Source: Fretibacterium sp. OH1220_COT-178 (GTDB lineage: Bacteria; Synergistota; Synergistia; Synergistales; Aminobacteriaceae). From it: a stretch of DNA of 57,504 nucleotides. A model generated the notes under the pieces. The model had not been told where the DNA came from. It worked only from the letters and a program-made list of their open reading frames with translations, and searched no databases. Below, piece after piece: positions 1 through 57,504 of this stretch. The DNA is taken from positions 1 to 57,504 of the forward strand of contig NZ_RQYL01000018.1 of the NCBI RefSeq assembly GCF_003860125.1, given 5' to 3'. The position numbers were made by a program, and so were the translations under genes. Positions within the stretch are counted from its first letter, which is position 1; every line of letters begins with the position of its first letter.

Positions 1-335
1 TTTCCAGTGAGGTCCACATAGCCCTCAAGGTTCCCGGGGCCTTCGAAATACGAGAGGACATCGGCAGGCGATACATATTTCGCGGAGAAATCCCTGACCA
101 CGGCGCGGCCCTTCTTGTCGATCAGCTTGTACGGACCGCCCTCCTTCTCCTGCACCCAAGCCACCCCGTGCCCAAACGGAGTAGCACAATTGAACTGAGG
201 CTCCAGCAGCCACTCGAACTCCAGACCATCGGGGCCGTAGCGGTAGTACAGCCACCCCGACACGACCACAACGACCATCAGCACCACGAATCGCAGAAAA
301 TAGCGCGAGCTTCCTGGACGATTCCCTACGGGCAT
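1..335 (-). CDS. WG-repeat protein, N-terminal part (runs off the window)
   Basis: Partial gene; only the first 111 or so codons lie in the window. The start is the ATG at 335-333, preceded by a good ribosome site (AGGAGG, 350-345). Residues 13-32 form one hydrophobic segment, either an uncleaved membrane anchor or a signal sequence. From about residue 50 the sequence reads ATPFGHGVAWVQ...YKLIDKKGRAVV, the pattern of a WG (KWG) beta-hairpin repeat. The product is therefore probably an anchored, surface-facing protein made of WG repeats. The function of such proteins is usually unknown. The gene lies downstream of the peptidase/OPT pair on the same strand and may be read through from it. Confidence 0.7.
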   Translation of the reverse strand, partial: MPVGNRPGSSRYFLRFVVLMVVVVVSGWLYYRYGPDGLEFEWLLEPQFNCATPFGHGVAWVQEKEGGPYKLIDKKGRAVVRDFSAKYVSPADVLSYFEGPGNLEGYVDLTG

Positions 336-418
336 CCTTGATCCCTCCTAACCATAGCCGAAGCCGGCGCCGCCCGTCTCCTGCGGGGAGGCGGGCGGCT
401 GGGGCGGCCGTCGGGCGC

Positions 419-1393
419 TTATGCCGTTTTCGGGAGATCGCGCGCGGCAGGCAGGCCGTAGGCGGGTTCGGCGTACATAACGGCGTTGGCGATCGCCCGG
501 GCCATGGTCTGGGCGCCGAGGATGCCGACGACGTTGACGTCCACCTCAACCTCCCCCGTGGCGAGCACGAAGATCGTGTCCCCGTCCCACATCGAGTGCG
601 CCGGGCGCATCGCCCGCGCAAAGCCGTCGTGCGCCATTGAGGCGGCCTTCGCGGCCTGCGGCTTCGAGAGGCGTCCGTTCGTGACCACTACCCCGATCGT
701 CGTGTTGCCGGCGAAGAGGTTGCCCGTGTCCGCGTAGCGGCGGCACATCTCGAGCTCGGTGTCCAGGACCGTCTGCCGGCCCTCGTCCAGGAGACCCGCA
801 AGGACGGACCCCGTGTCGGGGTCCAGAACGTCCCCCAGGCAGTTCACCGCAACCGCGCTCGCCACCCGGAGGGCCCCGCACTCCAGCCCATAATGGCCAA
901 AGCCGCCCTTCATCGCACGCTCCATGCCGCACAGCTTGCCCACGGAGGCCCCCGTCCCGGCCCCCACGCTGCCCTGTGCCGGCGGCTCCGCCACGGCGTT
1001 TTGGCAGGCCGCGTACCCCATGGCCCTATCGGGCCGCACCCTGGGGTCCCCCACCGGAAGGTCGAAGAGCGAGGCGCCGCAGACGATGGGGACGCGCGCC
1101 ACCTGGACGTTGAACCCGACGCCTCGCTCCTCCAGGCAGGCCATCACGCCGGAGGCCGCGTCGAGCCCGAAGGCGCTGCCGCCGCTCAGAACCACCGCGT
1201 GGATCCTCTCCACCAGGTTCACGGGGTTCAGGAGGTCCGTCTCGCGCGTCGCGGGGGCCCCGCCCCGCACGTCCACCCCGGCCACCGCTCCGGCCTCGCA
1301 GATCAGGACGGTACAGCCCGTGCCCGCCTCCGCGTCCTGGGCATGGCCGACGCGAAGCCCCGGGATGTCGGTGATCGCAATTTCCCTGAACAT
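419..1393 (-). CDS. P1 (DmpA/NylC) family N-terminal-nucleophile peptidase
   Basis: 324 aa member of the P1/DmpA family (MEROPS S58). These are aminopeptidase or amide hydrolases that cut themselves in two so that the new N-terminal Ser or Thr becomes the nucleophile. The likely processing site is N230-T231 in AGNTTIGVVVTN. This matches the Asn/Thr junction known in the nylon-oligomer hydrolase NylC rather than the Gly/Ser junction of DmpA. Other family features are GGSAFGLDAASGV (71-83) and GSVGAGTGASVGK (141-153). The start is the ATG at 1393, 10 nt after the OPT transporter stop; an upstream in-frame extension has no family similarity. The gene is probably co-transcribed with the transporter, so imported peptides or amides may be its substrates (inference). 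Confidence 0.88.
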   Translation of the reverse strand: MFREIAITDIPGLRVGHAQDAEAGTGCTVLICEAGAVAGVDVRGGAPATRETDLLNPVNLVERIHAVVLSGGSAFGLDAASGVMACLEERGVGFNVQVARVPIVCGASLFDLPVGDPRVRPDRAMGYAACQNAVAEPPAQGSVGAGTGASVGKLCGMERAMKGGFGHYGLECGALRVASAVAVNCLGDVLDPDTGSVLAGLLDEGRQTVLDTELEMCRRYADTGNLFAGNTTIGVVVTNGRLSKPQAAKAASMAHDGFARAMRPAHSMWDGDTIFVLATGEVEVDVNVVGILGAQTMARAIANAVMYAEPAYGLPAARDLPKTA

Positions 1394-1403
1394 CGCGGCC
1401 ACC

Positions 1404-3074
1404 CTACCGGGCCAGGAAGGACAGGACCTTCCCGATGGCGATGAGGACGCCCGTGATCCCCTCTCCGCCCAGGAGGCCCGACGCCACCACGACGCCCAGC
1501 CCGCCCTTCCGGTCCGGGAAGAGCCTGCGCATCGCAAACGCCAGCGCGCCGCCCAAAAAGACGGTGCCCGAGATGAACATGGGGAGGTAGACGCCGATCC
1601 CGAGCGTCATGGCCGGGACGTTGAGGAGGTAGAACACGAGCCCCAGCAAGAGGCCCAGAATAAAGGCCTTGGTGTGCGGCAGCCCCCCGACCATCGTCGA
1701 GACCGCGTAGGCCTGGGGGGCGGGGAGCTCGGTGCCGGGCCCCATCCTCCCGAAGGCCTTGTACATCACCACGAGCACCAGCACGGACACGACGGCGCCG
1801 ATCAGGCCGCCCACGACCTCGGCGGCCAGCTGGGCCCTGGGGTTCGTCCCGAGGGTGTGGCCGGACTTGAAGTCGTTGAGCACGTCGCCCGTCAGGCCGC
1901 AGGCCACCGCCACGACGCCCGCAACGTAAAAGGCCTGCTCCACGCCCAGCTCCGTGCCGAACGAGGAGGCCGCCTTGACCAGGAGCAGCACGATGATGCC
2001 GAAGATCTCCATCGGGTTGATGCCCGTCTGGCCCGTGATCTGTGCGGCCATCGCGGTGGTGACCCAGACGCCCAGGATGGTCAGGACGCTGCCGAGGATG
2101 CTCAGGCCCGCGACGTAGGTGAGCACGAAGGCCAGGACCACCGGCAGCAGCGGCGCGAAGCGGAGGCCGATCATGCGGTCCTGGGCGGCGCGGCCGCTCA
2201 GCATGGGGCCGTAGATCTCTCGGGCGCGGGGCAGGATGCCCTTCACCAGGATCCCGGTCCCCGTCCCGACCATCAGGCCGATGCCGAGGCTGTCCTTGAA
2301 GGCGGACGCGGCGGCGGCGTCCGCGAAGAGGCCCAGGGACACGCCGGCGTAGATCAGTCCGAAGAATCCGATCAGGGACCCCAGGAACCAGACGCCCGTG
2401 TAGAGGGGCCCGATCAGGTAGCCGATCCCCGCGGCCATGGGGGCCACCCAGACGCCGAAGGGCACGCCCCTGGCCGCCAGGGGCGCGGAGATCCAGACCG
2501 CGGGGATCTTGCCCCAGGCGTCCCGGAGGAGGGTGAAGACGGCAGCGGCCCCCAGGGTCCCGAAGAGCGTGCGCGCCTTGCTGCCCCTCTCGTCCCCCGC
2601 CAGGACGGTCTCGGCGGCCGCGATGCCCATGGGGAAGGGGAGCTGCTCCCGCTCGATGAAGTAACCGCGCACGAGGGCGGTGAACACGACGCCCAGCAGG
2701 GTTCCGCTGAGGGTGACCGCCAGCAGTGCGGGAAAGCGCATGGGGGCTTCGGGGTTCAGCATGTAGAGCCCCGGCAGGGTGAAGGCCAGCCCGCCCGCGA
2801 CCATTCCGCCCGCGGACATGGCTGTGTGCGTCACGTTGATCTCGTTGACGTTTGTCCTTCCCAGGCCCTTGAGCAGGGCCATGGACAGGACGGCGACGAA
2901 GATGGTGGGCCACGGCAGGGCTCCCATCCTCAGCGCCACGTACATGGAGCTCGTGGTGATCACCACGGCCCCCAGCGCGCCCAGCAGGACCCCGCGCAGC
3001 GTGAGCTGGGCCCCCGAGCCCGCCCGTCCCTCCATGCCCGGAGCGAGCTCCGGGGAATTGCCGTTCTGAGACAT
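1404..3074 (-). CDS. OPT-family oligopeptide transporter
   Basis: 556 aa, almost wholly hydrophobic, with 12 or more predicted membrane spans. It has the look of the bacterial branch of the OPT family, proton-coupled importers of small peptides or metal chelates. A conserved N-terminal block contains NEINVTHTAMSAGG, followed by a long glycine-rich span. The start is the ATG at 3074, preceded by GGAGGAG at normal spacing; an upstream in-frame extension (to 3197) is rejected because it is not hydrophobic and lacks a ribosome site. The next gene, a peptidase, begins 10 nt after the stop, so import and hydrolysis are probably expressed together. The substrate cannot be read from sequence. Confidence 0.88.
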   Translation of the reverse strand: MSQNGNSPELAPGMEGRAGSGAQLTLRGVLLGALGAVVITTSSMYVALRMGALPWPTIFVAVLSMALLKGLGRTNVNEINVTHTAMSAGGMVAGGLAFTLPGLYMLNPEAPMRFPALLAVTLSGTLLGVVFTALVRGYFIEREQLPFPMGIAAAETVLAGDERGSKARTLFGTLGAAAVFTLLRDAWGKIPAVWISAPLAARGVPFGVWVAPMAAGIGYLIGPLYTGVWFLGSLIGFFGLIYAGVSLGLFADAAAASAFKDSLGIGLMVGTGTGILVKGILPRAREIYGPMLSGRAAQDRMIGLRFAPLLPVVLAFVLTYVAGLSILGSVLTILGVWVTTAMAAQITGQTGINPMEIFGIIVLLLVKAASSFGTELGVEQAFYVAGVVAVACGLTGDVLNDFKSGHTLGTNPRAQLAAEVVGGLIGAVVSVLVLVVMYKAFGRMGPGTELPAPQAYAVSTMVGGLPHTKAFILGLLLGLVFYLLNVPAMTLGIGVYLPMFISGTVFLGGALAFAMRRLFPDRKGGLGVVVASGLLGGEGITGVLIAIGKVLSFLAR

Positions 3075-3244
3075 ACGCACTCCTCCTCTCCCGATCCCGG
3101 AGCTTCCGGAAAACGCCGAAAGCCCCATGCAAAAACGCCTTCGATAAGGTAATATCGTGGATGTACGCGCGATGCCGTCGGTGCGCATCGTTCCCATTTT
3201 ACCTCGGAAGGACGGCGAAAGTTTAATTCCCGAAGGAGACTGCC

Positions 3245-5959
3245 ATGGAACCGATACGAAAGGACCTTTATTTCACCCTCTCCGCAGAGGACGCCCTGCG
3301 GGCGCTGGGCACGTCGGCCGAACGGGGCCTGGCCGACGAGGAGGCGCGGCGGCGCCTCGCGGAGCACGGGCCCAACAGGCTGAAGGAGGGGCAGAAAAAA
3401 AGCCTGCTCCAGCTCTTCGCCGCGCAATTGAACGACCCCCTGATCTTCATCCTGCTGATCGCCGCGGCCGTCTCCGGCCTACTGGGCGAGGTCGCGGACA
3501 CGGTCATCATCGGACTCGTGGTGGTGCTGAACGCCGTGATCGGCGTCTCGCAGGAGGCCCGTGCCGAAAAGGCGATGGAGGCCCTGAAAAAGCTCTCCAC
3601 CCCCCGGGCCTACGTCCTGCGCGGCGGGACCGTGCTGGAGACGGACTCCGAGTCGCTGGTCCCCGGCGACGTCGTGCTGCTGGACGCGGGGCGCTATGTC
3701 CCCTGCGACCTCCGGCTGATCGAGAGCGCGGAGCTGCGCACGGACGAGTCCGCCCTGACGGGCGAGTCCCTGTCCGTGGACAAGGACGCCGGACTCGTCC
3801 TGACGGACGGGGCCGTGCCCCTCGGTGACCGGCGGAACATGGCCTACGCCTCGACCCTGGTGACGAGCGGCCGCGGGGTCGGCGTGGCGGTGGCGACGGG
3901 GATGGAAACGGAGATCGGGCGTATCGCCGGGATGCTGGAGGAGCGGGAGGAGCGCACGCCGCTCCAGAGGAAGCTCGCGGAGACGGGGCGCGTTCTGGGG
4001 ATCGTCGCTCTGGGGATCTGTGCGGCGATGTTCGGGCTCTCGCTGCTTCAGGGGCGCGGCGCCTTCGAGATGTTCATGACGGCGGTCTCGCTGGCCGTCG
4101 CTGCCATCCCGGAGGGCATGCCGGCCATCGTCTCCATCGTCCTGGCCATCGGCGTCCAGCGCATGGTGCGCCGGAACGCCATCGTCCGCACGCTGCCCTC
4201 CGTCGAGACCCTGGGGGCCGTCGACGTCATCTGCTCGGACAAGACGGGCACCCTGACCCAGAACCGCATGACCGTCATGAAGTATTGGGTCGGCGGCGAG
4301 ACCCCGGATGCCGCCGAGCTGGCCCCCGGGCAGAACGCCGTTCACCGCCTGCTGCTGGAGATCCTGGTGCTCTGCAACGACGCCACCTCGGGCGAGTCGG
4401 GCGCGACGGGCGATCCCACGGAGGTGGCGCTGATCGAGGCCGGGAGGCGCCACGGCTTGGAGGCCGCCGCGCTGAACGCGGAGCACCGCCGGACCGACGA
4501 GGCCCCGTTCGACTCCGACCGCAAGCTCATGTCCACCGTCAATGCCTACGGCGAGGGCTTCCGCGTCCTGACCAAGGGCGCGGCCGACAACCTGCTGGCC
4601 CGATGCACGCACGTTCTGCGCGGTCCGGAGGCGGTCCCCCTGACCGACGCGGTGCGGAAGGAGATCCTGTCCGCGGCGGGCGCGATGTCCGACGCCGCGC
4701 TCCGGGTCCTGGGTGTGGCCTTCCGGGACAGCGGCTCGGGCGACCTCGAGCCCGGTGAGATGGAGCGGGACCTGACCTTCGTCGGCCTGGCCGCGATGAT
4801 GGACCCGCCGCGCATGGAGGTGAAGGACTCCATCGAGACCTGCCGGCAGGCCGGCATCGCGACGGTGATGATCACGGGCGACCACCCGAGGACGGCCCTG
4901 GCCATCGCCTCCGAGCTCGGCATCGCCGAACGGCCGGACCAGGGCATGACGGGCATGGAGCTGGACGCCTGCTCCGACGAGGAGCTGGCGCTCCGCGTCG
5001 AGTCGCTGCGGGTGTTCTCCCGCGTCTCGCCGGAGCACAAGGTGCGCATCGTCAAGGCCCTGAAGTCGCGGGGCAACGTCGTCTCCATGACCGGCGATGG
5101 GGTGAACGACGCGCCGTCCCTCAAGGCGGCGGACATCGGTGTCGCCATGGGCATCACGGGGACCGACGTCGCCAAGGGTGCGTCCGACATGATCCTGACG
5201 GACGACAACTTCACCACCATCGTCGCCGCGGTCGAGGAGGGGCGCAACATCTTCGCCAACATCAAGCGCGCCATCCTGTTCCTGCTCTCCTGCAACATCG
5301 GGGAGATCGTGGCCCTGTTCCTGTCCGTCCTGCTGGGCTGGCCGGTGCCGCTCCTCTCCATTCACCTGCTGTGGGTCAACCTGATCACGGACACCTTCCC
5401 GGCCCTCGCGCTCGGCGTGGAGCCGGGCGACCCGGACGTGATGCGGGAACGGCCCCGCCACGCCGCCCAAAGCCTGTTCAAGGGCAGCATCGGGTTCCTG
5501 GCGTTCAACGGGCTTCTGATCGGGCTGCTGACCCTGGCGGCCTTCGTGGTTGGTGCGATGCGCTACACCAGCGTCCACGACCTCTCCATCCTGTGGCACA
5601 TGGCGGACCTGGAGGTGCCCGGCAACCCGCTGAACGCCCTCGGGCTCCAGCACGCGCGCACCATGGCCTTCGTGGTCCTGGCCGTCTCGCAGCTCCTCTT
5701 CGCCCTCTCGCTGCGCAGCCGGACGAAGGGCCTGCTGACGCTGGGGCTCATGAGCAACCGGGCCATGATCCTGGCTCTGATCGCCGGCGTCGCGGTTCAG
5801 ATGGGCGTCGTCTACGTCCCGTTCATGGCCCGGGCGTTCCGCGTCGTTCCGCTGAATGCCTTCGATTGGGTGCTGGTGCTGGCGCTCTCGATGGTGCCGC
5901 TCCTCATCGCCGAGGCGGTCAAGGCCGTCAGGGGAGGGCGCGGGGACGGCGCGGCCTAG
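3245..5959 (+). CDS. P2-type cation ATPase, probably Ca2+-transporting
   Basis: 904 aa P-type ATPase. The order is actuator domain with TGES (in [12 protein letters not shown]), phosphorylation motif DKTGTLTQN with D332 as the phospho-aspartate, and hinge motif [10 protein letters not shown]. The transport region contains AAIPEGMPA in helix M4, NIGEIVALF in M5 and [13 protein letters not shown] in M6. Those three sites correspond to the SERCA Ca2+ ligands, so Ca2+ export is the best guess, with Mn2+ a possible alternative. The N-terminal cation-ATPase domain ([13 protein letters not shown]) is present and length is normal for the family. The start is the ATG at 3245 with AAGGAG 5 nt upstream. 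It is transcribed divergently from the OPT operon. Confidence 0.93.
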
Positions 5960-5981
5960 GAGGCCCTCCCGAAAAACAAGT

Positions 5982-6016
5982 GCGGCGCCCACCGTTTTTC
6001 GTTCGGTGGGCGCCGC
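5982..6016 (-). terminator. GC-rich hairpin, terminator of the pyr genes, possibly bidirectional
   Basis: A perfect 13-bp stem (5982-5994 with 6004-6016) closes a 9-nt loop. On the minus strand it is followed four bases later by TTTTT, so it works best as an intrinsic terminator for the pyrC-pyrK-pyrD transcript. It also lies 22 nt after the ATPase stop and could serve both converging transcripts. Confidence 0.7.
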
Positions 6017-6136
6017 CGTTCGTCACGGCACGGCCATCGTGAGATCGTTGCAAAGACGTCTTGAGAGCCGTCTGTCCTGTGGCAATATCTTGTGGCTTTC
6101 GATCGTTGCAAACGGCGGGAGAGGAGGTCGACGCCT

Positions 6137-7036
6137 CTACACGATTCCCCGGATCTCGGCGATGTCGGAGATCCCCTGGGCGTCCAGGAAGGCGGCGATG
6201 CCGTCGATGACGTCCAGGGCCAGGTCCGGCTTGACGAAGGTCGCCGCACCGATCTGCACGGCCGTCGCTCCGGCCATGATGAACTCGACCGCGTCCCGCC
6301 AGGTGGCGATGCCCCCGATCCCCATGACGGGGATCTTGACGGCGTGGGCGACCTGGTGGACCATGCGCAGCGAGATCGGCCGGATGGCGGGGCCCGACAG
6401 GCCGGCATAGACGTTGTCGAAGACCGGTCTGCGCCTCTCGATGTCGATCGCCATCCCCAGATAGGTGTTCGTCAGCGACAGGCCGTCCGCCCCCTCCTCC
6501 TCGCAGGCGCGGGCGAGCGCCACGACGTCCTCGGCGTTGGGGGAGAGCTTGACGACCAGCTTGTGCCGGCATATTCCGCGCAGGGTGCGGACCACGTCCC
6601 GGGCCGTGTCCGTCCTGATCCCGAAGTTCATGCCGCCCTGCTTCACGTTGGGGCAGGAGATGTTGAGCTCCAGCAGATCGAGCTCCACGTCGTTGAGGAG
6701 CGCGATGCCCTCCAGGTAGTCCTCGATGCTGTGCCCCCCGAGGTTGACGATGTTCGCCACGTCGTGTCCGTTGATCCAGTCGAGCTCCTTCTCGATGAAG
6801 CCGCGCACGCCGGGGTTCTCCAGCCCGATGCTGTTCATGAGCCCGCTGGGGGTCTCCCACGCGCGGATGCCCTCGTTGCCCTTGCGCTCGTTCAGGGTGA
6901 GCCCCTTGGAGGCGATGCCGCCGAGCCTCGAAAGGTCGAAGTACCCCTGAAGCTCGCGGCCGAAGCCGCACGTGCCCGAGGCGAGCACGACGGGGTTCTT
7001 CATGGTCACTCCCGCAAAGTCCACGGCCGGGCCCAC
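6137..7036 (-). CDS. pyrD: Dihydroorotate dehydrogenase, class 1B catalytic subunit
   Basis: 299 aa FMN enzyme oxidising dihydroorotate to orotate in pyrimidine synthesis. The class 1 active-site block ELNISCPNVKQGG carries the catalytic Cys (C128). The N-terminal substrate and flavin region ASGTCGFG...ASKGLTLNERKGN is present, as is the phosphate-binding end GIGGIATWRDAVEFIMAGA. It is class 1B because the adjacent gene encodes the PyrK electron-transfer subunit. The start is GTG at 7036, one base after the pyrK stop, with AGGAGGT about 9 nt upstream. An alternative ATG at 7003 would remove the conserved N-terminal strand. Confidence 0.95.
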   Translation of the reverse strand: MGPAVDFAGVTMKNPVVLASGTCGFGRELQGYFDLSRLGGIASKGLTLNERKGNEGIRAWETPSGLMNSIGLENPGVRGFIEKELDWINGHDVANIVNLGGHSIEDYLEGIALLNDVELDLLELNISCPNVKQGGMNFGIRTDTARDVVRTLRGICRHKLVVKLSPNAEDVVALARACEEEGADGLSLTNTYLGMAIDIERRRPVFDNVYAGLSGPAIRPISLRMVHQVAHAVKIPVMGIGGIATWRDAVEFIMAGATAVQIGAATFVKPDLALDVIDGIAAFLDAQGISDIAEIRGIV

Positions 7037-7037
7037 C

Positions 7038-7736
7038 TCAGAACACCTCCTCGGCGGGGAAGACCGGACCGTCCGTGCAGACCTTCCGGCGCCCCGCGGT
7101 CGTCCCGCAGCTGCAGGCCAGGCAGACGCCGAAGCCGCAGGCCATCCGTTTCTCGAGGCTGGCGTAGAGCTTCGTGCCGGAAGCGCGGCACTTCTCGTAG
7201 AGGACCCGCATCATGATCTCCGGCCCGCAGGTCAGGACGCAGTCGTAGCCTTCGGGGTCGATCGCGTCCGTGATGAAGCCGCCGACCTTCACCGTCGTCC
7301 TGTCGCCGACCGCCGCGTACTCCTCGACCAGCAGGGCCTCGTCGCTGAACCCGAGGTACAGGTCGACCGTCGTCGCCGGATCGTGCGCCTTGAGGGTCTT
7401 CGCGGCCAGGTAGAGGGGGGCGATGCCGACGCCGCCGCCCACCATGGCGATCCTCCCCGAGACGAGCGGGAACGTGTTCCCCAGCACACGACCGGTCGTG
7501 ACCGCGTCGCCCTCCCGGCACCGGGAGAGCAGCGCCGTTCCCTCGCCGATCACCTTGTACAGAAAGGAGAGCGTCCCCGGGTCGGCGTCGAATACGCTCA
7601 CCGGGCGCGAGAGGAGGGGATAGCGGTCCCAGGACCGCAGCATGCAGAACTGCCCCATACGGGCCTCGTTGGGCTGGGCCACCCGCATGACCCAAAAGTC
7701 ACGCGAAATGCGTTCGTTCGATATCACCTTCGGCAC
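7038..7736 (-). CDS. pyrK: Dihydroorotate dehydrogenase electron-transfer subunit PyrK
   Basis: 232 aa. It passes electrons from the PyrD flavin through FAD and a [2Fe-2S] cluster to NAD+. The FAD motif RPVS begins at R44, the nucleotide-binding stretch GGGVGIAPLYLA lies near residue 100, and the cluster ligands are C200, C205, C208 and C220 in the typical C-x4-C-x2-C-x11-C pattern. The start is GTG at 7736 with GGGAGG upstream. It sits between pyrC and pyrD with almost no gap, so the three genes form one operon. Use of NAD+ as acceptor suits an anaerobe. Confidence 0.94.
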   Translation of the reverse strand: MPKVISNERISRDFWVMRVAQPNEARMGQFCMLRSWDRYPLLSRPVSVFDADPGTLSFLYKVIGEGTALLSRCREGDAVTTGRVLGNTFPLVSGRIAMVGGGVGIAPLYLAAKTLKAHDPATTVDLYLGFSDEALLVEEYAAVGDRTTVKVGGFITDAIDPEGYDCVLTCGPEIMMRVLYEKCRASGTKLYASLEKRMACGFGVCLACSCGTTAGRRKVCTDGPVFPAEEVF

Positions 7737-7766
7737 GATGCGACCTCCCTTTGGGCGAACCGGGCT

Positions 7767-9032
7767 TCACCGGAGAGCGTGGACGACCCTGCCCGCACGG
7801 ATCGTGTGCGTGACCCTGCCGCGGAGCTCGCGGCCCAGGAACGGGGAGTTCCGCGATTTGGAGGCGAGGTCCGAGACGGTCCACCTCTCGTCCGGATCGA
7901 AGATCACGAGGTCGGCCTCCGCCCCCACCGCGACGGTGCCCAAGTCGAGCCCGTAGGCGGTCGCGGGGCCGAGCGTCATCCGGTCCACCAGCGCCGGGAG
8001 CGTCATGTGGCCGCCGTGGACGAGGTGCGTCAGGCCCAGGGCAAGGGCCGTCTCCAGGCCGACGATGCCGCTTGGGGCCTTGTCGATCGGGCGGTTTTTC
8101 TCCTCCTCGGTGTGGGGGGCGTGGTCGGTGGCGATGATCCGGATGGTGCCGTCCTTCAGCCCTTCGACGACCTCCCGGCGGTCCCGCTCCGTCCGCAGGG
8201 GCGGGTTCATCTTGGCCAGCGTGCCGTGCTCCAGAACGGCCTCCTGGGTCAAAGAAAAGTGGTGCGGGGTCGCCTCCGCCCAGACGTCGGCGCCGAGCGA
8301 GCGGGCGAGCCGCACCATCCGCACGGCGTTGCCCGAGCTGATGTGCTGGATGATGACGCGCGCTCCGGTGGCCAGGGCGAGCATGCAGTCGCGCGCGACC
8401 ATGACGTCCTCCGCGACGGACGGAGAACCGCCGAGCCCGAGCCGCTCCGAGACCTCGCCGCGGTTCACCCCGTTGTTGGCGATGAGCGCCGGGTCCTCCT
8501 CGTGAAGGCTGATGGGGACGCCCAGATCGCGTGCCCGCTCCATGGCGCGCGTCAGGAGCGCGGTGTCCATGATCGGGATGCCGTCGTCGGTGAACCCGGC
8601 GGCGCCGAGGGCCCGCAGCGCGTCCATGTCCACGAGCTCCGCGCCCCTCAGCCCCCTGGTCACCGAGGCCGCCTGCAGGATGCGGACGTCCAGCCCCGCC
8701 GCGCGCGTCAGAATGTCGCGGAGCGTGTCGGGGTCGTCGACGACCGGTTTCGTGTTGGCCATGCAGACGACGGTCGTGAAGCCCCCCCGCTTGGCCGCGG
8801 CCGCGCCGGTCTCGAGGTCCTCCTTGTGGGTGAAGCCGGGGTCGCGGAAATGGACGTGCGTATCGATCAGGCCGGGAGCGACGACCCTCCCCCCCGCGTC
8901 CAGGACCTCCGTGCAGGCGTCCTCGGCGTACCTCCCGAGCCCCGCGATCCTCGGCCCGTCGACGAGGACGTCCAGAACCCCGTCCGTGCCGCTCCCCGGG
9001 TCGATCACCCTGCCGTTCCGTATGAGCATCAT
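7767..9032 (-). CDS. pyrC: Dihydroorotase, type I
   Basis: 421 aa amidohydrolase-fold zinc enzyme closing carbamoyl-aspartate to dihydroorotate. Metal ligands are seen as DTHVHFRDPG (H59, H61), FTDDGIPI, the His in QHISSGNAV and ATDHAPHT near the C-terminal third. The FTDDG aspartate fits the type I class, in which an Asp replaces the carboxylated Lys. Allantoinase is a related alternative, but the pyrK and pyrD neighbours settle the role. Two adjacent ATG codons (9032 and 9029) follow a purine-rich ribosome site; 9032 is chosen. Confidence 0.92.
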   Translation of the reverse strand: MMLIRNGRVIDPGSGTDGVLDVLVDGPRIAGLGRYAEDACTEVLDAGGRVVAPGLIDTHVHFRDPGFTHKEDLETGAAAAKRGGFTTVVCMANTKPVVDDPDTLRDILTRAAGLDVRILQAASVTRGLRGAELVDMDALRALGAAGFTDDGIPIMDTALLTRAMERARDLGVPISLHEEDPALIANNGVNRGEVSERLGLGGSPSVAEDVMVARDCMLALATGARVIIQHISSGNAVRMVRLARSLGADVWAEATPHHFSLTQEAVLEHGTLAKMNPPLRTERDRREVVEGLKDGTIRIIATDHAPHTEEEKNRPIDKAPSGIVGLETALALGLTHLVHGGHMTLPALVDRMTLGPATAYGLDLGTVAVGAEADLVIFDPDERWTVSDLASKSRNSPFLGRELRGRVTHTIRAGRVVHALR

Positions 9033-9079
9033 GCCGCCGCCCCCTCCCTCCTCAGTCGTTCGCATGGGGCCGAGTGGAA

Positions 9080-10063
9080 TCAGAACATCTTCTTCTTCCA
9101 CAGCCAGTACGCCGCCGCGGTGCTGAGGCCGAAGGCGATGCCCATCACCCACAGAAAGCCGTTCGGGTGCTCTCCGAAGGGGACGCCGACGTTCATGCCC
9201 CAGAAGCTGGAGACGACGGTGGGGATGGAGAGGATGATGGTGACCGAGGCCAGGAACTTCATGACGATGTTCAGGTTGTTGGAGATGATCGACGCGAAGG
9301 CGTCCATCATCCCGCCCAGAACGTCGCTGTAGACCCGGACCATGTCGTAGGCCTGGTCGTATTCGACGATCACGTCCTCCAAAAGGTCCTCGTCCTCCTC
9401 GCGGACCTTGACCAGCTCCTGGAACTGGGGGTTCTTCAGCATCCGCACCAGCTTGTCGACGGCCACGCGGTTGCTCCGCAGGGCGCCCGTAAAGAAGGTC
9501 ATCCCCTTCTCCAGCTCCATCAGCTTGAAGAGCTCCTCGTTCTTCATGGATTGGCGCAGCGCCTCCTCGATCTTGTCGGACATCCGGTTCATCTCGTTGA
9601 TGTACTGGAGGTAGGTCCCGGCCGTCTTGTAGAGGACCTGGAGCAGGAATCGCGTCCGCTTCCAGGTGCAGAAGCCGCTGACCCCGCCCTTCGCCCCAGG
9701 CAGAATCGGATTTTCCTCGAGGCAGATCGTGATGAAGTAGGTCTCCGTGACGACGATGCCCAGGGGCAGGGTGTCGAAGTCGAAGCTCTCGGGGTGCTTG
9801 GGGATGTTGATGACCATCAGCATGCAGGCGTTGTAGCCGCTGTCCTCGTCCGTCTCCTCGAAGTCGATGCGGCTCGACTCCTCCACGTCCAGGGCGGCGC
9901 TCAGAAAGTCCAGGGGGACGGCGGCCAGTCGGGCCACGTCCTCCAGCTCCTGGCGCGTCGGTTCGATCATGTTGATCCAGCTTCCGGGACGGATGTTGTC
10001 CAGGGAGAGCTCCTCGTGTCCGGGAGTCCTAAGGTTCGTGTGGGTTCGCAGTACCGAGATCAT
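9080..10063 (-). CDS. corA: CorA-family magnesium (or divalent metal) channel
   Basis: 327 aa. It has a large charged cytoplasmic N-terminal domain rich in helices and then two membrane helices at the C-terminus. The signature GMN appears in SSFWGMNVGVPF at the end of the first helix, followed by GFLWVMGIAFGLSTAAAYWL and a lysine-rich tail (WKKKMF). This is the standard CorA layout and length. CorA carries Mg2+ and sometimes Co2+ or Ni2+. The start ATG at 10063 has AAGGAGGG upstream. It lies 47 nt before pyrC on the same strand and may share a transcript. Confidence 0.92.
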   Translation of the reverse strand: MISVLRTHTNLRTPGHEELSLDNIRPGSWINMIEPTRQELEDVARLAAVPLDFLSAALDVEESSRIDFEETDEDSGYNACMLMVINIPKHPESFDFDTLPLGIVVTETYFITICLEENPILPGAKGGVSGFCTWKRTRFLLQVLYKTAGTYLQYINEMNRMSDKIEEALRQSMKNEELFKLMELEKGMTFFTGALRSNRVAVDKLVRMLKNPQFQELVKVREEDEDLLEDVIVEYDQAYDMVRVYSDVLGGMMDAFASIISNNLNIVMKFLASVTIILSIPTVVSSFWGMNVGVPFGEHPNGFLWVMGIAFGLSTAAAYWLWKKKMF

Positions 10064-10128
10064 GGAGAAATCCCTCCTTGGAGGCGCGTTGGGGGTTCAT
10101 TCGATATATTGTACACAAAAGTGTGCCC

Positions 10129-10590
10129 TTACTCCACTCCTCCAGGCGGAGGGGCCGTATTGGTACGCACCCGGCCGTAGCCCGAGAGGATCAGGTAATG
10201 GTGCCCGCCGTCCTGCGGCGCCGAGATCCGGATTGTGGCCGCAGGGGTCAGGGTGCCCCATTGAGGGTCGTAGACGCTCTTGTTGTCGAAGGTCCCCTGC
10301 CGCAAAAGGCGGAACCGGAACTCCGGGGAGGCGGGGAACGCCTCGGTGTTCCCGGAGTCCTTCCACGTCAGCGACAGCGGTTTGGAGGCCCTTTCGTCGA
10401 GGAGGAGCGTGAAGGGACGCCCCGTATGGTTCGATAGCGTCAGGGCACGGAGGACCCACCGCATGGCCCGGTCCGCCTCCTTTTCGGGGGAGGGGCGGGC
10501 CCAGGAGCGGAGGGCCAGCCCTCCGCCCAGCATCCCCAGGATCAGCAGGACGACCAGCAGCTCCGTCAGGCTGAAGGCGGACCGCCGCAC
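10129..10590 (-). CDS. Type IV prepilin-like / pseudopilin protein
   Basis: About 153 aa from GTG at 10590. The N-terminus MRRSAFSLTELLVVLLILGM is a textbook class III prepilin signal: short basic leader, cleavage between Ala and Phe, Glu at +5 of the mature protein and then a hydrophobic stretch. The rest resembles the soluble domain of minor pseudopilins (GspH/FimT-like), though without a firm match. No convincing ribosome site precedes GTG or the nearby TTG at 10604, so the start is chosen from leader length. No pilus or type II secretion assembly genes are near; it follows iorAB by 79 nt. Confidence 0.7.
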   Translation of the reverse strand: MRRSAFSLTELLVVLLILGMLGGGLALRSWARPSPEKEADRAMRWVLRALTLSNHTGRPFTLLLDERASKPLSLTWKDSGNTEAFPASPEFRFRLLRQGTFDNKSVYDPQWGTLTPAATIRISAPQDGGHHYLILSGYGRVRTNTAPPPGGVE

Positions 10591-10669
10591 CCCATGGAGG
10601 GACAAGCCCCGAGGCGGGGTGCGCCGCAGGGGGCGTTCCCCGCCTCGGACAGGGCGGAGCGAGGGGAGG

Positions 10670-11245
10670 CTAGCGCCCGGAGGCGGAGAGCCCCAGCTCG
10701 AAGACCTTGAGGTTCGCATCCAGGTGCTTGGGAGGGGCCAGCTCCTTCAGGGCGCTCACGACCCGGTCGCGCTCCAGGCCGGCGATGCCCATGCCGCTGG
10801 CGGCGCCCAGGATCAGGACGTTGAGGAAGAGATAGTTGCCCTTCATGTGCTCGTTCAGGATATCGTAGCCCGCGAAGCGGCAGATGTCGATCTTTCGGGC
10901 GGAGAGGTAGGCGGCGAGGCGCTCGTTCCCGAAGACCGATTCGTCGTGGACGTTGACGATGAAGGTGCCTCCCTCCCGGAGGTAGGGGAGGCTGCGGATG
11001 CCCTCCGACTGGTCGAACGCCATCAGGACGTCGGCCTGCCCCATCCGGACCAGGGAGCTGCGGTAGTCGCCGATCTTGAAGTGGCTGATGACCGACCCCC
11101 CGCGCTGGGCCATGCCGTGGACCTCGCTGCCGATCACGGGCAGCCCCTTGTCGATAGCCACGCGGCCCAGGACCTTGCTGGTGAACAAGATGCCCTGTCC
11201 GCCGATCCCGACGATGACGTACTGCATATCCTTGTCCTGGCGCAT
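10670..11245 (-). CDS. iorB: Indolepyruvate:ferredoxin oxidoreductase, beta subunit
   Basis: 191 aa gamma-type subunit of the 2-oxoacid:ferredoxin oxidoreductase superfamily. The opening motif YVIVGIGGQGILFTSKVLG, the SEVHGMAQRGG block and the DQSEG region are characteristic. With IorA it oxidises aryl pyruvates, formed by transamination of aromatic amino acids, to aryl-acetyl-CoA and reduced ferredoxin. The start ATG at 11245 lies one base beyond the iorA stop; a second in-frame ATG at 11227 is possible. The pair is a strong sign of amino-acid fermentation. Confidence 0.93.
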   Translation of the reverse strand: MRQDKDMQYVIVGIGGQGILFTSKVLGRVAIDKGLPVIGSEVHGMAQRGGSVISHFKIGDYRSSLVRMGQADVLMAFDQSEGIRSLPYLREGGTFIVNVHDESVFGNERLAAYLSARKIDICRFAGYDILNEHMKGNYLFLNVLILGAASGMGIAGLERDRVVSALKELAPPKHLDANLKVFELGLSASGR

Positions 11246-11246
11246 C

Positions 11247-13100
11247 TCAGTTCGCCCCCTTCTTCACGATGGCCTTGTGCGGGCAGACCGGTTCGCACGT
11301 CCCGCAGGAGACGCAGTAGCGCGGGTCGATGGAGGTCTTTTTGGCCTTCTCGTCGAAGCGAAGGCCCGGACACCCGAAGTAGTCGATGCAGTAGCGGCAG
11401 CCCACGCACTTCTCCTGGTCGACGGTCATGGGGATGACCTCCTGGGGCTGACGCAGCAGCATGCAGGGGTGCTTGAAGATCAGGACGGCCGGCTGGCGTT
11501 CGGCCTCCGCGTGCTGCCAGGCCCGCTTCACCGCATCGACGCCCGCGGCGTTGTCGTAGGCGGGCACGGTCTCGACGAAGGAGACGCCGCAGCCCCGGAC
11601 CAGACGCTCCAGGTCCACGGCGATGCCGGGATCGTCCCTGCGCGGCTTGTCCCCCAGGCCGGGGTGCGACTGTCCGCCCGTCATCGCGGTGGAGGCGTTG
11701 TCGAGGATGCAGAGGACGAAGGCGTGGCGGTTGTAGACGGCGCTCAGGAGGCCGGGCACCCCCATGTGGTAGAAGGTGGAGTCCCCGATGGTGGCGACGA
11801 CGGGGCGCGTCTGGTCCGTGACCCTGTGGGCCAGGAAGAAGCCCGAGGACATGGTGACGGCGCCGCCCATGCAGATGCTGGCGTCGATGCCCTTCTGGTT
11901 GATCCCCAGCGTGTAGCAGCCGATGTCCGAGGGGTTGATCGCGTTCGGCAGCGCCCTTCGAATGGAGAAGAAGCTGCTGCGGTGCGGGCACCCGGGGCAG
12001 AGCTGGGGCTTGCGCGGGACGAGGTGCAGGTCCTCCAGAACGGGGGAGAAGTCCACCGCGACGTCCCCCTTCGGCGCCGGCTCGTCCAGCGCCTTCAGCA
12101 GGATCTTGGCGATGACCTCGGGCAGGAGCTCGCCGGCTCCGGGGACCGTGCCGTCGCAGCGCCCCAGGACCCTCGTCCGGTCCTTGAGCTGCATCTCGAT
12201 GACGGGATAGCTCTCCTCCAGCACCAGCACGCGCTCGTGCCGGGCGACGAACGCGTCCGCCATCGCGGACGGCAGGGGGAAGGGCGTGCCGATCTTGAGG
12301 ATGTCGACATCCGTGCGCCCCCACTCCTTCAGGACGTCGCACAGCGACGCGAAGGCGATGCCCGAGGCGATCACGCCCAGCTTCGCCGGCTTGGACGCGG
12401 GCAGCTCGTAGTTGTAGCGGCTCCAGTCCGTCTCGAACTCCTCCCGGATCCTGCGTATCCGCTCGTTGTGCTTGGGGTGCGACGTGCGCACGAGGGCCGG
12501 CAGCGGACACCAGCGGACCGGGTTGCGGTCGAACTTGACGGGCAGCCCCTCGGCCCGGACCGAGGGGAGCTCCACCGCCTGGCGCGAGTGGGCGATGCGC
12601 GTCGTCGGACGCAGCATGGTCACCACGCCGTGCCGCTCGGAGAGGGCGTAGCCCTCGGCGACCATGGCCGCGGCCTCCACGGCGTCCGACGGGTCGAGGC
12701 AGGGGACCTTGGCGAACATGGCAAAGAAGCGGCTGTCCTGCTCGTTCTGGGAGCTGTGGGGGCCGGGGTCGTCGGCGGCGACCAGAAGCATGCCGCCCTT
12801 GAGCTCGTAGAGGGCCGTCGTCATGAAGGGATCCGCGGCGACGTTCAGCCCCACGTGTTTCATGACGCAGCACGCCCGCGCACCGGCGAAGGTGGCGGTG
12901 ACGGCCATCTCGTAGGCCACTTTTTCGTTGGCGCCCCACTCCACGGCGATCTTCGCGTTCTGCCCGTCCGCGCAGCGGGCGACGGCGGGAAGGATCTCGG
13001 AGGACGGGGTTCCGGGATAGGCGGTTGCGACCTGACATCCGGCCGCGACGATCGCCTCCGCGATCGCCTCGTTGCCCAGGAGCAATTCCTTCTTGTTCAT
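11247..13100 (-). CDS. iorA: Indolepyruvate:ferredoxin oxidoreductase, alpha subunit
   Basis: 617 aa. The N-terminal pyrimidine-binding domain contains TAYPGTPSSEI and EWGANEKVAYE. The thiamine-diphosphate domain carries ATIGDSTFYHMG with the distal DNASTAMTGGQ. The C-terminus is a two-cluster ferredoxin domain with CVGCRYCIDYFGCPG and CVSCGTCEPVCPHK, although the first cluster has unusual spacing after its second Cys. The start is the ATG at 13100, about 11 nt after GAGGGG; a TTG further upstream is less likely. It is translated just before iorB. Confidence 0.94.
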   Translation of the reverse strand: MNKKELLLGNEAIAEAIVAAGCQVATAYPGTPSSEILPAVARCADGQNAKIAVEWGANEKVAYEMAVTATFAGARACCVMKHVGLNVAADPFMTTALYELKGGMLLVAADDPGPHSSQNEQDSRFFAMFAKVPCLDPSDAVEAAAMVAEGYALSERHGVVTMLRPTTRIAHSRQAVELPSVRAEGLPVKFDRNPVRWCPLPALVRTSHPKHNERIRRIREEFETDWSRYNYELPASKPAKLGVIASGIAFASLCDVLKEWGRTDVDILKIGTPFPLPSAMADAFVARHERVLVLEESYPVIEMQLKDRTRVLGRCDGTVPGAGELLPEVIAKILLKALDEPAPKGDVAVDFSPVLEDLHLVPRKPQLCPGCPHRSSFFSIRRALPNAINPSDIGCYTLGINQKGIDASICMGGAVTMSSGFFLAHRVTDQTRPVVATIGDSTFYHMGVPGLLSAVYNRHAFVLCILDNASTAMTGGQSHPGLGDKPRRDDPGIAVDLERLVRGCGVSFVETVPAYDNAAGVDAVKRAWQHAEAERQPAVLIFKHPCMLLRQPQEVIPMTVDQEKCVGCRYCIDYFGCPGLRFDEKAKKTSIDPRYCVSCGTCEPVCPHKAIVKKGAN

Positions 13101-13146
13101 CGTTCCAACACCCCTCAAAAATGTTGATGACGATTCCGTGAAGACT

Positions 13147-13174
13147 AGTATAGCGCAAGATCCGGCTCGGTCAG
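13147..13174 (-). promoter_or_regulatory. Probable sigma-70 promoter of iorAB
   Basis: On the minus strand CTGACC (13174-13169) and TATACT (13152-13147) are separated by 16 bp, placing transcription start about 40 nt before the iorA ATG. The -35 overlaps the stop codon of the preceding chemoreceptor gene. Confidence 0.5.
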
Positions 13175-15300
13175 TCCCCCAGGGTAAAGGTGTCGACGAG
13201 CGCCCTGAGCTTCCTCACGGTGGCGGTCATCCCCTCGGAGACCTCGGCGATCCGGTCGGCGGCTCTCCCGTTCTCCTCGGCCTCGCCGTTGAGCTCGGTC
13301 TCCACCGAGAGGACCTCGCCGATCGACTGCGCCATGTTCTGGGCCCCCATGCTCATCTCCTCGGAGGCGGCCGCCTGCTCCTCGGCCACGGCGGCCAGGC
13401 TTTGAATCGCGTCGTTGAGGCGGCATATCGCGTTCAGGACCTCCGCGAGCTCGCCCTGGGCGGCTGCGGCGTCGTCCACGATGGCGTTCAGCAGCGTGCC
13501 CGTCCGCTCCGTCGATCGGACGGATTCCTCGGAGCGCTCCCTGAGGCCGCCGATGAGGGAGCTGATCTCCGCGGCGGCACGTCCGGACTCCTCGGCCAGC
13601 TTGCGCACCTCCTCGGCGACCACGGCGAACCCGCGTCCGGCGTCGCCCGCCCGCGCGGCCTCGATGGCGGCGTTCAGGGCCAGCAGGTTGGTCTGGTCCG
13701 CGATGCTCGTGATGGTGGATACGAACCCCGAGATGGTGTCGACGGACCCGGCGAGGTTGTGGATCTGTTCGAGGGTTCGGGTGGAGACGCCGGCCGCGTT
13801 TTTGATGTTGTCGACGACCCCGTCGACCTTCGAGACAGCGCGTCCGGCCCCGTCGCTCATGCCGTGGGTCTGTTCCGCCCCGTCCGATGCGCTCTCGGCG
13901 CTGGCCTGAGCGCTCTTCGCGATCTCGTCGATCGAGGCCGTGACCCCGTCGAGCGAGACCATGCTCCTGTCCAGGAGGCCGTTCATCGTCTCGAGGGTGC
14001 TTTCCACCTTGCCGATCGACGTGCGGAGCGTCGAGGCGACCTCGGCCAGGGACTCCGCCTGCCCCGCGTTCTTGTCCGTCTCGGTGCGGATGCCGCGCAG
14101 AACTTCCGCCACGGAGGCGGTCATGCTGCTGACGGCGCGGGCGATCGCTCCCAGCTCGTCCCTCTTCCTCAGATGCTTTTCCGAAAGGGTCCCCGAGAAG
14201 TCCTTGTCCCCGAGCCGGGCGATGAAGCCGGCCAGGTGGTTGAGGGGACCGGCGATGTTGCGGGTGATGGTCAGGGCCACGACCATCGAAACGAGCAGGC
14301 CGCCCAGGAAGAGCACGGCGATCAGGATCTTGAGTCCCCGGCTCAGGAGCGTGTATTCGCGCTCGTCGACGATTCCGATCGAGGTCCAGCCCAGAGCCTC
14401 GTTTTGCGAGGGGAGGGACTGCACGTTCCAGGTCGTCCCGTCCTTCTCGAACTGAACTTTTGCGCTCCGCTTCCCCTTGGGGGCCTCGTAGCCCGGGATG
14501 CCGAGCTCGGAGACGGGTTTGCCGACCGTCTCGGGACTGCGGGGATTGGAGATGACGATGCCGTCCTTGTCCAGCACGACGAGATAGCCGGATTTTCCGA
14601 GGGTCACCCCCTGCAACATTTTCTGAATGCCGGCCAGAGGAACGGAGGCGTCCAGAACTCCGATGAACCGGCCCTCCCGGTCCACGATCCAGTTCATCAC
14701 CTCGATGGAGGCGGTTCCGTCCGAGGAGACGTAAAGGCCGGACATGGCCTTGCCGTCCGGGGCCTGCTTGCAGAGCTTGTACCAGCTTCGCGCCCTCGCG
14801 TCGTATCCCGGAGACCGATCGGAGACGGGGTGCGACATGTACCCTCCCTCGTGTTCCATGCCCATGTTGAGGAAGGCGATGGAGGGGTTGGAGGAGACGA
14901 AATTGACGAAGTCCTCGTAGATGGCCCTCGCCTGCGGCGAGAAGCTTTCGGGGTCCATCCGGACCTTGCCCTCGGGGGTGTTCGCCTCCAGGTTCACGTA
15001 GGAGGTCAGTGCCGTGCCCGCGTCCTTCAGGGCGTTCTGGGAGGCCAGCATGGCGACGGAGTTCTGGATGGAGTCGAAATAGAGGTCGAGCCCCGTGGAG
15101 ACCTTCGACACCTCGTTGTCGATCTGCCGCTCGTAGTGGGCGTAGCCGGCCTGCAGCACATACACGACCACGCCGATGGAGAAGAGCGGCAACAGGGCCA
15201 CGAAGACAAAGGCCCTCATGATCCTGAAGCGGATGCTGGCCAGGAAGGGAACGACGGCTCCGCCCCTTTGGGCGGCGGGTACGGACAATTTCTTTTCCAT
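13171..15300 (-). CDS. Methyl-accepting chemotaxis protein with a Cache sensor domain
   Basis: 709 aa. A membrane helix at about residues 28-50 precedes an extracellular region of some 270 residues with dCache features ([40 protein letters not shown]). A second helix near 320-345 leads into a HAMP domain and a long coiled-coil signalling domain whose tip reads [18 protein letters not shown]. dCache receptors of this type commonly sense amino acids or other small metabolites, but the ligand is not readable here. The start ATG at 15300 has GGAGG 11 nt upstream. No other chemotaxis genes are adjacent. Confidence 0.93.
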
Positions 15301-15404
15301 GATTGCGAGAACCTCCGTTTGTTTTGCTGCGACCCACCTTGAGGCGCCCTGTCCGAGGCGAAAACGGCAATGCCGCCACGTCTCGAGACGGGTGCGTGGG
15401 ATTG

Positions 15405-15423
15405 GGCTCTAATTTATAGAGCC
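15405..15423. promoter_or_regulatory. Palindrome overlapping the chemoreceptor -10, candidate operator
   Basis: GGCTCTA and TAGAGCC flank a 5-bp centre, a perfect 7+7 inverted repeat that covers the -10 element. Its position would let a dimeric repressor block the promoter. No regulator gene is nearby. Confidence 0.4.
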
Positions 15424-15439
15424 GCTCGGTCTTTGTCAA
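15411..15439 (-). promoter_or_regulatory. Promoter of the chemoreceptor gene
   Basis: Minus strand TTGACA (15439-15434), 17 bp, then TAAATT (15416-15411). The consensus -35 is strong and the -10 moderate. It leaves an untranslated leader of about 105 nt. Confidence 0.6.
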
Positions 15440-15450
15440 TCAATCCGGGA

Positions 15451-15510
15451 GCGTCCGGGGGAAACCCCGGACGCAAAAGCGCCGGCCTCCGAGGGAGCAC
15501 GGAGGCCGGC
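15451..15510 (-). terminator. Terminator of the glycerol operon (two hairpins)
   Basis: The first hairpin met by the minus-strand transcript has an 11-bp stem (15481-15491 with 15500-15510) followed by GCTTTT. A second perfect 10-bp stem with a 4-base loop (15451-15474) follows at once. Position is just after the DUF1667 gene. Confidence 0.7.
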
Positions 15511-15524
15511 GGGATCGGAAGCGC

Positions 15525-15893
15525 TCACTCCGCCGCCAGGTTCCGGCTGGCCACGATGTCCACGTCGGTGCCGCAGACGTTCGGCAGCAGCACCTGGCCG
15601 ATGGCGATGGGGGCGTCGACCTCCAGCGCCGCGACCGCGCGCGCGATGTCGAAGAGCCGGTCCCTGGGCGCGGGCTTTTGGCTGCGCACGGGACAGACGG
15701 GCAGCCTGCCCCCCCGCACGCGGACCGTGGAGGCGAACACCCGCCGCGGGTTCCTCACCTCCGTCTCGGCGTAGGAGCGTCCCCGGGGACAGGTATTGCC
15801 CTCCACCCGGCGCACGGCGTTCCCGTCGCAGGTCACCGTGAGGGCGCAGCCCAACGGGCAGGATACGCAGATGATCCTCTTCTCCTCGCTCAT
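15525..15893 (-). CDS. DUF1667 small redox-associated protein
   Basis: 122 aa. The N-terminus reads IICVSCPLGCALTV, and a further Cys occurs in EGNTCPRGRSYAETE. The C-x2-C-x3-C plus Cys pattern suggests a metal or Fe-S site. This matches DUF1667 proteins, which regularly follow a glycerol-3-phosphate dehydrogenase-like protein and an FAD oxidoreductase, as here. The likely role is an electron-transfer or assembly partner of that complex; the exact function is not established. The start ATG at 15893 has a GGAGGGGG ribosome site. Confidence 0.85.
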   Translation of the reverse strand: MSEEKRIICVSCPLGCALTVTCDGNAVRRVEGNTCPRGRSYAETEVRNPRRVFASTVRVRGGRLPVCPVRSQKPAPRDRLFDIARAVAALEVDAPIAIGQVLLPNVCGTDVDIVASRNLAAE

Positions 15894-15914
15894 GGTTTCA
15901 TCCCCCTCCACATG

Positions 15915-17171
15915 TTATAGCGCCTCCACGTCGACGACGATTTCCTTCAGGTCCGTCAGCGCTCGGATGCAGTCCGCCCCCAGGCGCACCTCGTTCATCT
16001 CCCCGGGGCGGGCGTAGCGCAGTTTTTGGGAGAAGAGCCCCGGTTCGGCGAAAACGCGGCAGGGGCACTCGAAGGGACGGGAGACGCGCAGGTAGACCGT
16101 CACGTCGGATGCGCCCGTGACGAACTGCGGCGAGAAGAGCCGGACGTTCTCCCCTCCCCGGACGGGGATGGAGCGATCCGGGGCGGGGAGCTCGCCGCGC
16201 GCGTAGCGGGCGGCGTTCGCACCTGCCCTGAGCCCCTCGTCGCTGACGTTGTCCACCAGGTCGTAGACGATCACGGCGTTTCCGGCCGCGAAGACCGGGG
16301 GACGGCTGGTCTGAAGCAGATCGTTCACCACCGGCCCCCCCGTGACGGGATGGAGCTCCACTCCCGCACCCCGCGAGAGCTCGTTCTCCGGGATCAGTCC
16401 CACGGCCAGCAGCAGGGTGTCGCAGGGCACGAACCGCTCCGTCCCCGGGACCGGCGCACGGGCCCCGTCGACCTTCGCGACGGTCACGCCCTCCAGCCGA
16501 TCCCGGCCGTGGACGCGGGTGACCGTGGTCTCCAGATGGAAGGGGATGCCATAGTCGTCCAGGCACTGAGCGATGTTCCGCCTCAGGCCGCCCGCCCAGG
16601 GCATGACCTCGTACACGCCCTCCACCGTCGCCCCCTCCCAGATCATCCGCCGGGCCATGATGAGGCCGATGTCGCCCGAGCCCAGGATCACCGCCCGGTT
16701 TCCGGGCATCTGGCCCTCCATGTTCACGAACCGCTGCGCCGTTCCGGCCGTGTAGATGCCGGCGGGACGGCTTCCCGGGATCCGGATTGCGCCCAGCGGT
16801 CGCTCGCGGCAGCCCATGGCCAGGACCGTGGCGCCGGGGATGAGGTGCTCGAGGCCCCTGTCGCGGTTCATCGTCCAGACGCTCCCATCGGGGTCCATTC
16901 CGAAGACCATGGTGTTCGCGAGAAACTCCACCCCGGCCTCGTGCGCCTGGACGACGAAACGGTGCATGTACTCCGGGCCCGTCAGCTCCTCCTTGAAGGT
17001 CTGGAGTCCGAAGCCGGGATGGATGCACTGCTGGAGGATTCCCCCCAGGTCCCAGTCGCGCTCGAGGACCACGACGCGCCCCGCGCCCGCGCGCCTCGCG
17101 CCGATCCCGGCCGCGACGCCGGCTGGGCCGGCACCGACGACCAGCACGTCGATAGGCCGATCCCCGTTCAT
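15915..17171 (-). CDS. NAD(P)/FAD-dependent oxidoreductase of the glycerol cluster
   Basis: 418 aa pyridine-nucleotide:disulfide-oxidoreductase fold. The FAD Rossmann motif is VVGAGPAGVAAG (11-22), and a second nucleotide-binding site is VILGSGDIGLIMARRM. FAD contact DTLLLAVGLIPENEL and AAGNAVIVYD follow. It resembles the alpha-type subunit that pairs with a GlpA-like dehydrogenase. The likely job is to accept electrons from the partner and pass them to NAD+ or another carrier (inference). Its ATG overlaps the stop of the upstream dehydrogenase by 4 nt, so translation is coupled. Confidence 0.88.
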   Translation of the reverse strand: MNGDRPIDVLVVGAGPAGVAAGIGARRAGAGRVVVLERDWDLGGILQQCIHPGFGLQTFKEELTGPEYMHRFVVQAHEAGVEFLANTMVFGMDPDGSVWTMNRDRGLEHLIPGATVLAMGCRERPLGAIRIPGSRPAGIYTAGTAQRFVNMEGQMPGNRAVILGSGDIGLIMARRMIWEGATVEGVYEVMPWAGGLRRNIAQCLDDYGIPFHLETTVTRVHGRDRLEGVTVAKVDGARAPVPGTERFVPCDTLLLAVGLIPENELSRGAGVELHPVTGGPVVNDLLQTSRPPVFAAGNAVIVYDLVDNVSDEGLRAGANAARYARGELPAPDRSIPVRGGENVRLFSPQFVTGASDVTVYLRVSRPFECPCRVFAEPGLFSQKLRYARPGEMNEVRLGADCIRALTDLKEIVVDVEAL

Positions 17172-18646
17172 GGCCGCACCCCCTTCTTCAGGAGGTACTC
17201 CTTGGTCCTGCCGACCAGGAGGCGGGAGTCCCCCCCGTGCCGGGTGACCTCCTCCATGGGGATCCCCAATTCACGGGCCAGGATCTCCGCCACGCGGGGA
17301 CAGCAGAAGCCGCCCTGACAGCGTCCCGTGCCCGCCCGGGTCCAGACCTTGACCGCCGCGACGGTGCGCGCGCCCCTGCGGACGGCCTCGACGACCTGGG
17401 CCTCCGTCACGGTCTCGCACCGGCAGACGATCTGCCCGTAGGCGGGGTCCTCGGCGACCAGCTTCTTGCGCTCCTCGAGGGGAAGCATGCCGAATCGGGG
17501 GATATGCCTGCGCTCCGGGACGAAGGCCCGGTTGGGCTCGAAGACGGCCCGGTCGCCCAGTTCCTCGCGGATCAGCTCGGCGACGTGGACCGCGATGGCG
17601 GGCGCGCAGGTGAAGCCCGGCGACTTGATCCCCGCGACGTTGACGAAGCCGCGCGGGGAGCCGGGCGCGCCGATGACGAAGTCCTCCGTATCCGAGTTGG
17701 CGCGGATCCCCGCGAAGGTGGTGATGTTCAGGTGTGCCGGAAAATCGGGCACGAGCTTGCGGGCCCCCCTCAGCACCTCGTCGAGCCCCTCCGTCGTGGT
17801 GGACAGGTCCTCCCGGTCCTCCTGGACGACGGCGTTGGGGCCGGCCAGCAGGTTGCCCTCCGCGGTGCGGGCCACGGTGATGCCCTTTCCGAGCTCGGAG
17901 GGGCAGGCGAAGAAGAAGCTGCTGATGAGATCCTCGGTGCAGCGGTCCAGGAGGTAATACTCGCCCCGGGTCGGGACGATACGGAAGCTCCGGTCCCCGG
18001 CCCAGCCGGCGACCTCGTCGGAGTGCACCCCCGCGGCGTTGACGACGATGGGAGCGTAAACGGGCCCCCGGTCGGTCCGGACGCCCAGGACCCCGCCGCC
18101 GCTCAGAATCAGTCCGGTGACGCGGGTCTCCAGCCGCAGTTCGACCCCGTTGATCCGGGCGCTCTCCATGAAGGCGACGACCGCCTCGAAGTTGTTGACG
18201 ATCGCGGCGGTGGGCGACCAGAGGGCCGACCGTATCGCCGGGGAGACGTGGGGTTCCCGTTCCCGAAGCCGATCCCCCGAGACGATCTCCAGGCCGGGAA
18301 TGCCGTTGGCGCGGCCCTGTTCCAGGAGTTTCTCGAGGTGCGCCCCGTCCCTCTCGTCGAAGGCGCAGACGTAGGAACCGCACTCGTTCAGGTGGAAGTC
18401 CAGAACGTCCTTCAGTTCGTGGTACATCCGGTTGCCCCTGCCGCTGAAGCGGGCCTTGACGGATCCGGGCCTGTCGTCGAACCCGCCGTGAATCATGGAG
18501 CTGTTGGCCCGGCTGGCCCCCGCGGGAAGCTCGGCGGCCTTGTCCAGGACGACGATCCTCAGTTTGTGGCGCGAGAGCTCCCGTGCCAGGCTGGCGCCGA
18601 TGATCCCGCCGCCGATGACGGCGACGTCGTACTGTTCTCCAGGCAT
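17168..18646 (-). CDS. Glycerol-3-phosphate dehydrogenase-like FAD protein with [2Fe-2S] domain
   Basis: 492 aa. The N-terminal DAO fold starts with VAVIGGGIIGASLARELS and continues with ANSSMIHGGFDDRPGS, a GlpA/GlpO-type FAD contact. The C-terminal domain is BFD-like, with CRCETVTEAQV and CQGGFCCPRV supplying four cluster Cys residues. It probably oxidises glycerol 3-phosphate to dihydroxyacetone phosphate and hands electrons to the next gene product. The start ATG at 18646 follows GAGGGGGGAT. The setting after glpF and glpK supports the substrate, but other 2-hydroxy acids cannot be excluded. Confidence 0.87.
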   Translation of the reverse strand: MPGEQYDVAVIGGGIIGASLARELSRHKLRIVVLDKAAELPAGASRANSSMIHGGFDDRPGSVKARFSGRGNRMYHELKDVLDFHLNECGSYVCAFDERDGAHLEKLLEQGRANGIPGLEIVSGDRLREREPHVSPAIRSALWSPTAAIVNNFEAVVAFMESARINGVELRLETRVTGLILSGGGVLGVRTDRGPVYAPIVVNAAGVHSDEVAGWAGDRSFRIVPTRGEYYLLDRCTEDLISSFFFACPSELGKGITVARTAEGNLLAGPNAVVQEDREDLSTTTEGLDEVLRGARKLVPDFPAHLNITTFAGIRANSDTEDFVIGAPGSPRGFVNVAGIKSPGFTCAPAIAVHVAELIREELGDRAVFEPNRAFVPERRHIPRFGMLPLEERKKLVAEDPAYGQIVCRCETVTEAQVVEAVRRGARTVAAVKVWTRAGTGRCQGGFCCPRVAEILARELGIPMEEVTRHGGDSRLLVGRTKEYLLKKGVRP

Positions 18647-18687
18647 GGCGATCCCCCCTCCCCGAAGTCCCAACGCCCCTACAGACG

Positions 18688-18718
18688 GACAGCCCCAGAG
18701 GTGGCGTCTGGGGCTGTC
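18688..18718 (-). terminator. Stem-loop between glpK and the glpA-like gene
   Basis: A perfect 12-bp stem (18688-18699 with 18707-18718) and 7-nt loop lies in the 100-nt gap. No T run follows on either strand, so it may damp read-through or protect the mRNA end rather than terminate fully. Confidence 0.35.
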
Positions 18719-18746
18719 TGCGTGCGCAAAACCGTCCGTTCGGGAA

Positions 18747-20279
18747 TCAATCCGTCCAGCCGCGGGACTTCTCGACCGCCTTCTTCCAGCCGTCGTACAT
18801 CGCCCTCCGCCTCTCGGTGGTGGACAGGCTGGCGAACTTGCGGTCCATCGCCCAGTTGTTGCGGATCTCGCTCTCGTCCTTCCAGAACCCCGTGGCCAGG
18901 CCCGCAGCGTAGGCGGCGCCCAGGGCCGTCGTCTCGTTGACGACGGGGCGCACGACCTCGGTCCCCAGGATGTCCGCCTGCATCTGCATCAGCAGGTCGT
19001 TCTTGACGGCCCCGCCGTCCACCTTCAGGCTGGTCAGGTTGACGCCGGAGTCCTTCTGCATGGCCTCGATGACGTCCCGCGTCTGGTAGCAGATGCTCTC
19101 CAGCGTGGCCCGGATGATGTGCGACTTGCGGATGAAGCGGGTGAGCCCCACGATGGCCCCGCGTGCGGTCATGTCCCAGTAGGGTGCGAAGAGGCCCGAG
19201 AAGGCGGGGACGAAATAGATGCCGCCCGAGTCCTCGACCTTGGAGGCGAAGTACTCCGTGTCGGGGGCCTCGTCCACCAGTTTCAGGTTGTCGCGCAGCC
19301 ACTGCACCGCGGCGCCCGTGATGGCGATGGAGCCCTCCAGGGCGTAGACGCACCTGCCCTCCTCACGGCTGTAGAACGCGGTGGTCAGCAGGCCGTTCTT
19401 CGAGGGGATGGGCTTGTCGCCGATGTTCATCAGCATGAAGCAGCCCGTTCCGTAGGTGTTCTTGGCCTCTCCCTTGCTCAGGCAGGCCTGGCCGAAGAGG
19501 GCCGCCTGCTGGTCGCCGAGGTCGCCCGCGATCGGGATCTCCGCGCCGAACGGGCCGTGTTTCACGGTGTTGCCGTAGACGTGGCTGGAGGGCTTGATCT
19601 GGGGCAGCATGGCCTCCGGAATGCCCAGGAAATCCATCATGGTCCTGTCCCACCGGAGGGTTTCGATATTCATCAGCAGGGTGCGGGAGGCGTTGGAGAC
19701 GTCCGTGACGTGGACGCCGCCGTTGGGGCCGCCCGTGAGGTTCCAGATCAGCCAGGTGTCGGTGTTGCCGAACAGCAGTTCCCCGCGCTCGGCGCGTTCG
19801 CGGGCGCCGGGCACGCGGTCGAGGATCCACTTGATCTTGGTCCCGGAGAAGTAGGGGCTGATCAGAAGCCCCGTGATGTCCTTCACTTTGCCCTCGCCGG
19901 TGATGGTCTGTTCCCATCCGGAAGACTTCTGCCACTGCGCGCAGAAGTCCTGAGTCCTCATGCACTGCCAGACGATGGCGTTGTGTATGGGCTTTCCGGT
20001 GCTTTTTTCCCAGACCACGGTGGTCTCGCGCTGGTTGGTGATCCCCACGGCGGCGATGTCCCCCGCCGCGATGTTGCCCGCGGAGAGGGCCCCCCGGATG
20101 ACGTCCTGGGTGCGGGACCAGATCTCCATGGCGTCGTGCTCCACCCAGCCGGGGTTGGGGTAGATCTGGGCGTGCTCCATCTGTTGCGAACAGACGGGCA
20201 GCCCCTTCCTGTCGAACACCATGCACCGTGTGCTGGTGGTGCCTTGGTCGATTGCGACGACATATTTCTTTTCGGACAT
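18747..20279 (-). CDS. glpK: Glycerol kinase
   Basis: 510 aa FGGY-family kinase phosphorylating glycerol to glycerol 3-phosphate. The start block [18 protein letters not shown] is the phosphate-1 ATP motif. Substrate residues are in [12 protein letters not shown] and [13 protein letters not shown], and the C-terminal ATP motif is [15 protein letters not shown]. Length is normal. The start ATG at 20279 has AAGGAGG upstream. It is the second gene of the glpF-led operon. Confidence 0.96.
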
Positions 20280-20363
20280 AGTGCAACCTCCTTGTCGTAC
20301 CGCGTTATCCGGCGTGATGGCGGGAATGTCCTCTCGCGAAGAGGCCGAGCCGCCCCGATGCGT

Positions 20364-21101
20364 CTACATCAGGCCGAAGGCCTGGCAGAACACGGAGGCG
20401 ACGGCGGCACCGGCCCAGGGCCCGACGGTGGGCACCCAGGCGTACTGCCAGTCCGAATCCCCCTTGCCGGGGATCGGAAGGAGGAAGTGCGCCACGCGCG
20501 GACCGAAGTCGCGCGCCGGGTTCATGGAGTAGCCGGTGGGGCCGCCGAGCGCGGCGCCGAGGGCATAGATGAGCCCCCCGACGAGGAACGGCCCGACAGC
20601 GGGGGCGACGCCCCCGACGCCCTTGGAGAAGATGCACATGATTATGGTGACCAGGAAGAAGGTGGCGATGGCCTCGGTGAGGAAGTTGCAGGGAAGATTC
20701 CACTTTGCCGGCGTGGTGGAGAAGACCGCCAGCTGCGCGCCGGCGGGGGTGCCCTCCCAGTGATTCAGGTAGGCGAAGTAGACGATCACGCCTCCGACGA
20801 AGGCCCCCAGGATCTGGGCGCCCATGATCGTCAGGGCTAGGGATGCGCTCGGGTAGACCCCGGCCATGAACTTGGCGAGGGTTACGGCGGGGTTGATGTC
20901 CGCCTGAGGGGCTCCCATGGCCTGCGCGGCGAAGACCCCCATCACGACGGCCCAGGCCCAGCCCCAATTGATGTGGACCCAGCTCGATCCCTCGGCCTTG
21001 GATCCCTTCAGCACGGCGGCGGCGACGGTTCCGTCGCCGAAGACGATCAGCACCATGGTGCCGAAAAATTCACCGAAAACAGGCCCTAACAACGATTGCA
21101 C
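20364..21101 (-). CDS. glpF: Glycerol uptake facilitator (aquaglyceroporin)
   Basis: 245 aa MIP-family channel with six spans and two half-helices. The two NPA boxes are in DINPAVTLAKF and MNPARDFGPR. The Asp after the second NPA is the mark of glycerol facilitators as opposed to water-only channels. The start is GTG at 21101 with AGGAGG at ideal spacing. It leads the operon glpF-glpK-glpA-like-oxidoreductase-DUF1667, with 84 nt to glpK. Confidence 0.95.
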   Translation of the reverse strand: MQSLLGPVFGEFFGTMVLIVFGDGTVAAAVLKGSKAEGSSWVHINWGWAWAVVMGVFAAQAMGAPQADINPAVTLAKFMAGVYPSASLALTIMGAQILGAFVGGVIVYFAYLNHWEGTPAGAQLAVFSTTPAKWNLPCNFLTEAIATFFLVTIIMCIFSKGVGGVAPAVGPFLVGGLIYALGAALGGPTGYSMNPARDFGPRVAHFLLPIPGKGDSDWQYAWVPTVGPWAGAAVASVFCQAFGLM

Positions 21102-21413
21102 GTCAATCTCCTCCTTAAGGAAAAATAAGGGAATGGATTGCTTTGCCTGTGTTGCCCCCGTTGACGATTTTTGCTGCGCCTATTGGCCGACGAACCCCAA
21201 AACGCGAGACCGATCCAAAAACGAGCGACGGATGGGAGGACAGGAATACCGATCGAGAGGAACGGGATGTGCGAAGCGGTTCCAGCATCCCCGATTCTAA
21301 GTCTAGTTCTTATTTTTTTGTATGTCAACGATAAAAAATGAGAAAAATGAAAACGAAGAGGGCGAATGACGGCCCGATCTTCGAGGTTCCGGAATGTCTT
21401 GCCGTGCGGCGGG
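21102..21413. other. Intergenic region holding the glp promoter
   Basis: 312 bp without a gene between glpF and the EamA transporter. It holds the promoter at 21300-21328 and then a leader of about 190 nt before glpF, long enough for a regulatory element. I recognise no known riboswitch in it. The AT-rich stretch at 21305-21355 stands out from its surroundings. Confidence 0.6.
21300..21328 (-). promoter_or_regulatory. Promoter of the glpF operon
   Basis: Minus strand TTGACA (21328-21323), 17 bp, TAGACT (21305-21300). A consensus -35 with optimal spacing and an A-rich spacer, about 190 nt before the glpF start. Confidence 0.7.
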
Positions 21414-22337
21414 TCATTCTGCCCCGCGGTGCACGTGCGGCGTTCTCCCGGCTTGCCGGGAGGAGAGCACGATGGCGGACAGGATGAGAATGCAGCCCAG
21501 GACGGCGGGTCGGGTCGGCCAGGAGTCCGTGGCCATCGAGGTCATCACGATCGCCGCGGGAACCTCTCCCGACGTCAGAAGCGAGACCGTCGACGCCGGA
21601 ATATGGCGCAGGGACGCATAGAAGGTGTAATAGCCCAGGAGGGACGTGAAAAAGACGGTGATCGCGATCAGCCCGATCTGGAATCCCGTCAGCTCCGGAA
21701 GGTCCGACCACCCGGAGGTCAGGGACTTGAAAAAGAACATCCACAGGCCGCCGAAGAGGTTGCTGTAGAAGAAGATCCCCATTCCGGAAACGCCGCCCCT
21801 CGTGACCGAGGCCCGGCCCCACAGGGCCTGGGCCGATATGCCAAGGACGCCCAGCAGGCCCCAGATCAGGCCGGGCACGGAGATCTCCGTGTCGACGCTC
21901 CAGTCGGGGCGCATGACGGAACAGAGGACGCCGAGCGAGACGGCGATGGCGCCGAACAGATCGTATGGGCCGGGTTTCTCTCCCGTTATCAGCGAGGAGC
22001 CCATGGCCGTGGCGATGGGGGCGGTGTAGCGGACGACCAGAGCGGTCGCCACGGGCAGGTAGGCGACCGAGAGCATGAAACCCAGATAGGCGCAGACCGG
22101 GGCCAGAGGGGCGAGGAGGAACAGGGCCAGAAACTCCCTCCTCCGGATGTGGAGATGCTGCGGCGCAAAGAGCCCGATGCATGTTCCGAGCACGAGGGAG
22201 GATACGGCGCAGCGAAGAAGGACGACGGTGTTCATGTCCGCTCCGCTCTGTCCCAGAAGCTTCGAGGCCGGGCTGCTGAGAGCCCAAAGCAGCCCCGTCC
22301 CCACGGCAAGAAGGATACCCGATGTGCTCTTGTCCAA
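21414..22337 (-). CDS. EamA/DMT-superfamily transporter
   Basis: 307 aa with ten predicted membrane spans in two EamA repeats. The second repeat starts near GLIWGLLGVLGISAQALWG, and the conserved end of the first repeat is seen in LVVRYTAPIATAMGS. These are metabolite or drug exporters of unpredictable substrate. The start is taken as TTG at 22337 with GAGGT nearby, because the next Met (residue 35) would delete the first span. It has its own position between the glp operon and the divergent radA. Confidence 0.85.
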   Translation of the reverse strand: MDKSTSGILLAVGTGLLWALSSPASKLLGQSGADMNTVVLLRCAVSSLVLGTCIGLFAPQHLHIRRREFLALFLLAPLAPVCAYLGFMLSVAYLPVATALVVRYTAPIATAMGSSLITGEKPGPYDLFGAIAVSLGVLCSVMRPDWSVDTEISVPGLIWGLLGVLGISAQALWGRASVTRGGVSGMGIFFYSNLFGGLWMFFFKSLTSGWSDLPELTGFQIGLIAITVFFTSLLGYYTFYASLRHIPASTVSLLTSGEVPAAIVMTSMATDSWPTRPAVLGCILILSAIVLSSRQAGRTPHVHRGAE

Positions 22338-22459
22338 CTTGTGGATACCTCGATTCCCGAATGATTGCCGCTCCGTCTCCGCCGGCCGCGGACCGTCCGT
22401 CCAGGATTATACCCTTTTCGGTGCGGAACCGGGTCCCCTCCCGGTTTTGCCCCGCGGGG

Positions 22460-22465
22460 TATAAT
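22460..22465 (+). promoter_or_regulatory. -10 element of radA
   Basis: Perfect TATAAT 37 nt before the radA start. The -35 region at the usual distance is GC-rich and not recognisable. Confidence 0.5.
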
Positions 22466-22502
22466 GATGCTCGAGGGGAAACCTATTTGCGGAGGTGTTC
22501 GA

Positions 22503-23846
22503 GTGGCCAGGGACGAGCCGATCCGTTACGTGTGCGCCGACTGCGGGCACATGACGACCACGCGCACGGGACGCTGTCCGTCCTGTGGGGCCTGGGGGAC
22601 GCTGGAGTCCGAGGCGTCCTCGGCTCCCTCCAAACGGTCCGTCGCCGCCCGGGTGGTGAGCGCCGTCGACGTCCGGCCGCCGCGCCGCCTTTCGACGGGC
22701 ATCGGGGAGCTGGATCGCGTCCTGGGCGGAGGGCTGGTCCCCGGCGGGGTCGTCCTGATCGGAGGCCAGCCGGGCATCGGCAAGTCCACCCTGCTGCTGC
22801 AGGCCGCGGGGCGCGTCGCGGGGACGGGGGCCTCCGTGCTCTACATCTCCGGCGAGGAGTCCGAGGCTCAGGTGGCCTTGCGCGCCGCCCGTCTGGGAGT
22901 GGCCTCGGACCGTCTGCTGCTCTGCTGCGGGACCGATCTGGAGGGGGCGCTTCAGAACCTGTGGGACGTCTCCTTCGTCGTTCTCGACAGCGTCCAGGCC
23001 ATGAGGGCCGAGGGGGAGGCGGGCTGGCCCGGGACGCCCAATCAGGTTCGGGCCGTCGCGCAGAGGGTCGTCGACGCGGCCCGTGCGGGCGACGTCCCGG
23101 CGGTGCTCGTGGGGCACATCACCAAGGACGGCCGCCTGGCGGGGCCCATGCTGCTGGAGCATATGGTGGACGCCGTCCTGACCTTCTCCGGGGAGGGGTA
23201 CTCGTCCTATCGCATGCTGCGCGCGGTCAAGAACCGCTACGGCAGTACGGACGAGCTGGGGGTCTTCGAGATGCGCGAGGACGGGCTGATCCCCGTGGAG
23301 GACAAGAGCGGGCTCTACTGGAACCGGTCGGACGCCGCGGTCTCGGGGGTCGCCATGACGATCGCCCTGGAGGGGACCACGCCCCTGGCCGCGGAGATCC
23401 AGACCCTGGCGGGGCCCACGGTCTTTCCCTACCCCAGGCGTACCGCACGGGGCATCGAGCTGAACCGCTTTCAGCTGCTGACGGCCGTCATCGAAAAACG
23501 CTGCGGGCTGCCCTGCAGCGGGCACGATCTGTACATGAACGTGGCGGGCGGGCTGTCGATTCAGGACCCGTCGGCCGACCTGGCGGCCTGTGCCGCCCTG
23601 GCGTCGGCCCTGAGGGACGTCCCGCTTCCGGGCGGCTCCTGCTGGCTGGGCGAGGTGGGACTGGCGGGGGAGGTGCGCCCCGTCACGCGCCTCGGCGTGC
23701 GGCTGAGGGAGGCCGCCCGGCTGGGCTTCTCCCGCGCCGTCGTCAGCTCTCGGGAGCGGAACGAGCGCGTGGAGGGCCTGGAGATCGTCGCGGTCTCGCA
23801 CCTGAATCAGGCCCTGGCCGCGGGCTTGTCGAGAAAAGAGGCGTAA
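22503..23846 (+). CDS. radA: DNA repair protein RadA (Sms)
   Basis: 447 aa branch-migration helicase acting in recombinational repair. An N-terminal zinc finger uses C11, C14, C25 and C28. The Walker A motif GGQPGIGKST spans 87-96. The RadA-specific VKNRYGSTDELGVFEM follows, and the C-terminal third is the Lon-protease-like domain (NVAGGLSIQDPSADLA). The start is GTG at 22503, six nt after GGAGGT. An ORF extending upstream to 22365 is not used because it overlaps the promoter and precedes the zinc finger. Confidence 0.95.
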   Translation: MARDEPIRYVCADCGHMTTTRTGRCPSCGAWGTLESEASSAPSKRSVAARVVSAVDVRPPRRLSTGIGELDRVLGGGLVPGGVVLIGGQPGIGKSTLLLQAAGRVAGTGASVLYISGEESEAQVALRAARLGVASDRLLLCCGTDLEGALQNLWDVSFVVLDSVQAMRAEGEAGWPGTPNQVRAVAQRVVDAARAGDVPAVLVGHITKDGRLAGPMLLEHMVDAVLTFSGEGYSSYRMLRAVKNRYGSTDELGVFEMREDGLIPVEDKSGLYWNRSDAAVSGVAMTIALEGTTPLAAEIQTLAGPTVFPYPRRTARGIELNRFQLLTAVIEKRCGLPCSGHDLYMNVAGGLSIQDPSADLAACAALASALRDVPLPGGSCWLGEVGLAGEVRPVTRLGVRLREAARLGFSRAVVSSRERNERVEGLEIVAVSHLNQALAAGLSRKEA

Positions 23847-23898
23847 GCCAGGGGCGCGCCGGGAGGGCCGGCGTTCCCCCGAACTTGGAGGTCGTCTT

Positions 23899-25233
23899 AT
23901 GAAAAACCTTTCGCGCAGGGAAAACGCGGTTTTCCCCGTCATCGTTCTGGCCGTCCTGGGCCTGATGCTTTGGGGCTCGGCGGCCCCGGCCCGCGCGCCT
24001 TCCAAGGTGGTCCTGGCCCCCCTGTCGGGCTCGGTCGGCGTGCAGATGGAGCAGTTCGTCGGGCGGGTGATCCGGCAGGCGGACGAGGAGGGAGCCGCCC
24101 TCGTCGTCTTCGAGCTCGATACGCCCGGCGGGCTGGTGGAGGCCACGCGCGGCATCGTCCAGGCGATTTTGGGCTCCAGGGCCCCCGTGGTGATGTGGGT
24201 TCCGCCCGGCGGTCGGGCGGCTTCGGCGGGCGCCTTCATGATGCAGGCGGCCCACGTCGCGGCCATGGCCTCGGGGACCAACGTCGGGGCGGCGCATCCC
24301 GTGGTCGCATCCGGAAAGGACCTGCCGAACGACGACATGAAGAAGAAGGTCGTCAACGACCTGGAGGCCCAGATGCGCGCCCTGGTCCAGCTGCGGGGCC
24401 GCAATCAGAAGGCCGCGCAGAGGATGATCCAGGAGAGCCTGTCCCTGACGGCCCACGAGGCCCTGGCGGAGAAGGTCGTCGATCTCGTCGCGGACGACCT
24501 GGACTCCCTTCTGGAGGCCGTATCCGGCCGGGTCGTGACCGTCGATGCGAACCCCGTCAAGATCGCGCTGCGGCCAGGAATGCCGGTCGAGCGCGTGGAG
24601 ATGACCTGGCAGGAGAAGCTGATCCAGTTCCTCTCGAGCCCCGATATCGCCTACCTCCTTCTGGTGGGGGGGCTTCTGGCGCTGTTCTACGAGATCATCA
24701 CCCCCGGCGGCTTCGTCCTGGGCACGACGGGGGCCGTCATGCTCCTGCTCGGGAGCATCGGCCTGAGGATGCTCCCGTTCAGCTGGGCGGGCGTGGCCCT
24801 GGTCGGGGCGGGCGTGATCGTCATGGGGCTCGACCTTCTGGTGGGCGGGATGGGGATCCTGAGCCTGCTCGGGGTCGCGGTGCTCGTCGCGGGGGGGCTT
24901 TTCCTGTTCCGTGCCCCGGGCGGGGAGCTGCTGCGCGTCTCCGTGTCCCTGATTGCGGGGATAACGGTTGCGCTTGGAGCCTGTTTCACGTTGTTCGCGT
25001 TCATGGTGGCCCGGAGCCTGAGGCGAAAGGTCTCCACGGGGCGTCGGGGGCTGATCGGCCTGGAGGCCGTGGCCGTCGAGCCCTTGACGGCCGAAGCCGA
25101 GGGAATGGTGCGGTGCCGCGGGGAGCTTTGGCGTGCCCGTGCGGAGGACGGGAGCCTTTCGGAAGGGGACGTCGGGATCGTCTCCGCCCTCGACGGCATC
25201 GTCCTTGTCGTTCGCCGGAAGAAGGAAAGCTAG
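23899..25233 (+). CDS. NfeD1b-type membrane serine protease (ClpP-fold with NfeD domain)
   Basis: 444 aa. A signal sequence or membrane anchor occupies residues 12-32. A ClpP/crotonase-fold protease domain follows, with substrate groove FELDTPGGLVEATR, catalytic Ser S109 in GRAASAGAFMM and the candidate general-base Lys among K148-K150. Then come about four membrane spans (LLLVGGLLALFYEII onward) and a C-terminal soluble OB-type NfeD domain ending IVLVVRRKKES. Family members cleave hydrophobic stretches of membrane proteins such as stomatin partners; no stomatin gene is beside it here. It sits 52 nt after radA and is probably co-transcribed with gpsA. Confidence 0.9.
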   Translation: MKNLSRRENAVFPVIVLAVLGLMLWGSAAPARAPSKVVLAPLSGSVGVQMEQFVGRVIRQADEEGAALVVFELDTPGGLVEATRGIVQAILGSRAPVVMWVPPGGRAASAGAFMMQAAHVAAMASGTNVGAAHPVVASGKDLPNDDMKKKVVNDLEAQMRALVQLRGRNQKAAQRMIQESLSLTAHEALAEKVVDLVADDLDSLLEAVSGRVVTVDANPVKIALRPGMPVERVEMTWQEKLIQFLSSPDIAYLLLVGGLLALFYEIITPGGFVLGTTGAVMLLLGSIGLRMLPFSWAGVALVGAGVIVMGLDLLVGGMGILSLLGVAVLVAGGLFLFRAPGGELLRVSVSLIAGITVALGACFTLFAFMVARSLRRKVSTGRRGLIGLEAVAVEPLTAEAEGMVRCRGELWRARAEDGSLSEGDVGIVSALDGIVLVVRRKKES

Positions 25234-25251
25234 AAAAGGAGAGTCGGATCC

Positions 25252-26238
25252 ATGAGTCTTGCCGTTCTGGGAGCGGGGAGCTTCGGCACCGCGGTGGCGG
25301 ACCATGCCGCCCGGGTGGGGCGCGAGGTCGTCCTCTGGTGCCGGGGGGGCGACCAGGCCCGCCACATCAACGAGCGTCATCGCAACCCGCGCTATCTGAA
25401 GGACTACCCTCTGCAGGAATCCCTGAGGGCCACGGCGGTCCTGGAGGAGGCCCTGGAGGGGGCGGACCGCGTGGTCCTGGCCCTTCCGACCCAAAGCCTG
25501 AGGAGCGTTCTGGAGCGCCTCGCCCCCCTGTCCCCGGAGGGGCGGAGCTTTCTGAGCCTGGCCAAGGGGATCGAGATATCGACCGGGCTCATGCCCCACA
25601 GGATCTTCGAGGAGGTCCTGCCCGGCTCCTCCTACAGCGCGCTTTCCGGGCCCAGCCATGCCGAGGAGGTCGTCCGGGACCTCCCTACGGCGGTCATCGT
25701 GGCCTCGAAGGACCCCGCCACCGCCGTCGAGTGGCAGAAGCTGCTGAACGCCCCCCGCTTTCGGGTCTACACGAGCGGGGACGTCGTCGGGGTGGAGCTG
25801 GGAGGGGCGGTGAAGAACATCATCGCGATCGCCGTAGGTATCGCCCACTCGCTCTCGGTCGGCGACAACGCCAGGGCCGCCCTGGCGACGCGCGGATTGG
25901 CCGAGATCATGAGGCTGGGCTCCGCCATGGGCGCCTCTCCCCTGACCCTGGCCGGGCTCGCGGGGGTAGGGGACCTGATGGCAACCTGCTACAGCGCGCA
26001 CTCCCGCAACTTTCGCTTCGGTGCGGCGATCGGGCGCGGGGCGTCGGCCGATTCCGCGGTCTCGGAGATCGGCCAGGTGGTCGAGGGGGCCCACACGGTG
26101 AAGGCCCTCGTGGCCTATGCCCGAACGAAGGGCATCGAGCTGCCCATCTCCGAAGGGGTTCACGCGATCCTCTACGAGGGGGCGGTGCTTCAGGACGTCA
26201 TCGAGCGGCTGCTCTTCAGGGAGCCCAAGCCGGAGTGA
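25252..26238 (+). CDS. gpsA: Glycerol-3-phosphate dehydrogenase [NAD(P)+]
   Basis: 328 aa biosynthetic enzyme reducing dihydroxyacetone phosphate to glycerol 3-phosphate for phospholipids. The NAD motif is VLGAGSFGTAVA (4-15). Further blocks are SLAKGIE, SGPSHAEEV and the active-site Lys in GGAVKNIIAIAVG. The C-terminal GLAGVGDLMATCYS is typical. The start ATG at 25252 is 18 nt after the protease gene with GGAGAG upstream. It is distinct from the catabolic FAD enzyme at 17168-18646. Confidence 0.96.
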   Translation: MSLAVLGAGSFGTAVADHAARVGREVVLWCRGGDQARHINERHRNPRYLKDYPLQESLRATAVLEEALEGADRVVLALPTQSLRSVLERLAPLSPEGRSFLSLAKGIEISTGLMPHRIFEEVLPGSSYSALSGPSHAEEVVRDLPTAVIVASKDPATAVEWQKLLNAPRFRVYTSGDVVGVELGGAVKNIIAIAVGIAHSLSVGDNARAALATRGLAEIMRLGSAMGASPLTLAGLAGVGDLMATCYSAHSRNFRFGAAIGRGASADSAVSEIGQVVEGAHTVKALVAYARTKGIELPISEGVHAILYEGAVLQDVIERLLFREPKPE

Positions 26239-26314
26239 GCCCCTCCGCCGCGGGGCTTCCGCAGGGAGGACAAGACCGGCGGCGCAGGGCCGATGCAACG
26301 AAAGGTGTGGAGGC

Positions 26315-26899
26315 ATGAACGTCGACGTTTTGCTGTTTCGGAATTTCGAGACCCTGGACGCCTTCGGCCCCGTGGAGATCCTCGGGAGCGTTCCGGGCTT
26401 CTCCGTGCGCTGCGTCTCCCCGAACGGCGGGATGGTCGTGAGCGTTCAGGGGGTTCGGGTATGGACGGAACCCCTGGGGACGGGATCCGAGCCCGAGGTC
26501 CTGCTGGTGCCGGGTGGGATGGGTACGCGCGCTCTGGTCGGCGACCCGGCGTACCTTGCGGGGCTGAAGGACGTTGCCGAACGCTCGGCCCATGTCCTCA
26601 CGGTCTGCACCGGCTCGGCCCTTCTGGCCGCGACGGGGCTTCTGGACGGGCTCAGGGCTACCTCCAACAAGCGGGCCTTCGACTGGGTCGTCTCCGTCAA
26701 TCCCTCGGTGCGGTGGGTATCCTGCGCCCGTTGGGTCGTGGACGGGAAGTTCTACACCTCCTCCGGGGTCTCCGCCGGGATGGACATGGCCCTGGGATTC
26801 CTGGAGGACCGCCTGGGCCGGGCGGAGGCGGAGGCGGCGGCACGGAGGATCGAGTACGTCCGCAACGCGGATCGGGACGAGGACCCGTTTGCCCGGTGA
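26315..26899 (+). CDS. DJ-1/PfpI family protein
   Basis: 194 aa single-domain protein of the DJ-1/PfpI/ThiJ superfamily. The nucleophile-elbow Cys is C98 in [14 protein letters not shown], and E21 in DAFGPVEIL fits the conserved acidic partner. The order matches transcription-factor-associated or isonitrile-hydratase-like members rather than the PfpI protease. The reaction cannot be assigned. The start ATG at 26315 has a weak purine-rich site (GTGGAGG). Confidence 0.86.
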
Positions 26900-26948
26900 C
26901 GATGCCGGGCCTTGCCTTGTGTGGGAAAGAACGGAGGAGGTATTTTTG

Positions 26949-27269
26949 ATGATCGTGACCACGACGCCCAGCGTGGAGGGGCGCAACATCAGGGAGTATC
27001 GGGGCATCGTGTTCGGCGAGGTGGTCGCCGGCGTCAACTTTTTGAAGGACATCGGAGCGGCCTTGCGGAACGTCTTTGGAGGGCGCTCCAAGGGGTACGA
27101 GGAGGAGCTGACCCGCGCTCGCGACGAGAGCCTGGCCGAGATGGCCCAGAGGGCGGCTGCGATGGGGGCCGACGCCGTCGTGGGCGTCAAGATGGATTAC
27201 GAGGTGCTGGGAACGGGCAACGACATGCTGATGGTGACGTGCAGCGGGACGGCCGTGAAGCTGGACTGA
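26949..27269 (+). CDS. YbjQ/UPF0145 family protein
   Basis: 106 aa. The family features are the N-terminal [19 protein letters not shown], a central [13 protein letters not shown] and the C-terminal [18 protein letters not shown]0145 proteins form pentamers, and their function is only loosely linked to metal or stress resistance. The start ATG at 26949 follows GGAGGAGG. It is shorter than the frame that continues upstream inside the DJ-1 gene. Confidence 0.9.
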
Positions 27270-27288
27270 GGGGCCCTTTCTTGGTGGC

Positions 27289-27318
27289 GGGCGGAGCCGG
27301 ACCTCTTCGGCTCCGCCC
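27289..27318 (+). terminator. Hairpin after the YbjQ-like gene
   Basis: An 11-bp GC stem (27289-27299 with 27308-27318) 20 nt after the stop. There is no T tract, so strength is doubtful. Confidence 0.4.
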
Positions 27319-27460
27319 GTCGCGTACGGGGATCGGGATCCGTCCGCCGAGCCGACTCGTTCTCGTAGGCGTGCTCTCATCGTTTTTGGGGTGCGCCGCC
27401 TTTTGGGAACGTTCGCCGAAGGTCTGGGCCGATCGTGCAATCCGTAGGCATCCTCAAGGT

Positions 27461-27495
27461 AAAGCGCTCTCGGGAAAGGATCCCGAGAGCGCTTT
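27461..27495. terminator. Bidirectional terminator between converging genes
   Basis: A perfect 15-bp stem starting AAAGCGCTCT (27461-27475) and ending in GCGCTTT (27481-27495) with a 5-nt loop. It lies 20 nt beyond the amidohydrolase stop. The AAA/TTT ends allow function in both directions. Confidence 0.65.
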
Positions 27496-27514
27496 CGATC
27501 ACGGCGAACGGATC

Positions 27515-28909
27515 CTATTCGGAGCCGGCCGCGCTCAGCAAGGCCCCGATCGGGCGGTAGACCCTGCCCTTCCGCCCGGCCTCGAACTCCTCTCGGGCCC
27601 GCCGAACGAGGCTGGGGTCGACAGCCAGGTCATAAACGGTCCCGGCAAGGGTTTTTGCGGCCAGAACCATGCCCTTGAGCCCCAGCGAGCCCCCCGAGCA
27701 GGCCACGGCCTGCCAGGAGTGGTGCGGAACGCCGAGGGGCCACGATGCCACCCAGACCATGGAGGTGGGCATGATGTTCGCCACGTCGCCGACGTCGGTC
27801 GAACCCATCACGAATTTTCCCGCGTCGAAGCAGGGGAGAGGTGCCGTGTTCAGGATCGTCCCGATCCCCTCGGGCATCCGGCTCAGGGCCGCCTCGCGCT
27901 GTCCGGACGGCAGGGACTCCTGAATTTCCCGGGCGAAGCGCATCTCCTCCTCGCTGTAGGCGACGGGACCGGCAAACGAACGGAGATTTTGTTCCAGCAG
28001 CGCGTTGAGGACCTTGTTGGGGAGCGTGTTGTAGCAGCCGCCCAGGATCTCGGTCTGGACCTCGGTCTCGGTCATGAGGGCCGCGCCCTTCGCCACCTTG
28101 ACCAGACGCCGCCAGAGCGAGACCAGTTCTCCGTCGTGCGGGGCCCTGGCGAAGTACCAGACCTCGGCCTCGGGCGGCACGATGTTGGGGGCGAGTCCGC
28201 CCTGGGTGATGACGTAGTGCAGGCGGTCCTGGGCGACCATGTGCTCTCTCAAGTAGTTGGCGCCGACGTTCATCAGCTCCACCGCGTCGAGCGCGCTCCG
28301 ACCGGCCTCGGGGGACGCGCCGGCGTGGGCGGAGATTCCCTGAAAACGGAATTTTGCGGAGACCATGGCCGTCATGGTCGCGGCGGTGACGGAGCTGCAG
28401 TCGGCCGGGTGCCAGCTCAGGGCCACGTCCGTGCCGGAGAAATAGCCGTCCTTCGCCATGTCCCCCTTGCCGGTCAGGACCTCCTCGGCGGGACAGCCGT
28501 AGTAGCGTACGGTGCCCTGGATCCCCTGGGAGGCGAAGACCTCCTTTACGGCGCACGCGGCCATGAGGCCGCCGACGCCCAGCAGGTTGTGTCCGCAGCC
28601 GTGTCCGGGGGCCTTGGGGGCGGTTGCCTCGGGCCTTGTGCTCACGGTTTGGGACATCCCGGCTAGGGCGTCGTACTCGCCAAGGATGCCGACGACCGGG
28701 CCCCCCTCTCCCCACTCGGCCATGAAGGCGGTGGGCATGTCGCCCTTCTGCACCACCTTGAAACCGCGCTGCCGCAAAAAGTCCATCTGGAGCCGGGCGG
28801 CCTCGTGCTCCTGATAGGCGAGCTCGGGAGAAGCCCATATCTCCAGAGCCAGGGCCTCAAAGGGGGCCCGGTTCGCGTCGATCCACGTCAAAATCGCTCT
28901 CTTGTCCAT
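27515..28909 (-). CDS. M20-family amidohydrolase (AbgB-like)
   Basis: 464 aa metal-dependent hydrolase of the M20D/AbgB group, which cleaves N-acyl or aminobenzoyl amino acids. Metal ligands are visible in GEYDALAGM, GHGCGHNLLG and PAEEVLTGKGDM, with a further His in ALSWHPADC. The dimerisation domain starts with VSAKFRFQGISAHAGASPE. The C-terminal GSTDVGDVANIMPT supplies a conserved block. Length fits AbgB. The start ATG at 28909 has GGGAG upstream. The natural substrate is unknown. Confidence 0.9.
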   Translation of the reverse strand: MDKRAILTWIDANRAPFEALALEIWASPELAYQEHEAARLQMDFLRQRGFKVVQKGDMPTAFMAEWGEGGPVVGILGEYDALAGMSQTVSTRPEATAPKAPGHGCGHNLLGVGGLMAACAVKEVFASQGIQGTVRYYGCPAEEVLTGKGDMAKDGYFSGTDVALSWHPADCSSVTAATMTAMVSAKFRFQGISAHAGASPEAGRSALDAVELMNVGANYLREHMVAQDRLHYVITQGGLAPNIVPPEAEVWYFARAPHDGELVSLWRRLVKVAKGAALMTETEVQTEILGGCYNTLPNKVLNALLEQNLRSFAGPVAYSEEEMRFAREIQESLPSGQREAALSRMPEGIGTILNTAPLPCFDAGKFVMGSTDVGDVANIMPTSMVWVASWPLGVPHHSWQAVACSGGSLGLKGMVLAAKTLAGTVYDLAVDPSLVRRAREEFEAGRKGRVYRPIGALLSAAGSE

Positions 28910-29270
28910 GCTTTGCTCCCTTCGGATTTGTCTCGTGAATGGACTTTAGGAAAAGGAAAAAGGCCAAGGAGATGGCGCCGTTCCTCCGCTCCCGTCCTGC
29001 GGAACCGCTCCGGCGGGCGAGGAGGAGCGCCGCAAGAAATCCCGGGCCGCAGCGCCGGCCCGGCTGCGTGCCGCTCCTCTTTGGGTACGCGAGGAAGAGG
29101 CAAGTCCCTTCATCATTATAATCGAGGACGGGAGCGGGGGCCAGGTGAATCGGCACGGCCTTTTCGGCGACGGGGGAGGCTTTTCGGCGTTTTCTGCGGC
29201 CTCCGGGAGCGATGGGGCGACCGGCCGCCGGGTTGTGGGATAATAAGCCCAATTTTTCCGCGAGGGGGAA
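28910..29270. other. Intergenic region between divergent genes
   Basis: Some 360 bp between the amidohydrolase and azlC. TATAAT-like hexamers occur on both strands around 29115-29122, but neither has a recognisable -35. GATAAT at 29239-29244 is a weak candidate for azlC. I see no gene or RNA element. Confidence 0.4.
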
Positions 29271-29975
29271 GTGCGTATCGTGAGTCCGTTCCGCTTTGTC
29301 CTGAAGCACATAGCGCCTCTGACCGTGGGGTATCTGTTCATCGGCATCGCCTTCGGGGTCTTGGCCGTCGAGGCCGGCCACTCGGTCCTCTGGACGTTCC
29401 TGGCCGGTCTCCTGATCTATGCCGGTTCGATGCAGATCGTCATGATCTCGCTCATGCTCTCCGGGGTCCCCCTCTACGCCATCGCATTCATGACGTTCTT
29501 CGTCAACGCGCGTCACATCTTCTACGGCCTGGGGTTCGTCGAACGGTTCCGCGGCCGGGGCTGGATGTCCCCCTATCTGGCCCTCACGGTGACCGACGAG
29601 ACCTATTCCGTGCTCTGTTCCATCGAGTACCCGCCGGAAATGGATTCGCGGAAGGCCGACCTCTGCATCGCCGCGACGTGCCATCTGCTCTGGGCCTTCA
29701 GCTGCCTTGCGGGGGCCCTGTTCGGCCGGACGATGCCCTTCGACATGCGGGGCATAGAGTTCTCCGCCACGGCGTTCTTCACGACGATCTGCGTCGATCA
29801 GTGGCGCCGGTTCGGATCTCACATTCCCGCCGTCGCGGGGTTCCTCGCCGCGCTCGCCTTCTACGGCCTCCTGGGGCCGGACCGCTTCCTTCTGCCTGCT
29901 CTGTCCGCAAGCCTGATCGTGCTGCTCGTCCTCAGGGACCGGGTCGCCCTGGGAATGGGGGGTGGCGCATCGTGA
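29271..29975 (+). CDS. azlC: AzlC-family branched-chain amino acid exporter, large subunit
   Basis: 234 aa with five to seven hydrophobic spans. The family block GVLAVEAGHSVLWTFLAGLLIYAGSMQ (with its AGS motif) and FFVNARHIFYGLG are clear. AzlC and AzlD together export branched-chain amino acids or their analogues. GTG at 29271 lies directly on the ribosome site GAGGGGGA, so the GTG at 29280, with 10 nt spacing, may be the true start. The stop overlaps the start of azlD. Confidence 0.91.
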   Translation: MRIVSPFRFVLKHIAPLTVGYLFIGIAFGVLAVEAGHSVLWTFLAGLLIYAGSMQIVMISLMLSGVPLYAIAFMTFFVNARHIFYGLGFVERFRGRGWMSPYLALTVTDETYSVLCSIEYPPEMDSRKADLCIAATCHLLWAFSCLAGALFGRTMPFDMRGIEFSATAFFTTICVDQWRRFGSHIPAVAGFLAALAFYGLLGPDRFLLPALSASLIVLLVLRDRVALGMGGGAS

Positions 29976-30292
29976 GCCTCGGCTCCCTGTCGGTCCTGGC
30001 CGTCGTCGCCCTCGTCACGATGCTGACCCGTGGCCTGCCCTATCTTCTGTTCGGCGGAAACAGGGAGGTGCCCGGTTTCCTCCGCTACCTCGGCGCGGTG
30101 CTGCCCGCCTCCATCATGGTCGTCCTGGTGGTCCATTGCCTGAGGCACGTCAAGCTGACGGCCTGGCCCTACGGGATCGCGGAGCTGTCCGCCGTGGCCG
30201 TCGTCGTCGCTGCCCAGATCCTGAAGAAGAGCGCCATCCTCAGCGTGTTTCTGGGGACGGCGCTCTATATGTTCTTGATTCGGCTGCTCTAG
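29972..30292 (+). CDS. azlD: AzlD-family branched-chain amino acid export subunit
   Basis: 106 aa with three to four membrane spans. The family signature is TRGLPYLLFGG near the N-terminus and VLPASIMVVLVVHCL. The start is GTG at 29972, sharing four bases with the azlC stop (GTGA). Translational coupling suggests a fixed ratio of the two subunits. Confidence 0.9.
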   Translation: MSLGSLSVLAVVALVTMLTRGLPYLLFGGNREVPGFLRYLGAVLPASIMVVLVVHCLRHVKLTAWPYGIAELSAVAVVVAAQILKKSAILSVFLGTALYMFLIRLL

Positions 30293-30320
30293 CGGGGGGA
30301 GGGACTTTTCCCCGCACCCC

Positions 30321-32318
30321 CTACACTTTATCCTTGAACCAGCGCACGATCTCCTGCAGCCTGGCCAGGCGCGGTCTGGGACGGCCGGAGCGGCTCAGCT
30401 CGTGGTTCTCGCCCTTGAAGACGCACAGGCGGGCCTCCACGCCGTTGCGCTTGAGGGCCGTGAAGAACTGGAGCCCCTGCGAGATCTCGCAGCGATGGTC
30501 CTCGTCCGAGTGGATGAGCAGGGTCGGGGTCCTCACCTGGTCGGCGTATTTCAGGGGGGAGTGCTGCCAGAGCTTGTCCACGTCGCTCCAGACGTCGGCC
30601 GCCTGCTGGTCCGGGACGAAGAAGTATCCGATGTCGGAGATGCCGGCCATCGAGACCCAGTTGCAGATGCTCCGCTGCGTCACGGCCGCCCGGAAACGGT
30701 CGGTATGACCGACGATCCAGTTGGTCATGAACCCGCCGTAGGAGCCGCCGGTCACGCCCATCCGGTCTCGGTCCACGAAGGGAAGAGTGTCGACGGCCCA
30801 GTCCACGAAGGCCATCAGGTCCTCGTAATCGATGGTGCCGTACTTGCCCCGGACATCGGCAAAGGCGTTGCCCTTTCCGTCGCTGCCCCGCGGGTTGCAG
30901 AACAGCACGACAAACCCCTCCGCCGCCCAGCACTGCATCTCGTGCACGAAGACGTCGCTGAACGTCGCCTTGGGCCCGCCATGGATGTGCAGCAGGGTCG
31001 GGTACTTCTTGCCGACCTCGAAACCGACGGGACGCATGTACCAGCAGTCGAGCCCCTCGGGGGAACCGTTCTCCAGGCGGACGTGCTCGGGCACGCTCAG
31101 GTCCTTTCCCGCGAGGGCCTTCGCGTTGAAGTCCGTGAGACGCCGTTCCCTGCCGGGCTCCACGAGGTACAGCTCCTGGAGCCCCAGCCCCTCGAGGCCG
31201 ACGACGGCCGCACGGCCGCCGCGAACGTCGTATTCGTCGATGCTGCGCAGCTCCCGCGAGATCTGCTCGATGCCGCCCTGAGCGTCGATGGCGTGCAGGT
31301 GCGAGCGGCATCCGTCCGTGGAGACGAACCACGCCCGGTCGCCGTCCACGAGGAAGGCGTGCGCCTGGTCGGTCGTTCCGTAGCGGCAGTCGCAGATGAT
31401 GGAGTTCCTCAGGCTCCGGTCGAGGTCGGGCGTCAGGCATTGCGGAGCGCCGTTCGCCGCCCGGTAGAAGCGCACGTTCTCGTTGTGCCCGTGGCGCTTC
31501 ATGTCCGTGCCGGTCAGCAGGAGTCCGCCCGCGAACACGTCCGCGCAGGACCATGCGAATTGGGCCTGGGGGGCGCGTTCGGTCACGGCCTTCGCCTCCA
31601 GGTCGAACTCCCAGACCCCGCTCGTCTCCGGCATCGCGTCCCCATAGACGACCCCCGTCGCCAGCGCCCGCCTGCGGTCGGGCGAGAGGCGCACCTGACG
31701 CACCTCCATGTCGTGCGGCGACAGGTCCTCGAGCTCGCCCGAACCAAGGGCGAGCAGGGAGAGCGTCCTTCGGGACTGACCGGTGAACCCCTTGCCGTTC
31801 GAGCAGAAGGGGATCTGCTCGAAGACCTCGTAGTCCGCGTCCTCGAACCGGTCCTCCGGACGCGCATCGACGGTCTGGAGCAGGAGGCGCTCCTCGTCGA
31901 GCGCCCAGAGCGCGGCCACGGTCCGGGGGACCTCCGCCAAAAAGCGGGCCTCGCCCCCCGCCACCGGGATGCGGTAGATGCGGGCGGCCTCGGCACGCCG
32001 TTTCTCCGCGTCCTCCTTGGGCTTGTGCTCGACTGGCTGGCGTTCCCGGCCGCTGACGAAAATCAGACCGGTCCCCGAGACGTCCCAGCAGAAGGCCTTC
32101 TCCGCGCCCGTGGCGGTCAGACGGAAACGGGTCTCGGTGGCCAGGTCGTAGATCCACAGGTCGGAGAGATAGCGGTTGTTCTCCAGGTCGGCCTGGTGGA
32201 CGGCAAAGGCGATCTTGGAACCGTCGGGGGAGAAGCGCGGGGCCGACAGGAAACGGTATTGAAGGAGATCGTGGAACGTGATGCGCGTGTTCTGAAGTTT
32301 TTCTGTGCTTTTTTCCAT
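30321..32318 (-). CDS. S9-family prolyl-oligopeptidase-like peptidase
   Basis: 665 aa. An N-terminal beta-propeller region of about 400 residues with WD-like repeats (LLQYRFLSAPRFSPDGSKIAF) precedes an alpha/beta-hydrolase catalytic domain. The nucleophile elbow is GVTGGSYGGFMTNW, Ser at about residue 524. The acid is probably in LLIHSDEDHRCE and the His in FKGENHELSRSGR. This is the layout of acylaminoacyl-peptidase or dipeptidyl peptidases, which trim short peptides. It is the last gene of gltS-ptb-S9, 43 nt after ptb. Confidence 0.92.
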   Translation of the reverse strand: MEKSTEKLQNTRITFHDLLQYRFLSAPRFSPDGSKIAFAVHQADLENNRYLSDLWIYDLATETRFRLTATGAEKAFCWDVSGTGLIFVSGRERQPVEHKPKEDAEKRRAEAARIYRIPVAGGEARFLAEVPRTVAALWALDEERLLLQTVDARPEDRFEDADYEVFEQIPFCSNGKGFTGQSRRTLSLLALGSGELEDLSPHDMEVRQVRLSPDRRRALATGVVYGDAMPETSGVWEFDLEAKAVTERAPQAQFAWSCADVFAGGLLLTGTDMKRHGHNENVRFYRAANGAPQCLTPDLDRSLRNSIICDCRYGTTDQAHAFLVDGDRAWFVSTDGCRSHLHAIDAQGGIEQISRELRSIDEYDVRGGRAAVVGLEGLGLQELYLVEPGRERRLTDFNAKALAGKDLSVPEHVRLENGSPEGLDCWYMRPVGFEVGKKYPTLLHIHGGPKATFSDVFVHEMQCWAAEGFVVLFCNPRGSDGKGNAFADVRGKYGTIDYEDLMAFVDWAVDTLPFVDRDRMGVTGGSYGGFMTNWIVGHTDRFRAAVTQRSICNWVSMAGISDIGYFFVPDQQAADVWSDVDKLWQHSPLKYADQVRTPTLLIHSDEDHRCEISQGLQFFTALKRNGVEARLCVFKGENHELSRSGRPRPRLARLQEIVRWFKDKV

Positions 32319-32361
32319 GGTTTCGGATGTTCCTTCCTGCAGCCAGAGTAGGCGGCGATGT

Positions 32362-33297
32362 TCAGTCCAAGTGAGGCGCGGAGGCTACGGCGCAGAGCGC
32401 GATGGAATGGAACTTTTCCTCGGCGCTCGATCCGCGGGAGGTGACCACAACGGGGATCTTCGCCCCGACGACGATCCCGGCCAGCTGCGCGTGGGCCGAC
32501 ACCAGAAGGCTCTTGCCCAAAAGGTTGCCGGCCGTCATGTCGGGCGTCAGCAGGACGTCGAAGCGGCCGCAGTTCTCGCTCTCGTAGCCCTTGATCGCGG
32601 CGATCTCGGGGCTCATCGCCACGTCGTAGGAGATGGGGCCCTCGACGATGCAGCCGTCGATCTCCCCGCGCCGGTTCATCTCCGTCAGCTCGGCGGCCTC
32701 CACGGTCTCGCGCATCTTGGGGTTCAGCTTCTCGATCGCGCAGAGCACGGCCACCCTGGGGCGCTCCCAGCCCATCGCCCTCAGCGTCGTCACGGCGTTC
32801 AGGATCAGCCCCTTCTTCCGGTTCAGGTCGGGATACACGACCATGCCGCCGTCGGTCACCACCACGAGCCGGTCGACGCCGGGGATCTGGAAGAAAGCGA
32901 GGTGCGACATCAGGCCGCCGGAGGGGGAGTCCTCGGTATGCAGGTTGTTCGCTCGGTCCACGACGGGCTTCAACAGGTCCTTCGTATCCATCCTGCCCTT
33001 GACCAGGAAGTCTCCGGCCCCGGAGGCGATCAGCTCCACGGCGCGCTGGGCCGGGTTCTCGCCGTCCGGGACGTCGGAGAGGACGCACCGGTCCGGGGCT
33101 CCGCCCAGGGATCGGACCAGCTCCGCGACGTGGCGTGCGTTGCCCGTCAGTACGGGGAGGCCGATGATTCCCGCCTTTTCCGCCGCGAGGACCGCCTCCA
33201 GTACGTGCTCGTCCTCCGCGCCGGCCACGACGCATCGGCGCTTGCCCGGCAGGGCCCGGGCCCGTTCGACGAGCACCTCGAAGTTCCGGTATTCCAT
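32362..33297 (-). CDS. ptb: Phosphate butyryltransferase / phosphate acyltransferase
   Basis: 311 aa member of the phosphate acetyl/butyryltransferase family, interconverting acyl-CoA and acyl phosphate. Typical blocks are VLTGNARHVAELV, FLVKGRMDTKDLLKPVV, VVTDGGMVVYPDLNRKKG and DVLLTPDMTAGNLLGK. Length and motifs favour the Ptb branch over Pta. It may produce acyl phosphate for ATP formation during amino-acid fermentation, but no butyrate or acetate kinase is adjacent. The start ATG at 33297 has AAGGAGGTG upstream. Confidence 0.9.
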   Translation of the reverse strand: MEYRNFEVLVERARALPGKRRCVVAGAEDEHVLEAVLAAEKAGIIGLPVLTGNARHVAELVRSLGGAPDRCVLSDVPDGENPAQRAVELIASGAGDFLVKGRMDTKDLLKPVVDRANNLHTEDSPSGGLMSHLAFFQIPGVDRLVVVTDGGMVVYPDLNRKKGLILNAVTTLRAMGWERPRVAVLCAIEKLNPKMRETVEAAELTEMNRRGEIDGCIVEGPISYDVAMSPEIAAIKGYESENCGRFDVLLTPDMTAGNLLGKSLLVSAHAQLAGIVVGAKIPVVVTSRGSSAEEKFHSIALCAVASAPHLD

Positions 33298-33344
33298 CGT
33301 TTCACACCTCCTTGAAATGGGCGTCGAAGGTTCGGCGCCGTCCG

Positions 33345-34595
33345 TCAGTGCGCCAGCGACCTCATGAACCAGAGGATGTTCGGGATCGCGAACAGGTCGA
33401 TCAGGGCGGCCCCGCAGAGGGGGACGATCAGAAAGGCCTTGTAGGAGACCAGATTGTGGTGGTCGCAGGCCGCCCGCATCATCGAGACGGCGCTCGGCGG
33501 GGCTCCAAGCCCGTGGCCGATGAAGCCGGAGCAGATGATCGCCGCGTCGTAATCCCCGCCCATCAGGGGAAAGATGACGAATACCGTCATCAGGAGGATC
33601 ATGGCGGTCTGAACGGCCAGGATCGCCAGCAGCGGAAGGGCCAGGCCGTAAAGTTCGCCGATCCTGACGCTCATCATCGAGGTGGTCAGAAAGAGGCTGA
33701 CCGATACCGTCGAGATCAGGTCGAGGCACTGGGGGTGGATGCGAACGATCTTCAGGGCGTCGTTCAGGTTGCGGAACGCCACCGCCAGAAACATCGCGCC
33801 CAGATATCCGGGGAAGGTGAAGTTCCCCCAGCCCCAGACCTCTCTGGCCCAGTGCTGCAGCCGATCCGCCCCCCAGCGCCCGAACGCCATCAGGGCCAGG
33901 AGGAGCCCCAACGTGTGGATGAAGTCGTTGATCGTGATGGCCTCCCGCTCCTCGGAGTCGTGGTAGCCCTTCTTGAAGAATTCCAGGTCCGTCGTGAGCT
34001 TCAGATTTTTTCGGCGGACCAGCCAGTCCGCGACGGGGGCCCCCAGGGTGCCTCCGACGATGATCCCGAAGGTGGCCGCCGCCACGGCGACGACCAGCGC
34101 TCCCTCCGCCCCCAGGGATTCGGCCGATGGGCCGAAGATGACGGCCAGGCTGTGCCCGCCCTGGAGGGACACGGCGCCCGCCATGACGCCCAGCAGGGGA
34201 TGGAGTCCGAGGAGCTTTGCGGCCGACACCCCCACGATGTTCTGCAACAGGGCCAGGCCCCAGCAACAACAGAGATAGAGGAAGAGCGTCTCGCCGCCCC
34301 GATGAAAGGCGCGAAAGCTTCCCGTGAGGCCGATTCGGGTGAAGAATACGGCGATCATCGGTATTTGCAGGCTGAGGTCGAAATTGACCGCGGCGACCCC
34401 CGATGCGCTCAGCGAGAAGGTCGTCGCCGCGGCCAGGAGGCCTCCGATGACTCCGGCGGGAATGCACAGGCGCCTGAAGATCTCGTAGCGGTTTCTCAGA
34501 CCGACGCCCAGAAGAAAGAGGAGCGAGGCGATCGCTGCGGTGAACACGGGGTCGAATTGAACGTTCGCAAAGCCTTGAATGCTTGAGACTTCCAT
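33345..34595 (-). CDS. gltS: Sodium/glutamate symporter (first copy)
   Basis: 416 aa with about ten membrane spans in two inverted repeats. The re-entrant loops carry GVMAGAVSLQGGHSLAVIFG and ICSGFIGHGLGAPPSA, the GltS signatures. It imports glutamate with Na+. The start ATG at 34595 has only a weak ribosome site. A near-consensus promoter lies 60 nt upstream, and ptb follows after 47 nt. Confidence 0.92.
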   Translation of the reverse strand: MEVSSIQGFANVQFDPVFTAAIASLLFLLGVGLRNRYEIFRRLCIPAGVIGGLLAAATTFSLSASGVAAVNFDLSLQIPMIAVFFTRIGLTGSFRAFHRGGETLFLYLCCCWGLALLQNIVGVSAAKLLGLHPLLGVMAGAVSLQGGHSLAVIFGPSAESLGAEGALVVAVAAATFGIIVGGTLGAPVADWLVRRKNLKLTTDLEFFKKGYHDSEEREAITINDFIHTLGLLLALMAFGRWGADRLQHWAREVWGWGNFTFPGYLGAMFLAVAFRNLNDALKIVRIHPQCLDLISTVSVSLFLTTSMMSVRIGELYGLALPLLAILAVQTAMILLMTVFVIFPLMGGDYDAAIICSGFIGHGLGAPPSAVSMMRAACDHHNLVSYKAFLIVPLCGAALIDLFAIPNILWFMRSLAH

Positions 34596-34630
34596 ACAAA
34601 TGGTGCCCTTTCCGAATCAGGCTGTCGATT

Positions 34631-34648
34631 GGCCCGGATGTCCGGGCC
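34631..34648. promoter_or_regulatory. Palindrome downstream of the gltS promoter, candidate operator
   Basis: GGCCCGGATGTCCGGGCC is a perfect 8+8 inverted repeat with a 2-bp centre, at about +3 to +20 of the predicted transcript. It fits a repressor site or a small leader hairpin. Confidence 0.45.
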
Positions 34649-34657
34649 CAGGGTCAC

Positions 34658-34686
34658 ATTATATAGAAGCCCCGGACTTTACTCAA
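34658..34686 (-). promoter_or_regulatory. Promoter of gltS-ptb-S9 peptidase
   Basis: Minus strand TTGAGT (34686-34681), exactly 17 bp, then perfect TATAAT (34663-34658). One of the best promoters in the window. Confidence 0.75.
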
Positions 34687-34711
34687 CGGGAGTATTTCTG
34701 AGTATGGGAGG

Positions 34712-34749
34712 GAAAATCCGCCCGGAGGGAAGCCTTGGGGCGGATTTTC
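34712..34749 (-). terminator. Terminator of the proB-proA-gltS operon
   Basis: An 11-bp stem (34712-34722 with 34739-34749), whose outer end gives ATTTTC on the minus strand, 38 nt after the gltS stop. It separates this operon from the next promoter. Confidence 0.6.
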
Positions 34750-34786
34750 GTAGGGCGTTTGGTACCGGTTGCCTCGGGTGGGGAGC

Positions 34787-36061
34787 TCAGGGTGTGACGA
34801 CAGGAAAGGCAGCCGCGAGGCGATTGATGAACCAGACGATGTTGGGGATTCCCACCAGGTCGATCAGCACCGCGCCGCACAGCGGGACGATGAGAAATGC
34901 CTTGTAGGAGATCACTCCGTAGCGCTCGCATACCGCACTCATGTTGGAGACCGCGTTGGGGGTCGCTCCGAGCCCGTGTCCGACGAAGCCGGAGCAGATG
35001 ACGGCCGCATCGTAGTCCCTGCCCAGAAGACGGAAGAGAACGAAAATGGCGATGATCGCGATGCTCAGTACCTGGAGCAACAGAATGGCGATCAGCGGGA
35101 TGGCCAGATCGTAGAGGTCCCAGATGCGCAGGCTCATCATGGCCATCGTCAGGAAGATGCCGATGGAGATGTCCGCGATGAGTTCGATGGCTCGCTCGTG
35201 AAGCCTGACGACCTTGAGTCCATCGTTCAGGTTGCGGAAGATCACGGCTGCGAACATGGCTCCGACGTACCCGGGAAGGGAGAAGTTCTGCCATTTCCAG
35301 ACGTTCTTGGCCTGATCATTGAACCAGCCGGAGGCCATGGAGCCCAGCGCCATGAGGGCGAGCACCAGGGTCAGCATGCGGAAGAGGTCGAAACTGTCGG
35401 TCTCCCTCGACATTGTCTCGAGGTCCGGATGCGTCTTGTAAAGCGCGTCCTGAGAGGCGGAGAGCTCCAGTTTGTTGCGCTGGATCAGCCAGGTTGCCAG
35501 AGGCCCTCCCATGATCCCGCCCGCAATCAGGCCGAAGGTCGCCGATGCGATGGCGACGGCCTTGGCCCCGGCGATCCCCATGGCCTCCGCCGTGGGGCCG
35601 AATGCCGCGGCCGCTCCGTGTCCGCCCTCCAGGGAGACCGCACCGGCCATGACGCCCAGAACCGGATGAATGCCGAAGATCTTGGCCAAGGAGGCTCCGA
35701 ATGCGTTCTGGAACACCGCGAGTCCCCAGCAGGCGCAGAGGTAGACGATCAACGCCCGCCCTCCTTTTTTCAGGAGCCCCAGGCTTCCGCCGATTCCGAC
35801 CGTGGTGAAGAACGCCAGCATCATGGGGCTCTGGAGCGTGGTCTGGAATTTCACCGTGGCTCCGCCCCGATGGTGTAAAAAGAGGGTGATCAGAGCCATA
35901 ACGAGCCCGCCGATAACCGCGGCGGGAATGCTGTAGCGCGTCAGGAAAGCTATTTTGCGCCGGAGTCCGACGCCGATCATGTAGAGGATGGCCGCGATGG
36001 CCGTGGTGAACAAGGGGTCGAAGCTGAGGGTGAACACTCCGTTGATCGTCTCCCAATTCAA
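34787..36061 (-). CDS. gltS: Sodium/glutamate symporter (second copy)
   Basis: 424 aa paralogue of the gene at 33345-34595. Shared signatures are GVMAGAVSLEGGHGAAAAFG and ICSGFVGHGLGATPNAVSNM. It has about ten spans. The start is TTG at 36061 with AAAGGA upstream; internal ATG codons would cut into the first span. It follows proA by 80 nt on the same strand, so imported glutamate may feed proline synthesis (inference). Confidence 0.91.
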   Translation of the reverse strand: MNWETINGVFTLSFDPLFTTAIAAILYMIGVGLRRKIAFLTRYSIPAAVIGGLVMALITLFLHHRGGATVKFQTTLQSPMMLAFFTTVGIGGSLGLLKKGGRALIVYLCACWGLAVFQNAFGASLAKIFGIHPVLGVMAGAVSLEGGHGAAAAFGPTAEAMGIAGAKAVAIASATFGLIAGGIMGGPLATWLIQRNKLELSASQDALYKTHPDLETMSRETDSFDLFRMLTLVLALMALGSMASGWFNDQAKNVWKWQNFSLPGYVGAMFAAVIFRNLNDGLKVVRLHERAIELIADISIGIFLTMAMMSLRIWDLYDLAIPLIAILLLQVLSIAIIAIFVLFRLLGRDYDAAVICSGFVGHGLGATPNAVSNMSAVCERYGVISYKAFLIVPLCGAVLIDLVGIPNIVWFINRLAAAFPVVTP

Positions 36062-36141
36062 AACGATACACGTCCTTTCATGATTTTTTGCCGATACAGA
36101 ACAGAATCGGTGCCGCCGCTCGACATTGCGGCGGAGCGTCC

Positions 36142-37416
36142 CTAGCGGAGCGGCTCGGGGTTGGTTCCCCGGATCTGGCCGGTGCCGTAGATGACGAACT
36201 TGGTGGACGTGAGCTGTTCGATGCCCATGGGGCCGCGGGCGTGCAGCTTCTGCGTGCTGATGCCCATCTCGGCCCCGAACCCGAACACGCCCCCGTCGGT
36301 GAAGCGCGTCGAGGCGTTGACGTAGACGGCGGCCGCGTCAACGCCGGCCAGGAATCGCTGTGCGTTGGCGTAGCTCTCCGTCACGATGGCCTCGCTGTGT
36401 TTCGTTCCGTGCCGGTGGATGTGCTCCATGGCCTCCTCGATGCCGTCCACCACCCGGACGGCCAGGATCATGTCGTGGTACTCCGTGTCCCAGTCCTCCT
36501 CCGAGGCGGGCTTGGCGTCCGGATAGAGGGCCCGGATGTCCTCGTCCCCGCGGAGCTCCACGCCGCGGGACGCCATCGCCTCCATCGCCGCAGGGACGAA
36601 TCGCTTCGCGATGTCCCTGTGGACCAGCAGCGTCTCCATGGCGTTGCAGACCGCGCTGCGCTGCGTCTTTGCGTTGACCGCGATGTCGAGGGCCATGTCG
36701 ACGTCCGCCGAGGCGTCGACGAAGGTGTGGCAGTTGCCGTCGCCCGTCATGATGTAGGGGACTCGGGCGTGTTCGGTCACGGCCGCCTTCAGCGCCTTGC
36801 CCCCGCGGGGGATCAGAACGTCCAGGGCCTGGAGGCGCATCAGCCCGACGGAGGCCGTGCGGTCGGGGTTGGAGACGAGCTGGACGGCCCCCTCCGGCAT
36901 TCCCGCTCCCGTGGCCGCCGCCCGAAGGGCGCCCGCGATGGCGACGTTGGAGCGCAGGGCCTCCTTGCCGCCCCTGAGGATGACGGCGTTGCCCGATTTC
37001 AGGCACAGCCCCGCCGCGTCGGCGGTCACGTTGGGCCGGGCCTCGTAGATGATGCCCACCACGCCCAGAGGGACTCGGACGCGTCCCACCTTGAGGCCCC
37101 GATCCACCGTCCACATCCCCAGGACCGTGCCGATGGGGTCCTGGAGGGCGGCGATCTCCTCCAGGCCGGACGCCATCCCCTCGATGCGGGATTCGTCCAG
37201 GGCGAGGCGGTCCAGGGTCGCCGCGGAGAGCCCGGCGGCACGGCCGTCCTCGAGGTCCTTCGCGTTCTCCGAGCGGATGAGGCCGGAGTCCTTGCGGAGC
37301 GCCGCCGCCATGGCTCGCAGCGCGCCGTTTTTGGCCTCCGCCCCCGCGACCGCCAGCTCCCGTGCGGCCGCCCGGGCCCGGTCTCCCATTTGTGCCAGTT
37401 CGTGCTCCATGCTCAT
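36142..37416 (-). CDS. proA: Gamma-glutamyl phosphate reductase
   Basis: 424 aa aldehyde-dehydrogenase-fold enzyme making glutamate semialdehyde from glutamyl phosphate with NADPH. The catalytic Cys is C257 in QRSAVCNAMETLLVH. Family blocks LGVVGIIYEARPNV and ILRGGKEALRSN are clear, and the C-terminus ends with GAEMGISTQKLHARGPMG. Length is standard. The start ATG at 37416 is 18 nt after the proB stop. Confidence 0.96.
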   Translation of the reverse strand: MSMEHELAQMGDRARAAARELAVAGAEAKNGALRAMAAALRKDSGLIRSENAKDLEDGRAAGLSAATLDRLALDESRIEGMASGLEEIAALQDPIGTVLGMWTVDRGLKVGRVRVPLGVVGIIYEARPNVTADAAGLCLKSGNAVILRGGKEALRSNVAIAGALRAAATGAGMPEGAVQLVSNPDRTASVGLMRLQALDVLIPRGGKALKAAVTEHARVPYIMTGDGNCHTFVDASADVDMALDIAVNAKTQRSAVCNAMETLLVHRDIAKRFVPAAMEAMASRGVELRGDEDIRALYPDAKPASEEDWDTEYHDMILAVRVVDGIEEAMEHIHRHGTKHSEAIVTESYANAQRFLAGVDAAAVYVNASTRFTDGGVFGFGAEMGISTQKLHARGPMGIEQLTSTKFVIYGTGQIRGTNPEPLR

Positions 37417-37434
37417 GCGTTTCCGTCCTTTCGT

Positions 37435-38550
37435 TCAGACCAGGGCCATGTTGTTTCGGTGCACCAGTTCCTCGTAGTCGCAGACGCCCAGTATGGAGGC
37501 GATCTCCCCCGACCGGCGGCCGAGGATCCTGCGCGCGTCCCCGGAGGCGTAGTTGCTGATCCCCCTGGCCACCTCCTGGTTGGCGCCGTTGCGGATGGAG
37601 ACCACGTCCCCCGGCCGGAAGTTCCCCTCGATGTCCCGGACCCCGGAGGGCAGGAGGCTTTTTCCCTGGTGGACGAGGGCCCGCTCGGCCCCTTCGTCCA
37701 CCCGCAGGACTCCCTTGGGGGCGCTGCCGACGGCCAGCCACTGCCGGCGTGCGGCGTATCCCTCCCGGCTGGGGATGAAGAAGGTGCCGACCTCCTCGCC
37801 CCCGGCGATGCGCCGGATCACGTTGCGTTCGTCGCTCGATGCGATCACCATGGGGATTCCGTTGGCCATCGTGATCCGCGCCGCGGCCAGCTTGGTGGCC
37901 ATCCCCCCGCTGGACATGGAGCTGCCCCTCGTCGTCGAGTTGGCCTCCATCGCCTCCGTGACGACGGAGACCTTCGGGATCAGGCGCGCGCCGGGGTTCC
38001 TGCGGGGATCGGCGTCGTAGAGGCCGTCGATGTCCGACAGGATCATCAGCAGGTCGGCCCCCGCGTTGCAGGCGACCATGGCGGAGAGCCGGTCGTTGTC
38101 CCCGAACTTCAGCTCGTGGACCGCAACGGTGTCGTTCTCGTTGACGATGGGGATCACGCCGTAGTCCAGCAGCGCAAAGATCGTATTGCGGGAGTTCAGG
38201 TAACGTCCCGGCTCGGAGAAACAGTCCCGCGTCAGGAGGACCTGGGCCACGCTCTTGGAGTACTCCGCGAAGAATTTTTCATACATCTGCATCAGGAGCC
38301 CCTGCCCGACGGCGGCCAACGCCTGTTTTTCCGGCAGGGTCGAAGGCATGCGTCCCAGCTTTCCGGCCCCGGCCCCGACGGCCCCGGAACTGACGAGGAT
38401 CAGTTCACGGCCGGAGTTGTGCAGGTCGGAGACCTCCCGGACCAGAAGTTCCATTTTCTCCAGGTTGATCTGCCCCGTGGGGTAGGTGATGGAGCTGGTT
38501 CCCACCTTCACGACGATGCGCCTGCAGCCGCGCAGATTTTCACGTTCCAA
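37435..38550 (-). CDS. proB: Glutamate 5-kinase with PUA domain
   Basis: 371 aa. The amino-acid kinase domain starts IVVKVGTSSIT and includes ELILVSSGAVGAG and PIVNENDTVAV. The substrate/feedback region MSSGGMATKLAAARI follows. A C-terminal PUA domain (about 275-360) is present, as in full-length enzymes open to proline feedback inhibition. The start is TTG at 38550 with AAGGAG upstream. First gene of proB-proA-gltS. Confidence 0.95.
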   Translation of the reverse strand: MERENLRGCRRIVVKVGTSSITYPTGQINLEKMELLVREVSDLHNSGRELILVSSGAVGAGAGKLGRMPSTLPEKQALAAVGQGLLMQMYEKFFAEYSKSVAQVLLTRDCFSEPGRYLNSRNTIFALLDYGVIPIVNENDTVAVHELKFGDNDRLSAMVACNAGADLLMILSDIDGLYDADPRRNPGARLIPKVSVVTEAMEANSTTRGSSMSSGGMATKLAAARITMANGIPMVIASSDERNVIRRIAGGEEVGTFFIPSREGYAARRQWLAVGSAPKGVLRVDEGAERALVHQGKSLLPSGVRDIEGNFRPGDVVSIRNGANQEVARGISNYASGDARRILGRRSGEIASILGVCDYEELVHRNNMALV

Positions 38551-38639
38551 GTCGATTCTCCTTCTTTTGCGTTCTTTGAGGTTCCGCTCCGGCCGTCGAA
38601 GTTCCGCGGGCGTCGCGAAGTTCCTTGATTCTCCTATTG

Positions 38640-38645
38640 TATAAT
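38640..38645 (+). promoter_or_regulatory. -10 element upstream of the isochorismatase-like gene
   Basis: Perfect TATAAT about 90 nt before the start, in the gap between proB and this gene, which diverge. The -35 is not clear. Confidence 0.45.
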
Positions 38646-38734
38646 GAAAACGCTCCTAAAGAGGAAGGGACCGGATTTTTCGTGCTTGCCCTTGTCGAGA
38701 AAAGTTTTGGAACGCCTGAAGGAGAGTGGGTCCA

Positions 38735-39286
38735 ATGTTTGGCTCCGTCCAAGCGGAGAATACGGCTTTTTTGATGGTCGATATCCAGGAGCGCCTGATG
38801 CCCAGTATCGACGGGAACGAGGCCGTGCTGCGGAACGCCGTGCGTCTGCTGACTGCGGCAAAGGTGCTGAAGCTGCCGCTGATCGTTACCGAGCAGTATC
38901 CCAAGGGGATCGGCCCCACCCTGCCCGAGCTGAACGAGCTTGTCCCGGCCGGAACGCCGCGCCTTGAGAAGACGCGCTTCTCCTGCTGCGGGTGCGCCGG
39001 TTTCGACGAGGCGCTCGATGCCCTGGGGCGCTCCGTGACCGTCGTGTTCGGCATCGAGACCCACATCTGCATCCTGTCCACCGTCATGGACCTGATCGAC
39101 CGGGGGCGGAACGTCGTCCTGGCCGCCGACGCCTGCGGCAGCCGCAGTTCGGAGAATCACGCCCTGGCCCTGGACGCGGTCCGGAGGGGCGGAGCCCTCG
39201 TCGTGCCGACGGAGACGGTCGTGTATCGAATGCTGGGGGCCGCGGGCACGCCGGAGTTCAAGGCCTTGCTCCCCCTTTTCAAGTAG
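38735..39286 (+). CDS. Isochorismatase-like cysteine hydrolase
   Basis: 183 aa. The catalytic triad of the family is visible as D16 (MVDIQERL), K79 (RLEKTRFSC) and C112 (GIETHICIL). The cis-peptide region TEQYPKG is present. It is nearest to single-domain hydrolases of the YcaC or nicotinamidase-related group; the substrate is unknown. The start ATG at 38735 is 10 nt after GGAG; a GTG at 38726 overlaps that site and is rejected. Confidence 0.88.
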   Translation: MFGSVQAENTAFLMVDIQERLMPSIDGNEAVLRNAVRLLTAAKVLKLPLIVTEQYPKGIGPTLPELNELVPAGTPRLEKTRFSCCGCAGFDEALDALGRSVTVVFGIETHICILSTVMDLIDRGRNVVLAADACGSRSSENHALALDAVRRGGALVVPTETVVYRMLGAAGTPEFKALLPLFK

Positions 39287-39352
39287 CGGCCGCTCCTTGA
39301 AGGTGATGGAATGTTTTTTTCGATCGGACGCTGCCGCCGGGAGGGATCGGGA

Positions 39353-40237
39353 ATGAGAGGGACGTTGGCGACGTTGCTGTTTCTTCTGTTCGTCTCGGGG
39401 TGTGCGGAGGCCAATTACGAGAAGGGGCTCGAGGCCCGTCGGGACGGGGATTACACGGAGGCCCTGAATCAGTGGATGCTGGCCTCCGACGACCCGCGCT
39501 GCATGACCGCGATCGCCGTGATGTACGACTACGGCGAGGGCGTGGAGCAGGACGAGGACAAGGCCGCGTACTGGTATCACAAGGCGGCGAACAAGGGCAA
39601 CTATCGGGCCATGGCGCAGCTGGCGAATTTCTCCCTCTCCGGCGTGGGGGGGGAGACGCGTTCTCCCATGGTGTGGCGCACCAAGCTCGAGGCGCTCCAA
39701 GGCAAGGACCCTTACGTGGATTACGTCCTGGCGTTTTTTTATGCCAACGCCCATGGCGGGGAGCGCCGGCTGGACGACGCGCTGTCGCTGCTCAAGCCCC
39801 TGGTCGAACAGGGATTCGAGCCCTTCGTCCCCCTCTATCGCGATATCGAACAGCGCATCGCGGATCGGAACGCGGGCGTTCAGGAGGCGGGCGCCCTGGC
39901 GCTGGAGATGGCCCAGGGAGAGGTGTCGTTCGACGCCCGGTGGAAGGACAGGCGTATCGTCGTCAGCGGTTACGTGAGTGCCGTGCGGAGGCTCAACGAT
40001 TACGGCTACGCCCTCAAGTTGGGGGGGCCCAATCCCTCGCTCGTTCCGAAGGACAACCTGTTGGCGGTCTTCTACGCTCCCTCCCTGGCGAACCCCCTGA
40101 CCGGCCTGAATCCCGGCGATTACATCAAGCTCGACGGGGTCTATCTGGGGAGGGTTCCGTTCGCGCTCGAGCCGAGTGCCTTGACGCTCCTCGGATGCAA
40201 CCTCGTCAAGGCCCTTTCGCGCGACATACGGTTCTGA
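39353..40237 (+). CDS. Sel1/TPR-repeat lipoprotein
   Basis: 294 aa. The N-terminus MRGTLATLLFLLFVSGC is a lipoprotein signal with the lipobox Cys at 17. Sel1-type helical repeats follow: YEKGLEARRDGDYTEALNQW, then MYDYGEGVEQDEDKAAYWYHKAA and a third diverged copy. From about residue 190 there is a separate beta-rich domain (RRIVVSGYVSAVRRLNDYGYALKLG) resembling an OB-like fold. Likely an anchored scaffold protein. The start ATG at 39353 follows GGGAGGG; an upstream ATG at 39311 would place 14 polar residues before the signal. Confidence 0.8.
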   Translation: MRGTLATLLFLLFVSGCAEANYEKGLEARRDGDYTEALNQWMLASDDPRCMTAIAVMYDYGEGVEQDEDKAAYWYHKAANKGNYRAMAQLANFSLSGVGGETRSPMVWRTKLEALQGKDPYVDYVLAFFYANAHGGERRLDDALSLLKPLVEQGFEPFVPLYRDIEQRIADRNAGVQEAGALALEMAQGEVSFDARWKDRRIVVSGYVSAVRRLNDYGYALKLGGPNPSLVPKDNLLAVFYAPSLANPLTGLNPGDYIKLDGVYLGRVPFALEPSALTLLGCNLVKALSRDIRF

Positions 40238-40249
40238 TGGGGTGACGCC

Positions 40250-41896
40250 TTGTCCTTGAAGTCGTTCTGTTTCCGCCACAAAACCGTTTTGCTGATCGCC
40301 CTGACCCTGGGATACCTGTATCTGCGGGGGATCGGCGATCACGGGCTTCTGGATCCTCTCGAGGGCATCCACGCCTCCGTGGGGCTGAATGCCGCGGCAC
40401 GGGGGTCCTCCCTGATGCCCGAGGTGGGGGGCGTCCCCTACGCCGGGAAATCCATCGGGTTCTGGTGGCTCGAGGCGCTGTCCCTGGGATTCTTCGGGTG
40501 GGGGGAGTTTGCGGTTCGCCTCGTTCCTGCCCTCTCCGGGCTCGGCATGGCCCTCGCCTCCGCCATGGTCCTGGGAAGGGCCCGTCCTCGCGGGGCACGA
40601 CTGGCCGCGGTGCTTACGGGGTCGATGCCCCTGAGCTTCGTCGCGTCCCAGCTGGCCGCGCCGCATGCCCTCTACGCCTGCCTCGTCACTTTCGCGCTGG
40701 CGGCGTTCGTCAGGGCCTGGGAGGATCGCCGCCATGCCGTCTGGGCCCATGCCGCCGCCGCCCTGGCCTTTATCGTCCAGGGGCCCGAGGGGCTCCTCCT
40801 GCCGTGGCTTTGTCTTTACCTCTACTCGGTTCTGACCGATGACTCCGCCTCCTTGACGGGGCCCCTGCTCTATGGGCCGGGCGTGGCGGTCTCCGCTCTG
40901 CTGGTCTTGGGCTACGTTTTCCTGCTGTACTCTAAGAACCCCATGATCCTGACGCTGATGGGCTATCGAACGCCGGTGTTTCTGCCGTCGCTGCCCTTGG
41001 CCCTTCCGATGCTTCTGGCGGGGACCGTGCCGTGGACGGGGATTCTGTGGCAGGCGGTCACGGAATCCTGGCCGAGGAACGGCGAGGACCTGCTGAACCC
41101 GGAGGGGCCGAGGCTCTTTCTGCTCCTCTGGGCCGGGATCTTCCTCGTGTTCGGGGTGCTTATGGGGGATGCCCTGGCCCTCGTCGCCTGTCTTCCTCCG
41201 CTGGCGGCCCTGGCCGGGGACCGCCTGGACGAGTGGGTGGAGGCGAACGAAATCCTCAGGGTTCAGAGCTCTGTGGCGCTCAATATCCTCTACATCGCCC
41301 TGTTCCTGGTGCTGGGGCTCCCGGTCCTGCTCTTCGGCCTCCCGCCCTTCCTTTCGGACGCGTGGTCCTCGATCTTGATGTGGGCGTTCTTTATGGCGCT
41401 CGTCGCCCTGGCGGGCTGGTACTATGCCCGGACAAGGCAGTTGGTCAAGCTGATGCGCAACGTCTCGGCCGTCGCCCTGATGGGGCTTCTTCCTCTGGCC
41501 GGGGCCTTCGACCTCGTGGCGGAGCGCTCCTCCCTTCATGACGAGGGGACCCTGCTTCGAGGGGAGATGCACAGAGGGGACACTCTGGTGCAGTACGCGA
41601 TGAACCGTCCATCCCTGTTCTTCTACACGCTGCGGAGCTCCGAGCTCATCAACGCTCCGCTGGTTCCGGGGCTGCTGGAGCAGCCGACGGGAAGCGACAC
41701 CGCGCTGCATCGTCTCTGGGGGGGCAAGGGCAGGGCCTTTTTGCTCATCGAGAGCGAGCAGACGCTCCACGCGCCCCTGCCCCAGGATGTCAACGTGATT
41801 CATGACGGGGGAAGGGTCCTGCTGCTGAGCAACCGGAAGACCCCCCTCAACGCCGGGGCCCTCCACCCCGTCTCCGCGGACGTCCCCTTCCGCTAG
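40250..41896 (+). CDS. ArnT/PMT-like polyprenyl-linked glycosyltransferase
   Basis: 548 aa with about ten to twelve membrane spans and a soluble C-terminal domain. The first luminal loop has GLLDPLEGIHASVGLNAA and MPEVGGVPYAGKSIGFWWL, equivalent to the acidic motif and PPL-like loop of GT83/PMT enzymes such as ArnT. These transfer sugars from a lipid carrier to lipid A or proteins. The usual double acidic residue is reduced to D-x-x-E, so activity is not certain. The start is TTG at 40250 with GGGGTGA upstream. It is convergent with lipA (9-nt gap). Confidence 0.75.
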   Translation: MSLKSFCFRHKTVLLIALTLGYLYLRGIGDHGLLDPLEGIHASVGLNAAARGSSLMPEVGGVPYAGKSIGFWWLEALSLGFFGWGEFAVRLVPALSGLGMALASAMVLGRARPRGARLAAVLTGSMPLSFVASQLAAPHALYACLVTFALAAFVRAWEDRRHAVWAHAAAALAFIVQGPEGLLLPWLCLYLYSVLTDDSASLTGPLLYGPGVAVSALLVLGYVFLLYSKNPMILTLMGYRTPVFLPSLPLALPMLLAGTVPWTGILWQAVTESWPRNGEDLLNPEGPRLFLLLWAGIFLVFGVLMGDALALVACLPPLAALAGDRLDEWVEANEILRVQSSVALNILYIALFLVLGLPVLLFGLPPFLSDAWSSILMWAFFMALVALAGWYYARTRQLVKLMRNVSAVALMGLLPLAGAFDLVAERSSLHDEGTLLRGEMHRGDTLVQYAMNRPSLFFYTLRSSELINAPLVPGLLEQPTGSDTALHRLWGGKGRAFLLIESEQTLHAPLPQDVNVIHDGGRVLLLSNRKTPLNAGALHPVSADVPFR

Positions 41897-41905
41897 CCCC
41901 CGCCG

Positions 41906-42757
41906 CTACAGAGCCTCCGCCTTGTAGGAGCTCCGGACGAAGGGGCCGGAGGCCACCCGTGCGAAGCCGAGCTCCAGGGCCTTGGCGCGATAGCGCTCGA
42001 AGGTCTCCGGCGTGACGTACTCGTAGACTGCGATGTGCTGCGCCGTCGGCTGCAGGTACTGCCCCACGGTCAGCATGTCGCAGTCCCCCTCCCTCAGCCG
42101 TTCCATGACGGCGATCACCTCGTCCTCCCGCTCTCCGAGCCCGACCATGATGCCCGACTTCGTCTTGAAGCCCTTGCTCTTCGCGTAGCGGAGGACGGCG
42201 AGGGACCGCTCGAAGTCGGCCTGCGGCCGGACCTTGTGATAGAGGGAGGGCACCGTCTCCACGTTGTGGTTCAGGACGTCCGGCCGTTCCGCCAGGATGA
42301 TGTCCAGAAGGTCCTCGCGCCCCTGCATATCGGGGATGAGCAGCTCGATGGTCGTCTCCGGGCACTGGGCCCGGATCTCCCGGACGCAGGCGGCGAACTG
42401 CTCCGCGCCCTGATCGGGGAGGTCGTCCCGCGTGACGGAGGTGACGACGGCGTGGCGGAGCTTCAGCGAACGGACCGCCCTGGCGACGTGCGCGGGCTCG
42501 AGCGGGTCCACGGGGTCGGGAAGCTCCCGGCTGACGTTGCAGAAGGTGCAGTTGCGCGTGCAGTTCCGCCCCAGAATGATGAAGGTCGCCGTCCTCTTGC
42601 CGTAGCACTCCATGCGGTTGGGACAGTTGGCCTCCTGACATACGGTGTTCAGGTGCAGGCTCCTCAGGAGCTCCTCGACCTCCTGAAACGGGCGTCCCCC
42701 CTGAATCTTGATCTTCAGCCACTCGGGCTTGCGCAAGGCCGTTTTTGGGGCCGTCAT
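41906..42757 (-). CDS. lipA: Lipoyl synthase
   Basis: 283 aa radical-SAM enzyme inserting two sulfurs into protein-bound octanoate. The auxiliary cluster ligands are C40, C45 and C51, and the radical-SAM cluster ligands are C66, C70 and C73 (CTRNCTFC). The essential C-terminal RSSY is present. The start ATG at 42757 follows GGGAGGGA. It lies 22 nt after lplA, so both lipoate routes are in one transcript. Confidence 0.96.
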   Translation of the reverse strand: MTAPKTALRKPEWLKIKIQGGRPFQEVEELLRSLHLNTVCQEANCPNRMECYGKRTATFIILGRNCTRNCTFCNVSRELPDPVDPLEPAHVARAVRSLKLRHAVVTSVTRDDLPDQGAEQFAACVREIRAQCPETTIELLIPDMQGREDLLDIILAERPDVLNHNVETVPSLYHKVRPQADFERSLAVLRYAKSKGFKTKSGIMVGLGEREDEVIAVMERLREGDCDMLTVGQYLQPTAQHIAVYEYVTPETFERYRAKALELGFARVASGPFVRSSYKAEAL

Positions 42758-42779
42758 GGAAAAATCCCTCCCTCTGTTT

Positions 42780-43775
42780 TTACGCGGCCGTGGTGCGGGC
42801 GGCCAGAAGGTCCTCGATCAGGGCGCCGTTCTCCATGCCGCGGATGTAGTCGTCGACACGAATGCCCTCAAGTCCCCGGGAGAGCTCCGCATGGTCCAGT
42901 GCGTTTCCCTCCAGGCGCCTCGCGAGCTCGAGGACGTCCCGATCCCCGAAGAAGTCCCCCAGGATCTCCGCGTGCCGGATGACCCCCGCGTCGACGTCGA
43001 GACGGTAGCCGATCATGCCGAAGGGGTGGCGGACGTCGTAGCCGTGGGTGAATCGATGCCGGACCCCCAGGTTCCAGGAGGGGGAGTCGAAGCGTTCCCG
43101 CTTGATCCGCATCACCTCCCGCAGCCCGTCCTCGCGGAGGGCGTAGGTCTCCCGGATGCCGTAGTGATTCATGAAGTGTCCCTTAAGGTGCTCCATGAAC
43201 TCCCGAACGTCCATGCGCACGTATTCGGCAAGCGTCCCGATCCGGCTGGCGACGGACCGGACCTGCTTGTTCACGAACTTGACCGGGTTGGGCCGCAGCG
43301 CCTTGGAGATGGCCTCCCTGTCCACGTCGAACAGGAGCGTCCCGTGGTGCAGCACCCGGTTCTCGTACCGGAACTGGGCGTTGCCGGAGACCTTTTTGCC
43401 CTCTACGGTGATGTCGTTTCGGCCCGTGAACTCCGCGTCGATCCCGAGCTGCCTCAGGGCGCCGACGACCGGTGCGGCGAACTTCAGGAACGGGTTCTCC
43501 CCATCGTCCCGGAAGGGGGCGATGAGGGTGTACTGCAGATTCTTGAGGTCGCAGTAAATGGTCCCGCCGCCCGAGAGCCGGCGCACCACGCGGATGCCCT
43601 TCTCCCGGACGTAATCGGCGTCGTACTCGCAGAGGGCGTCCTGGTTCCGGCCGATGAGGATCGTCGGCACGTTCTGCCAGACCATGAAGACGTCCTCCTG
43701 AAGGTTCTTCAGCAGATACTCCTCGAGCGCGTGGTTGTACGCGGGGTCGGTGGACGGATTTTCTATCAGCAGCAA
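42780..43775 (-). CDS. lplA: Lipoate-protein ligase A
   Basis: 331 aa. The catalytic loop is RRLSGGGTIYCDLKNLQYT, and the N-terminal LIGRNQDALCEY is typical. A C-terminal accessory domain completes the LplA layout. It attaches free lipoate to acyltransferase or glycine-cleavage H proteins using ATP. The start is TTG at 43775 with GAGGAGG at good spacing; no in-frame ATG is available near it. Confidence 0.93.
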   Translation of the reverse strand: MLLIENPSTDPAYNHALEEYLLKNLQEDVFMVWQNVPTILIGRNQDALCEYDADYVREKGIRVVRRLSGGGTIYCDLKNLQYTLIAPFRDDGENPFLKFAAPVVGALRQLGIDAEFTGRNDITVEGKKVSGNAQFRYENRVLHHGTLLFDVDREAISKALRPNPVKFVNKQVRSVASRIGTLAEYVRMDVREFMEHLKGHFMNHYGIRETYALREDGLREVMRIKRERFDSPSWNLGVRHRFTHGYDVRHPFGMIGYRLDVDAGVIRHAEILGDFFGDRDVLELARRLEGNALDHAELSRGLEGIRVDDYIRGMENGALIEDLLAARTTAA

Positions 43776-44312
43776 GGGATGCGCCTCCTCGATGTCGTGT
43801 TGTCCTCATTGTACACCACACGGCCTATGGCGGGCATCCTTGTGCGGCCTGGCGGCGAGCCGGCGCGGTCTGGAGAGCGAATTCGGATATTGCGGCCTCC
43901 CGGCCGGTACGAGTCTCTGAATTTTTCAGGAAGGAGGAGCTGAATTTAGAGATGTTTTTGTACCCAGGAGTGGCACAAGCGTTCCGTATTTGTGCGTATC
44001 GAGGTTTTTACCGCGTCCTGTTTCTTGACTGGAGTCCAGTTTGGGCGGACTGTGTAGCATGGCGAGTCGCTCAGGTTCAGGGTATCCTCATCACTATCGA
44101 TGGGAAAGCCTTTACTCTTGCTGAAGTTCGGTTTCTGCAGCTTCTTGTGTAGTGCCTCGGTACATGGTCTCGCCTCGTCGTTCTCGAAGGTCGTGATGGG
44201 ACAAGTAAACGACTCAACTTTCGCATCTGGTTTTAGGATGTAAACCGTTGTTATCAGGGCATCTATTGATCCTGAACCGCTAAAGGAACCCGTTCATGCG
44301 GACAGTTTCAGT
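43776..44312. other. Gene-free stretch before the IS4 remnant
   Basis: 537 bp between lplA and the transposase remnant. An open frame of 66 codons (43952-44152) lacks a ribosome site and any family similarity, and its codon use is unlike the neighbours. Part of this stretch may be inactive insertion-sequence DNA, but I could not identify terminal repeats or a boundary. Confidence 0.5.
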
Positions 44313-45047
44313 TTATTTCTCAATGGGGCCGGAAGGGAGGCCGGGAAGACTTCGAGCATTGCACTCAGGTCCTCTTCCGACAGGCACAGCTTCTCCGACA
44401 CATACGCCACCCAGCCCCTTATTCAGAAGCTCAAAGGCTTCCAGCAACGTGATGTCCGCAAGTTCGTCACAGACGCTGTAAAACAGCTCTCCCGCCGTTC
44501 GCTCGTCCGCATCGAGTCGATTCAGGTACGCCAGCATCACGTAACGCGCGAACACCATGGATATCCACGCGCTCATCGCGTCATAACTGATGGACTGGCA
44601 TTTCCTTGTCGGGCGCAGCAACGACTTGCAGGTTTTGAAAAACACTTCGATACTCCAACGTTTGCCGTAAAGACGAACGACCTCCTCCTCCGAAAGAGAA
44701 CGATCCGTGGGGAGCAGAACCAGATACTCCTTCCGCTTCCTTCGGTTACGGACAAAAACGAGGCGTACGGGAAGCGACTGAAGCTCCGCCTCGAGCGAGT
44801 TGAGGAACCGATAGAAGGTGTCTTTTGCAGCAAAGACGGCGCCTCCTGCACGGAGGGCTTCGAACAGTTTTTTGTGAATGAAGGCCAGCTCGAAGAGTTG
44901 GCGAAAAATTCCGAGCACCGGAATGCCTTTTGTCTTGTAGGCTCCGCTTTTCTTCAGAAGGGAGCCAAGTTTGAAGGCGCTGAAGAAGGACTCCGTTATG
45001 GAAGAGGTTTCGTTTAAGGCAGCAGCGGTTTGTGTTATGATTTGCAT
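44313..45047 (-). pseudogene. IS4-family transposase, internally deleted
   Basis: 244 codons remain of a transposase that in this group is usually over 400. The N-terminal helical part (MQIITQTAAALNETSS... to about residue 83) is joined in frame to the C-terminal part, which keeps the IS4 Y-R-E-K signature: Y127, R130, E134 and K141 in YGKRWSIEVFFKTCK. The middle with the first two catalytic Asp residues is absent. The product cannot transpose on its own. The start ATG at 45047 has GGAGG upstream. Terminal inverted repeats were not found by eye. Confidence 0.8.
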
Positions 45048-45250
45048 GGCATGGACCTCCAGGGGATTGTGTTTTTGGACGATACAATTTTACCCGAAAG
45101 GCTTCCATGCCTCTTCTTGTTTCTGGCTCGTTATTCTGTTTGCAAGATGCAAGGCCCTTTTTTACAGCCCTTTTTCAATGCGAAAGTTGAGGCTATACAA
45201 AATACGTATGTCATCTATTAAATAGTTTTCCTCTCGGAAGGAGGGATCAC

Positions 45251-46018
45251 ATGGAAGACCTATTTGCTCAGAAGGTTTCCTTGGGATTCACCTGGCATAT
45301 CGCGCCCGAAAAGACGAGGACTCTGCATCCACTTGCGGACCGTCAGGACGCTCTTTATGCTTTCGTTCGGGAAATCCCGTCCTATGTTGCATCAACGCTG
45401 CGGACGTTTGAGAACATCAAGACCTCCGATCTCGATGCCAAAATCATCATCGAGTATGGGCGTGGTGTTGCAGATATGCCGACGATGGCCATTCGCACGG
45501 TTGAAAATTATGGGCAAGCATCACGTTATCTGTTTGAACGACTGAAAAACCAGGAATCCTCAACCTTTGCACTCGACCTCGATTTGATCGGCAGACTGCA
45601 CGGAATCTTGGCTCGAGACGAAGTACGACACCCTGGCCAACTGCGCCAAATGCCCGTTCGCATAGAGGAGAGCAGCTACATTCCTCCACCTCCCGCTCAA
45701 ATCCGCGGGATCATGGAACAGGGGCTTGATTTTCTCAACAAAGGGGCTCTGTCTGTCCCAGAGCGCGCATTTGCGACATTTCTTTTTATATCCCGAACTC
45801 AGCCGTTCGAGAATGCGAACAAGAGAACTGCAGCACTGTGCATGAATGCCATTCTGATGTCGTATGGATATCCGGCGGTCGTCATTGAGGGACCGACGCG
45901 TGAGTTTTTGCATTCTATGGCGAACTTCTATGAAACGGCGGCAGCCGACACGGTAATGAACGAGCTATTTGACATGGCTGTTCGGCAACACCACCTTTAT
46001 CTCAATTCCTCGGAGTAA
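45251..46018 (+). CDS. Fic-domain protein with altered active site
   Basis: 255 aa. The Fic fold is clear: the flap PGQLRQMPVRIEESSYIPPPP (residues 128-148) and the active-site loop QPFENANKRTAAL (184-196). In active Fic proteins the loop begins HPF; here His is Gln (Q184), so the usual AMP-transfer base is missing. The anion-binding N190-K191-R192 is kept. It may be inactive, regulatory, or use another reaction. No antitoxin gene is adjacent. The start ATG at 45251 has GGAGGG upstream. It lies between two insertion-sequence remnants and has lower GC than the core genes, suggesting transfer. Confidence 0.88.
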   Translation: MEDLFAQKVSLGFTWHIAPEKTRTLHPLADRQDALYAFVREIPSYVASTLRTFENIKTSDLDAKIIIEYGRGVADMPTMAIRTVENYGQASRYLFERLKNQESSTFALDLDLIGRLHGILARDEVRHPGQLRQMPVRIEESSYIPPPPAQIRGIMEQGLDFLNKGALSVPERAFATFLFISRTQPFENANKRTAALCMNAILMSYGYPAVVIEGPTREFLHSMANFYETAAADTVMNELFDMAVRQHHLYLNSSE

Positions 46019-46096
46019 AATGCAGTCCTATCGACAAAGGCAGGATTAGAAGAAAGCAGTTCAAGTTCTGACCCTCATCGAGGTCCCTCAAGATTT

Positions 46097-46282
46097 ACGC
46101 TGCTCCCCACGGACTCATTCGCGCGCTATTTGCCCAAGGGACTCGACTTCCGAGAGGTACGCAACGATCATGTTCTGCGAATTGTAGAACGGCTGAACAA
46201 CCGTCCAAGAAAGTGTCTCGGCTTTCGTACCCCGAATGAGGCCTTTTTCAATTTGCCTGTCGCTTTTAGATTGACAATCTAG
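46097..46282 (+). pseudogene. IS30-family transposase, C-terminal remnant
   Basis: From 46109 to the stop at 46280-46282 the frame reads ...ARYLPKGLDFREV, then LNNRPRKCLGFRTPNEAFF and a short tail. That is the conserved C-terminus of IS30 transposases. Just upstream HGLIRA, which matches the preceding NGLIR block, is in another frame, so at least one frameshift is present. The rest of the gene is missing. Confidence 0.8.
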
Positions 46283-46301
46283 CGATCATGATGAAAAAGA
46301 T

Positions 46302-46330
46302 GCTACAAAGCGCTGTCTTGCTGTTAAAAT
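46302..46330 (+). promoter_or_regulatory. Possible extended -10 promoter leading into the cas genes
   Basis: TG at 46322-46323 before TAAAAT (46325-46330) with a weak -35 (GCTACA, 17 bp away). It is the only plausible promoter found before cas6. Confidence 0.35.
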
Positions 46331-46358
46331 CGAGACCATACACACCAACGGTCCCCGT

Positions 46359-46658
46359 ATGGGGACGGTGATTGTTGATGCCTGGGCCGCGTGGGCGGCG
46401 GTCAGAGGCGGACTGTACGCGCTGAGGTCGGGGAGAGAAGTCCATGCTTTGGCTATGGATATCGAGGAGGGGCAGCTGATCTTTCCGGCACCGAACCACA
46501 GGCGAATCCTCGTCCCGATCGCTGCAGCCCGAGAGGTGGCCCTCGGAGCGGGACTGAAGGGTTCGGACGATTTCCTCACGGGGATATACTGGCGGCTGCG
46601 GCTGCTTTCCGGAGATGAGGATGTGTGGCAGGCCGAGCCCCTGGAGATCCTTATTTGA
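46359..46658 (+). CDS. Small protein of unknown function upstream of cas6
   Basis: 99 codons from ATG at 46359, or slightly fewer from the in-frame GTG at 46368; neither has a clear ribosome site. The protein is mostly alpha/beta by composition, with VHALAMDIEEGQLIFPAP and a C-terminal WRLRLLSGDEDVW. I do not recognise a family. GC-rich third positions and an uninterrupted frame to 65 nt before cas6 favour a real gene. It could also be the tail of a gene cut by the nearby insertion events, since the frame stays open upstream of the ATG. Confidence 0.45.
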   Translation: MGTVIVDAWAAWAAVRGGLYALRSGREVHALAMDIEEGQLIFPAPNHRRILVPIAAAREVALGAGLKGSDDFLTGIYWRLRLLSGDEDVWQAEPLEILI

Positions 46659-46722
46659 AGAAGACCCTTTTTTGAAATGGGAACTTTTCCCAAAAACAAT
46701 CTGCTGAGAGGGTGGGGAAATC

Positions 46723-47507
46723 TTGATCTCTTCTCTTGTCCTGTGCGAGGCTCTGTCGGACGGTCACCTTCCTGTCTCGAACGGTTACCTGCTTTTTTCC
46801 GCTTTGACGCGGCGGCCTCGGAGAGGGGCGTCCCGGAGTGTCTGCATGGCGTGTCCGGGTTCAACGGCGCGGCTTTGAGCGCGCTCACGCCGGAGTCCTT
46901 CTGGCGTACGCTGCATTACTCCTGGGGGAAAGGGGTCCTTCAACTTAAAAAGGGCGAAAAGCTGGCCTTTCGCGTTTCCTTCCTGGAGGATGCGCTTCTG
47001 GATTCCTTTGCGCAGGCTGTGGCGGGCTCTTCGCTCACCCTCGGCGGGGCGCCCATCGGGGTCCGACACGTCTCGCGCCCCGGAGAGAATGCGATGAGCC
47101 GACGGGTGAACGAAGAAGAGCTTCGGGAGAGTCCCCCCTGTAATGGGGCTGACGTCGTGTTTCTCTCTCCTTCCGGTTTCAAGAGCGGTTCGGTTCAGAA
47201 CATCCTTCCCGAGCCGATTTTTTGGTTCAGGAGCCTGGCGGCCCGGTGGAAAGCGGCCTATGGGGAGAGCCTGATTGAAGACACGTTGGAAAACACGTTT
47301 GTCGCGGATTACTCCCTGCGAAGTGCGGCGGTCCTGCTGAAGGAGAGCCTCGTCTTTCGGGGCTGTGTGGGACGGATCCGTTATGTCTGGAAAAACGAAA
47401 GAACGGCGGTCAGAAAGGCGCTTGCCTGCCTGACCGCTTTCGCTTTTTTCTGCGGCGTCGGTTACAAGACGACCCAGGGAATGGGGCAGGTGTTGGTGGA
47501 GTTTTGA
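46723..47507 (+). CDS. cas6: Cas6 crRNA endoribonuclease, apparently frameshifted near its start
   Basis: RAMP-fold nuclease that cuts CRISPR precursor RNA. The C-terminus has the Cas6 glycine-rich loop GVGYKTTQGMGQV, preceded by FRGCVGRIRYVW. The N-terminus fits the family only if two frames are joined. From TTG at 46723 (with GAGGGTGGGG upstream) one frame reads ISSLVLCEALSDGHLPVSNG and YLLFSALT. The continuation AASERGVPECLHG lies one base back. One base seems missing between about 46790 and 46815, where there are a run of six T and a GC repeat. Alternatively, ATG at 46677 opens the second frame, but its first 40 residues look non-coding. Cmr1 follows 36 nt later. Confidence 0.8.
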
Positions 47508-47543
47508 GGCGATCGGTATTTTTTATGGAAAGGATGGTGCGGT

Positions 47544-48839
47544 ATGGGGCGGAGTGTTCCGGAGACGGTGTGCATTGACGGGATTGAAAGTACCGGGCCA
47601 GGCGGCTCCCCGGAAGAACGGGTCTATGAAATCGAGCTGATCACCCCGATGTACGGCGGCGGGGTTGTGGCGGGGGTTGTCGATGAGGAGATGCCGGTGA
47701 GGGCGACCTCTATTCGCGGACATCTGCGATTTTGGTGGCGTTTGCTCTATGGGCTGAAACTGTCCTTAAACGATATGAGAAAGGAGGAAGCCGCAATTTT
47801 CGGAAGCACTCAATCAGCCAGCAAGGTAGCGCTCAGGGTCAGGCTGCCTGATACCCGCTTGAGCTTAAAAGCTATGGCTTCTATTTCAGAAGAAGGCGGA
47901 AAGAAAAAGATTGTTTTTGAAACGGGGAAAAACAAGCTACAGTACGCGATTTTTCCTTTTCAGGGGAAAATCGGAAAAAAAGGAGAACCGGACGTCGCTC
48001 CATCTTTGGCTCTCGTAAACGCGGGATTCAAACTTTTGCTGTCCTTTTCTCCGAAACTTCCAGATGCTCAGAGGGAACAGGTTTTGAATTCCCTCCATGG
48101 ATGGATTAATTTCGGTGGACTGGGGGCTCGGGCACGGCGTGGGTGCGGAGCGCTTTATTCTAAAGACTGCGCGATGGAAAGCACGGAAAATATTTCCAGC
48201 CTTTTAACAGGAGCTCCAGGTATTGAAACTGTTCTGATGGGGAATGTGAAGGATGATGCGGAAAGTGCCTGGTGCGAGATGGTTGGCCTCATAAAGCAGT
48301 TCCGTCAGGGGGCGGGGATAGGGCGAAACGAAGGACAGAGCAAAGAAAAAACAAAAACGCCGGGTCGCTCACGATGGCCGGAGCCTGATACGATTCGAGG
48401 GAAGGTTGAAGCCCATTTGGAGCGCCATGCGCCGACCATGCAAGTTGAGGGATTCCCCCGCGCGAGGTTTGGTATGCCGATCATCTTTCACTTTAAGGAC
48501 AGCGATTTTGGGGGTAAATCCAAACCAGGTATGGACCCGATTGACACGTGTCTACAGCCGGAATCCAGTTCCAGAATGGCAAGCCCCGTTCTTCTCTCTC
48601 CAGTCAAATTGAAAAATGGTAAAGTCGTCCCCATGATCATCTTCTTGAAGACTGGGCCTCTCTGCAGTCTTCTGCTTGAGCGCAGCGACACAAAAGATAC
48701 GTATCCAATTTCTTCTGACCAGATCATCAACCCCAAGTTTTCAACCTACAACAATTCACCGATGAAGGGACGTTCGAATAACGGCGATGCGCTCGAGGCG
48801 TTTAGGGCTTATTTGAAAGAAAGAGATTATAGGAGGTGA
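47544..48839 (+). CDS. cmr1: Type III-B RAMP protein Cmr1
   Basis: 431 aa Cas7-group subunit that caps the target-3' end of the Cmr complex. The N-terminal ATSIRGHLRFWWRLLYG is the hallmark of Cmr1, and FGGLGARARRGCGAL is its glycine-rich loop. The middle section (48100-48800) is less GC-rich and more diverged than the neighbours. The start ATG at 47544 follows AAGGATGG. The stop is 4 nt before cmr2. Confidence 0.93.
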   Translation: MGRSVPETVCIDGIESTGPGGSPEERVYEIELITPMYGGGVVAGVVDEEMPVRATSIRGHLRFWWRLLYGLKLSLNDMRKEEAAIFGSTQSASKVALRVRLPDTRLSLKAMASISEEGGKKKIVFETGKNKLQYAIFPFQGKIGKKGEPDVAPSLALVNAGFKLLLSFSPKLPDAQREQVLNSLHGWINFGGLGARARRGCGALYSKDCAMESTENISSLLTGAPGIETVLMGNVKDDAESAWCEMVGLIKQFRQGAGIGRNEGQSKEKTKTPGRSRWPEPDTIRGKVEAHLERHAPTMQVEGFPRARFGMPIIFHFKDSDFGGKSKPGMDPIDTCLQPESSSRMASPVLLSPVKLKNGKVVPMIIFLKTGPLCSLLLERSDTKDTYPISSDQIINPKFSTYNNSPMKGRSNNGDALEAFRAYLKERDYRR

Positions 48840-48843
48840 GCCT

Positions 48844-50697
48844 GTGAGCCAGGAGGTCAAAAGCTGTCTTCTGCAGCTGAGCATCGGGCCGGTTCAGGAG
48901 TTCATCGCCGCGGCACGGCGCACACGCGACCTGTGGTTCGGTTCGTTCATGCTCTCGGAGATCTCCAAGGCCGCGGCGAAAGCCCTGAAGGATGCCAAGG
49001 CCGAGCTGATTTTTCCCGAACCGGACGGGGACCTGAATCCGAAATCCGAGCTGAACGTCGCCAACGTGATTCTGGCGCGGGTGCATGGCGGCCATGCCGA
49101 GATGAGGGCTTTGTCGGACAAGACGAGGACGGCCGCAGTCGAGCGTTTTAAGGCGTTTGCCGACGAGGCCTATAAAAAGGCGGAGCGTTGTATTGTAAAG
49201 GAACGTTGGGATAAGCAGATCGAAGACGTCATCGAGTTTTATGCCGCCTGGACGGAGATCGGGACGGGGGAGGGGGCCTATAAGGCGGCCCGCCAAAGAG
49301 TGGCCCGCCTGCTGGCGGCCCGGAAGAACCTGCGCGATTTTCTGCCGTATGAGGGGGAGTTCGGGGTTCCGAAGTCCTCGCTGGACGGACTGCGGGAGAG
49401 TGTGTTCAGGGATGGAAAGGTCCCGGCGATTGCGGGATTGCGTCTGAAGGAGGGTGAGGCTCTCGACTCCGTGGGGCTCATCAAGCGCGTTGCCGGGGAC
49501 GAACGTTTCCCGTCCGTGTCGCGCGTCGCCGTGGACCCGTGGGTGCGCGGCGCGAGGGAGGAGACGCTCCGGGTGGAGACGCTCCGGGAGCTGACGCCGC
49601 ATTGTGAGGCACTGGTCAAAGCGGGGGCCATCAGTCGCGTGAGGGGGGGCGAAGCCTTTCCCTATGAGGGGACGGCCGTGCTGCTCTCCCGCCATGCCTC
49701 GATGCTGGCGGAGTGCGGGGATAAGGAGGGGGCGAATGCGGCCTGTAAGGCCATCGCCGAGATATTGTCCCGTCTGCGCCCACAGGACAGGCCTCTGGAG
49801 CCCTATTTCGCCTTGCTGGTCGCCGACGGCGACCGGATGGGCGCGGCGATCTCGGAGATCGGGGACATGGAGAGGCACCAGAAATTCTCCTCGACCCTGT
49901 CGAAATTTGCGGGGAAGGCACGAGAGATCGTCCAAGAGCACAGTGGCGTCTGCGTCTACACGGGAGGGGACGACGTGTTGGCCTTCCTGCCGCTCGACAC
50001 GTGCCTGCCTTGTGCCCGGGAGCTGCACGATGCGTTTGGCGAGCTCCTGAAGGATTATAAGTCCATCAAGGATCAGAGGGCTCCCACCCTGTCCGTGGGG
50101 ATCTCGATCGGACACGCGATGGAGGATTTGGAGGACCTGTTGGCATTCGGCCGCGAAGCCGAAAAGGTTGCGAAGAAGGGGGTGGGGGAAGGGAGCCTCA
50201 AAGCGAAGACGGACCGCAACGGGCTTGCCGTCGTCGTGCGGTCGCGCGGCTCCGGAGCCGTCGTCGTGCGGGAACAGTGGGGAGATAGGGCCGAAGAGAC
50301 GCGAGCCTTGGCCAAGGTCTCCCTGGACGAGCGCCTGCACTATTGGGCGCGTTTGTTCGCCGATGGGGCCATACCCAATAAGTTCCCCTACGAGTTGCGT
50401 GAAAACGTGGAGTTTTACAGGGGATGGGAGGCCGGAGATGTCCTGAAGGCCGCCATGCAGGACGATATAAAACGAATATTCCGTCGCAAGGACGTGAATC
50501 TGAGTGATAAGGAACGGAATCGGGTAGAGACGTACATTGATGCGGCGTTGTGTGGTTCATGCCAGATCGACAGACTACAAAACGAGCTGGTGATATCGCG
50601 GGGTGATGCCCGCGATATCGATAGGCTCTCGGACGAGCTGCTGATCGCTCAATGGATCGGGTTTGGGGTCCGGCAGGCGAAGGGAGGGGACCGGTGA
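48844..50697 (+). CDS. cmr2: Type III-B Cas10 (Cmr2) without an HD nuclease domain
   Basis: 617 aa large subunit. It begins at once with the palm-1 opening LSIGPVQEFIAAARRTRDLW and FGSFMLSEISKAAA. The N-terminal HD DNase domain found in longer Cmr2 proteins is absent. Palm-1 also contains YFALLVADGDRMG. Palm-2 has an intact GGDD at residues 374-377 (CVYTGGDDVLAFLP), the site that makes cyclic oligoadenylates from ATP. Loss of HD with retention of GGDD implies defence through second-messenger signalling rather than target DNA cutting by this subunit (inference from family biochemistry). The start codon at 48844 is GTG, following AGGAGGT. Confidence 0.95.
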   Translation: MSQEVKSCLLQLSIGPVQEFIAAARRTRDLWFGSFMLSEISKAAAKALKDAKAELIFPEPDGDLNPKSELNVANVILARVHGGHAEMRALSDKTRTAAVERFKAFADEAYKKAERCIVKERWDKQIEDVIEFYAAWTEIGTGEGAYKAARQRVARLLAARKNLRDFLPYEGEFGVPKSSLDGLRESVFRDGKVPAIAGLRLKEGEALDSVGLIKRVAGDERFPSVSRVAVDPWVRGAREETLRVETLRELTPHCEALVKAGAISRVRGGEAFPYEGTAVLLSRHASMLAECGDKEGANAACKAIAEILSRLRPQDRPLEPYFALLVADGDRMGAAISEIGDMERHQKFSSTLSKFAGKAREIVQEHSGVCVYTGGDDVLAFLPLDTCLPCARELHDAFGELLKDYKSIKDQRAPTLSVGISIGHAMEDLEDLLAFGREAEKVAKKGVGEGSLKAKTDRNGLAVVVRSRGSGAVVVREQWGDRAEETRALAKVSLDERLHYWARLFADGAIPNKFPYELRENVEFYRGWEAGDVLKAAMQDDIKRIFRRKDVNLSDKERNRVETYIDAALCGSCQIDRLQNELVISRGDARDIDRLSDELLIAQWIGFGVRQAKGGDR

Positions 50698-50699
50698 AC

Positions 50700-51884
50700 A
50701 TGGGAGAGAGTATGAGGTATTTTCGATTGACCCCGTTGAGCCCGCTGATCGCGCGGGACTCCAGGCCCTTCGGCGCGGGGCAGGGGAACCGGGTGCGCTC
50801 GATGGACTGGATCTCCCCGTCGGTCATCGCGGGGGCTGTCCGTACCGCTGTCTGGAAGGAGAAGGACACGCTCACGCCGGAACAACTCAAGACGATCGAG
50901 GTGCACGGCGCCTTTCCGATCGCGGACGAGCAGATTTATTTTCCCCGTCCGCTCGACGCCCTGATCCGTAAGGTGGAGAAAGAGACGGGGATTGCGGATA
51001 TCCTTCGCATCCGTCCGATGGCCCGGGGCGAAGGGCTGGGCGTACCGATGCCCCACGAGAGCCTTGTTCCGTCCGCTCCGGTGGAGATGCCCGAGGAGGA
51101 TTTCAAGCCGGAGCGGAGCGACGACTTCTGGTCTCTGGAGGCGATGGCGAAGTGGCTGGGATGCGAGGAGGATCAGCGGGTCTTGATGAGGATCGACGGA
51201 CTTCCCGCCCCCGTGAAGGAGGACCGCACGAACGTGACGATCCTTCCGGAGAGCGGCGCGGCGGAGGATACCAAGCTGTTCACGACCACGGGGCTGGACT
51301 TCGTGAGGAGGCCCAGGGATGGCGAGTCGAAGGGACGGCTGAGCCAGATGCGGATCGGCGTCCGGGTGAACTTCGGGGATTACACCCTTCTGGCCGGACG
51401 TTTCCTCGTTCCCCTTGGGGGGGAGCGGCGCCTTGCGGAGACGGTGGAGAGCGGAGACCAGGACAAATTCTGGAAGGCGCCCGACGCTTTGAACGTGAGG
51501 TCCGGCAAGGGGTTGCGCATGGTCCTGGCAACTCCGGCCCTCTTTGCGAAGGGCTGGCTTCCGGGCTGGCTTCGCGAGGAGCACGGCAATTTGACGGGGA
51601 CCATACCGGGGAGCGGCGTGTCGGTCCGACTCGTCTCCGCCGTCGTGGGACGCTGGAAGCCCTTGTCCGGCTGGAGCTACGAAAGGGGAAGGAACGGCCC
51701 CAAGGCCCTGCGTCGGATGGTCCCTGCGGGGAGCGTGTATTTCTTCGAGGTATTGGAGGGCGGGGCGGAACTTTCCACGCTTTGGCTCCGTTCCGTCTGC
51801 GACTCCGCACAGGACGGGCGCGACGGGTTCGGGCTGGCCCTCTGGGGGCTCTGGAGCGGCCGTGAATCCGCTCGATGTTTTTGA
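50700..51884 (+). CDS. cmr3: Type III-B RAMP protein Cmr3
   Basis: 394 aa Cas5-group subunit that holds the crRNA 5' handle next to Cas10. Features include LTPLSPLIARDSRPFGAG and DWISPSVIAGAVRTAVW near the N-terminus, and TTTGLDFVRR before a glycine-rich part. The start ATG at 50700 overlaps the end of cmr2 closely and follows GGGAGGGG; an ATG at 50712 and a GTG at 50694 are possible. It has normal length. Confidence 0.92.
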   Translation: MGESMRYFRLTPLSPLIARDSRPFGAGQGNRVRSMDWISPSVIAGAVRTAVWKEKDTLTPEQLKTIEVHGAFPIADEQIYFPRPLDALIRKVEKETGIADILRIRPMARGEGLGVPMPHESLVPSAPVEMPEEDFKPERSDDFWSLEAMAKWLGCEEDQRVLMRIDGLPAPVKEDRTNVTILPESGAAEDTKLFTTTGLDFVRRPRDGESKGRLSQMRIGVRVNFGDYTLLAGRFLVPLGGERRLAETVESGDQDKFWKAPDALNVRSGKGLRMVLATPALFAKGWLPGWLREEHGNLTGTIPGSGVSVRLVSAVVGRWKPLSGWSYERGRNGPKALRRMVPAGSVYFFEVLEGGAELSTLWLRSVCDSAQDGRDGFGLALWGLWSGRESARCF

Positions 51885-51905
51885 GGTTTCGGGAAGGAGA
51901 GGGTT

Positions 51906-52805
51906 GTGGTGGATAATACGAAGTTCGAGAAACGCTACTGGATTCATACGGTAACACCGCTTCACGTAGGGACGGGACGGGGCGTTGGTTACATCGACCT
52001 GCCGATAGCACGGGAGAAGGTCACGAACTGGCCCTGCATTCCCGGCTCCGCCGTGAAAGGAGTGGTGGCCGATCATTTCGGGGCTACCGAGGAGGAGAGA
52101 AAGAAGAATGGACTTGTCCGGGCCGCGTTCGGAACGGCCAACGCCTCGGACAGCAATGAGGCAAACAGCACGGCGGGTTCTCTGGTGTTCACGGATGCCC
52201 GTATCGTCTGCCTGCCCGTCCGGAGCTTCTACGGGACGTTTGCCTGGGTGACCTCGCCCTTCTGTCTCGAGCGGCTGAAGCGGGACGCGGGGATGGACGT
52301 GCCGTCCATGAGCGTGGGCTCCGCTGTCCTGACGAAGACGACGAAGCTCGTTCGTGACGGTTCGAGACTCTACCTCGAGGATCTGGATCTCGACTGTAAG
52401 AGGGACGAAAAGGCCGATGCCTGCGCGGAACTCATCGCGGGGGCTGTCTTTGCGGACAGCCCCGAATGGCAGGCCATCTTCCGGGAGAGGCTGGCGATCG
52501 TGAACGACGATATCTTCACCTTTCTGTGCGAGTCCGGCACGGAGGTCAGCGCGCATATCCGGATCGACGAAGCGTCGGGGACCGTTGCAGATGGTGCGCT
52601 CTGGTACGAGGAGGCCTTGCCGGTCGAGGCCCTTCTGGCGGGGACGGTCTGGTGCGATCGCGTGTACCGTAACAAGAATGCAAACGATGAGCTGACGAAG
52701 GAGAAGCTGCTGGAGAATTTCTGTTCCAAGCCCCTCGAACTGCAGATCGGCGGCAAGGCCTCGACCGGCAAGGGGCAGGTACGCTGCCTCTTCCAGAAGC
52801 TGTGA
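51906..52805 (+). CDS. cmr4: Type III-B backbone RNase Cmr4
   Basis: 299 aa Cas7-group subunit present in several copies per complex. It cuts bound target RNA at 6-nt intervals. The RAMP start HTVTPLHVGTGRGVGYIDLP contains the likely catalytic Asp D31, followed by IPGSAVKGVVADHFG. The C-terminus ends with GGKASTGKGQVRC, the glycine-rich loop. The start is GTG at 51906 after GGAGAGGG. All residues expected for RNA cleavage appear intact. Confidence 0.94.
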   Translation: MVDNTKFEKRYWIHTVTPLHVGTGRGVGYIDLPIAREKVTNWPCIPGSAVKGVVADHFGATEEERKKNGLVRAAFGTANASDSNEANSTAGSLVFTDARIVCLPVRSFYGTFAWVTSPFCLERLKRDAGMDVPSMSVGSAVLTKTTKLVRDGSRLYLEDLDLDCKRDEKADACAELIAGAVFADSPEWQAIFRERLAIVNDDIFTFLCESGTEVSAHIRIDEASGTVADGALWYEEALPVEALLAGTVWCDRVYRNKNANDELTKEKLLENFCSKPLELQIGGKASTGKGQVRCLFQKL

Positions 52806-52816
52806 GGAGGTTGGTC

Positions 52817-53152
52817 ATGAGTATTCGGACGAAGGATCAGCAGATGGCCCAGACCGCATTTGAACGCGTCCAGGGCAGGAGCAGTGGGTTTGAGGAATAC
52901 AGCAGTTTCGCCCTCGCGTTCCCGTCGCTGGTACATTCTTGCGGCCTGGCTCAGGCGCTGGCGTTCGCTCAGGCCAAGGGCAGGGCGGACTACCTGTCGG
53001 ATCTGGAGAGGGTTCTGGGCGAGGACGGAGGCGGGGATCTTTGCACGCGGAGCCGGGAGGCGGAGCTGATGGAGTATATGCGCCTCTCGCGCCGTGTCCT
53101 GATGGCCTCGTCCTGGATCAAGCGCTACTGTCAGGCGGAGGGAGGGAACTGA
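52817..53152 (+). CDS. cmr5: Type III-B small subunit Cmr5
   Basis: 111 aa, all-helical. SIRTKDQQMAQTAFERVQ at the N-terminus and FPSLVHSCGLAQALAFAQAK in the middle are the Cmr5 pattern. It fills the minor filament along the crRNA-target duplex. The start ATG at 52817 follows GGAGG. One base separates its stop from cmr6. Confidence 0.93.
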   Translation: MSIRTKDQQMAQTAFERVQGRSSGFEEYSSFALAFPSLVHSCGLAQALAFAQAKGRADYLSDLERVLGEDGGGDLCTRSREAELMEYMRLSRRVLMASSWIKRYCQAEGGN

Positions 53153-53153
53153 G

Positions 53154-54266
53154 ATGCAGGCGCTGAGAGATGCGCTGAAAGACCTCTCCAAAGGGCAGAA
53201 CGCCTCGCTGCTCCTGGCCCGTTACCTGACGGAGACCAAGAGTGGGGAGGAGGAGAAGGAGGCCGCTCAGAGGGGACGGGACGAGCTCTTCCGGGCCGCG
53301 CGCTCCTCGGTGAGGGACGAGGAGGTCCAGGCCCTCTATGCCAGGGCCTTCGAGATGCGGAAGAGCGCGCTGTCGGCCTGCACGTCCTCGCGCATTTTCA
53401 AAACCGAGGGGCGGCTCATCGCGGGGCTTGGGGGCGGCAGTGTGCTCGAGACCGGACTGACCCTGAACCCGCTCTACGGGGCGCCGATGATCCCCGGAAG
53501 CTCCCTGAAAGGGTTGGCCGCTCACTACTGTTCCGAGGTCTGGGGCGCGGAGGACGAACGTTTTCGTTCTCCTGCCCTGGACGGCAGGACGCGTCCGACC
53601 CGGCAGGCGGGGCCCGTCTACGAGGTGCTTTTTGGAAAAGTCCCTCTGTCCCGTAAAGAAAAGGACGCCAAGGCGGGTTTCCTTCGCTTTTACGACGCAT
53701 GGCTCCTTCCCGACTCCCTTCCAAATTCGCTCTGCCCTGACGTCATGACGCCTCATCATAGCGCGTATTACACGGGCGAGGGAGCCCCGACGGACTTCGA
53801 CGACCCCAACCCGGTGACCTTCCTCTCCGTGAAGGGGGCGTTCGAGGTGCGCGTGGGATGCGAGGATCCCGACCCTGAGGTCCGGAAGAAATGGGAGGAT
53901 CTGGCGCTTCGGCTTCTGGGAGAGGCTTTTGAGCGCTATGGTGCGGGCGGGAAGACCCGGTCGGGCTATGGACGGATGCGGCATGAGGAGTCCGAAGAGG
54001 AGAAGCGGGCGCGTCTGCAGGCAGCCCAGCAGGCCGATGCGGAGAAGCGCAGTCGTGAGGCCGGTTTTACTCATCCGATCTGTGAGGAGTTGACGGTTCG
54101 CTGCGACAAGGTCAACAAGAAAGGGAACAGTTCCTTTACGATAGAGGGTAAGGAAGCCCGGTTCGATCCGGTTCTGAAGGTCGATAAGGGAACCGAGGTA
54201 AGGGCGAGGATTGTGGGGGTCGATCTCTCCGGAAAAGGATGCTATGTTTTGGAACGTGTGCCGTGA
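53154..54266 (+). CDS. cmr6: Type III-B RAMP protein Cmr6 with a C-terminal extension
   Basis: 370 aa. The Cmr6 core runs to about residue 275, with GLGGGSVLETGLTLNPLYG, IPGSSLKGLAAHYC and the glycine-rich end GAGGKTRSGYGRM. Usual Cmr6 proteins stop near that loop. Here about 95 residues follow: a charged, probably coiled-coil helix (about 276-303) and then a beta-rich stretch (ELTVRCDKVNKKGNSSF to the end) that looks like an OB or S1-type RNA-binding fold. The extension is unusual and could contact RNA or an accessory protein. It is the last gene of the tightly packed cmr set. Confidence 0.92.
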   Translation: MQALRDALKDLSKGQNASLLLARYLTETKSGEEEKEAAQRGRDELFRAARSSVRDEEVQALYARAFEMRKSALSACTSSRIFKTEGRLIAGLGGGSVLETGLTLNPLYGAPMIPGSSLKGLAAHYCSEVWGAEDERFRSPALDGRTRPTRQAGPVYEVLFGKVPLSRKEKDAKAGFLRFYDAWLLPDSLPNSLCPDVMTPHHSAYYTGEGAPTDFDDPNPVTFLSVKGAFEVRVGCEDPDPEVRKKWEDLALRLLGEAFERYGAGGKTRSGYGRMRHEESEEEKRARLQAAQQADAEKRSREAGFTHPICEELTVRCDKVNKKGNSSFTIEGKEARFDPVLKVDKGTEVRARIVGVDLSGKGCYVLERVP

Positions 54267-54270
54267 CTGA

Positions 54271-54294
54271 GAGGGGGGAGGATACTCCCCCCTC
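54271..54294 (+). terminator. Hairpin after cmr6
   Basis: An 8-bp stem, GAGGGGGG with CCCCCCTC, and an 8-nt loop directly after the cmr6 stop. No T run, so it may only partly end transcription before the accessory genes. Confidence 0.35.
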
Positions 54295-54403
54295 CTCAAG
54301 TCAGTTCCGTCGGGTGCTGTGTCGGGGCTCGGGATTGGATGGAGGGTTTTTGGAGAACTGCGGTGATTTTTGATTTTTTGCTTGAATTGCAGGAGGGAAA
54401 AGG

Positions 54404-55540
54404 ATGAACAAGCTTGTCCTGTGCACGACGGGAACCTCTATTGGAGGGGGATGCAAAGAATTCAGGGAAGCGGCGAAAAAGGGCCATCCCTGGGAACATG
54501 AAAGTGTGCCTGGCCTGAAGCAATGTATCCGTGACAGGCTCAAGGACATCGATCTCTCTCAGGATCAGGAACAGAGGAAATGCAGCGCGGAGATGAACTC
54601 GTTGAACCGCCTGAAGCTGTGCGGGGACGACAGGGTGGTGCTTTTGGCCACGGATACGGCCGACGGCCGCGCCACCTCGGAGGTCCTGAGAGAGACGATC
54701 CTGAAGACCTACGGTATGGGCGAAAAACAGGTGGAGCTGAAGCATGTCGTGGGACTCCAGGTTCGGGATTCCAAAAAACTGCGTAAAGAAGGTCTCAGAA
54801 ACTTCGTGAACATTGTGCTGGACTATCTGGCCGATGAGCAGATCCGTTATGAGTATGAGGTGATCCTGAACCCGACGGGGGGATTCAAAGGGGTGGTTCC
54901 CTTCCTTACCACTTTGGGGATGCTCTACCGAAGACGCAGTGTGTATATCTTCGAGCACGCCGAGGAACTGATCGACCTCCCGCCCCTTCCTTTTGCGTTC
55001 GACCTCAACCTCTATCAAAGGGCCCAGAAGGCCTTGCAGCGCATCGAACAGGAGACGGCCGTCCGTGAGGAGATCTTTTTCGACGCTATCGACGGCTATT
55101 GCCCGGAGGAACGCGATTTATTCCTGTCGTTCACGGAACCTGTCGACAGTAGCGGGAACATCACCCTCTCTCCCCTGGCGTTTTGTCTTCTCAAGATTGA
55201 AACCGAAGGGAGCCGCCCGCCAAAAATCCGCTCTCAGGTCAGGGATTTTCTGAAGCGGGATCTCGGCGATTCGGGGAAGATCCTGAGGACCATGATATCC
55301 AACTGCAGCAGTCCCTTGTGGAGGAACACCCATTATCATACCTGGAGCAGGGACAAGACGGATCTGATCATCATGAAACGTTCGGCATCCTCGGAGCGTC
55401 TTGCGGGTTTTCTTCATGAGGGAGTCTTTCACGTCACCCATGCTTTCAGCTCTCACGACAAATATGAGAAGGAGCTCGAGAACACATTCAGAGCAAATTA
55501 CAATCCCAGTGAATTTATGGAATGGACAGCGGACGTTTGA
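54404..55540 (+). CDS. CRISPR-associated CARF protein, APE2256 family, with C-terminal effector-like domain
   Basis: 378 aa. The first 210 or so residues match the APE2256 (TIGR02619) CARF group: LVLCTTGTSIGGG, AEMNSLNRLK, LLATDTADGRA, the ligand-pocket NPTGGFKGVVPFLTTLG and ELIDLPPLPFAFD. Such domains bind cyclic oligoadenylate, and some degrade it. Residues 220-378 form a second domain. Its end (HTWSRDKTDLIIMKR ... FHVTHAFSSHDKYEKEL) has the strand-rich shape of RelE-type RNases; this is a guess, as no catalytic set is certain. The start ATG at 54404 has GGAGGG upstream. It is placed to act as a Cas10-triggered effector or ring nuclease. Confidence 0.82.
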   Translation: MNKLVLCTTGTSIGGGCKEFREAAKKGHPWEHESVPGLKQCIRDRLKDIDLSQDQEQRKCSAEMNSLNRLKLCGDDRVVLLATDTADGRATSEVLRETILKTYGMGEKQVELKHVVGLQVRDSKKLRKEGLRNFVNIVLDYLADEQIRYEYEVILNPTGGFKGVVPFLTTLGMLYRRRSVYIFEHAEELIDLPPLPFAFDLNLYQRAQKALQRIEQETAVREEIFFDAIDGYCPEERDLFLSFTEPVDSSGNITLSPLAFCLLKIETEGSRPPKIRSQVRDFLKRDLGDSGKILRTMISNCSSPLWRNTHYHTWSRDKTDLIIMKRSASSERLAGFLHEGVFHVTHAFSSHDKYEKELENTFRANYNPSEFMEWTADV

Positions 55541-55919
55541 GGGGACGACATCGATGTTCACCCCTTTGGAGACAATGAATGGTCTGGGGATTCGGGGAGG
55601 ATGTTCCACTGGAACGTCGATACGGAAGCCGGTCGCCCAACGTCGGCCCGTTCCGGTGGGCTGGCGGGGTCCGTTCGCTTCGCCCCGAGCCCTCACCGCG
55701 TAGGCGTGGTGAGGGCGTTGCCATGCAAATTGCGTTGTGTTGTCCGGAACGGAGACGAGAGAAAGACCTGGTGTGCAAACGGCGCCGTCGAGGTGCTCGA
55801 AAATGGGTGGCGGGAACGCATCTTTATTGGCGTAGAGGTTCCGTGGTGCGCCGTCCTTTTCCTAAAGAGGAGGATGCAGGCAGACGGCGGGGCAAGCCGG
55901 TGAAAAAGGAGAATGCTCG
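55541..55919. other. Unexplained stretch between two accessory CRISPR genes
   Basis: 379 bp. One frame (55601-55903) is open for 100 codons, but its ATG sits right on a purine run without normal spacing and no family is recognised. The second half of that frame (near RNGDERKTWCANGAVEV) looks more protein-like than the first. An inverted repeat CCCTCACC/GGTGAGGG (55690-55715) could be a dispersed extragenic element. Confidence 0.4.
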
Positions 55920-56870
55920 ATGAGAGAACTGCTGACGACCTTCTGCAGGGGGCGTGAGATCCAGCTGCTCTGGCAGCCTGAGCCGGAGACGATTCCGGAG
56001 CTCATGGGGGAGGGGTTTATCCCCATCGAGATGGCCGAGGGGACGGTGTCGTATGTCGATTTTCGCTGCCTGGACCATCACAACGACTATTCGCATCTCC
56101 CCTCTGCCTGCGTCACCGCGCTCGCGTTCTACGGTACACTGGGTGAGGATGCCCCCGCCCGTCTGATGGTCAACCATACCGACGCGGACTCCGTGCTGAC
56201 GGGGGTGACGCTTATGGGGCTCCTGCCCCGTGAACTTCTGGAAGAGCTCAACCCGGAAGTGGGCCTTCTGGACACGGATCCTCTGAACATGAATGCCGAA
56301 GGTCTGCGTTACGGCGATGCGATCCGTCTCTGGAGGGCCGGAATGGCCTCCGTCAGACGGAGCGGCTGGAGCTGGCTCTATGGAGTTCAGTTGTTTCTCG
56401 ACCTGTTCTGTCATTTTGATCGTTATGCGAAAAAAATCGATCAGCTTCAGGAAGGGGAGAGGGCGCGCAGGGAACAGGCCTTGAAGGACTACGCAAGAGC
56501 GGTCTTGGGCCCCTCGGGCAAGGTGCTTCTGGTGGCGCCTTCGACCGTCAGGGGACATGACGTGCATTTTTTTCGGCAGGAGGCGTTTTCTCCGACGTCA
56601 CTCGAGGGATGGCGTCATTGGTGCGTGATCTCTCACGTGGAGAAGGCGGGGAACGTCATGCTGGCCTGTCCGAACAAAGAGGTGGCCGAACGGGCTTTTG
56701 GGGCCGGTGGTCTGAAGAATGTCTTCCCCCTCCTGCCCAACCTTGAGGGAAGAGAATGGGGCGGTCGGGAATCCGTGGGGGGATCCCCAAGGGGCGTTGT
56801 CTTTCCTGTCGACCTGCTGGCCGAGGTTTTATCGATTGTGGAAAGATCTTTGAGGGGGAAGACGGCTTGA
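55920..56870 (+). CDS. DHH-like putative phosphodiesterase in the type III-B locus
   Basis: 316 aa, no exact family recognised. Three motifs recall DHH/DHHA1 phosphoesterases: DHH at residues 52-54 in FRCLDHHNDYSHLP, HTDADS (86-91) in MVNHTDADSVLTGV, and DTD at 118-120. Near the C-terminus WGGRESVGGSPRG (280-292) resembles the glycine-rich DHHA1 substrate loop. The DHH motif comes before the Asp motif, the reverse of the common order, so it may be a rearranged version. DHH enzymes hydrolyse short oligonucleotides and cyclic nucleotides. In this setting it could remove cyclic oligoadenylate (inference). The start ATG at 55920 follows AAGGAG. Confidence 0.6.
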   Translation: MRELLTTFCRGREIQLLWQPEPETIPELMGEGFIPIEMAEGTVSYVDFRCLDHHNDYSHLPSACVTALAFYGTLGEDAPARLMVNHTDADSVLTGVTLMGLLPRELLEELNPEVGLLDTDPLNMNAEGLRYGDAIRLWRAGMASVRRSGWSWLYGVQLFLDLFCHFDRYAKKIDQLQEGERARREQALKDYARAVLGPSGKVLLVAPSTVRGHDVHFFRQEAFSPTSLEGWRHWCVISHVEKAGNVMLACPNKEVAERAFGAGGLKNVFPLLPNLEGREWGGRESVGGSPRGVVFPVDLLAEVLSIVERSLRGKTA

Positions 56871-56976
56871 TTCGAGCCGTCGGAGCCCGCGGTGAGGGGG
56901 GACCTCCTCAGTCAGGATAGGAGCGCCGGAGATTGTCTGAAGCCGGGAGTGAACGCTTCGAGGAAGAGAGAAAATC

Positions 56977-57474
56977 ATGGAGGATTGCGTAATAAAGGAG
57001 ATGGGGCAGGACGTGGGAGAGGATGCACCGGAGAAAAAGGTGTTGTTGTCGTTTGTGGGAATGCGGGACCCGTACCCGGACGATAAATCGGGAGCTCCGG
57101 ATACATCGTCTTCGGGTAGTATCCTGACGCTTTGCAGAGAGTTGAAGTTGGACAGCGTGTATCTGTTCCCGTCCAGTAAAAAGAAGGCTAAAAATCCAAA
57201 AAATCAAACAGAGGACAGGGCTTACGAGGTAAAACGTATATTGAAGGAACAAAGAAAAAGTCCCGAATGCCATATACTTCCTTTAGAGGTAAAGGATGTT
57301 ACGGATATTCAAGAACTTTATAAACATTTCAAGAATAATCTTCTCAGTGTTCTCAACAGCTTGTCCTCCTGGCATCCGAAAGGCCTGTCCGGCTACAAAT
57401 TTTATTTGGTTCCTCGTTATTCTGTGTGGGTAAGGAACTATTCAGTCAAATTCAAATGTCCTGCGACGAGGTAA
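56977..57474 (+). CDS. RtcR-like CARF-domain protein, possibly frameshifted
   Basis: 165 aa to the TAA at 57472-57474. VLLSFVGMRDPYPDD, SILTLCRELKLDSVYLFPSS and LPLEVKDVTDIQELYKHFK follow the CARF domain seen in RtcR and related CRISPR sensors. After GYKFYL (about 57411) the usual SSGT-x-Q pocket motif should come, but the frame gives an unrelated tail. A fitting continuation (QIQMSCDEVNHIDEGL) lies in another frame and stays open to the window end. The gene may be broken, or a sequencing indel may be present. A GTG at 57040 after GGAG is an alternative start. GC content is low compared with the core genes. Confidence 0.65.
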   Translation: MEDCVIKEMGQDVGEDAPEKKVLLSFVGMRDPYPDDKSGAPDTSSSGSILTLCRELKLDSVYLFPSSKKKAKNPKNQTEDRAYEVKRILKEQRKSPECHILPLEVKDVTDIQELYKHFKNNLLSVLNSLSSWHPKGLSGYKFYLVPRYSVWVRNYSVKFKCPATR

Positions 57475-57504
57475 ATCATATCGATGAAGGTCTGTTTGTT
57501 TCGA

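What the first reader, a model, noticed from the sequence alone, without database searches (positions are those of the whole stretch)
46723..46878. cas6 N-terminus lies in a different frame from the rest
TTG at 46723 with a good ribosome site opens a frame encoding a Cas6-like start (LPVSNGYLLFSAL) that ends at 46878. The remaining Cas6 is one frame back. Either a base was lost at the T6 run or GC repeat (about 46790-46815), or the ribosome slips by -1. If cas6 is broken, the locus would need another processing enzyme.
Basis: seen in the sequence. Interest (0 to 1): 0.6.

Follow-up and report, generated by a model that had tools for sequence, protein, structure and literature searches.

The report
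Broken CRISPR RNA-processing gene beside Cmr genes
A bacterium's gene for cutting CRISPR guide RNA carries a one-base frame break that close relatives lack, so it is probably an ordinary, recently broken (or mis-sequenced) gene whose job a second copy elsewhere in the genome could do.

Summary
In detail: the start of this type III-B cas6 lies in the TTG-46723 frame, the rest one frame back. Fretibacterium fastidiosum, the closest held relative with the gene, reads it in one frame from the homologous TTG and has the same T6 run, so T6 is not where the frame is lost. By homology the break lies in 46816-46826 (11 bases here, 12 there). The 46677 N-terminus is spurious: F. fastidiosum has a stop in that frame, and 9 of 9 conserved N-terminal residues lie in the TTG frame (1 of 9 in the other). 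Both halves are under purifying selection, so the break is very recent or a sequencing error. No slip signal was found. The six cmr genes are open. The III-B repeat and reverse transcriptase were not found in this genome, whose only cas1 is type I-B; an IS30 remnant abuts the locus. The genome has an intact I-B system with its own Cas6 and 161 repeats whose last 8 bases match the III-B ones at 7 of 8. Most likely: a recently inactivated, dispensable cas6, with the Cmr complex able to live on I-B crRNAs, a known kind of sharing. Interest is low.

The parts
46723..46878 (+). Reading frame holding the true Cas6 N-terminus (homologous to F. fastidiosum Cas6 residues 1-31), TTG start, ends at an out-of-place TGA
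46816..46826 (+). Interval in which the frame is lost by homology: 11 bases here, 12 in F. fastidiosum
46827..47507 (+). Rest of Cas6 (residues 36-266), PF10040 domain, one frame back
46677..46722 (+). Spurious upstream extension of the C-terminal frame (ATG 46677); F. fastidiosum has a stop codon in this frame
46793..46798 (+). T6 run proposed as slip site; identical in F. fastidiosum, which stays in frame
46130..46282 (+). C-terminal remnant of an IS30-family transposase
   Evidence: best annotated hits are IS30 family transposase
46290..46658 (+). Truncated remnant (about the last 40%) of the 295-aa gene that precedes cas6 in F. fastidiosum
44313..45047 (-). DDE transposase (PF01609)
47544..48839 (+). 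cmr1
   Evidence: TIGR01894
48844..50697 (+). cmr2/cas10, GGDD motif present
50652..51884 (+). cmr3
51906..52805 (+). cmr4
52802..53152 (+). cmr5
53154..54266 (+). cmr6
54404..55540 (+). CRISPR-associated protein of the Cas_APE2256 family (PF09651, TIGR02619)

Best explanation
This is an ordinary type III-B cas6 that has very recently lost one base between 46816 and 46826, just after the conserved GYLLFSAL stretch. Translation from the conserved TTG stops after 51 residues, so no normal Cas6 is made. Shown: the frame split, its position by homology, that relatives are intact, and that it is the only split gene among those of the locus that could be compared. Shown: F. fastidiosum's III-B repeat was not found in this genome, and only one cas1 (of the I-B type) was found. 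Shown: an intact I-B system with its own Cas6 and a large array is present. Inferred: the III-B Cas6 had become dispensable once its own array and adaptation genes were gone. Inferred: if the Cmr complex still works, it uses crRNAs cut by the I-B Cas6.
For: F. fastidiosum (G005, NC_021038.1) reads the gene in one frame of 266 aa from the homologous TTG; G001 and G026 also read the N-terminus in one frame. tblastn places the shift between 46815 and 46827. The compared cmr genes read in one frame: cmr2-6 nearly full length, cmr1 over its first 210 residues. No other window gene compared with F. fastidiosum is split: 10 genes in 23091-43793, so gross assembly noise is not evident; all 90 I-B repeats of C31 are exact, with spacing 65-69. 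dN/dS between window and F. fastidiosum is 0.06 (cas6 residues 1-31) and 0.23 (36-266), against 0.14-0.37 for the cmr genes, so the break is recent. Locus erosion: an IS30 remnant fused to the truncated upstream gene; the III-B repeat 28-mer absent at up to 3 mismatches; the 11-mer GTTTCAATCCC 2 times in G000 against 47 in G005; the III-B-associated reverse transcriptase absent; one cas1, on C31, type I-B. Second Cas6 at C31, TIGR01877 107.8 bits over the cut-off 58.65; 161 I-B repeats. Last 8 bases of the repeats: ATGGAAAC (I-B), ATTGAAAC (F. fastidiosum III-B).
Against: A sequencing or assembly error would look identical, and no reads or second isolate were available. The purifying-selection signal in both halves fits an intact gene with an error as well as it fits a recent mutation. 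The genome is a draft of 105 contigs, so an array or cas genes could be missing, and the III-B repeat could have diverged by more than 3 of 28 bases. Use of I-B crRNAs by this Cmr complex is not shown.
Confidence: 0.58

Rival explanations
1. Sequencing or assembly error: the real gene is intact and makes a normal III-B Cas6.
For: Both halves are under purifying selection; a single-base difference in a G+C-rich stretch next to a GCGGCGGC repeat; all relatives covering the N-terminus are intact.
Against: No other split gene among the 10 further window genes compared nor in the cmr genes as far as compared; the interval holds no homopolymer of 5 or more; the locus shows independent signs of erosion.
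Confidence: 0.33
2. Programmed or fortuitous -1 slippage restores a full-length Cas6 from the split gene.
For: The needed direction is -1 and a T6 run lies upstream, within the overlap of the two frames; both halves are conserved.
Against: T6 is read in the zero frame as CTT TTT TCC, not a canonical X XXY YYZ heptamer (motif recalled). The same run is present in F. fastidiosum, which must not slip. A slip at T6 would replace the SALxRRL stretch that the relative has. No downstream fold beyond chance: z +0.33 and -0.98. Not conserved in relatives.
Confidence: 0.03
3. The ORF from ATG 46677 is the real gene: a Cas6 with a new N-terminus.
For: It is open for 276 codons and keeps the His of LHG and all of the PF10040 domain.
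Against: Only 1 of 9 conserved N-terminal residues over the same DNA; F. fastidiosum has a stop in that frame; the TTG start and its context are conserved in F. fastidiosum, and the TTG in G001. Fold models were of too low confidence to help.
Confidence: 0.06

Closest known systems
Fretibacterium fastidiosum type III-B locus (NC_021038.1)
   Same: Same gene order cas6-cmr1-6, about 76-91% protein identity over the compared stretches, same TTG start
   Different: cas6 intact; cas2, a reverse transcriptase and cas1 upstream, and a 36-base-repeat array with 47 copies of the 11-mer GTTTCAATCCC, none of which was found beside the window locus
[quoted passage not shown]
   Same: Cmr module without a clear cas6, beside a type I system whose Cas6 and array supply crRNAs
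   Different: There the sharing was shown by experiment and the III-B system has its own array and RT-Cas1; here sharing is inferred, the partner is I-B, and cas6 is present but split
[quoted passage not shown] 2013, as cited in PMC12814883, passages read)
   Same: One Cas6 feeding more than one system
   Different: Archaeal, I-A partner; original paper not read
cas6 frameshift mutant of Staphylococcus aureus type III-A (PMC5687920, passages read)
   Same: A single insertion with frameshift in cas6 among cas mutants arising under self-targeting
   Different: Laboratory selection; no second Cas6 was mentioned in the passages read

Membership tests
Cas6 (PF10040 / TIGR01877) | C-terminal Cas6 domain above the curated cut-off | tested here: met
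   PF10040 58.6 bits, cut-off 25
Cas6 (PF10040 / TIGR01877) | TIGR01877 equivalog score above the cut-off | tested here: not met
   45.2 bits against 58.65; the intact F. fastidiosum protein also falls short, at 49.8, so this does not mark the break
Cas6 (PF10040 / TIGR01877) | Whole protein, N-terminus included, in one reading frame | tested here: not met
   N-terminus in frame +1, rest in frame +3
Cas6 (PF10040 / TIGR01877) | Cleavage of repeat RNA | not testable with these tools
   needs an assay
Type III-B (Cmr) system | cmr1-cmr6 with Cas10/Cmr2 | tested here: met
   cmr3 and cmr5 are just below their NCBIfam cut-offs (97.6/100.4, 26.3/27.9) but above Pfam's
Type III-B (Cmr) system | Own repeat array (common, not strictly required) | tested here: not met
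   no repeat array in the window; F. fastidiosum III-B repeat not found in G000 at up to 3 of 28 mismatches
Programmed -1 frameshift gene | Slippery heptamer in the zero frame | tested here: not met
   CTT TTT TCC at 46792-46800
Programmed -1 frameshift gene | Stimulating RNA structure downstream | tested here: not met
   z +0.33 and -0.98
Programmed -1 frameshift gene | Frame split conserved in relatives | tested here: not met
   0 of 4 relatives with a match are split; 3 of the 4 matches include the N-terminus

The most novel reading that the evidence does not exclude
The frame split is used: low-level slippage yields a little full-length Cas6, so that the Cmr complex is normally fed by the I-B array and the locus's own Cas6 is made only on demand.
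Probability: 0.03. Interest if true: 0.6.

Novelty: new member of a known kind. Interest (0 to 1): 0.17.

Why it matters
If the mutation is real, it is a fresh natural example of a III-B effector losing its own crRNA-processing gene in a genome that keeps an intact I-B Cas6 and array. That fits the known picture of promiscuous type III modules living on type I guides, and it would allow a clean test of how closely the repeat-derived tag must match. If it is a sequencing error it matters only for annotation.

Tried and rejected
T6 as slip site: rejected, identical and read straight through in F. fastidiosum. ATG 46677 as true start: rejected. RNA structure downstream: nothing beyond chance. Structure prediction of the F. 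fastidiosum protein and of ORF 46677: mean pLDDT 36 and 37, uninformative, so no fold search was made. PDB sequence search: the listed hits, Cas6 entries, start at profile position 81 or later and say nothing about the N-terminus. Search for a second copy of the DNA to compare the base count: none in viral contigs, phages, plasmids or elsewhere in the genome. The genome-contig scan returned only F. fastidiosum. The Rfam scan found nothing. Five paper searches (listings only; passages read in three papers) listed no title or opening abstract lines about this cas6; most listed papers were not opened. A first DNA alignment on the wrong strand was redone. Reinitiation at TTG 46875 (the TGA overlaps a TTG in the Cas6 frame) was considered: it would give a protein without the first part of Cas6, the conserved His of LHG included, and was not pursued.

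Full report
What is there. The window is the whole of contig C18 of a 2.86-Mb draft genome (105 contigs, 99.96% complete). It carries a type III-B locus: cas6, cmr1-6 and a Cas_APE2256-family protein. TTG 46723 opens a 51-codon frame ending at TGA 46876-46878; the rest of Cas6 lies in the frame of ORF 46677-47507.

Which N-terminus is real. The closest relative with this gene, G005, matches NC_021038.1, Fretibacterium fastidiosum. It encodes Cas6 of 266 aa in one frame from the homologous TTG. Its residues 1-31 match 46723-46815 in frame +1 at 94% and residues 36-266 match 46827-47504 in frame +3 at 80%. G001 and G026 also read the N-terminus in one frame. In 81 genomes of the family, 5 including the window's own have a match; of the 4 others none is split, and 3 of the 4 matches include the N-terminus. 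Of 9 residues invariant in three relatives (G005, G001, G026; positions 2-31), the TTG frame keeps 9 and the 46677 frame 1; F. fastidiosum has a stop in the latter frame, G001 does not over the same stretch.

Where the frame is lost. Between 46815 and 46827: 11 bases here against 12 in F. fastidiosum (sequence). The T6 run at 46793-46798 and the stretch around it are identical in F. fastidiosum, which reads straight through. A slip at T6 is therefore not the natural reading; the RNA downstream folds no better than shuffles.

How old it is. Nei-Gojobori dN/dS between window and F. fastidiosum is 0.06 for residues 1-31 (31 codons, a small sample) and 0.23 for 36-266 (226 codons), against 0.14 to 0.37 for the six cmr genes, cmr1 in part. 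Both halves were selected as protein in their own frames until recently. The data therefore allow a recent mutation or an error, not an old pseudogene.

Error or mutation. The cmr genes that could be compared are unbroken; cmr1 could be compared only over its first 210 residues because the F. fastidiosum record has a run of N there. Ten further window genes between 23091 and 43793 with F. fastidiosum counterparts are each in one frame in the window, while one of them (38720-39283) is split in F. fastidiosum. All 90 I-B repeats of C31 are exact with spacing 65-69. These make a noisy assembly unlikely but cannot exclude one wrong base. No second copy of the DNA was found.

Context. In F. fastidiosum the locus has cas2, a reverse transcriptase and cas1 upstream (cas2 named by its position and look) and a 36-base-repeat array further on. 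In the window the same side ends in a truncated copy of the 295-aa gene fused to an IS30 remnant, with a Fic-family gene and a DDE transposase beyond. In the whole genome the III-B repeat is not found (the 11-mer is there 2 times against 47 in G005), the reverse transcriptase is not found, and the only cas1 is on C31.

The other processing enzyme. C31 holds a type I-B system: Cas6 (TIGR01877, 107.8 bits), a large protein in the cas8 position that matched no NCBIfam model, cas7, cas5, cas3, cas4, cas1, cas2 and an array; 161 repeats in the genome. PF10040 alone misses this Cas6, which belongs to PF01881. The last 8 bases of the I-B repeat (ATGGAAAC) and of the F. fastidiosum III-B repeat (ATTGAAAC) agree at 7 of 8; that these become the crRNA 5' tag is general knowledge, not tested here.

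Interpretation. A recently broken, dispensable cas6 is the best-supported reading (0.58), sequencing error next (0.33). Sharing of type I crRNAs by a III-B module is known: M. mediterranea III-B uses I-F crRNAs and lacks a clear cas6 (PMC5576922, passages), and one Cas6 serving I-A and III-B in S. islandicus is cited in PMC12814883 (passages). A cas6 frameshift among cas loss-of-function mutants is reported in S. aureus III-A (PMC5687920, passages). So the finding is real as an observation and ordinary in kind.

Noticed in passing
L012:3482-5821: F. fastidiosum III-B adaptation module has a separate 338-aa group-II-intron-like reverse transcriptase between cas2 and cas1 (TIGR04416 254 bits, below its cut-off of 300; PF00078), suggesting spacer uptake from RNA; the module is not beside the window's locus.
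   Followed up: partly
window 38720-39283: The F. fastidiosum counterpart of this 186-aa gene matches the window from two different frames, so it looks split in that record while the window gene is open.
   Followed up: no
window 54404-55540: Cas_APE2256-family CRISPR-associated protein right after cmr6; with the GGDD of Cmr2 this suggests cyclic-oligoadenylate signalling (inference).
   Followed up: no
window 56977-57474: 165-aa ORF at the contig end downstream of the CRISPR genes (MEDCVIKEMGQDVG...) with no Pfam match; what lies beyond is cut by the contig end.
   Followed up: no
G000:C10:138-2391 and C31:24640-30630: The I-B repeats lie on at least two contigs (161 in all); on C10 there is a gap of about 1.3 kb between repeats at 565 and 1893.
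   Followed up: no
window 45251-46018: Fic-family gene between transposase genes or remnants next to the truncated upstream gene.
   Followed up: no
window 33345-36061: Two adjacent paralogous genes (416 and 424 aa), 77% identical at DNA level over 218 bases.
   Followed up: no

Follow-up and report, generated by a model that had tools for sequence, protein, structure and literature searches.

The CRISPR locus and its effector genes

The window, by which we mean the whole 57,504-nucleotide stretch of DNA that was analysed, contains a type III CRISPR setting close to its end. An operon encoding Cas6, Cmr1, Cas10/Cmr2, Cmr3, Cmr4, Cmr5 and Cmr6 occupies positions 46677..54266 of the forward strand and includes, at 48844..50697 (+), a Cas10/Cmr2 gene with the GGDD cyclase motif, a possible source of a second messenger. 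It is followed on the same strand by the gene for a 378-amino-acid, Cami1-like CARF-RelE effector (54404..55540; PADLOC, 2.1e-48), by the open reading frame that is the subject of this work (55920..56870; 316 amino acids, ATG start, with AAGGAG lying eight bases 5' of the ATG) and by a reading frame encoding the N-terminal portion of a CARF-HEPN protein of Csm6 type (56977..57474; 1.5e-17 to the start of the CARF1-HEPN Csm6 proteins). This last reading frame closes early, at 165 amino acids in a family that is around 430 amino acids long, and the contig ends 30 bases later at 57504; it is either an interrupted gene or an assembly error. A first-pass annotation had placed the 316-residue protein inside a CRISPR locus, and the neighbouring genes bear this out. 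No CRISPR array was found in the 57,504-nucleotide window. A Fic-domain gene lies at 45251-46018, just 5' of Cas6, and elsewhere two direct repeats of 218 nucleotides (33364-33581 and 34827-35044) are 77% identical and 1463 apart.

Conservation of the 316-residue protein

Homologues with 49-75% identity to the window copy occur in six other Synergistota genomes, that of Fretibacterium fastidiosum among them, and a scan of genomes with an exact peptide pattern returned the same six together with one remnant; a search for plasmid or viral homologues found none. Pairwise dN/dS values for the family lie between 0.095 and 0.23 (five pairs), and the reading frame is therefore a real protein gene under purifying selection.

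The alignment of the seven proteins has about 100 invariant columns, and the four motifs that the first-pass annotation had listed are all where it put them. These are, all on the forward strand, the DHH of residues 52-54 (codons 56073..56081; motif III), HTDADS at residues 86-91, preceded by an asparagine (NHTDADS, residues 85-91, 56172..56192), DTD at residues 118-120 (56271..56279) and a glycine-rich loop, WGGRESVGGSPRG, at residues 280-292 (56757..56795), which is a candidate DHHA1-like glycine motif. Invariant in all seven proteins are D52, H53, H54 and N55; N85, H86, D88 and D90; L117 and D118; and W280, G281, G282, R283, E284, V286 and G287-G292 of the loop (WGGRE.VGGSPRG). D118 is the sole invariant residue of the DTD triplet, position 119 being T or I and position 120 D or E. 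A further invariant glutamate, E37 (56028..56030, +), lies 15 residues ahead of the DHH. The cysteines C9, C64, C235 and C250 are also conserved in all seven proteins, and could form a structural metal site.

Neighbours of the homologues

In four of the seven genomes the intact copy has, directly 3' of it, a gene for a CARF effector (Csm6 or Csx1) or what is left of one: the Csm6 start of the window, a Csx1 gene (locus L013), a Csm6 gene (L014) and a WYL-Csm6 remnant fusion (L017). In the last of these a WYL protein (L017:1393-2373) continues in frame into a match to the Csm6 CARF domain (residues 194-237), and the stretch is either a deletion fusion or a remnant. Csm6 or Csx1 follows the gene on the same strand in three loci, across gaps of about 25-110 bases, and in L014, L016 and L017 a WYL gene is next to it. 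At the remaining three intact copies no CARF neighbour is visible; in L018 the gene is followed by an assembly gap of 495 Ns, in L016 by a WYL gene and then the contig end, and in L015 by sequence without a recognisable gene product. A small open reading frame in that sequence (L015:2556-2891) carries six tandem 42-nucleotide repeats. In L019 (306-1450) a degenerate CRISPR array is followed by the frame-broken remnant of the gene, and then by a locus of CARF-RelE and Cmr genes.

Around the intact copies in the other genomes, no Cmr genes were found beside the gene in the available DNA. Because the 3' genes there are Csx1, Csm6 or WYL-Csm6 without adjoining Cmr genes, the recurrent partner of the family is a CARF effector and not the Cmr operon. 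Co-occurrence with Cas10 across the phylum was also considered and set aside: a Cmr-type Cas10 was detected in 3 of the 7 genomes with an intact copy, compared with 40 of 188 genomes phylum-wide, a count in which several of the genomes are incomplete, and the excess is not significant (Fisher p 0.17). Linkage to a type III locus or a CARF effector, as expected of ring nucleases, is seen in the CARF genes or remnants beside four of the seven copies and in the Cmr operon of the window. The earlier proposal that an off-switch for the defence would suit this setting is partly supported: it gains from the recurrent CARF neighbours and loses at the three copies where none is visible.

Relationship to NrN and the DHH superfamily

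No model in Pfam, NCBIfam, PADLOC or PHROGs matches the 316-residue protein, and membership of the CRISPR families in the first three was accordingly rejected. Pfam DHH (PF01368) does not match it in either native or rotated order, a test that is uninformative because the NrN protein of Arcobacter has no match to a Pfam DHH model either and because the PDB matches of an NrN profile include no other DHH protein. NrN is a DHH/DHHA1-family phosphodiesterase of the Bacteroides fragilis type III-B CRISPR system that cleaves SAM-AMP, and not cA2-cA6 (PMC10600005), and is needed for immunity in the reconstituted system (PMC10600005, PMC12255297).

It is to NrN that the family is most closely drawn. 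The native family profile, run against 177,635 PDB sequences, has the three NrN entries as its sole matches (E 1.5, with the similarity confined to a short local stretch of about 40 residues, 23-64), and hhalign of the family against NrN, represented by the B. fragilis protein and by those of an Arcobacter and a Haliscomenobacter plasmid, gives 72.7% and a score of 41.4, where 150 column shuffles have a mean of 14.1, a standard deviation of 2.5 and a maximum of 21.8. In the reverse direction, the best place for the NrN profile across the seven genomes is the family gene of one of them (G149, E 0.039). With NrN of B. fragilis (PDB 9lq9-9lqc) the family has in common a DHHNEY..PSA block, the glutamate 15 residues before the DHH, the asparagine 33 residues after it and a C-terminal GG. 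The glutamate is found in all seven family proteins and in two of the three NrN proteins (B. fragilis and Arcobacter), and N[HD] follows DHH at a distance of 33 in each of the three NrN proteins and in five of the seven family members, N85 of the window copy standing at the motif IV position of NrN; in the other two family members the distance is 31. NrN and the window copy both lie beside Cmr genes, and a WYL gene lies near the Arcobacter NrN as in some loci of the family. The two differ in that the GGxDLEM motif I, invariant in the three NrN proteins, is absent from the family, in that the N-D of NrN becomes N-H-x-D-x-D, the motif IV aspartate being replaced by histidine, in the length of the family proteins, which are some 60 residues longer, and in their neighbours, CorA for NrN and CARF effectors for the family. 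On the Haliscomenobacter plasmid (L067:5986-8679) the NrN-like segment is the N-terminal domain of a long protein beside Cmr genes.

Against an NrnA profile the family scores weakly (25.7, with a shuffle maximum of 24.7); in the standalone DHH-DHHA1 phosphodiesterases NrnA and DhhP a DHH is followed by a C-terminal glycine motif, as in the order of the candidate motifs here, but these enzymes also have a canonical N-terminal motif I, which the 316-residue protein lacks. RecJ aligns weakly, at a score (20.4) that shuffles also reach; in this alignment HTDADS falls at motif IV and WGGRESVGG at the glycine motif of DHHA1, the invariant WGGRE.VGGSPRG being collinear with the WGGH..AAG of RecJ.

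The unusual motif order that the first-pass annotation had remarked on is present as described, HTDADS resembling a canonical motif I but standing after the DHH. This resemblance suggested a circular permutation. Moving residues 75-130 ahead of residue 1, or cutting elsewhere, produced no Pfam match and did not raise the score against NrN, RecJ or NrnA (against NrnA it dropped), which makes the permutation the less likely reading. Since the spacing E-15-DHH-33-N[H/D] is common to both families, HTDADS probably lies on the strand that bears motif IV in NrN, and we prefer a collinear reading in which HTDADS would stand at motif IV and motif I would be lost or atypical. A bolder version, which we regard as unlikely, is a cyclic oligoadenylate-degrading enzyme that lost motif I and had an HxDxD rebuilt on, or permuted to, the strand after the DHH, giving a rearranged site and a new class of ring nuclease.

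Structure models

Two AlphaFold2 runs, each with seven sequences, gave models with pLDDT 54.6 and 56.8 and pTM 0.46 and 0.61, and the active-site stretches rank among their least confident regions. At the head of the Foldseek matches to the first model stand RecJ, the DNA replication protein 5ght, a PAP phosphatase, complexes that contain Cdc45, and NrnA, a list in which DHH-superfamily proteins predominate and every E-value exceeds 0.07; a PRL phosphatase is also listed, and two of the model's three best viral matches are DHH phosphohydrolases. The best matches to the second model are PRL phosphatases (E 0.04) and not DHH proteins. These PRL phosphatase matches were discounted, as the family has no conserved CX5R signature. 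The fold search thus points to DHH proteins in one low-confidence model and to PRL phosphatases in the other. The sequence relation to NrN (its sole standing among PDB matches, the score relative to shuffles and the spacing) supports the DHH assignment, and the conflicting models and unmatched PF01368 do not; on balance the protein probably belongs to the DHH superfamily and acts on a second messenger of CRISPR, for which cyclic oligoadenylate is the likeliest candidate.

Proposed function and alternatives

In more particular form, our tentative proposal, to which we give close to an even chance, is that the 316-residue protein is a strongly diverged DHH phosphodiesterase of NrN-like kind, hydrolysing the second messenger of a type III CRISPR system. 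The messenger would most likely be cyclic oligoadenylate, because the genes that recur beside this one encode nucleases with CARF sensors (Csm6, Csx1 and, in the window, CARF-RelE). On binding target RNA, Cas10 would make the messenger, the messenger would activate the CARF effectors and the 316-residue enzyme would open or degrade it. A divalent-metal site might be built from E37, D52-H53-H54 and H86/D88/D90, and the C-terminal WGGRE.VGGSPRG segment may hold the nucleotide as DHHA1 domains do. Conservation, the short sequence relation to NrN, the common spacing and the CARF neighbours are observed; from them we infer fold, metal site, activity, substrate and the switching off of defence. By analogy with NrN, which acts on SAM-AMP, and MAD, which acts on cyclic oligoadenylate, a metal-dependent phosphodiesterase would remove the messenger that the CARF partners sense, although, NrN being needed for immunity, the effect on defence might run in either direction. 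MAD, a membrane-associated DHH-DHHA1 nuclease of Sulfolobus islandicus that we know from papers only, is described as degrading cyclic oligoadenylate in PMC7854544 (citing Zhao 2020) and PMC7694759, the job that we propose, by a DHH-type route, for the protein here. The ring nucleases Crn1-Crn4, Csx15, Csx16 and Csx20 have the same proposed role and type of locus, but the 316-residue protein matches none of the CRISPR family models searched and by its sequence is not of the CARF type.

The specificity of NrN for SAM-AMP and not cyclic oligoadenylate, and the many DHH-DHHA1 enzymes whose substrates are linear dinucleotides, would fit an enzyme of DHH type acting on another nucleotide (the linear breakdown products of cyclic oligoadenylate, pApA, nanoRNA or SAM-AMP), one that cleans up and is not an off-switch. 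We judge this unlikely, given that the neighbours are CARF effectors and WYL regulators, with no CorA or SAM-AMP lyase gene recognised among those examined, and that the genome of the window already has ordinary NrnA-type proteins. A chance coincidence of DHH and HxDxD in some other metal-dependent or phosphatase-like fold appears quite unlikely: the profile relation and the spacing common to NrN stand against it, as does the want of a CX5R signature among the conserved residues, although the second structure model and the PRL entry in the first list lean that way and no DHH family model matches.

The protein might also belong to the effector arm, as a nuclease or a partner required by the CARF effector, and not switch anything off. 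The requirement for NrN in B. fragilis immunity would agree with such a role, as would the closeness of Csm6 or Csx1 on the same strand in three loci; yet no messenger-binding domain is recognised in the protein and its relative of known activity, NrN, degrades a messenger, and we hold this role to be improbable. An NrN-like phosphodiesterase acting on cyclic oligoadenylate remains the reading that we favour.

Significance

A survey of ring nucleases from 2025, which does not mention DHH proteins, considers that further families are probably still to be found (PMC12409355). The family described here adjoins CARF effectors and has no name in any of Pfam, NCBIfam, PADLOC or PHROGs, the four protein libraries examined. 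If our proposal is true, it would connect NrN, an enzyme that acts on SAM-AMP, with signalling by cyclic oligoadenylate, and would show the extent to which a DHH site can drift.
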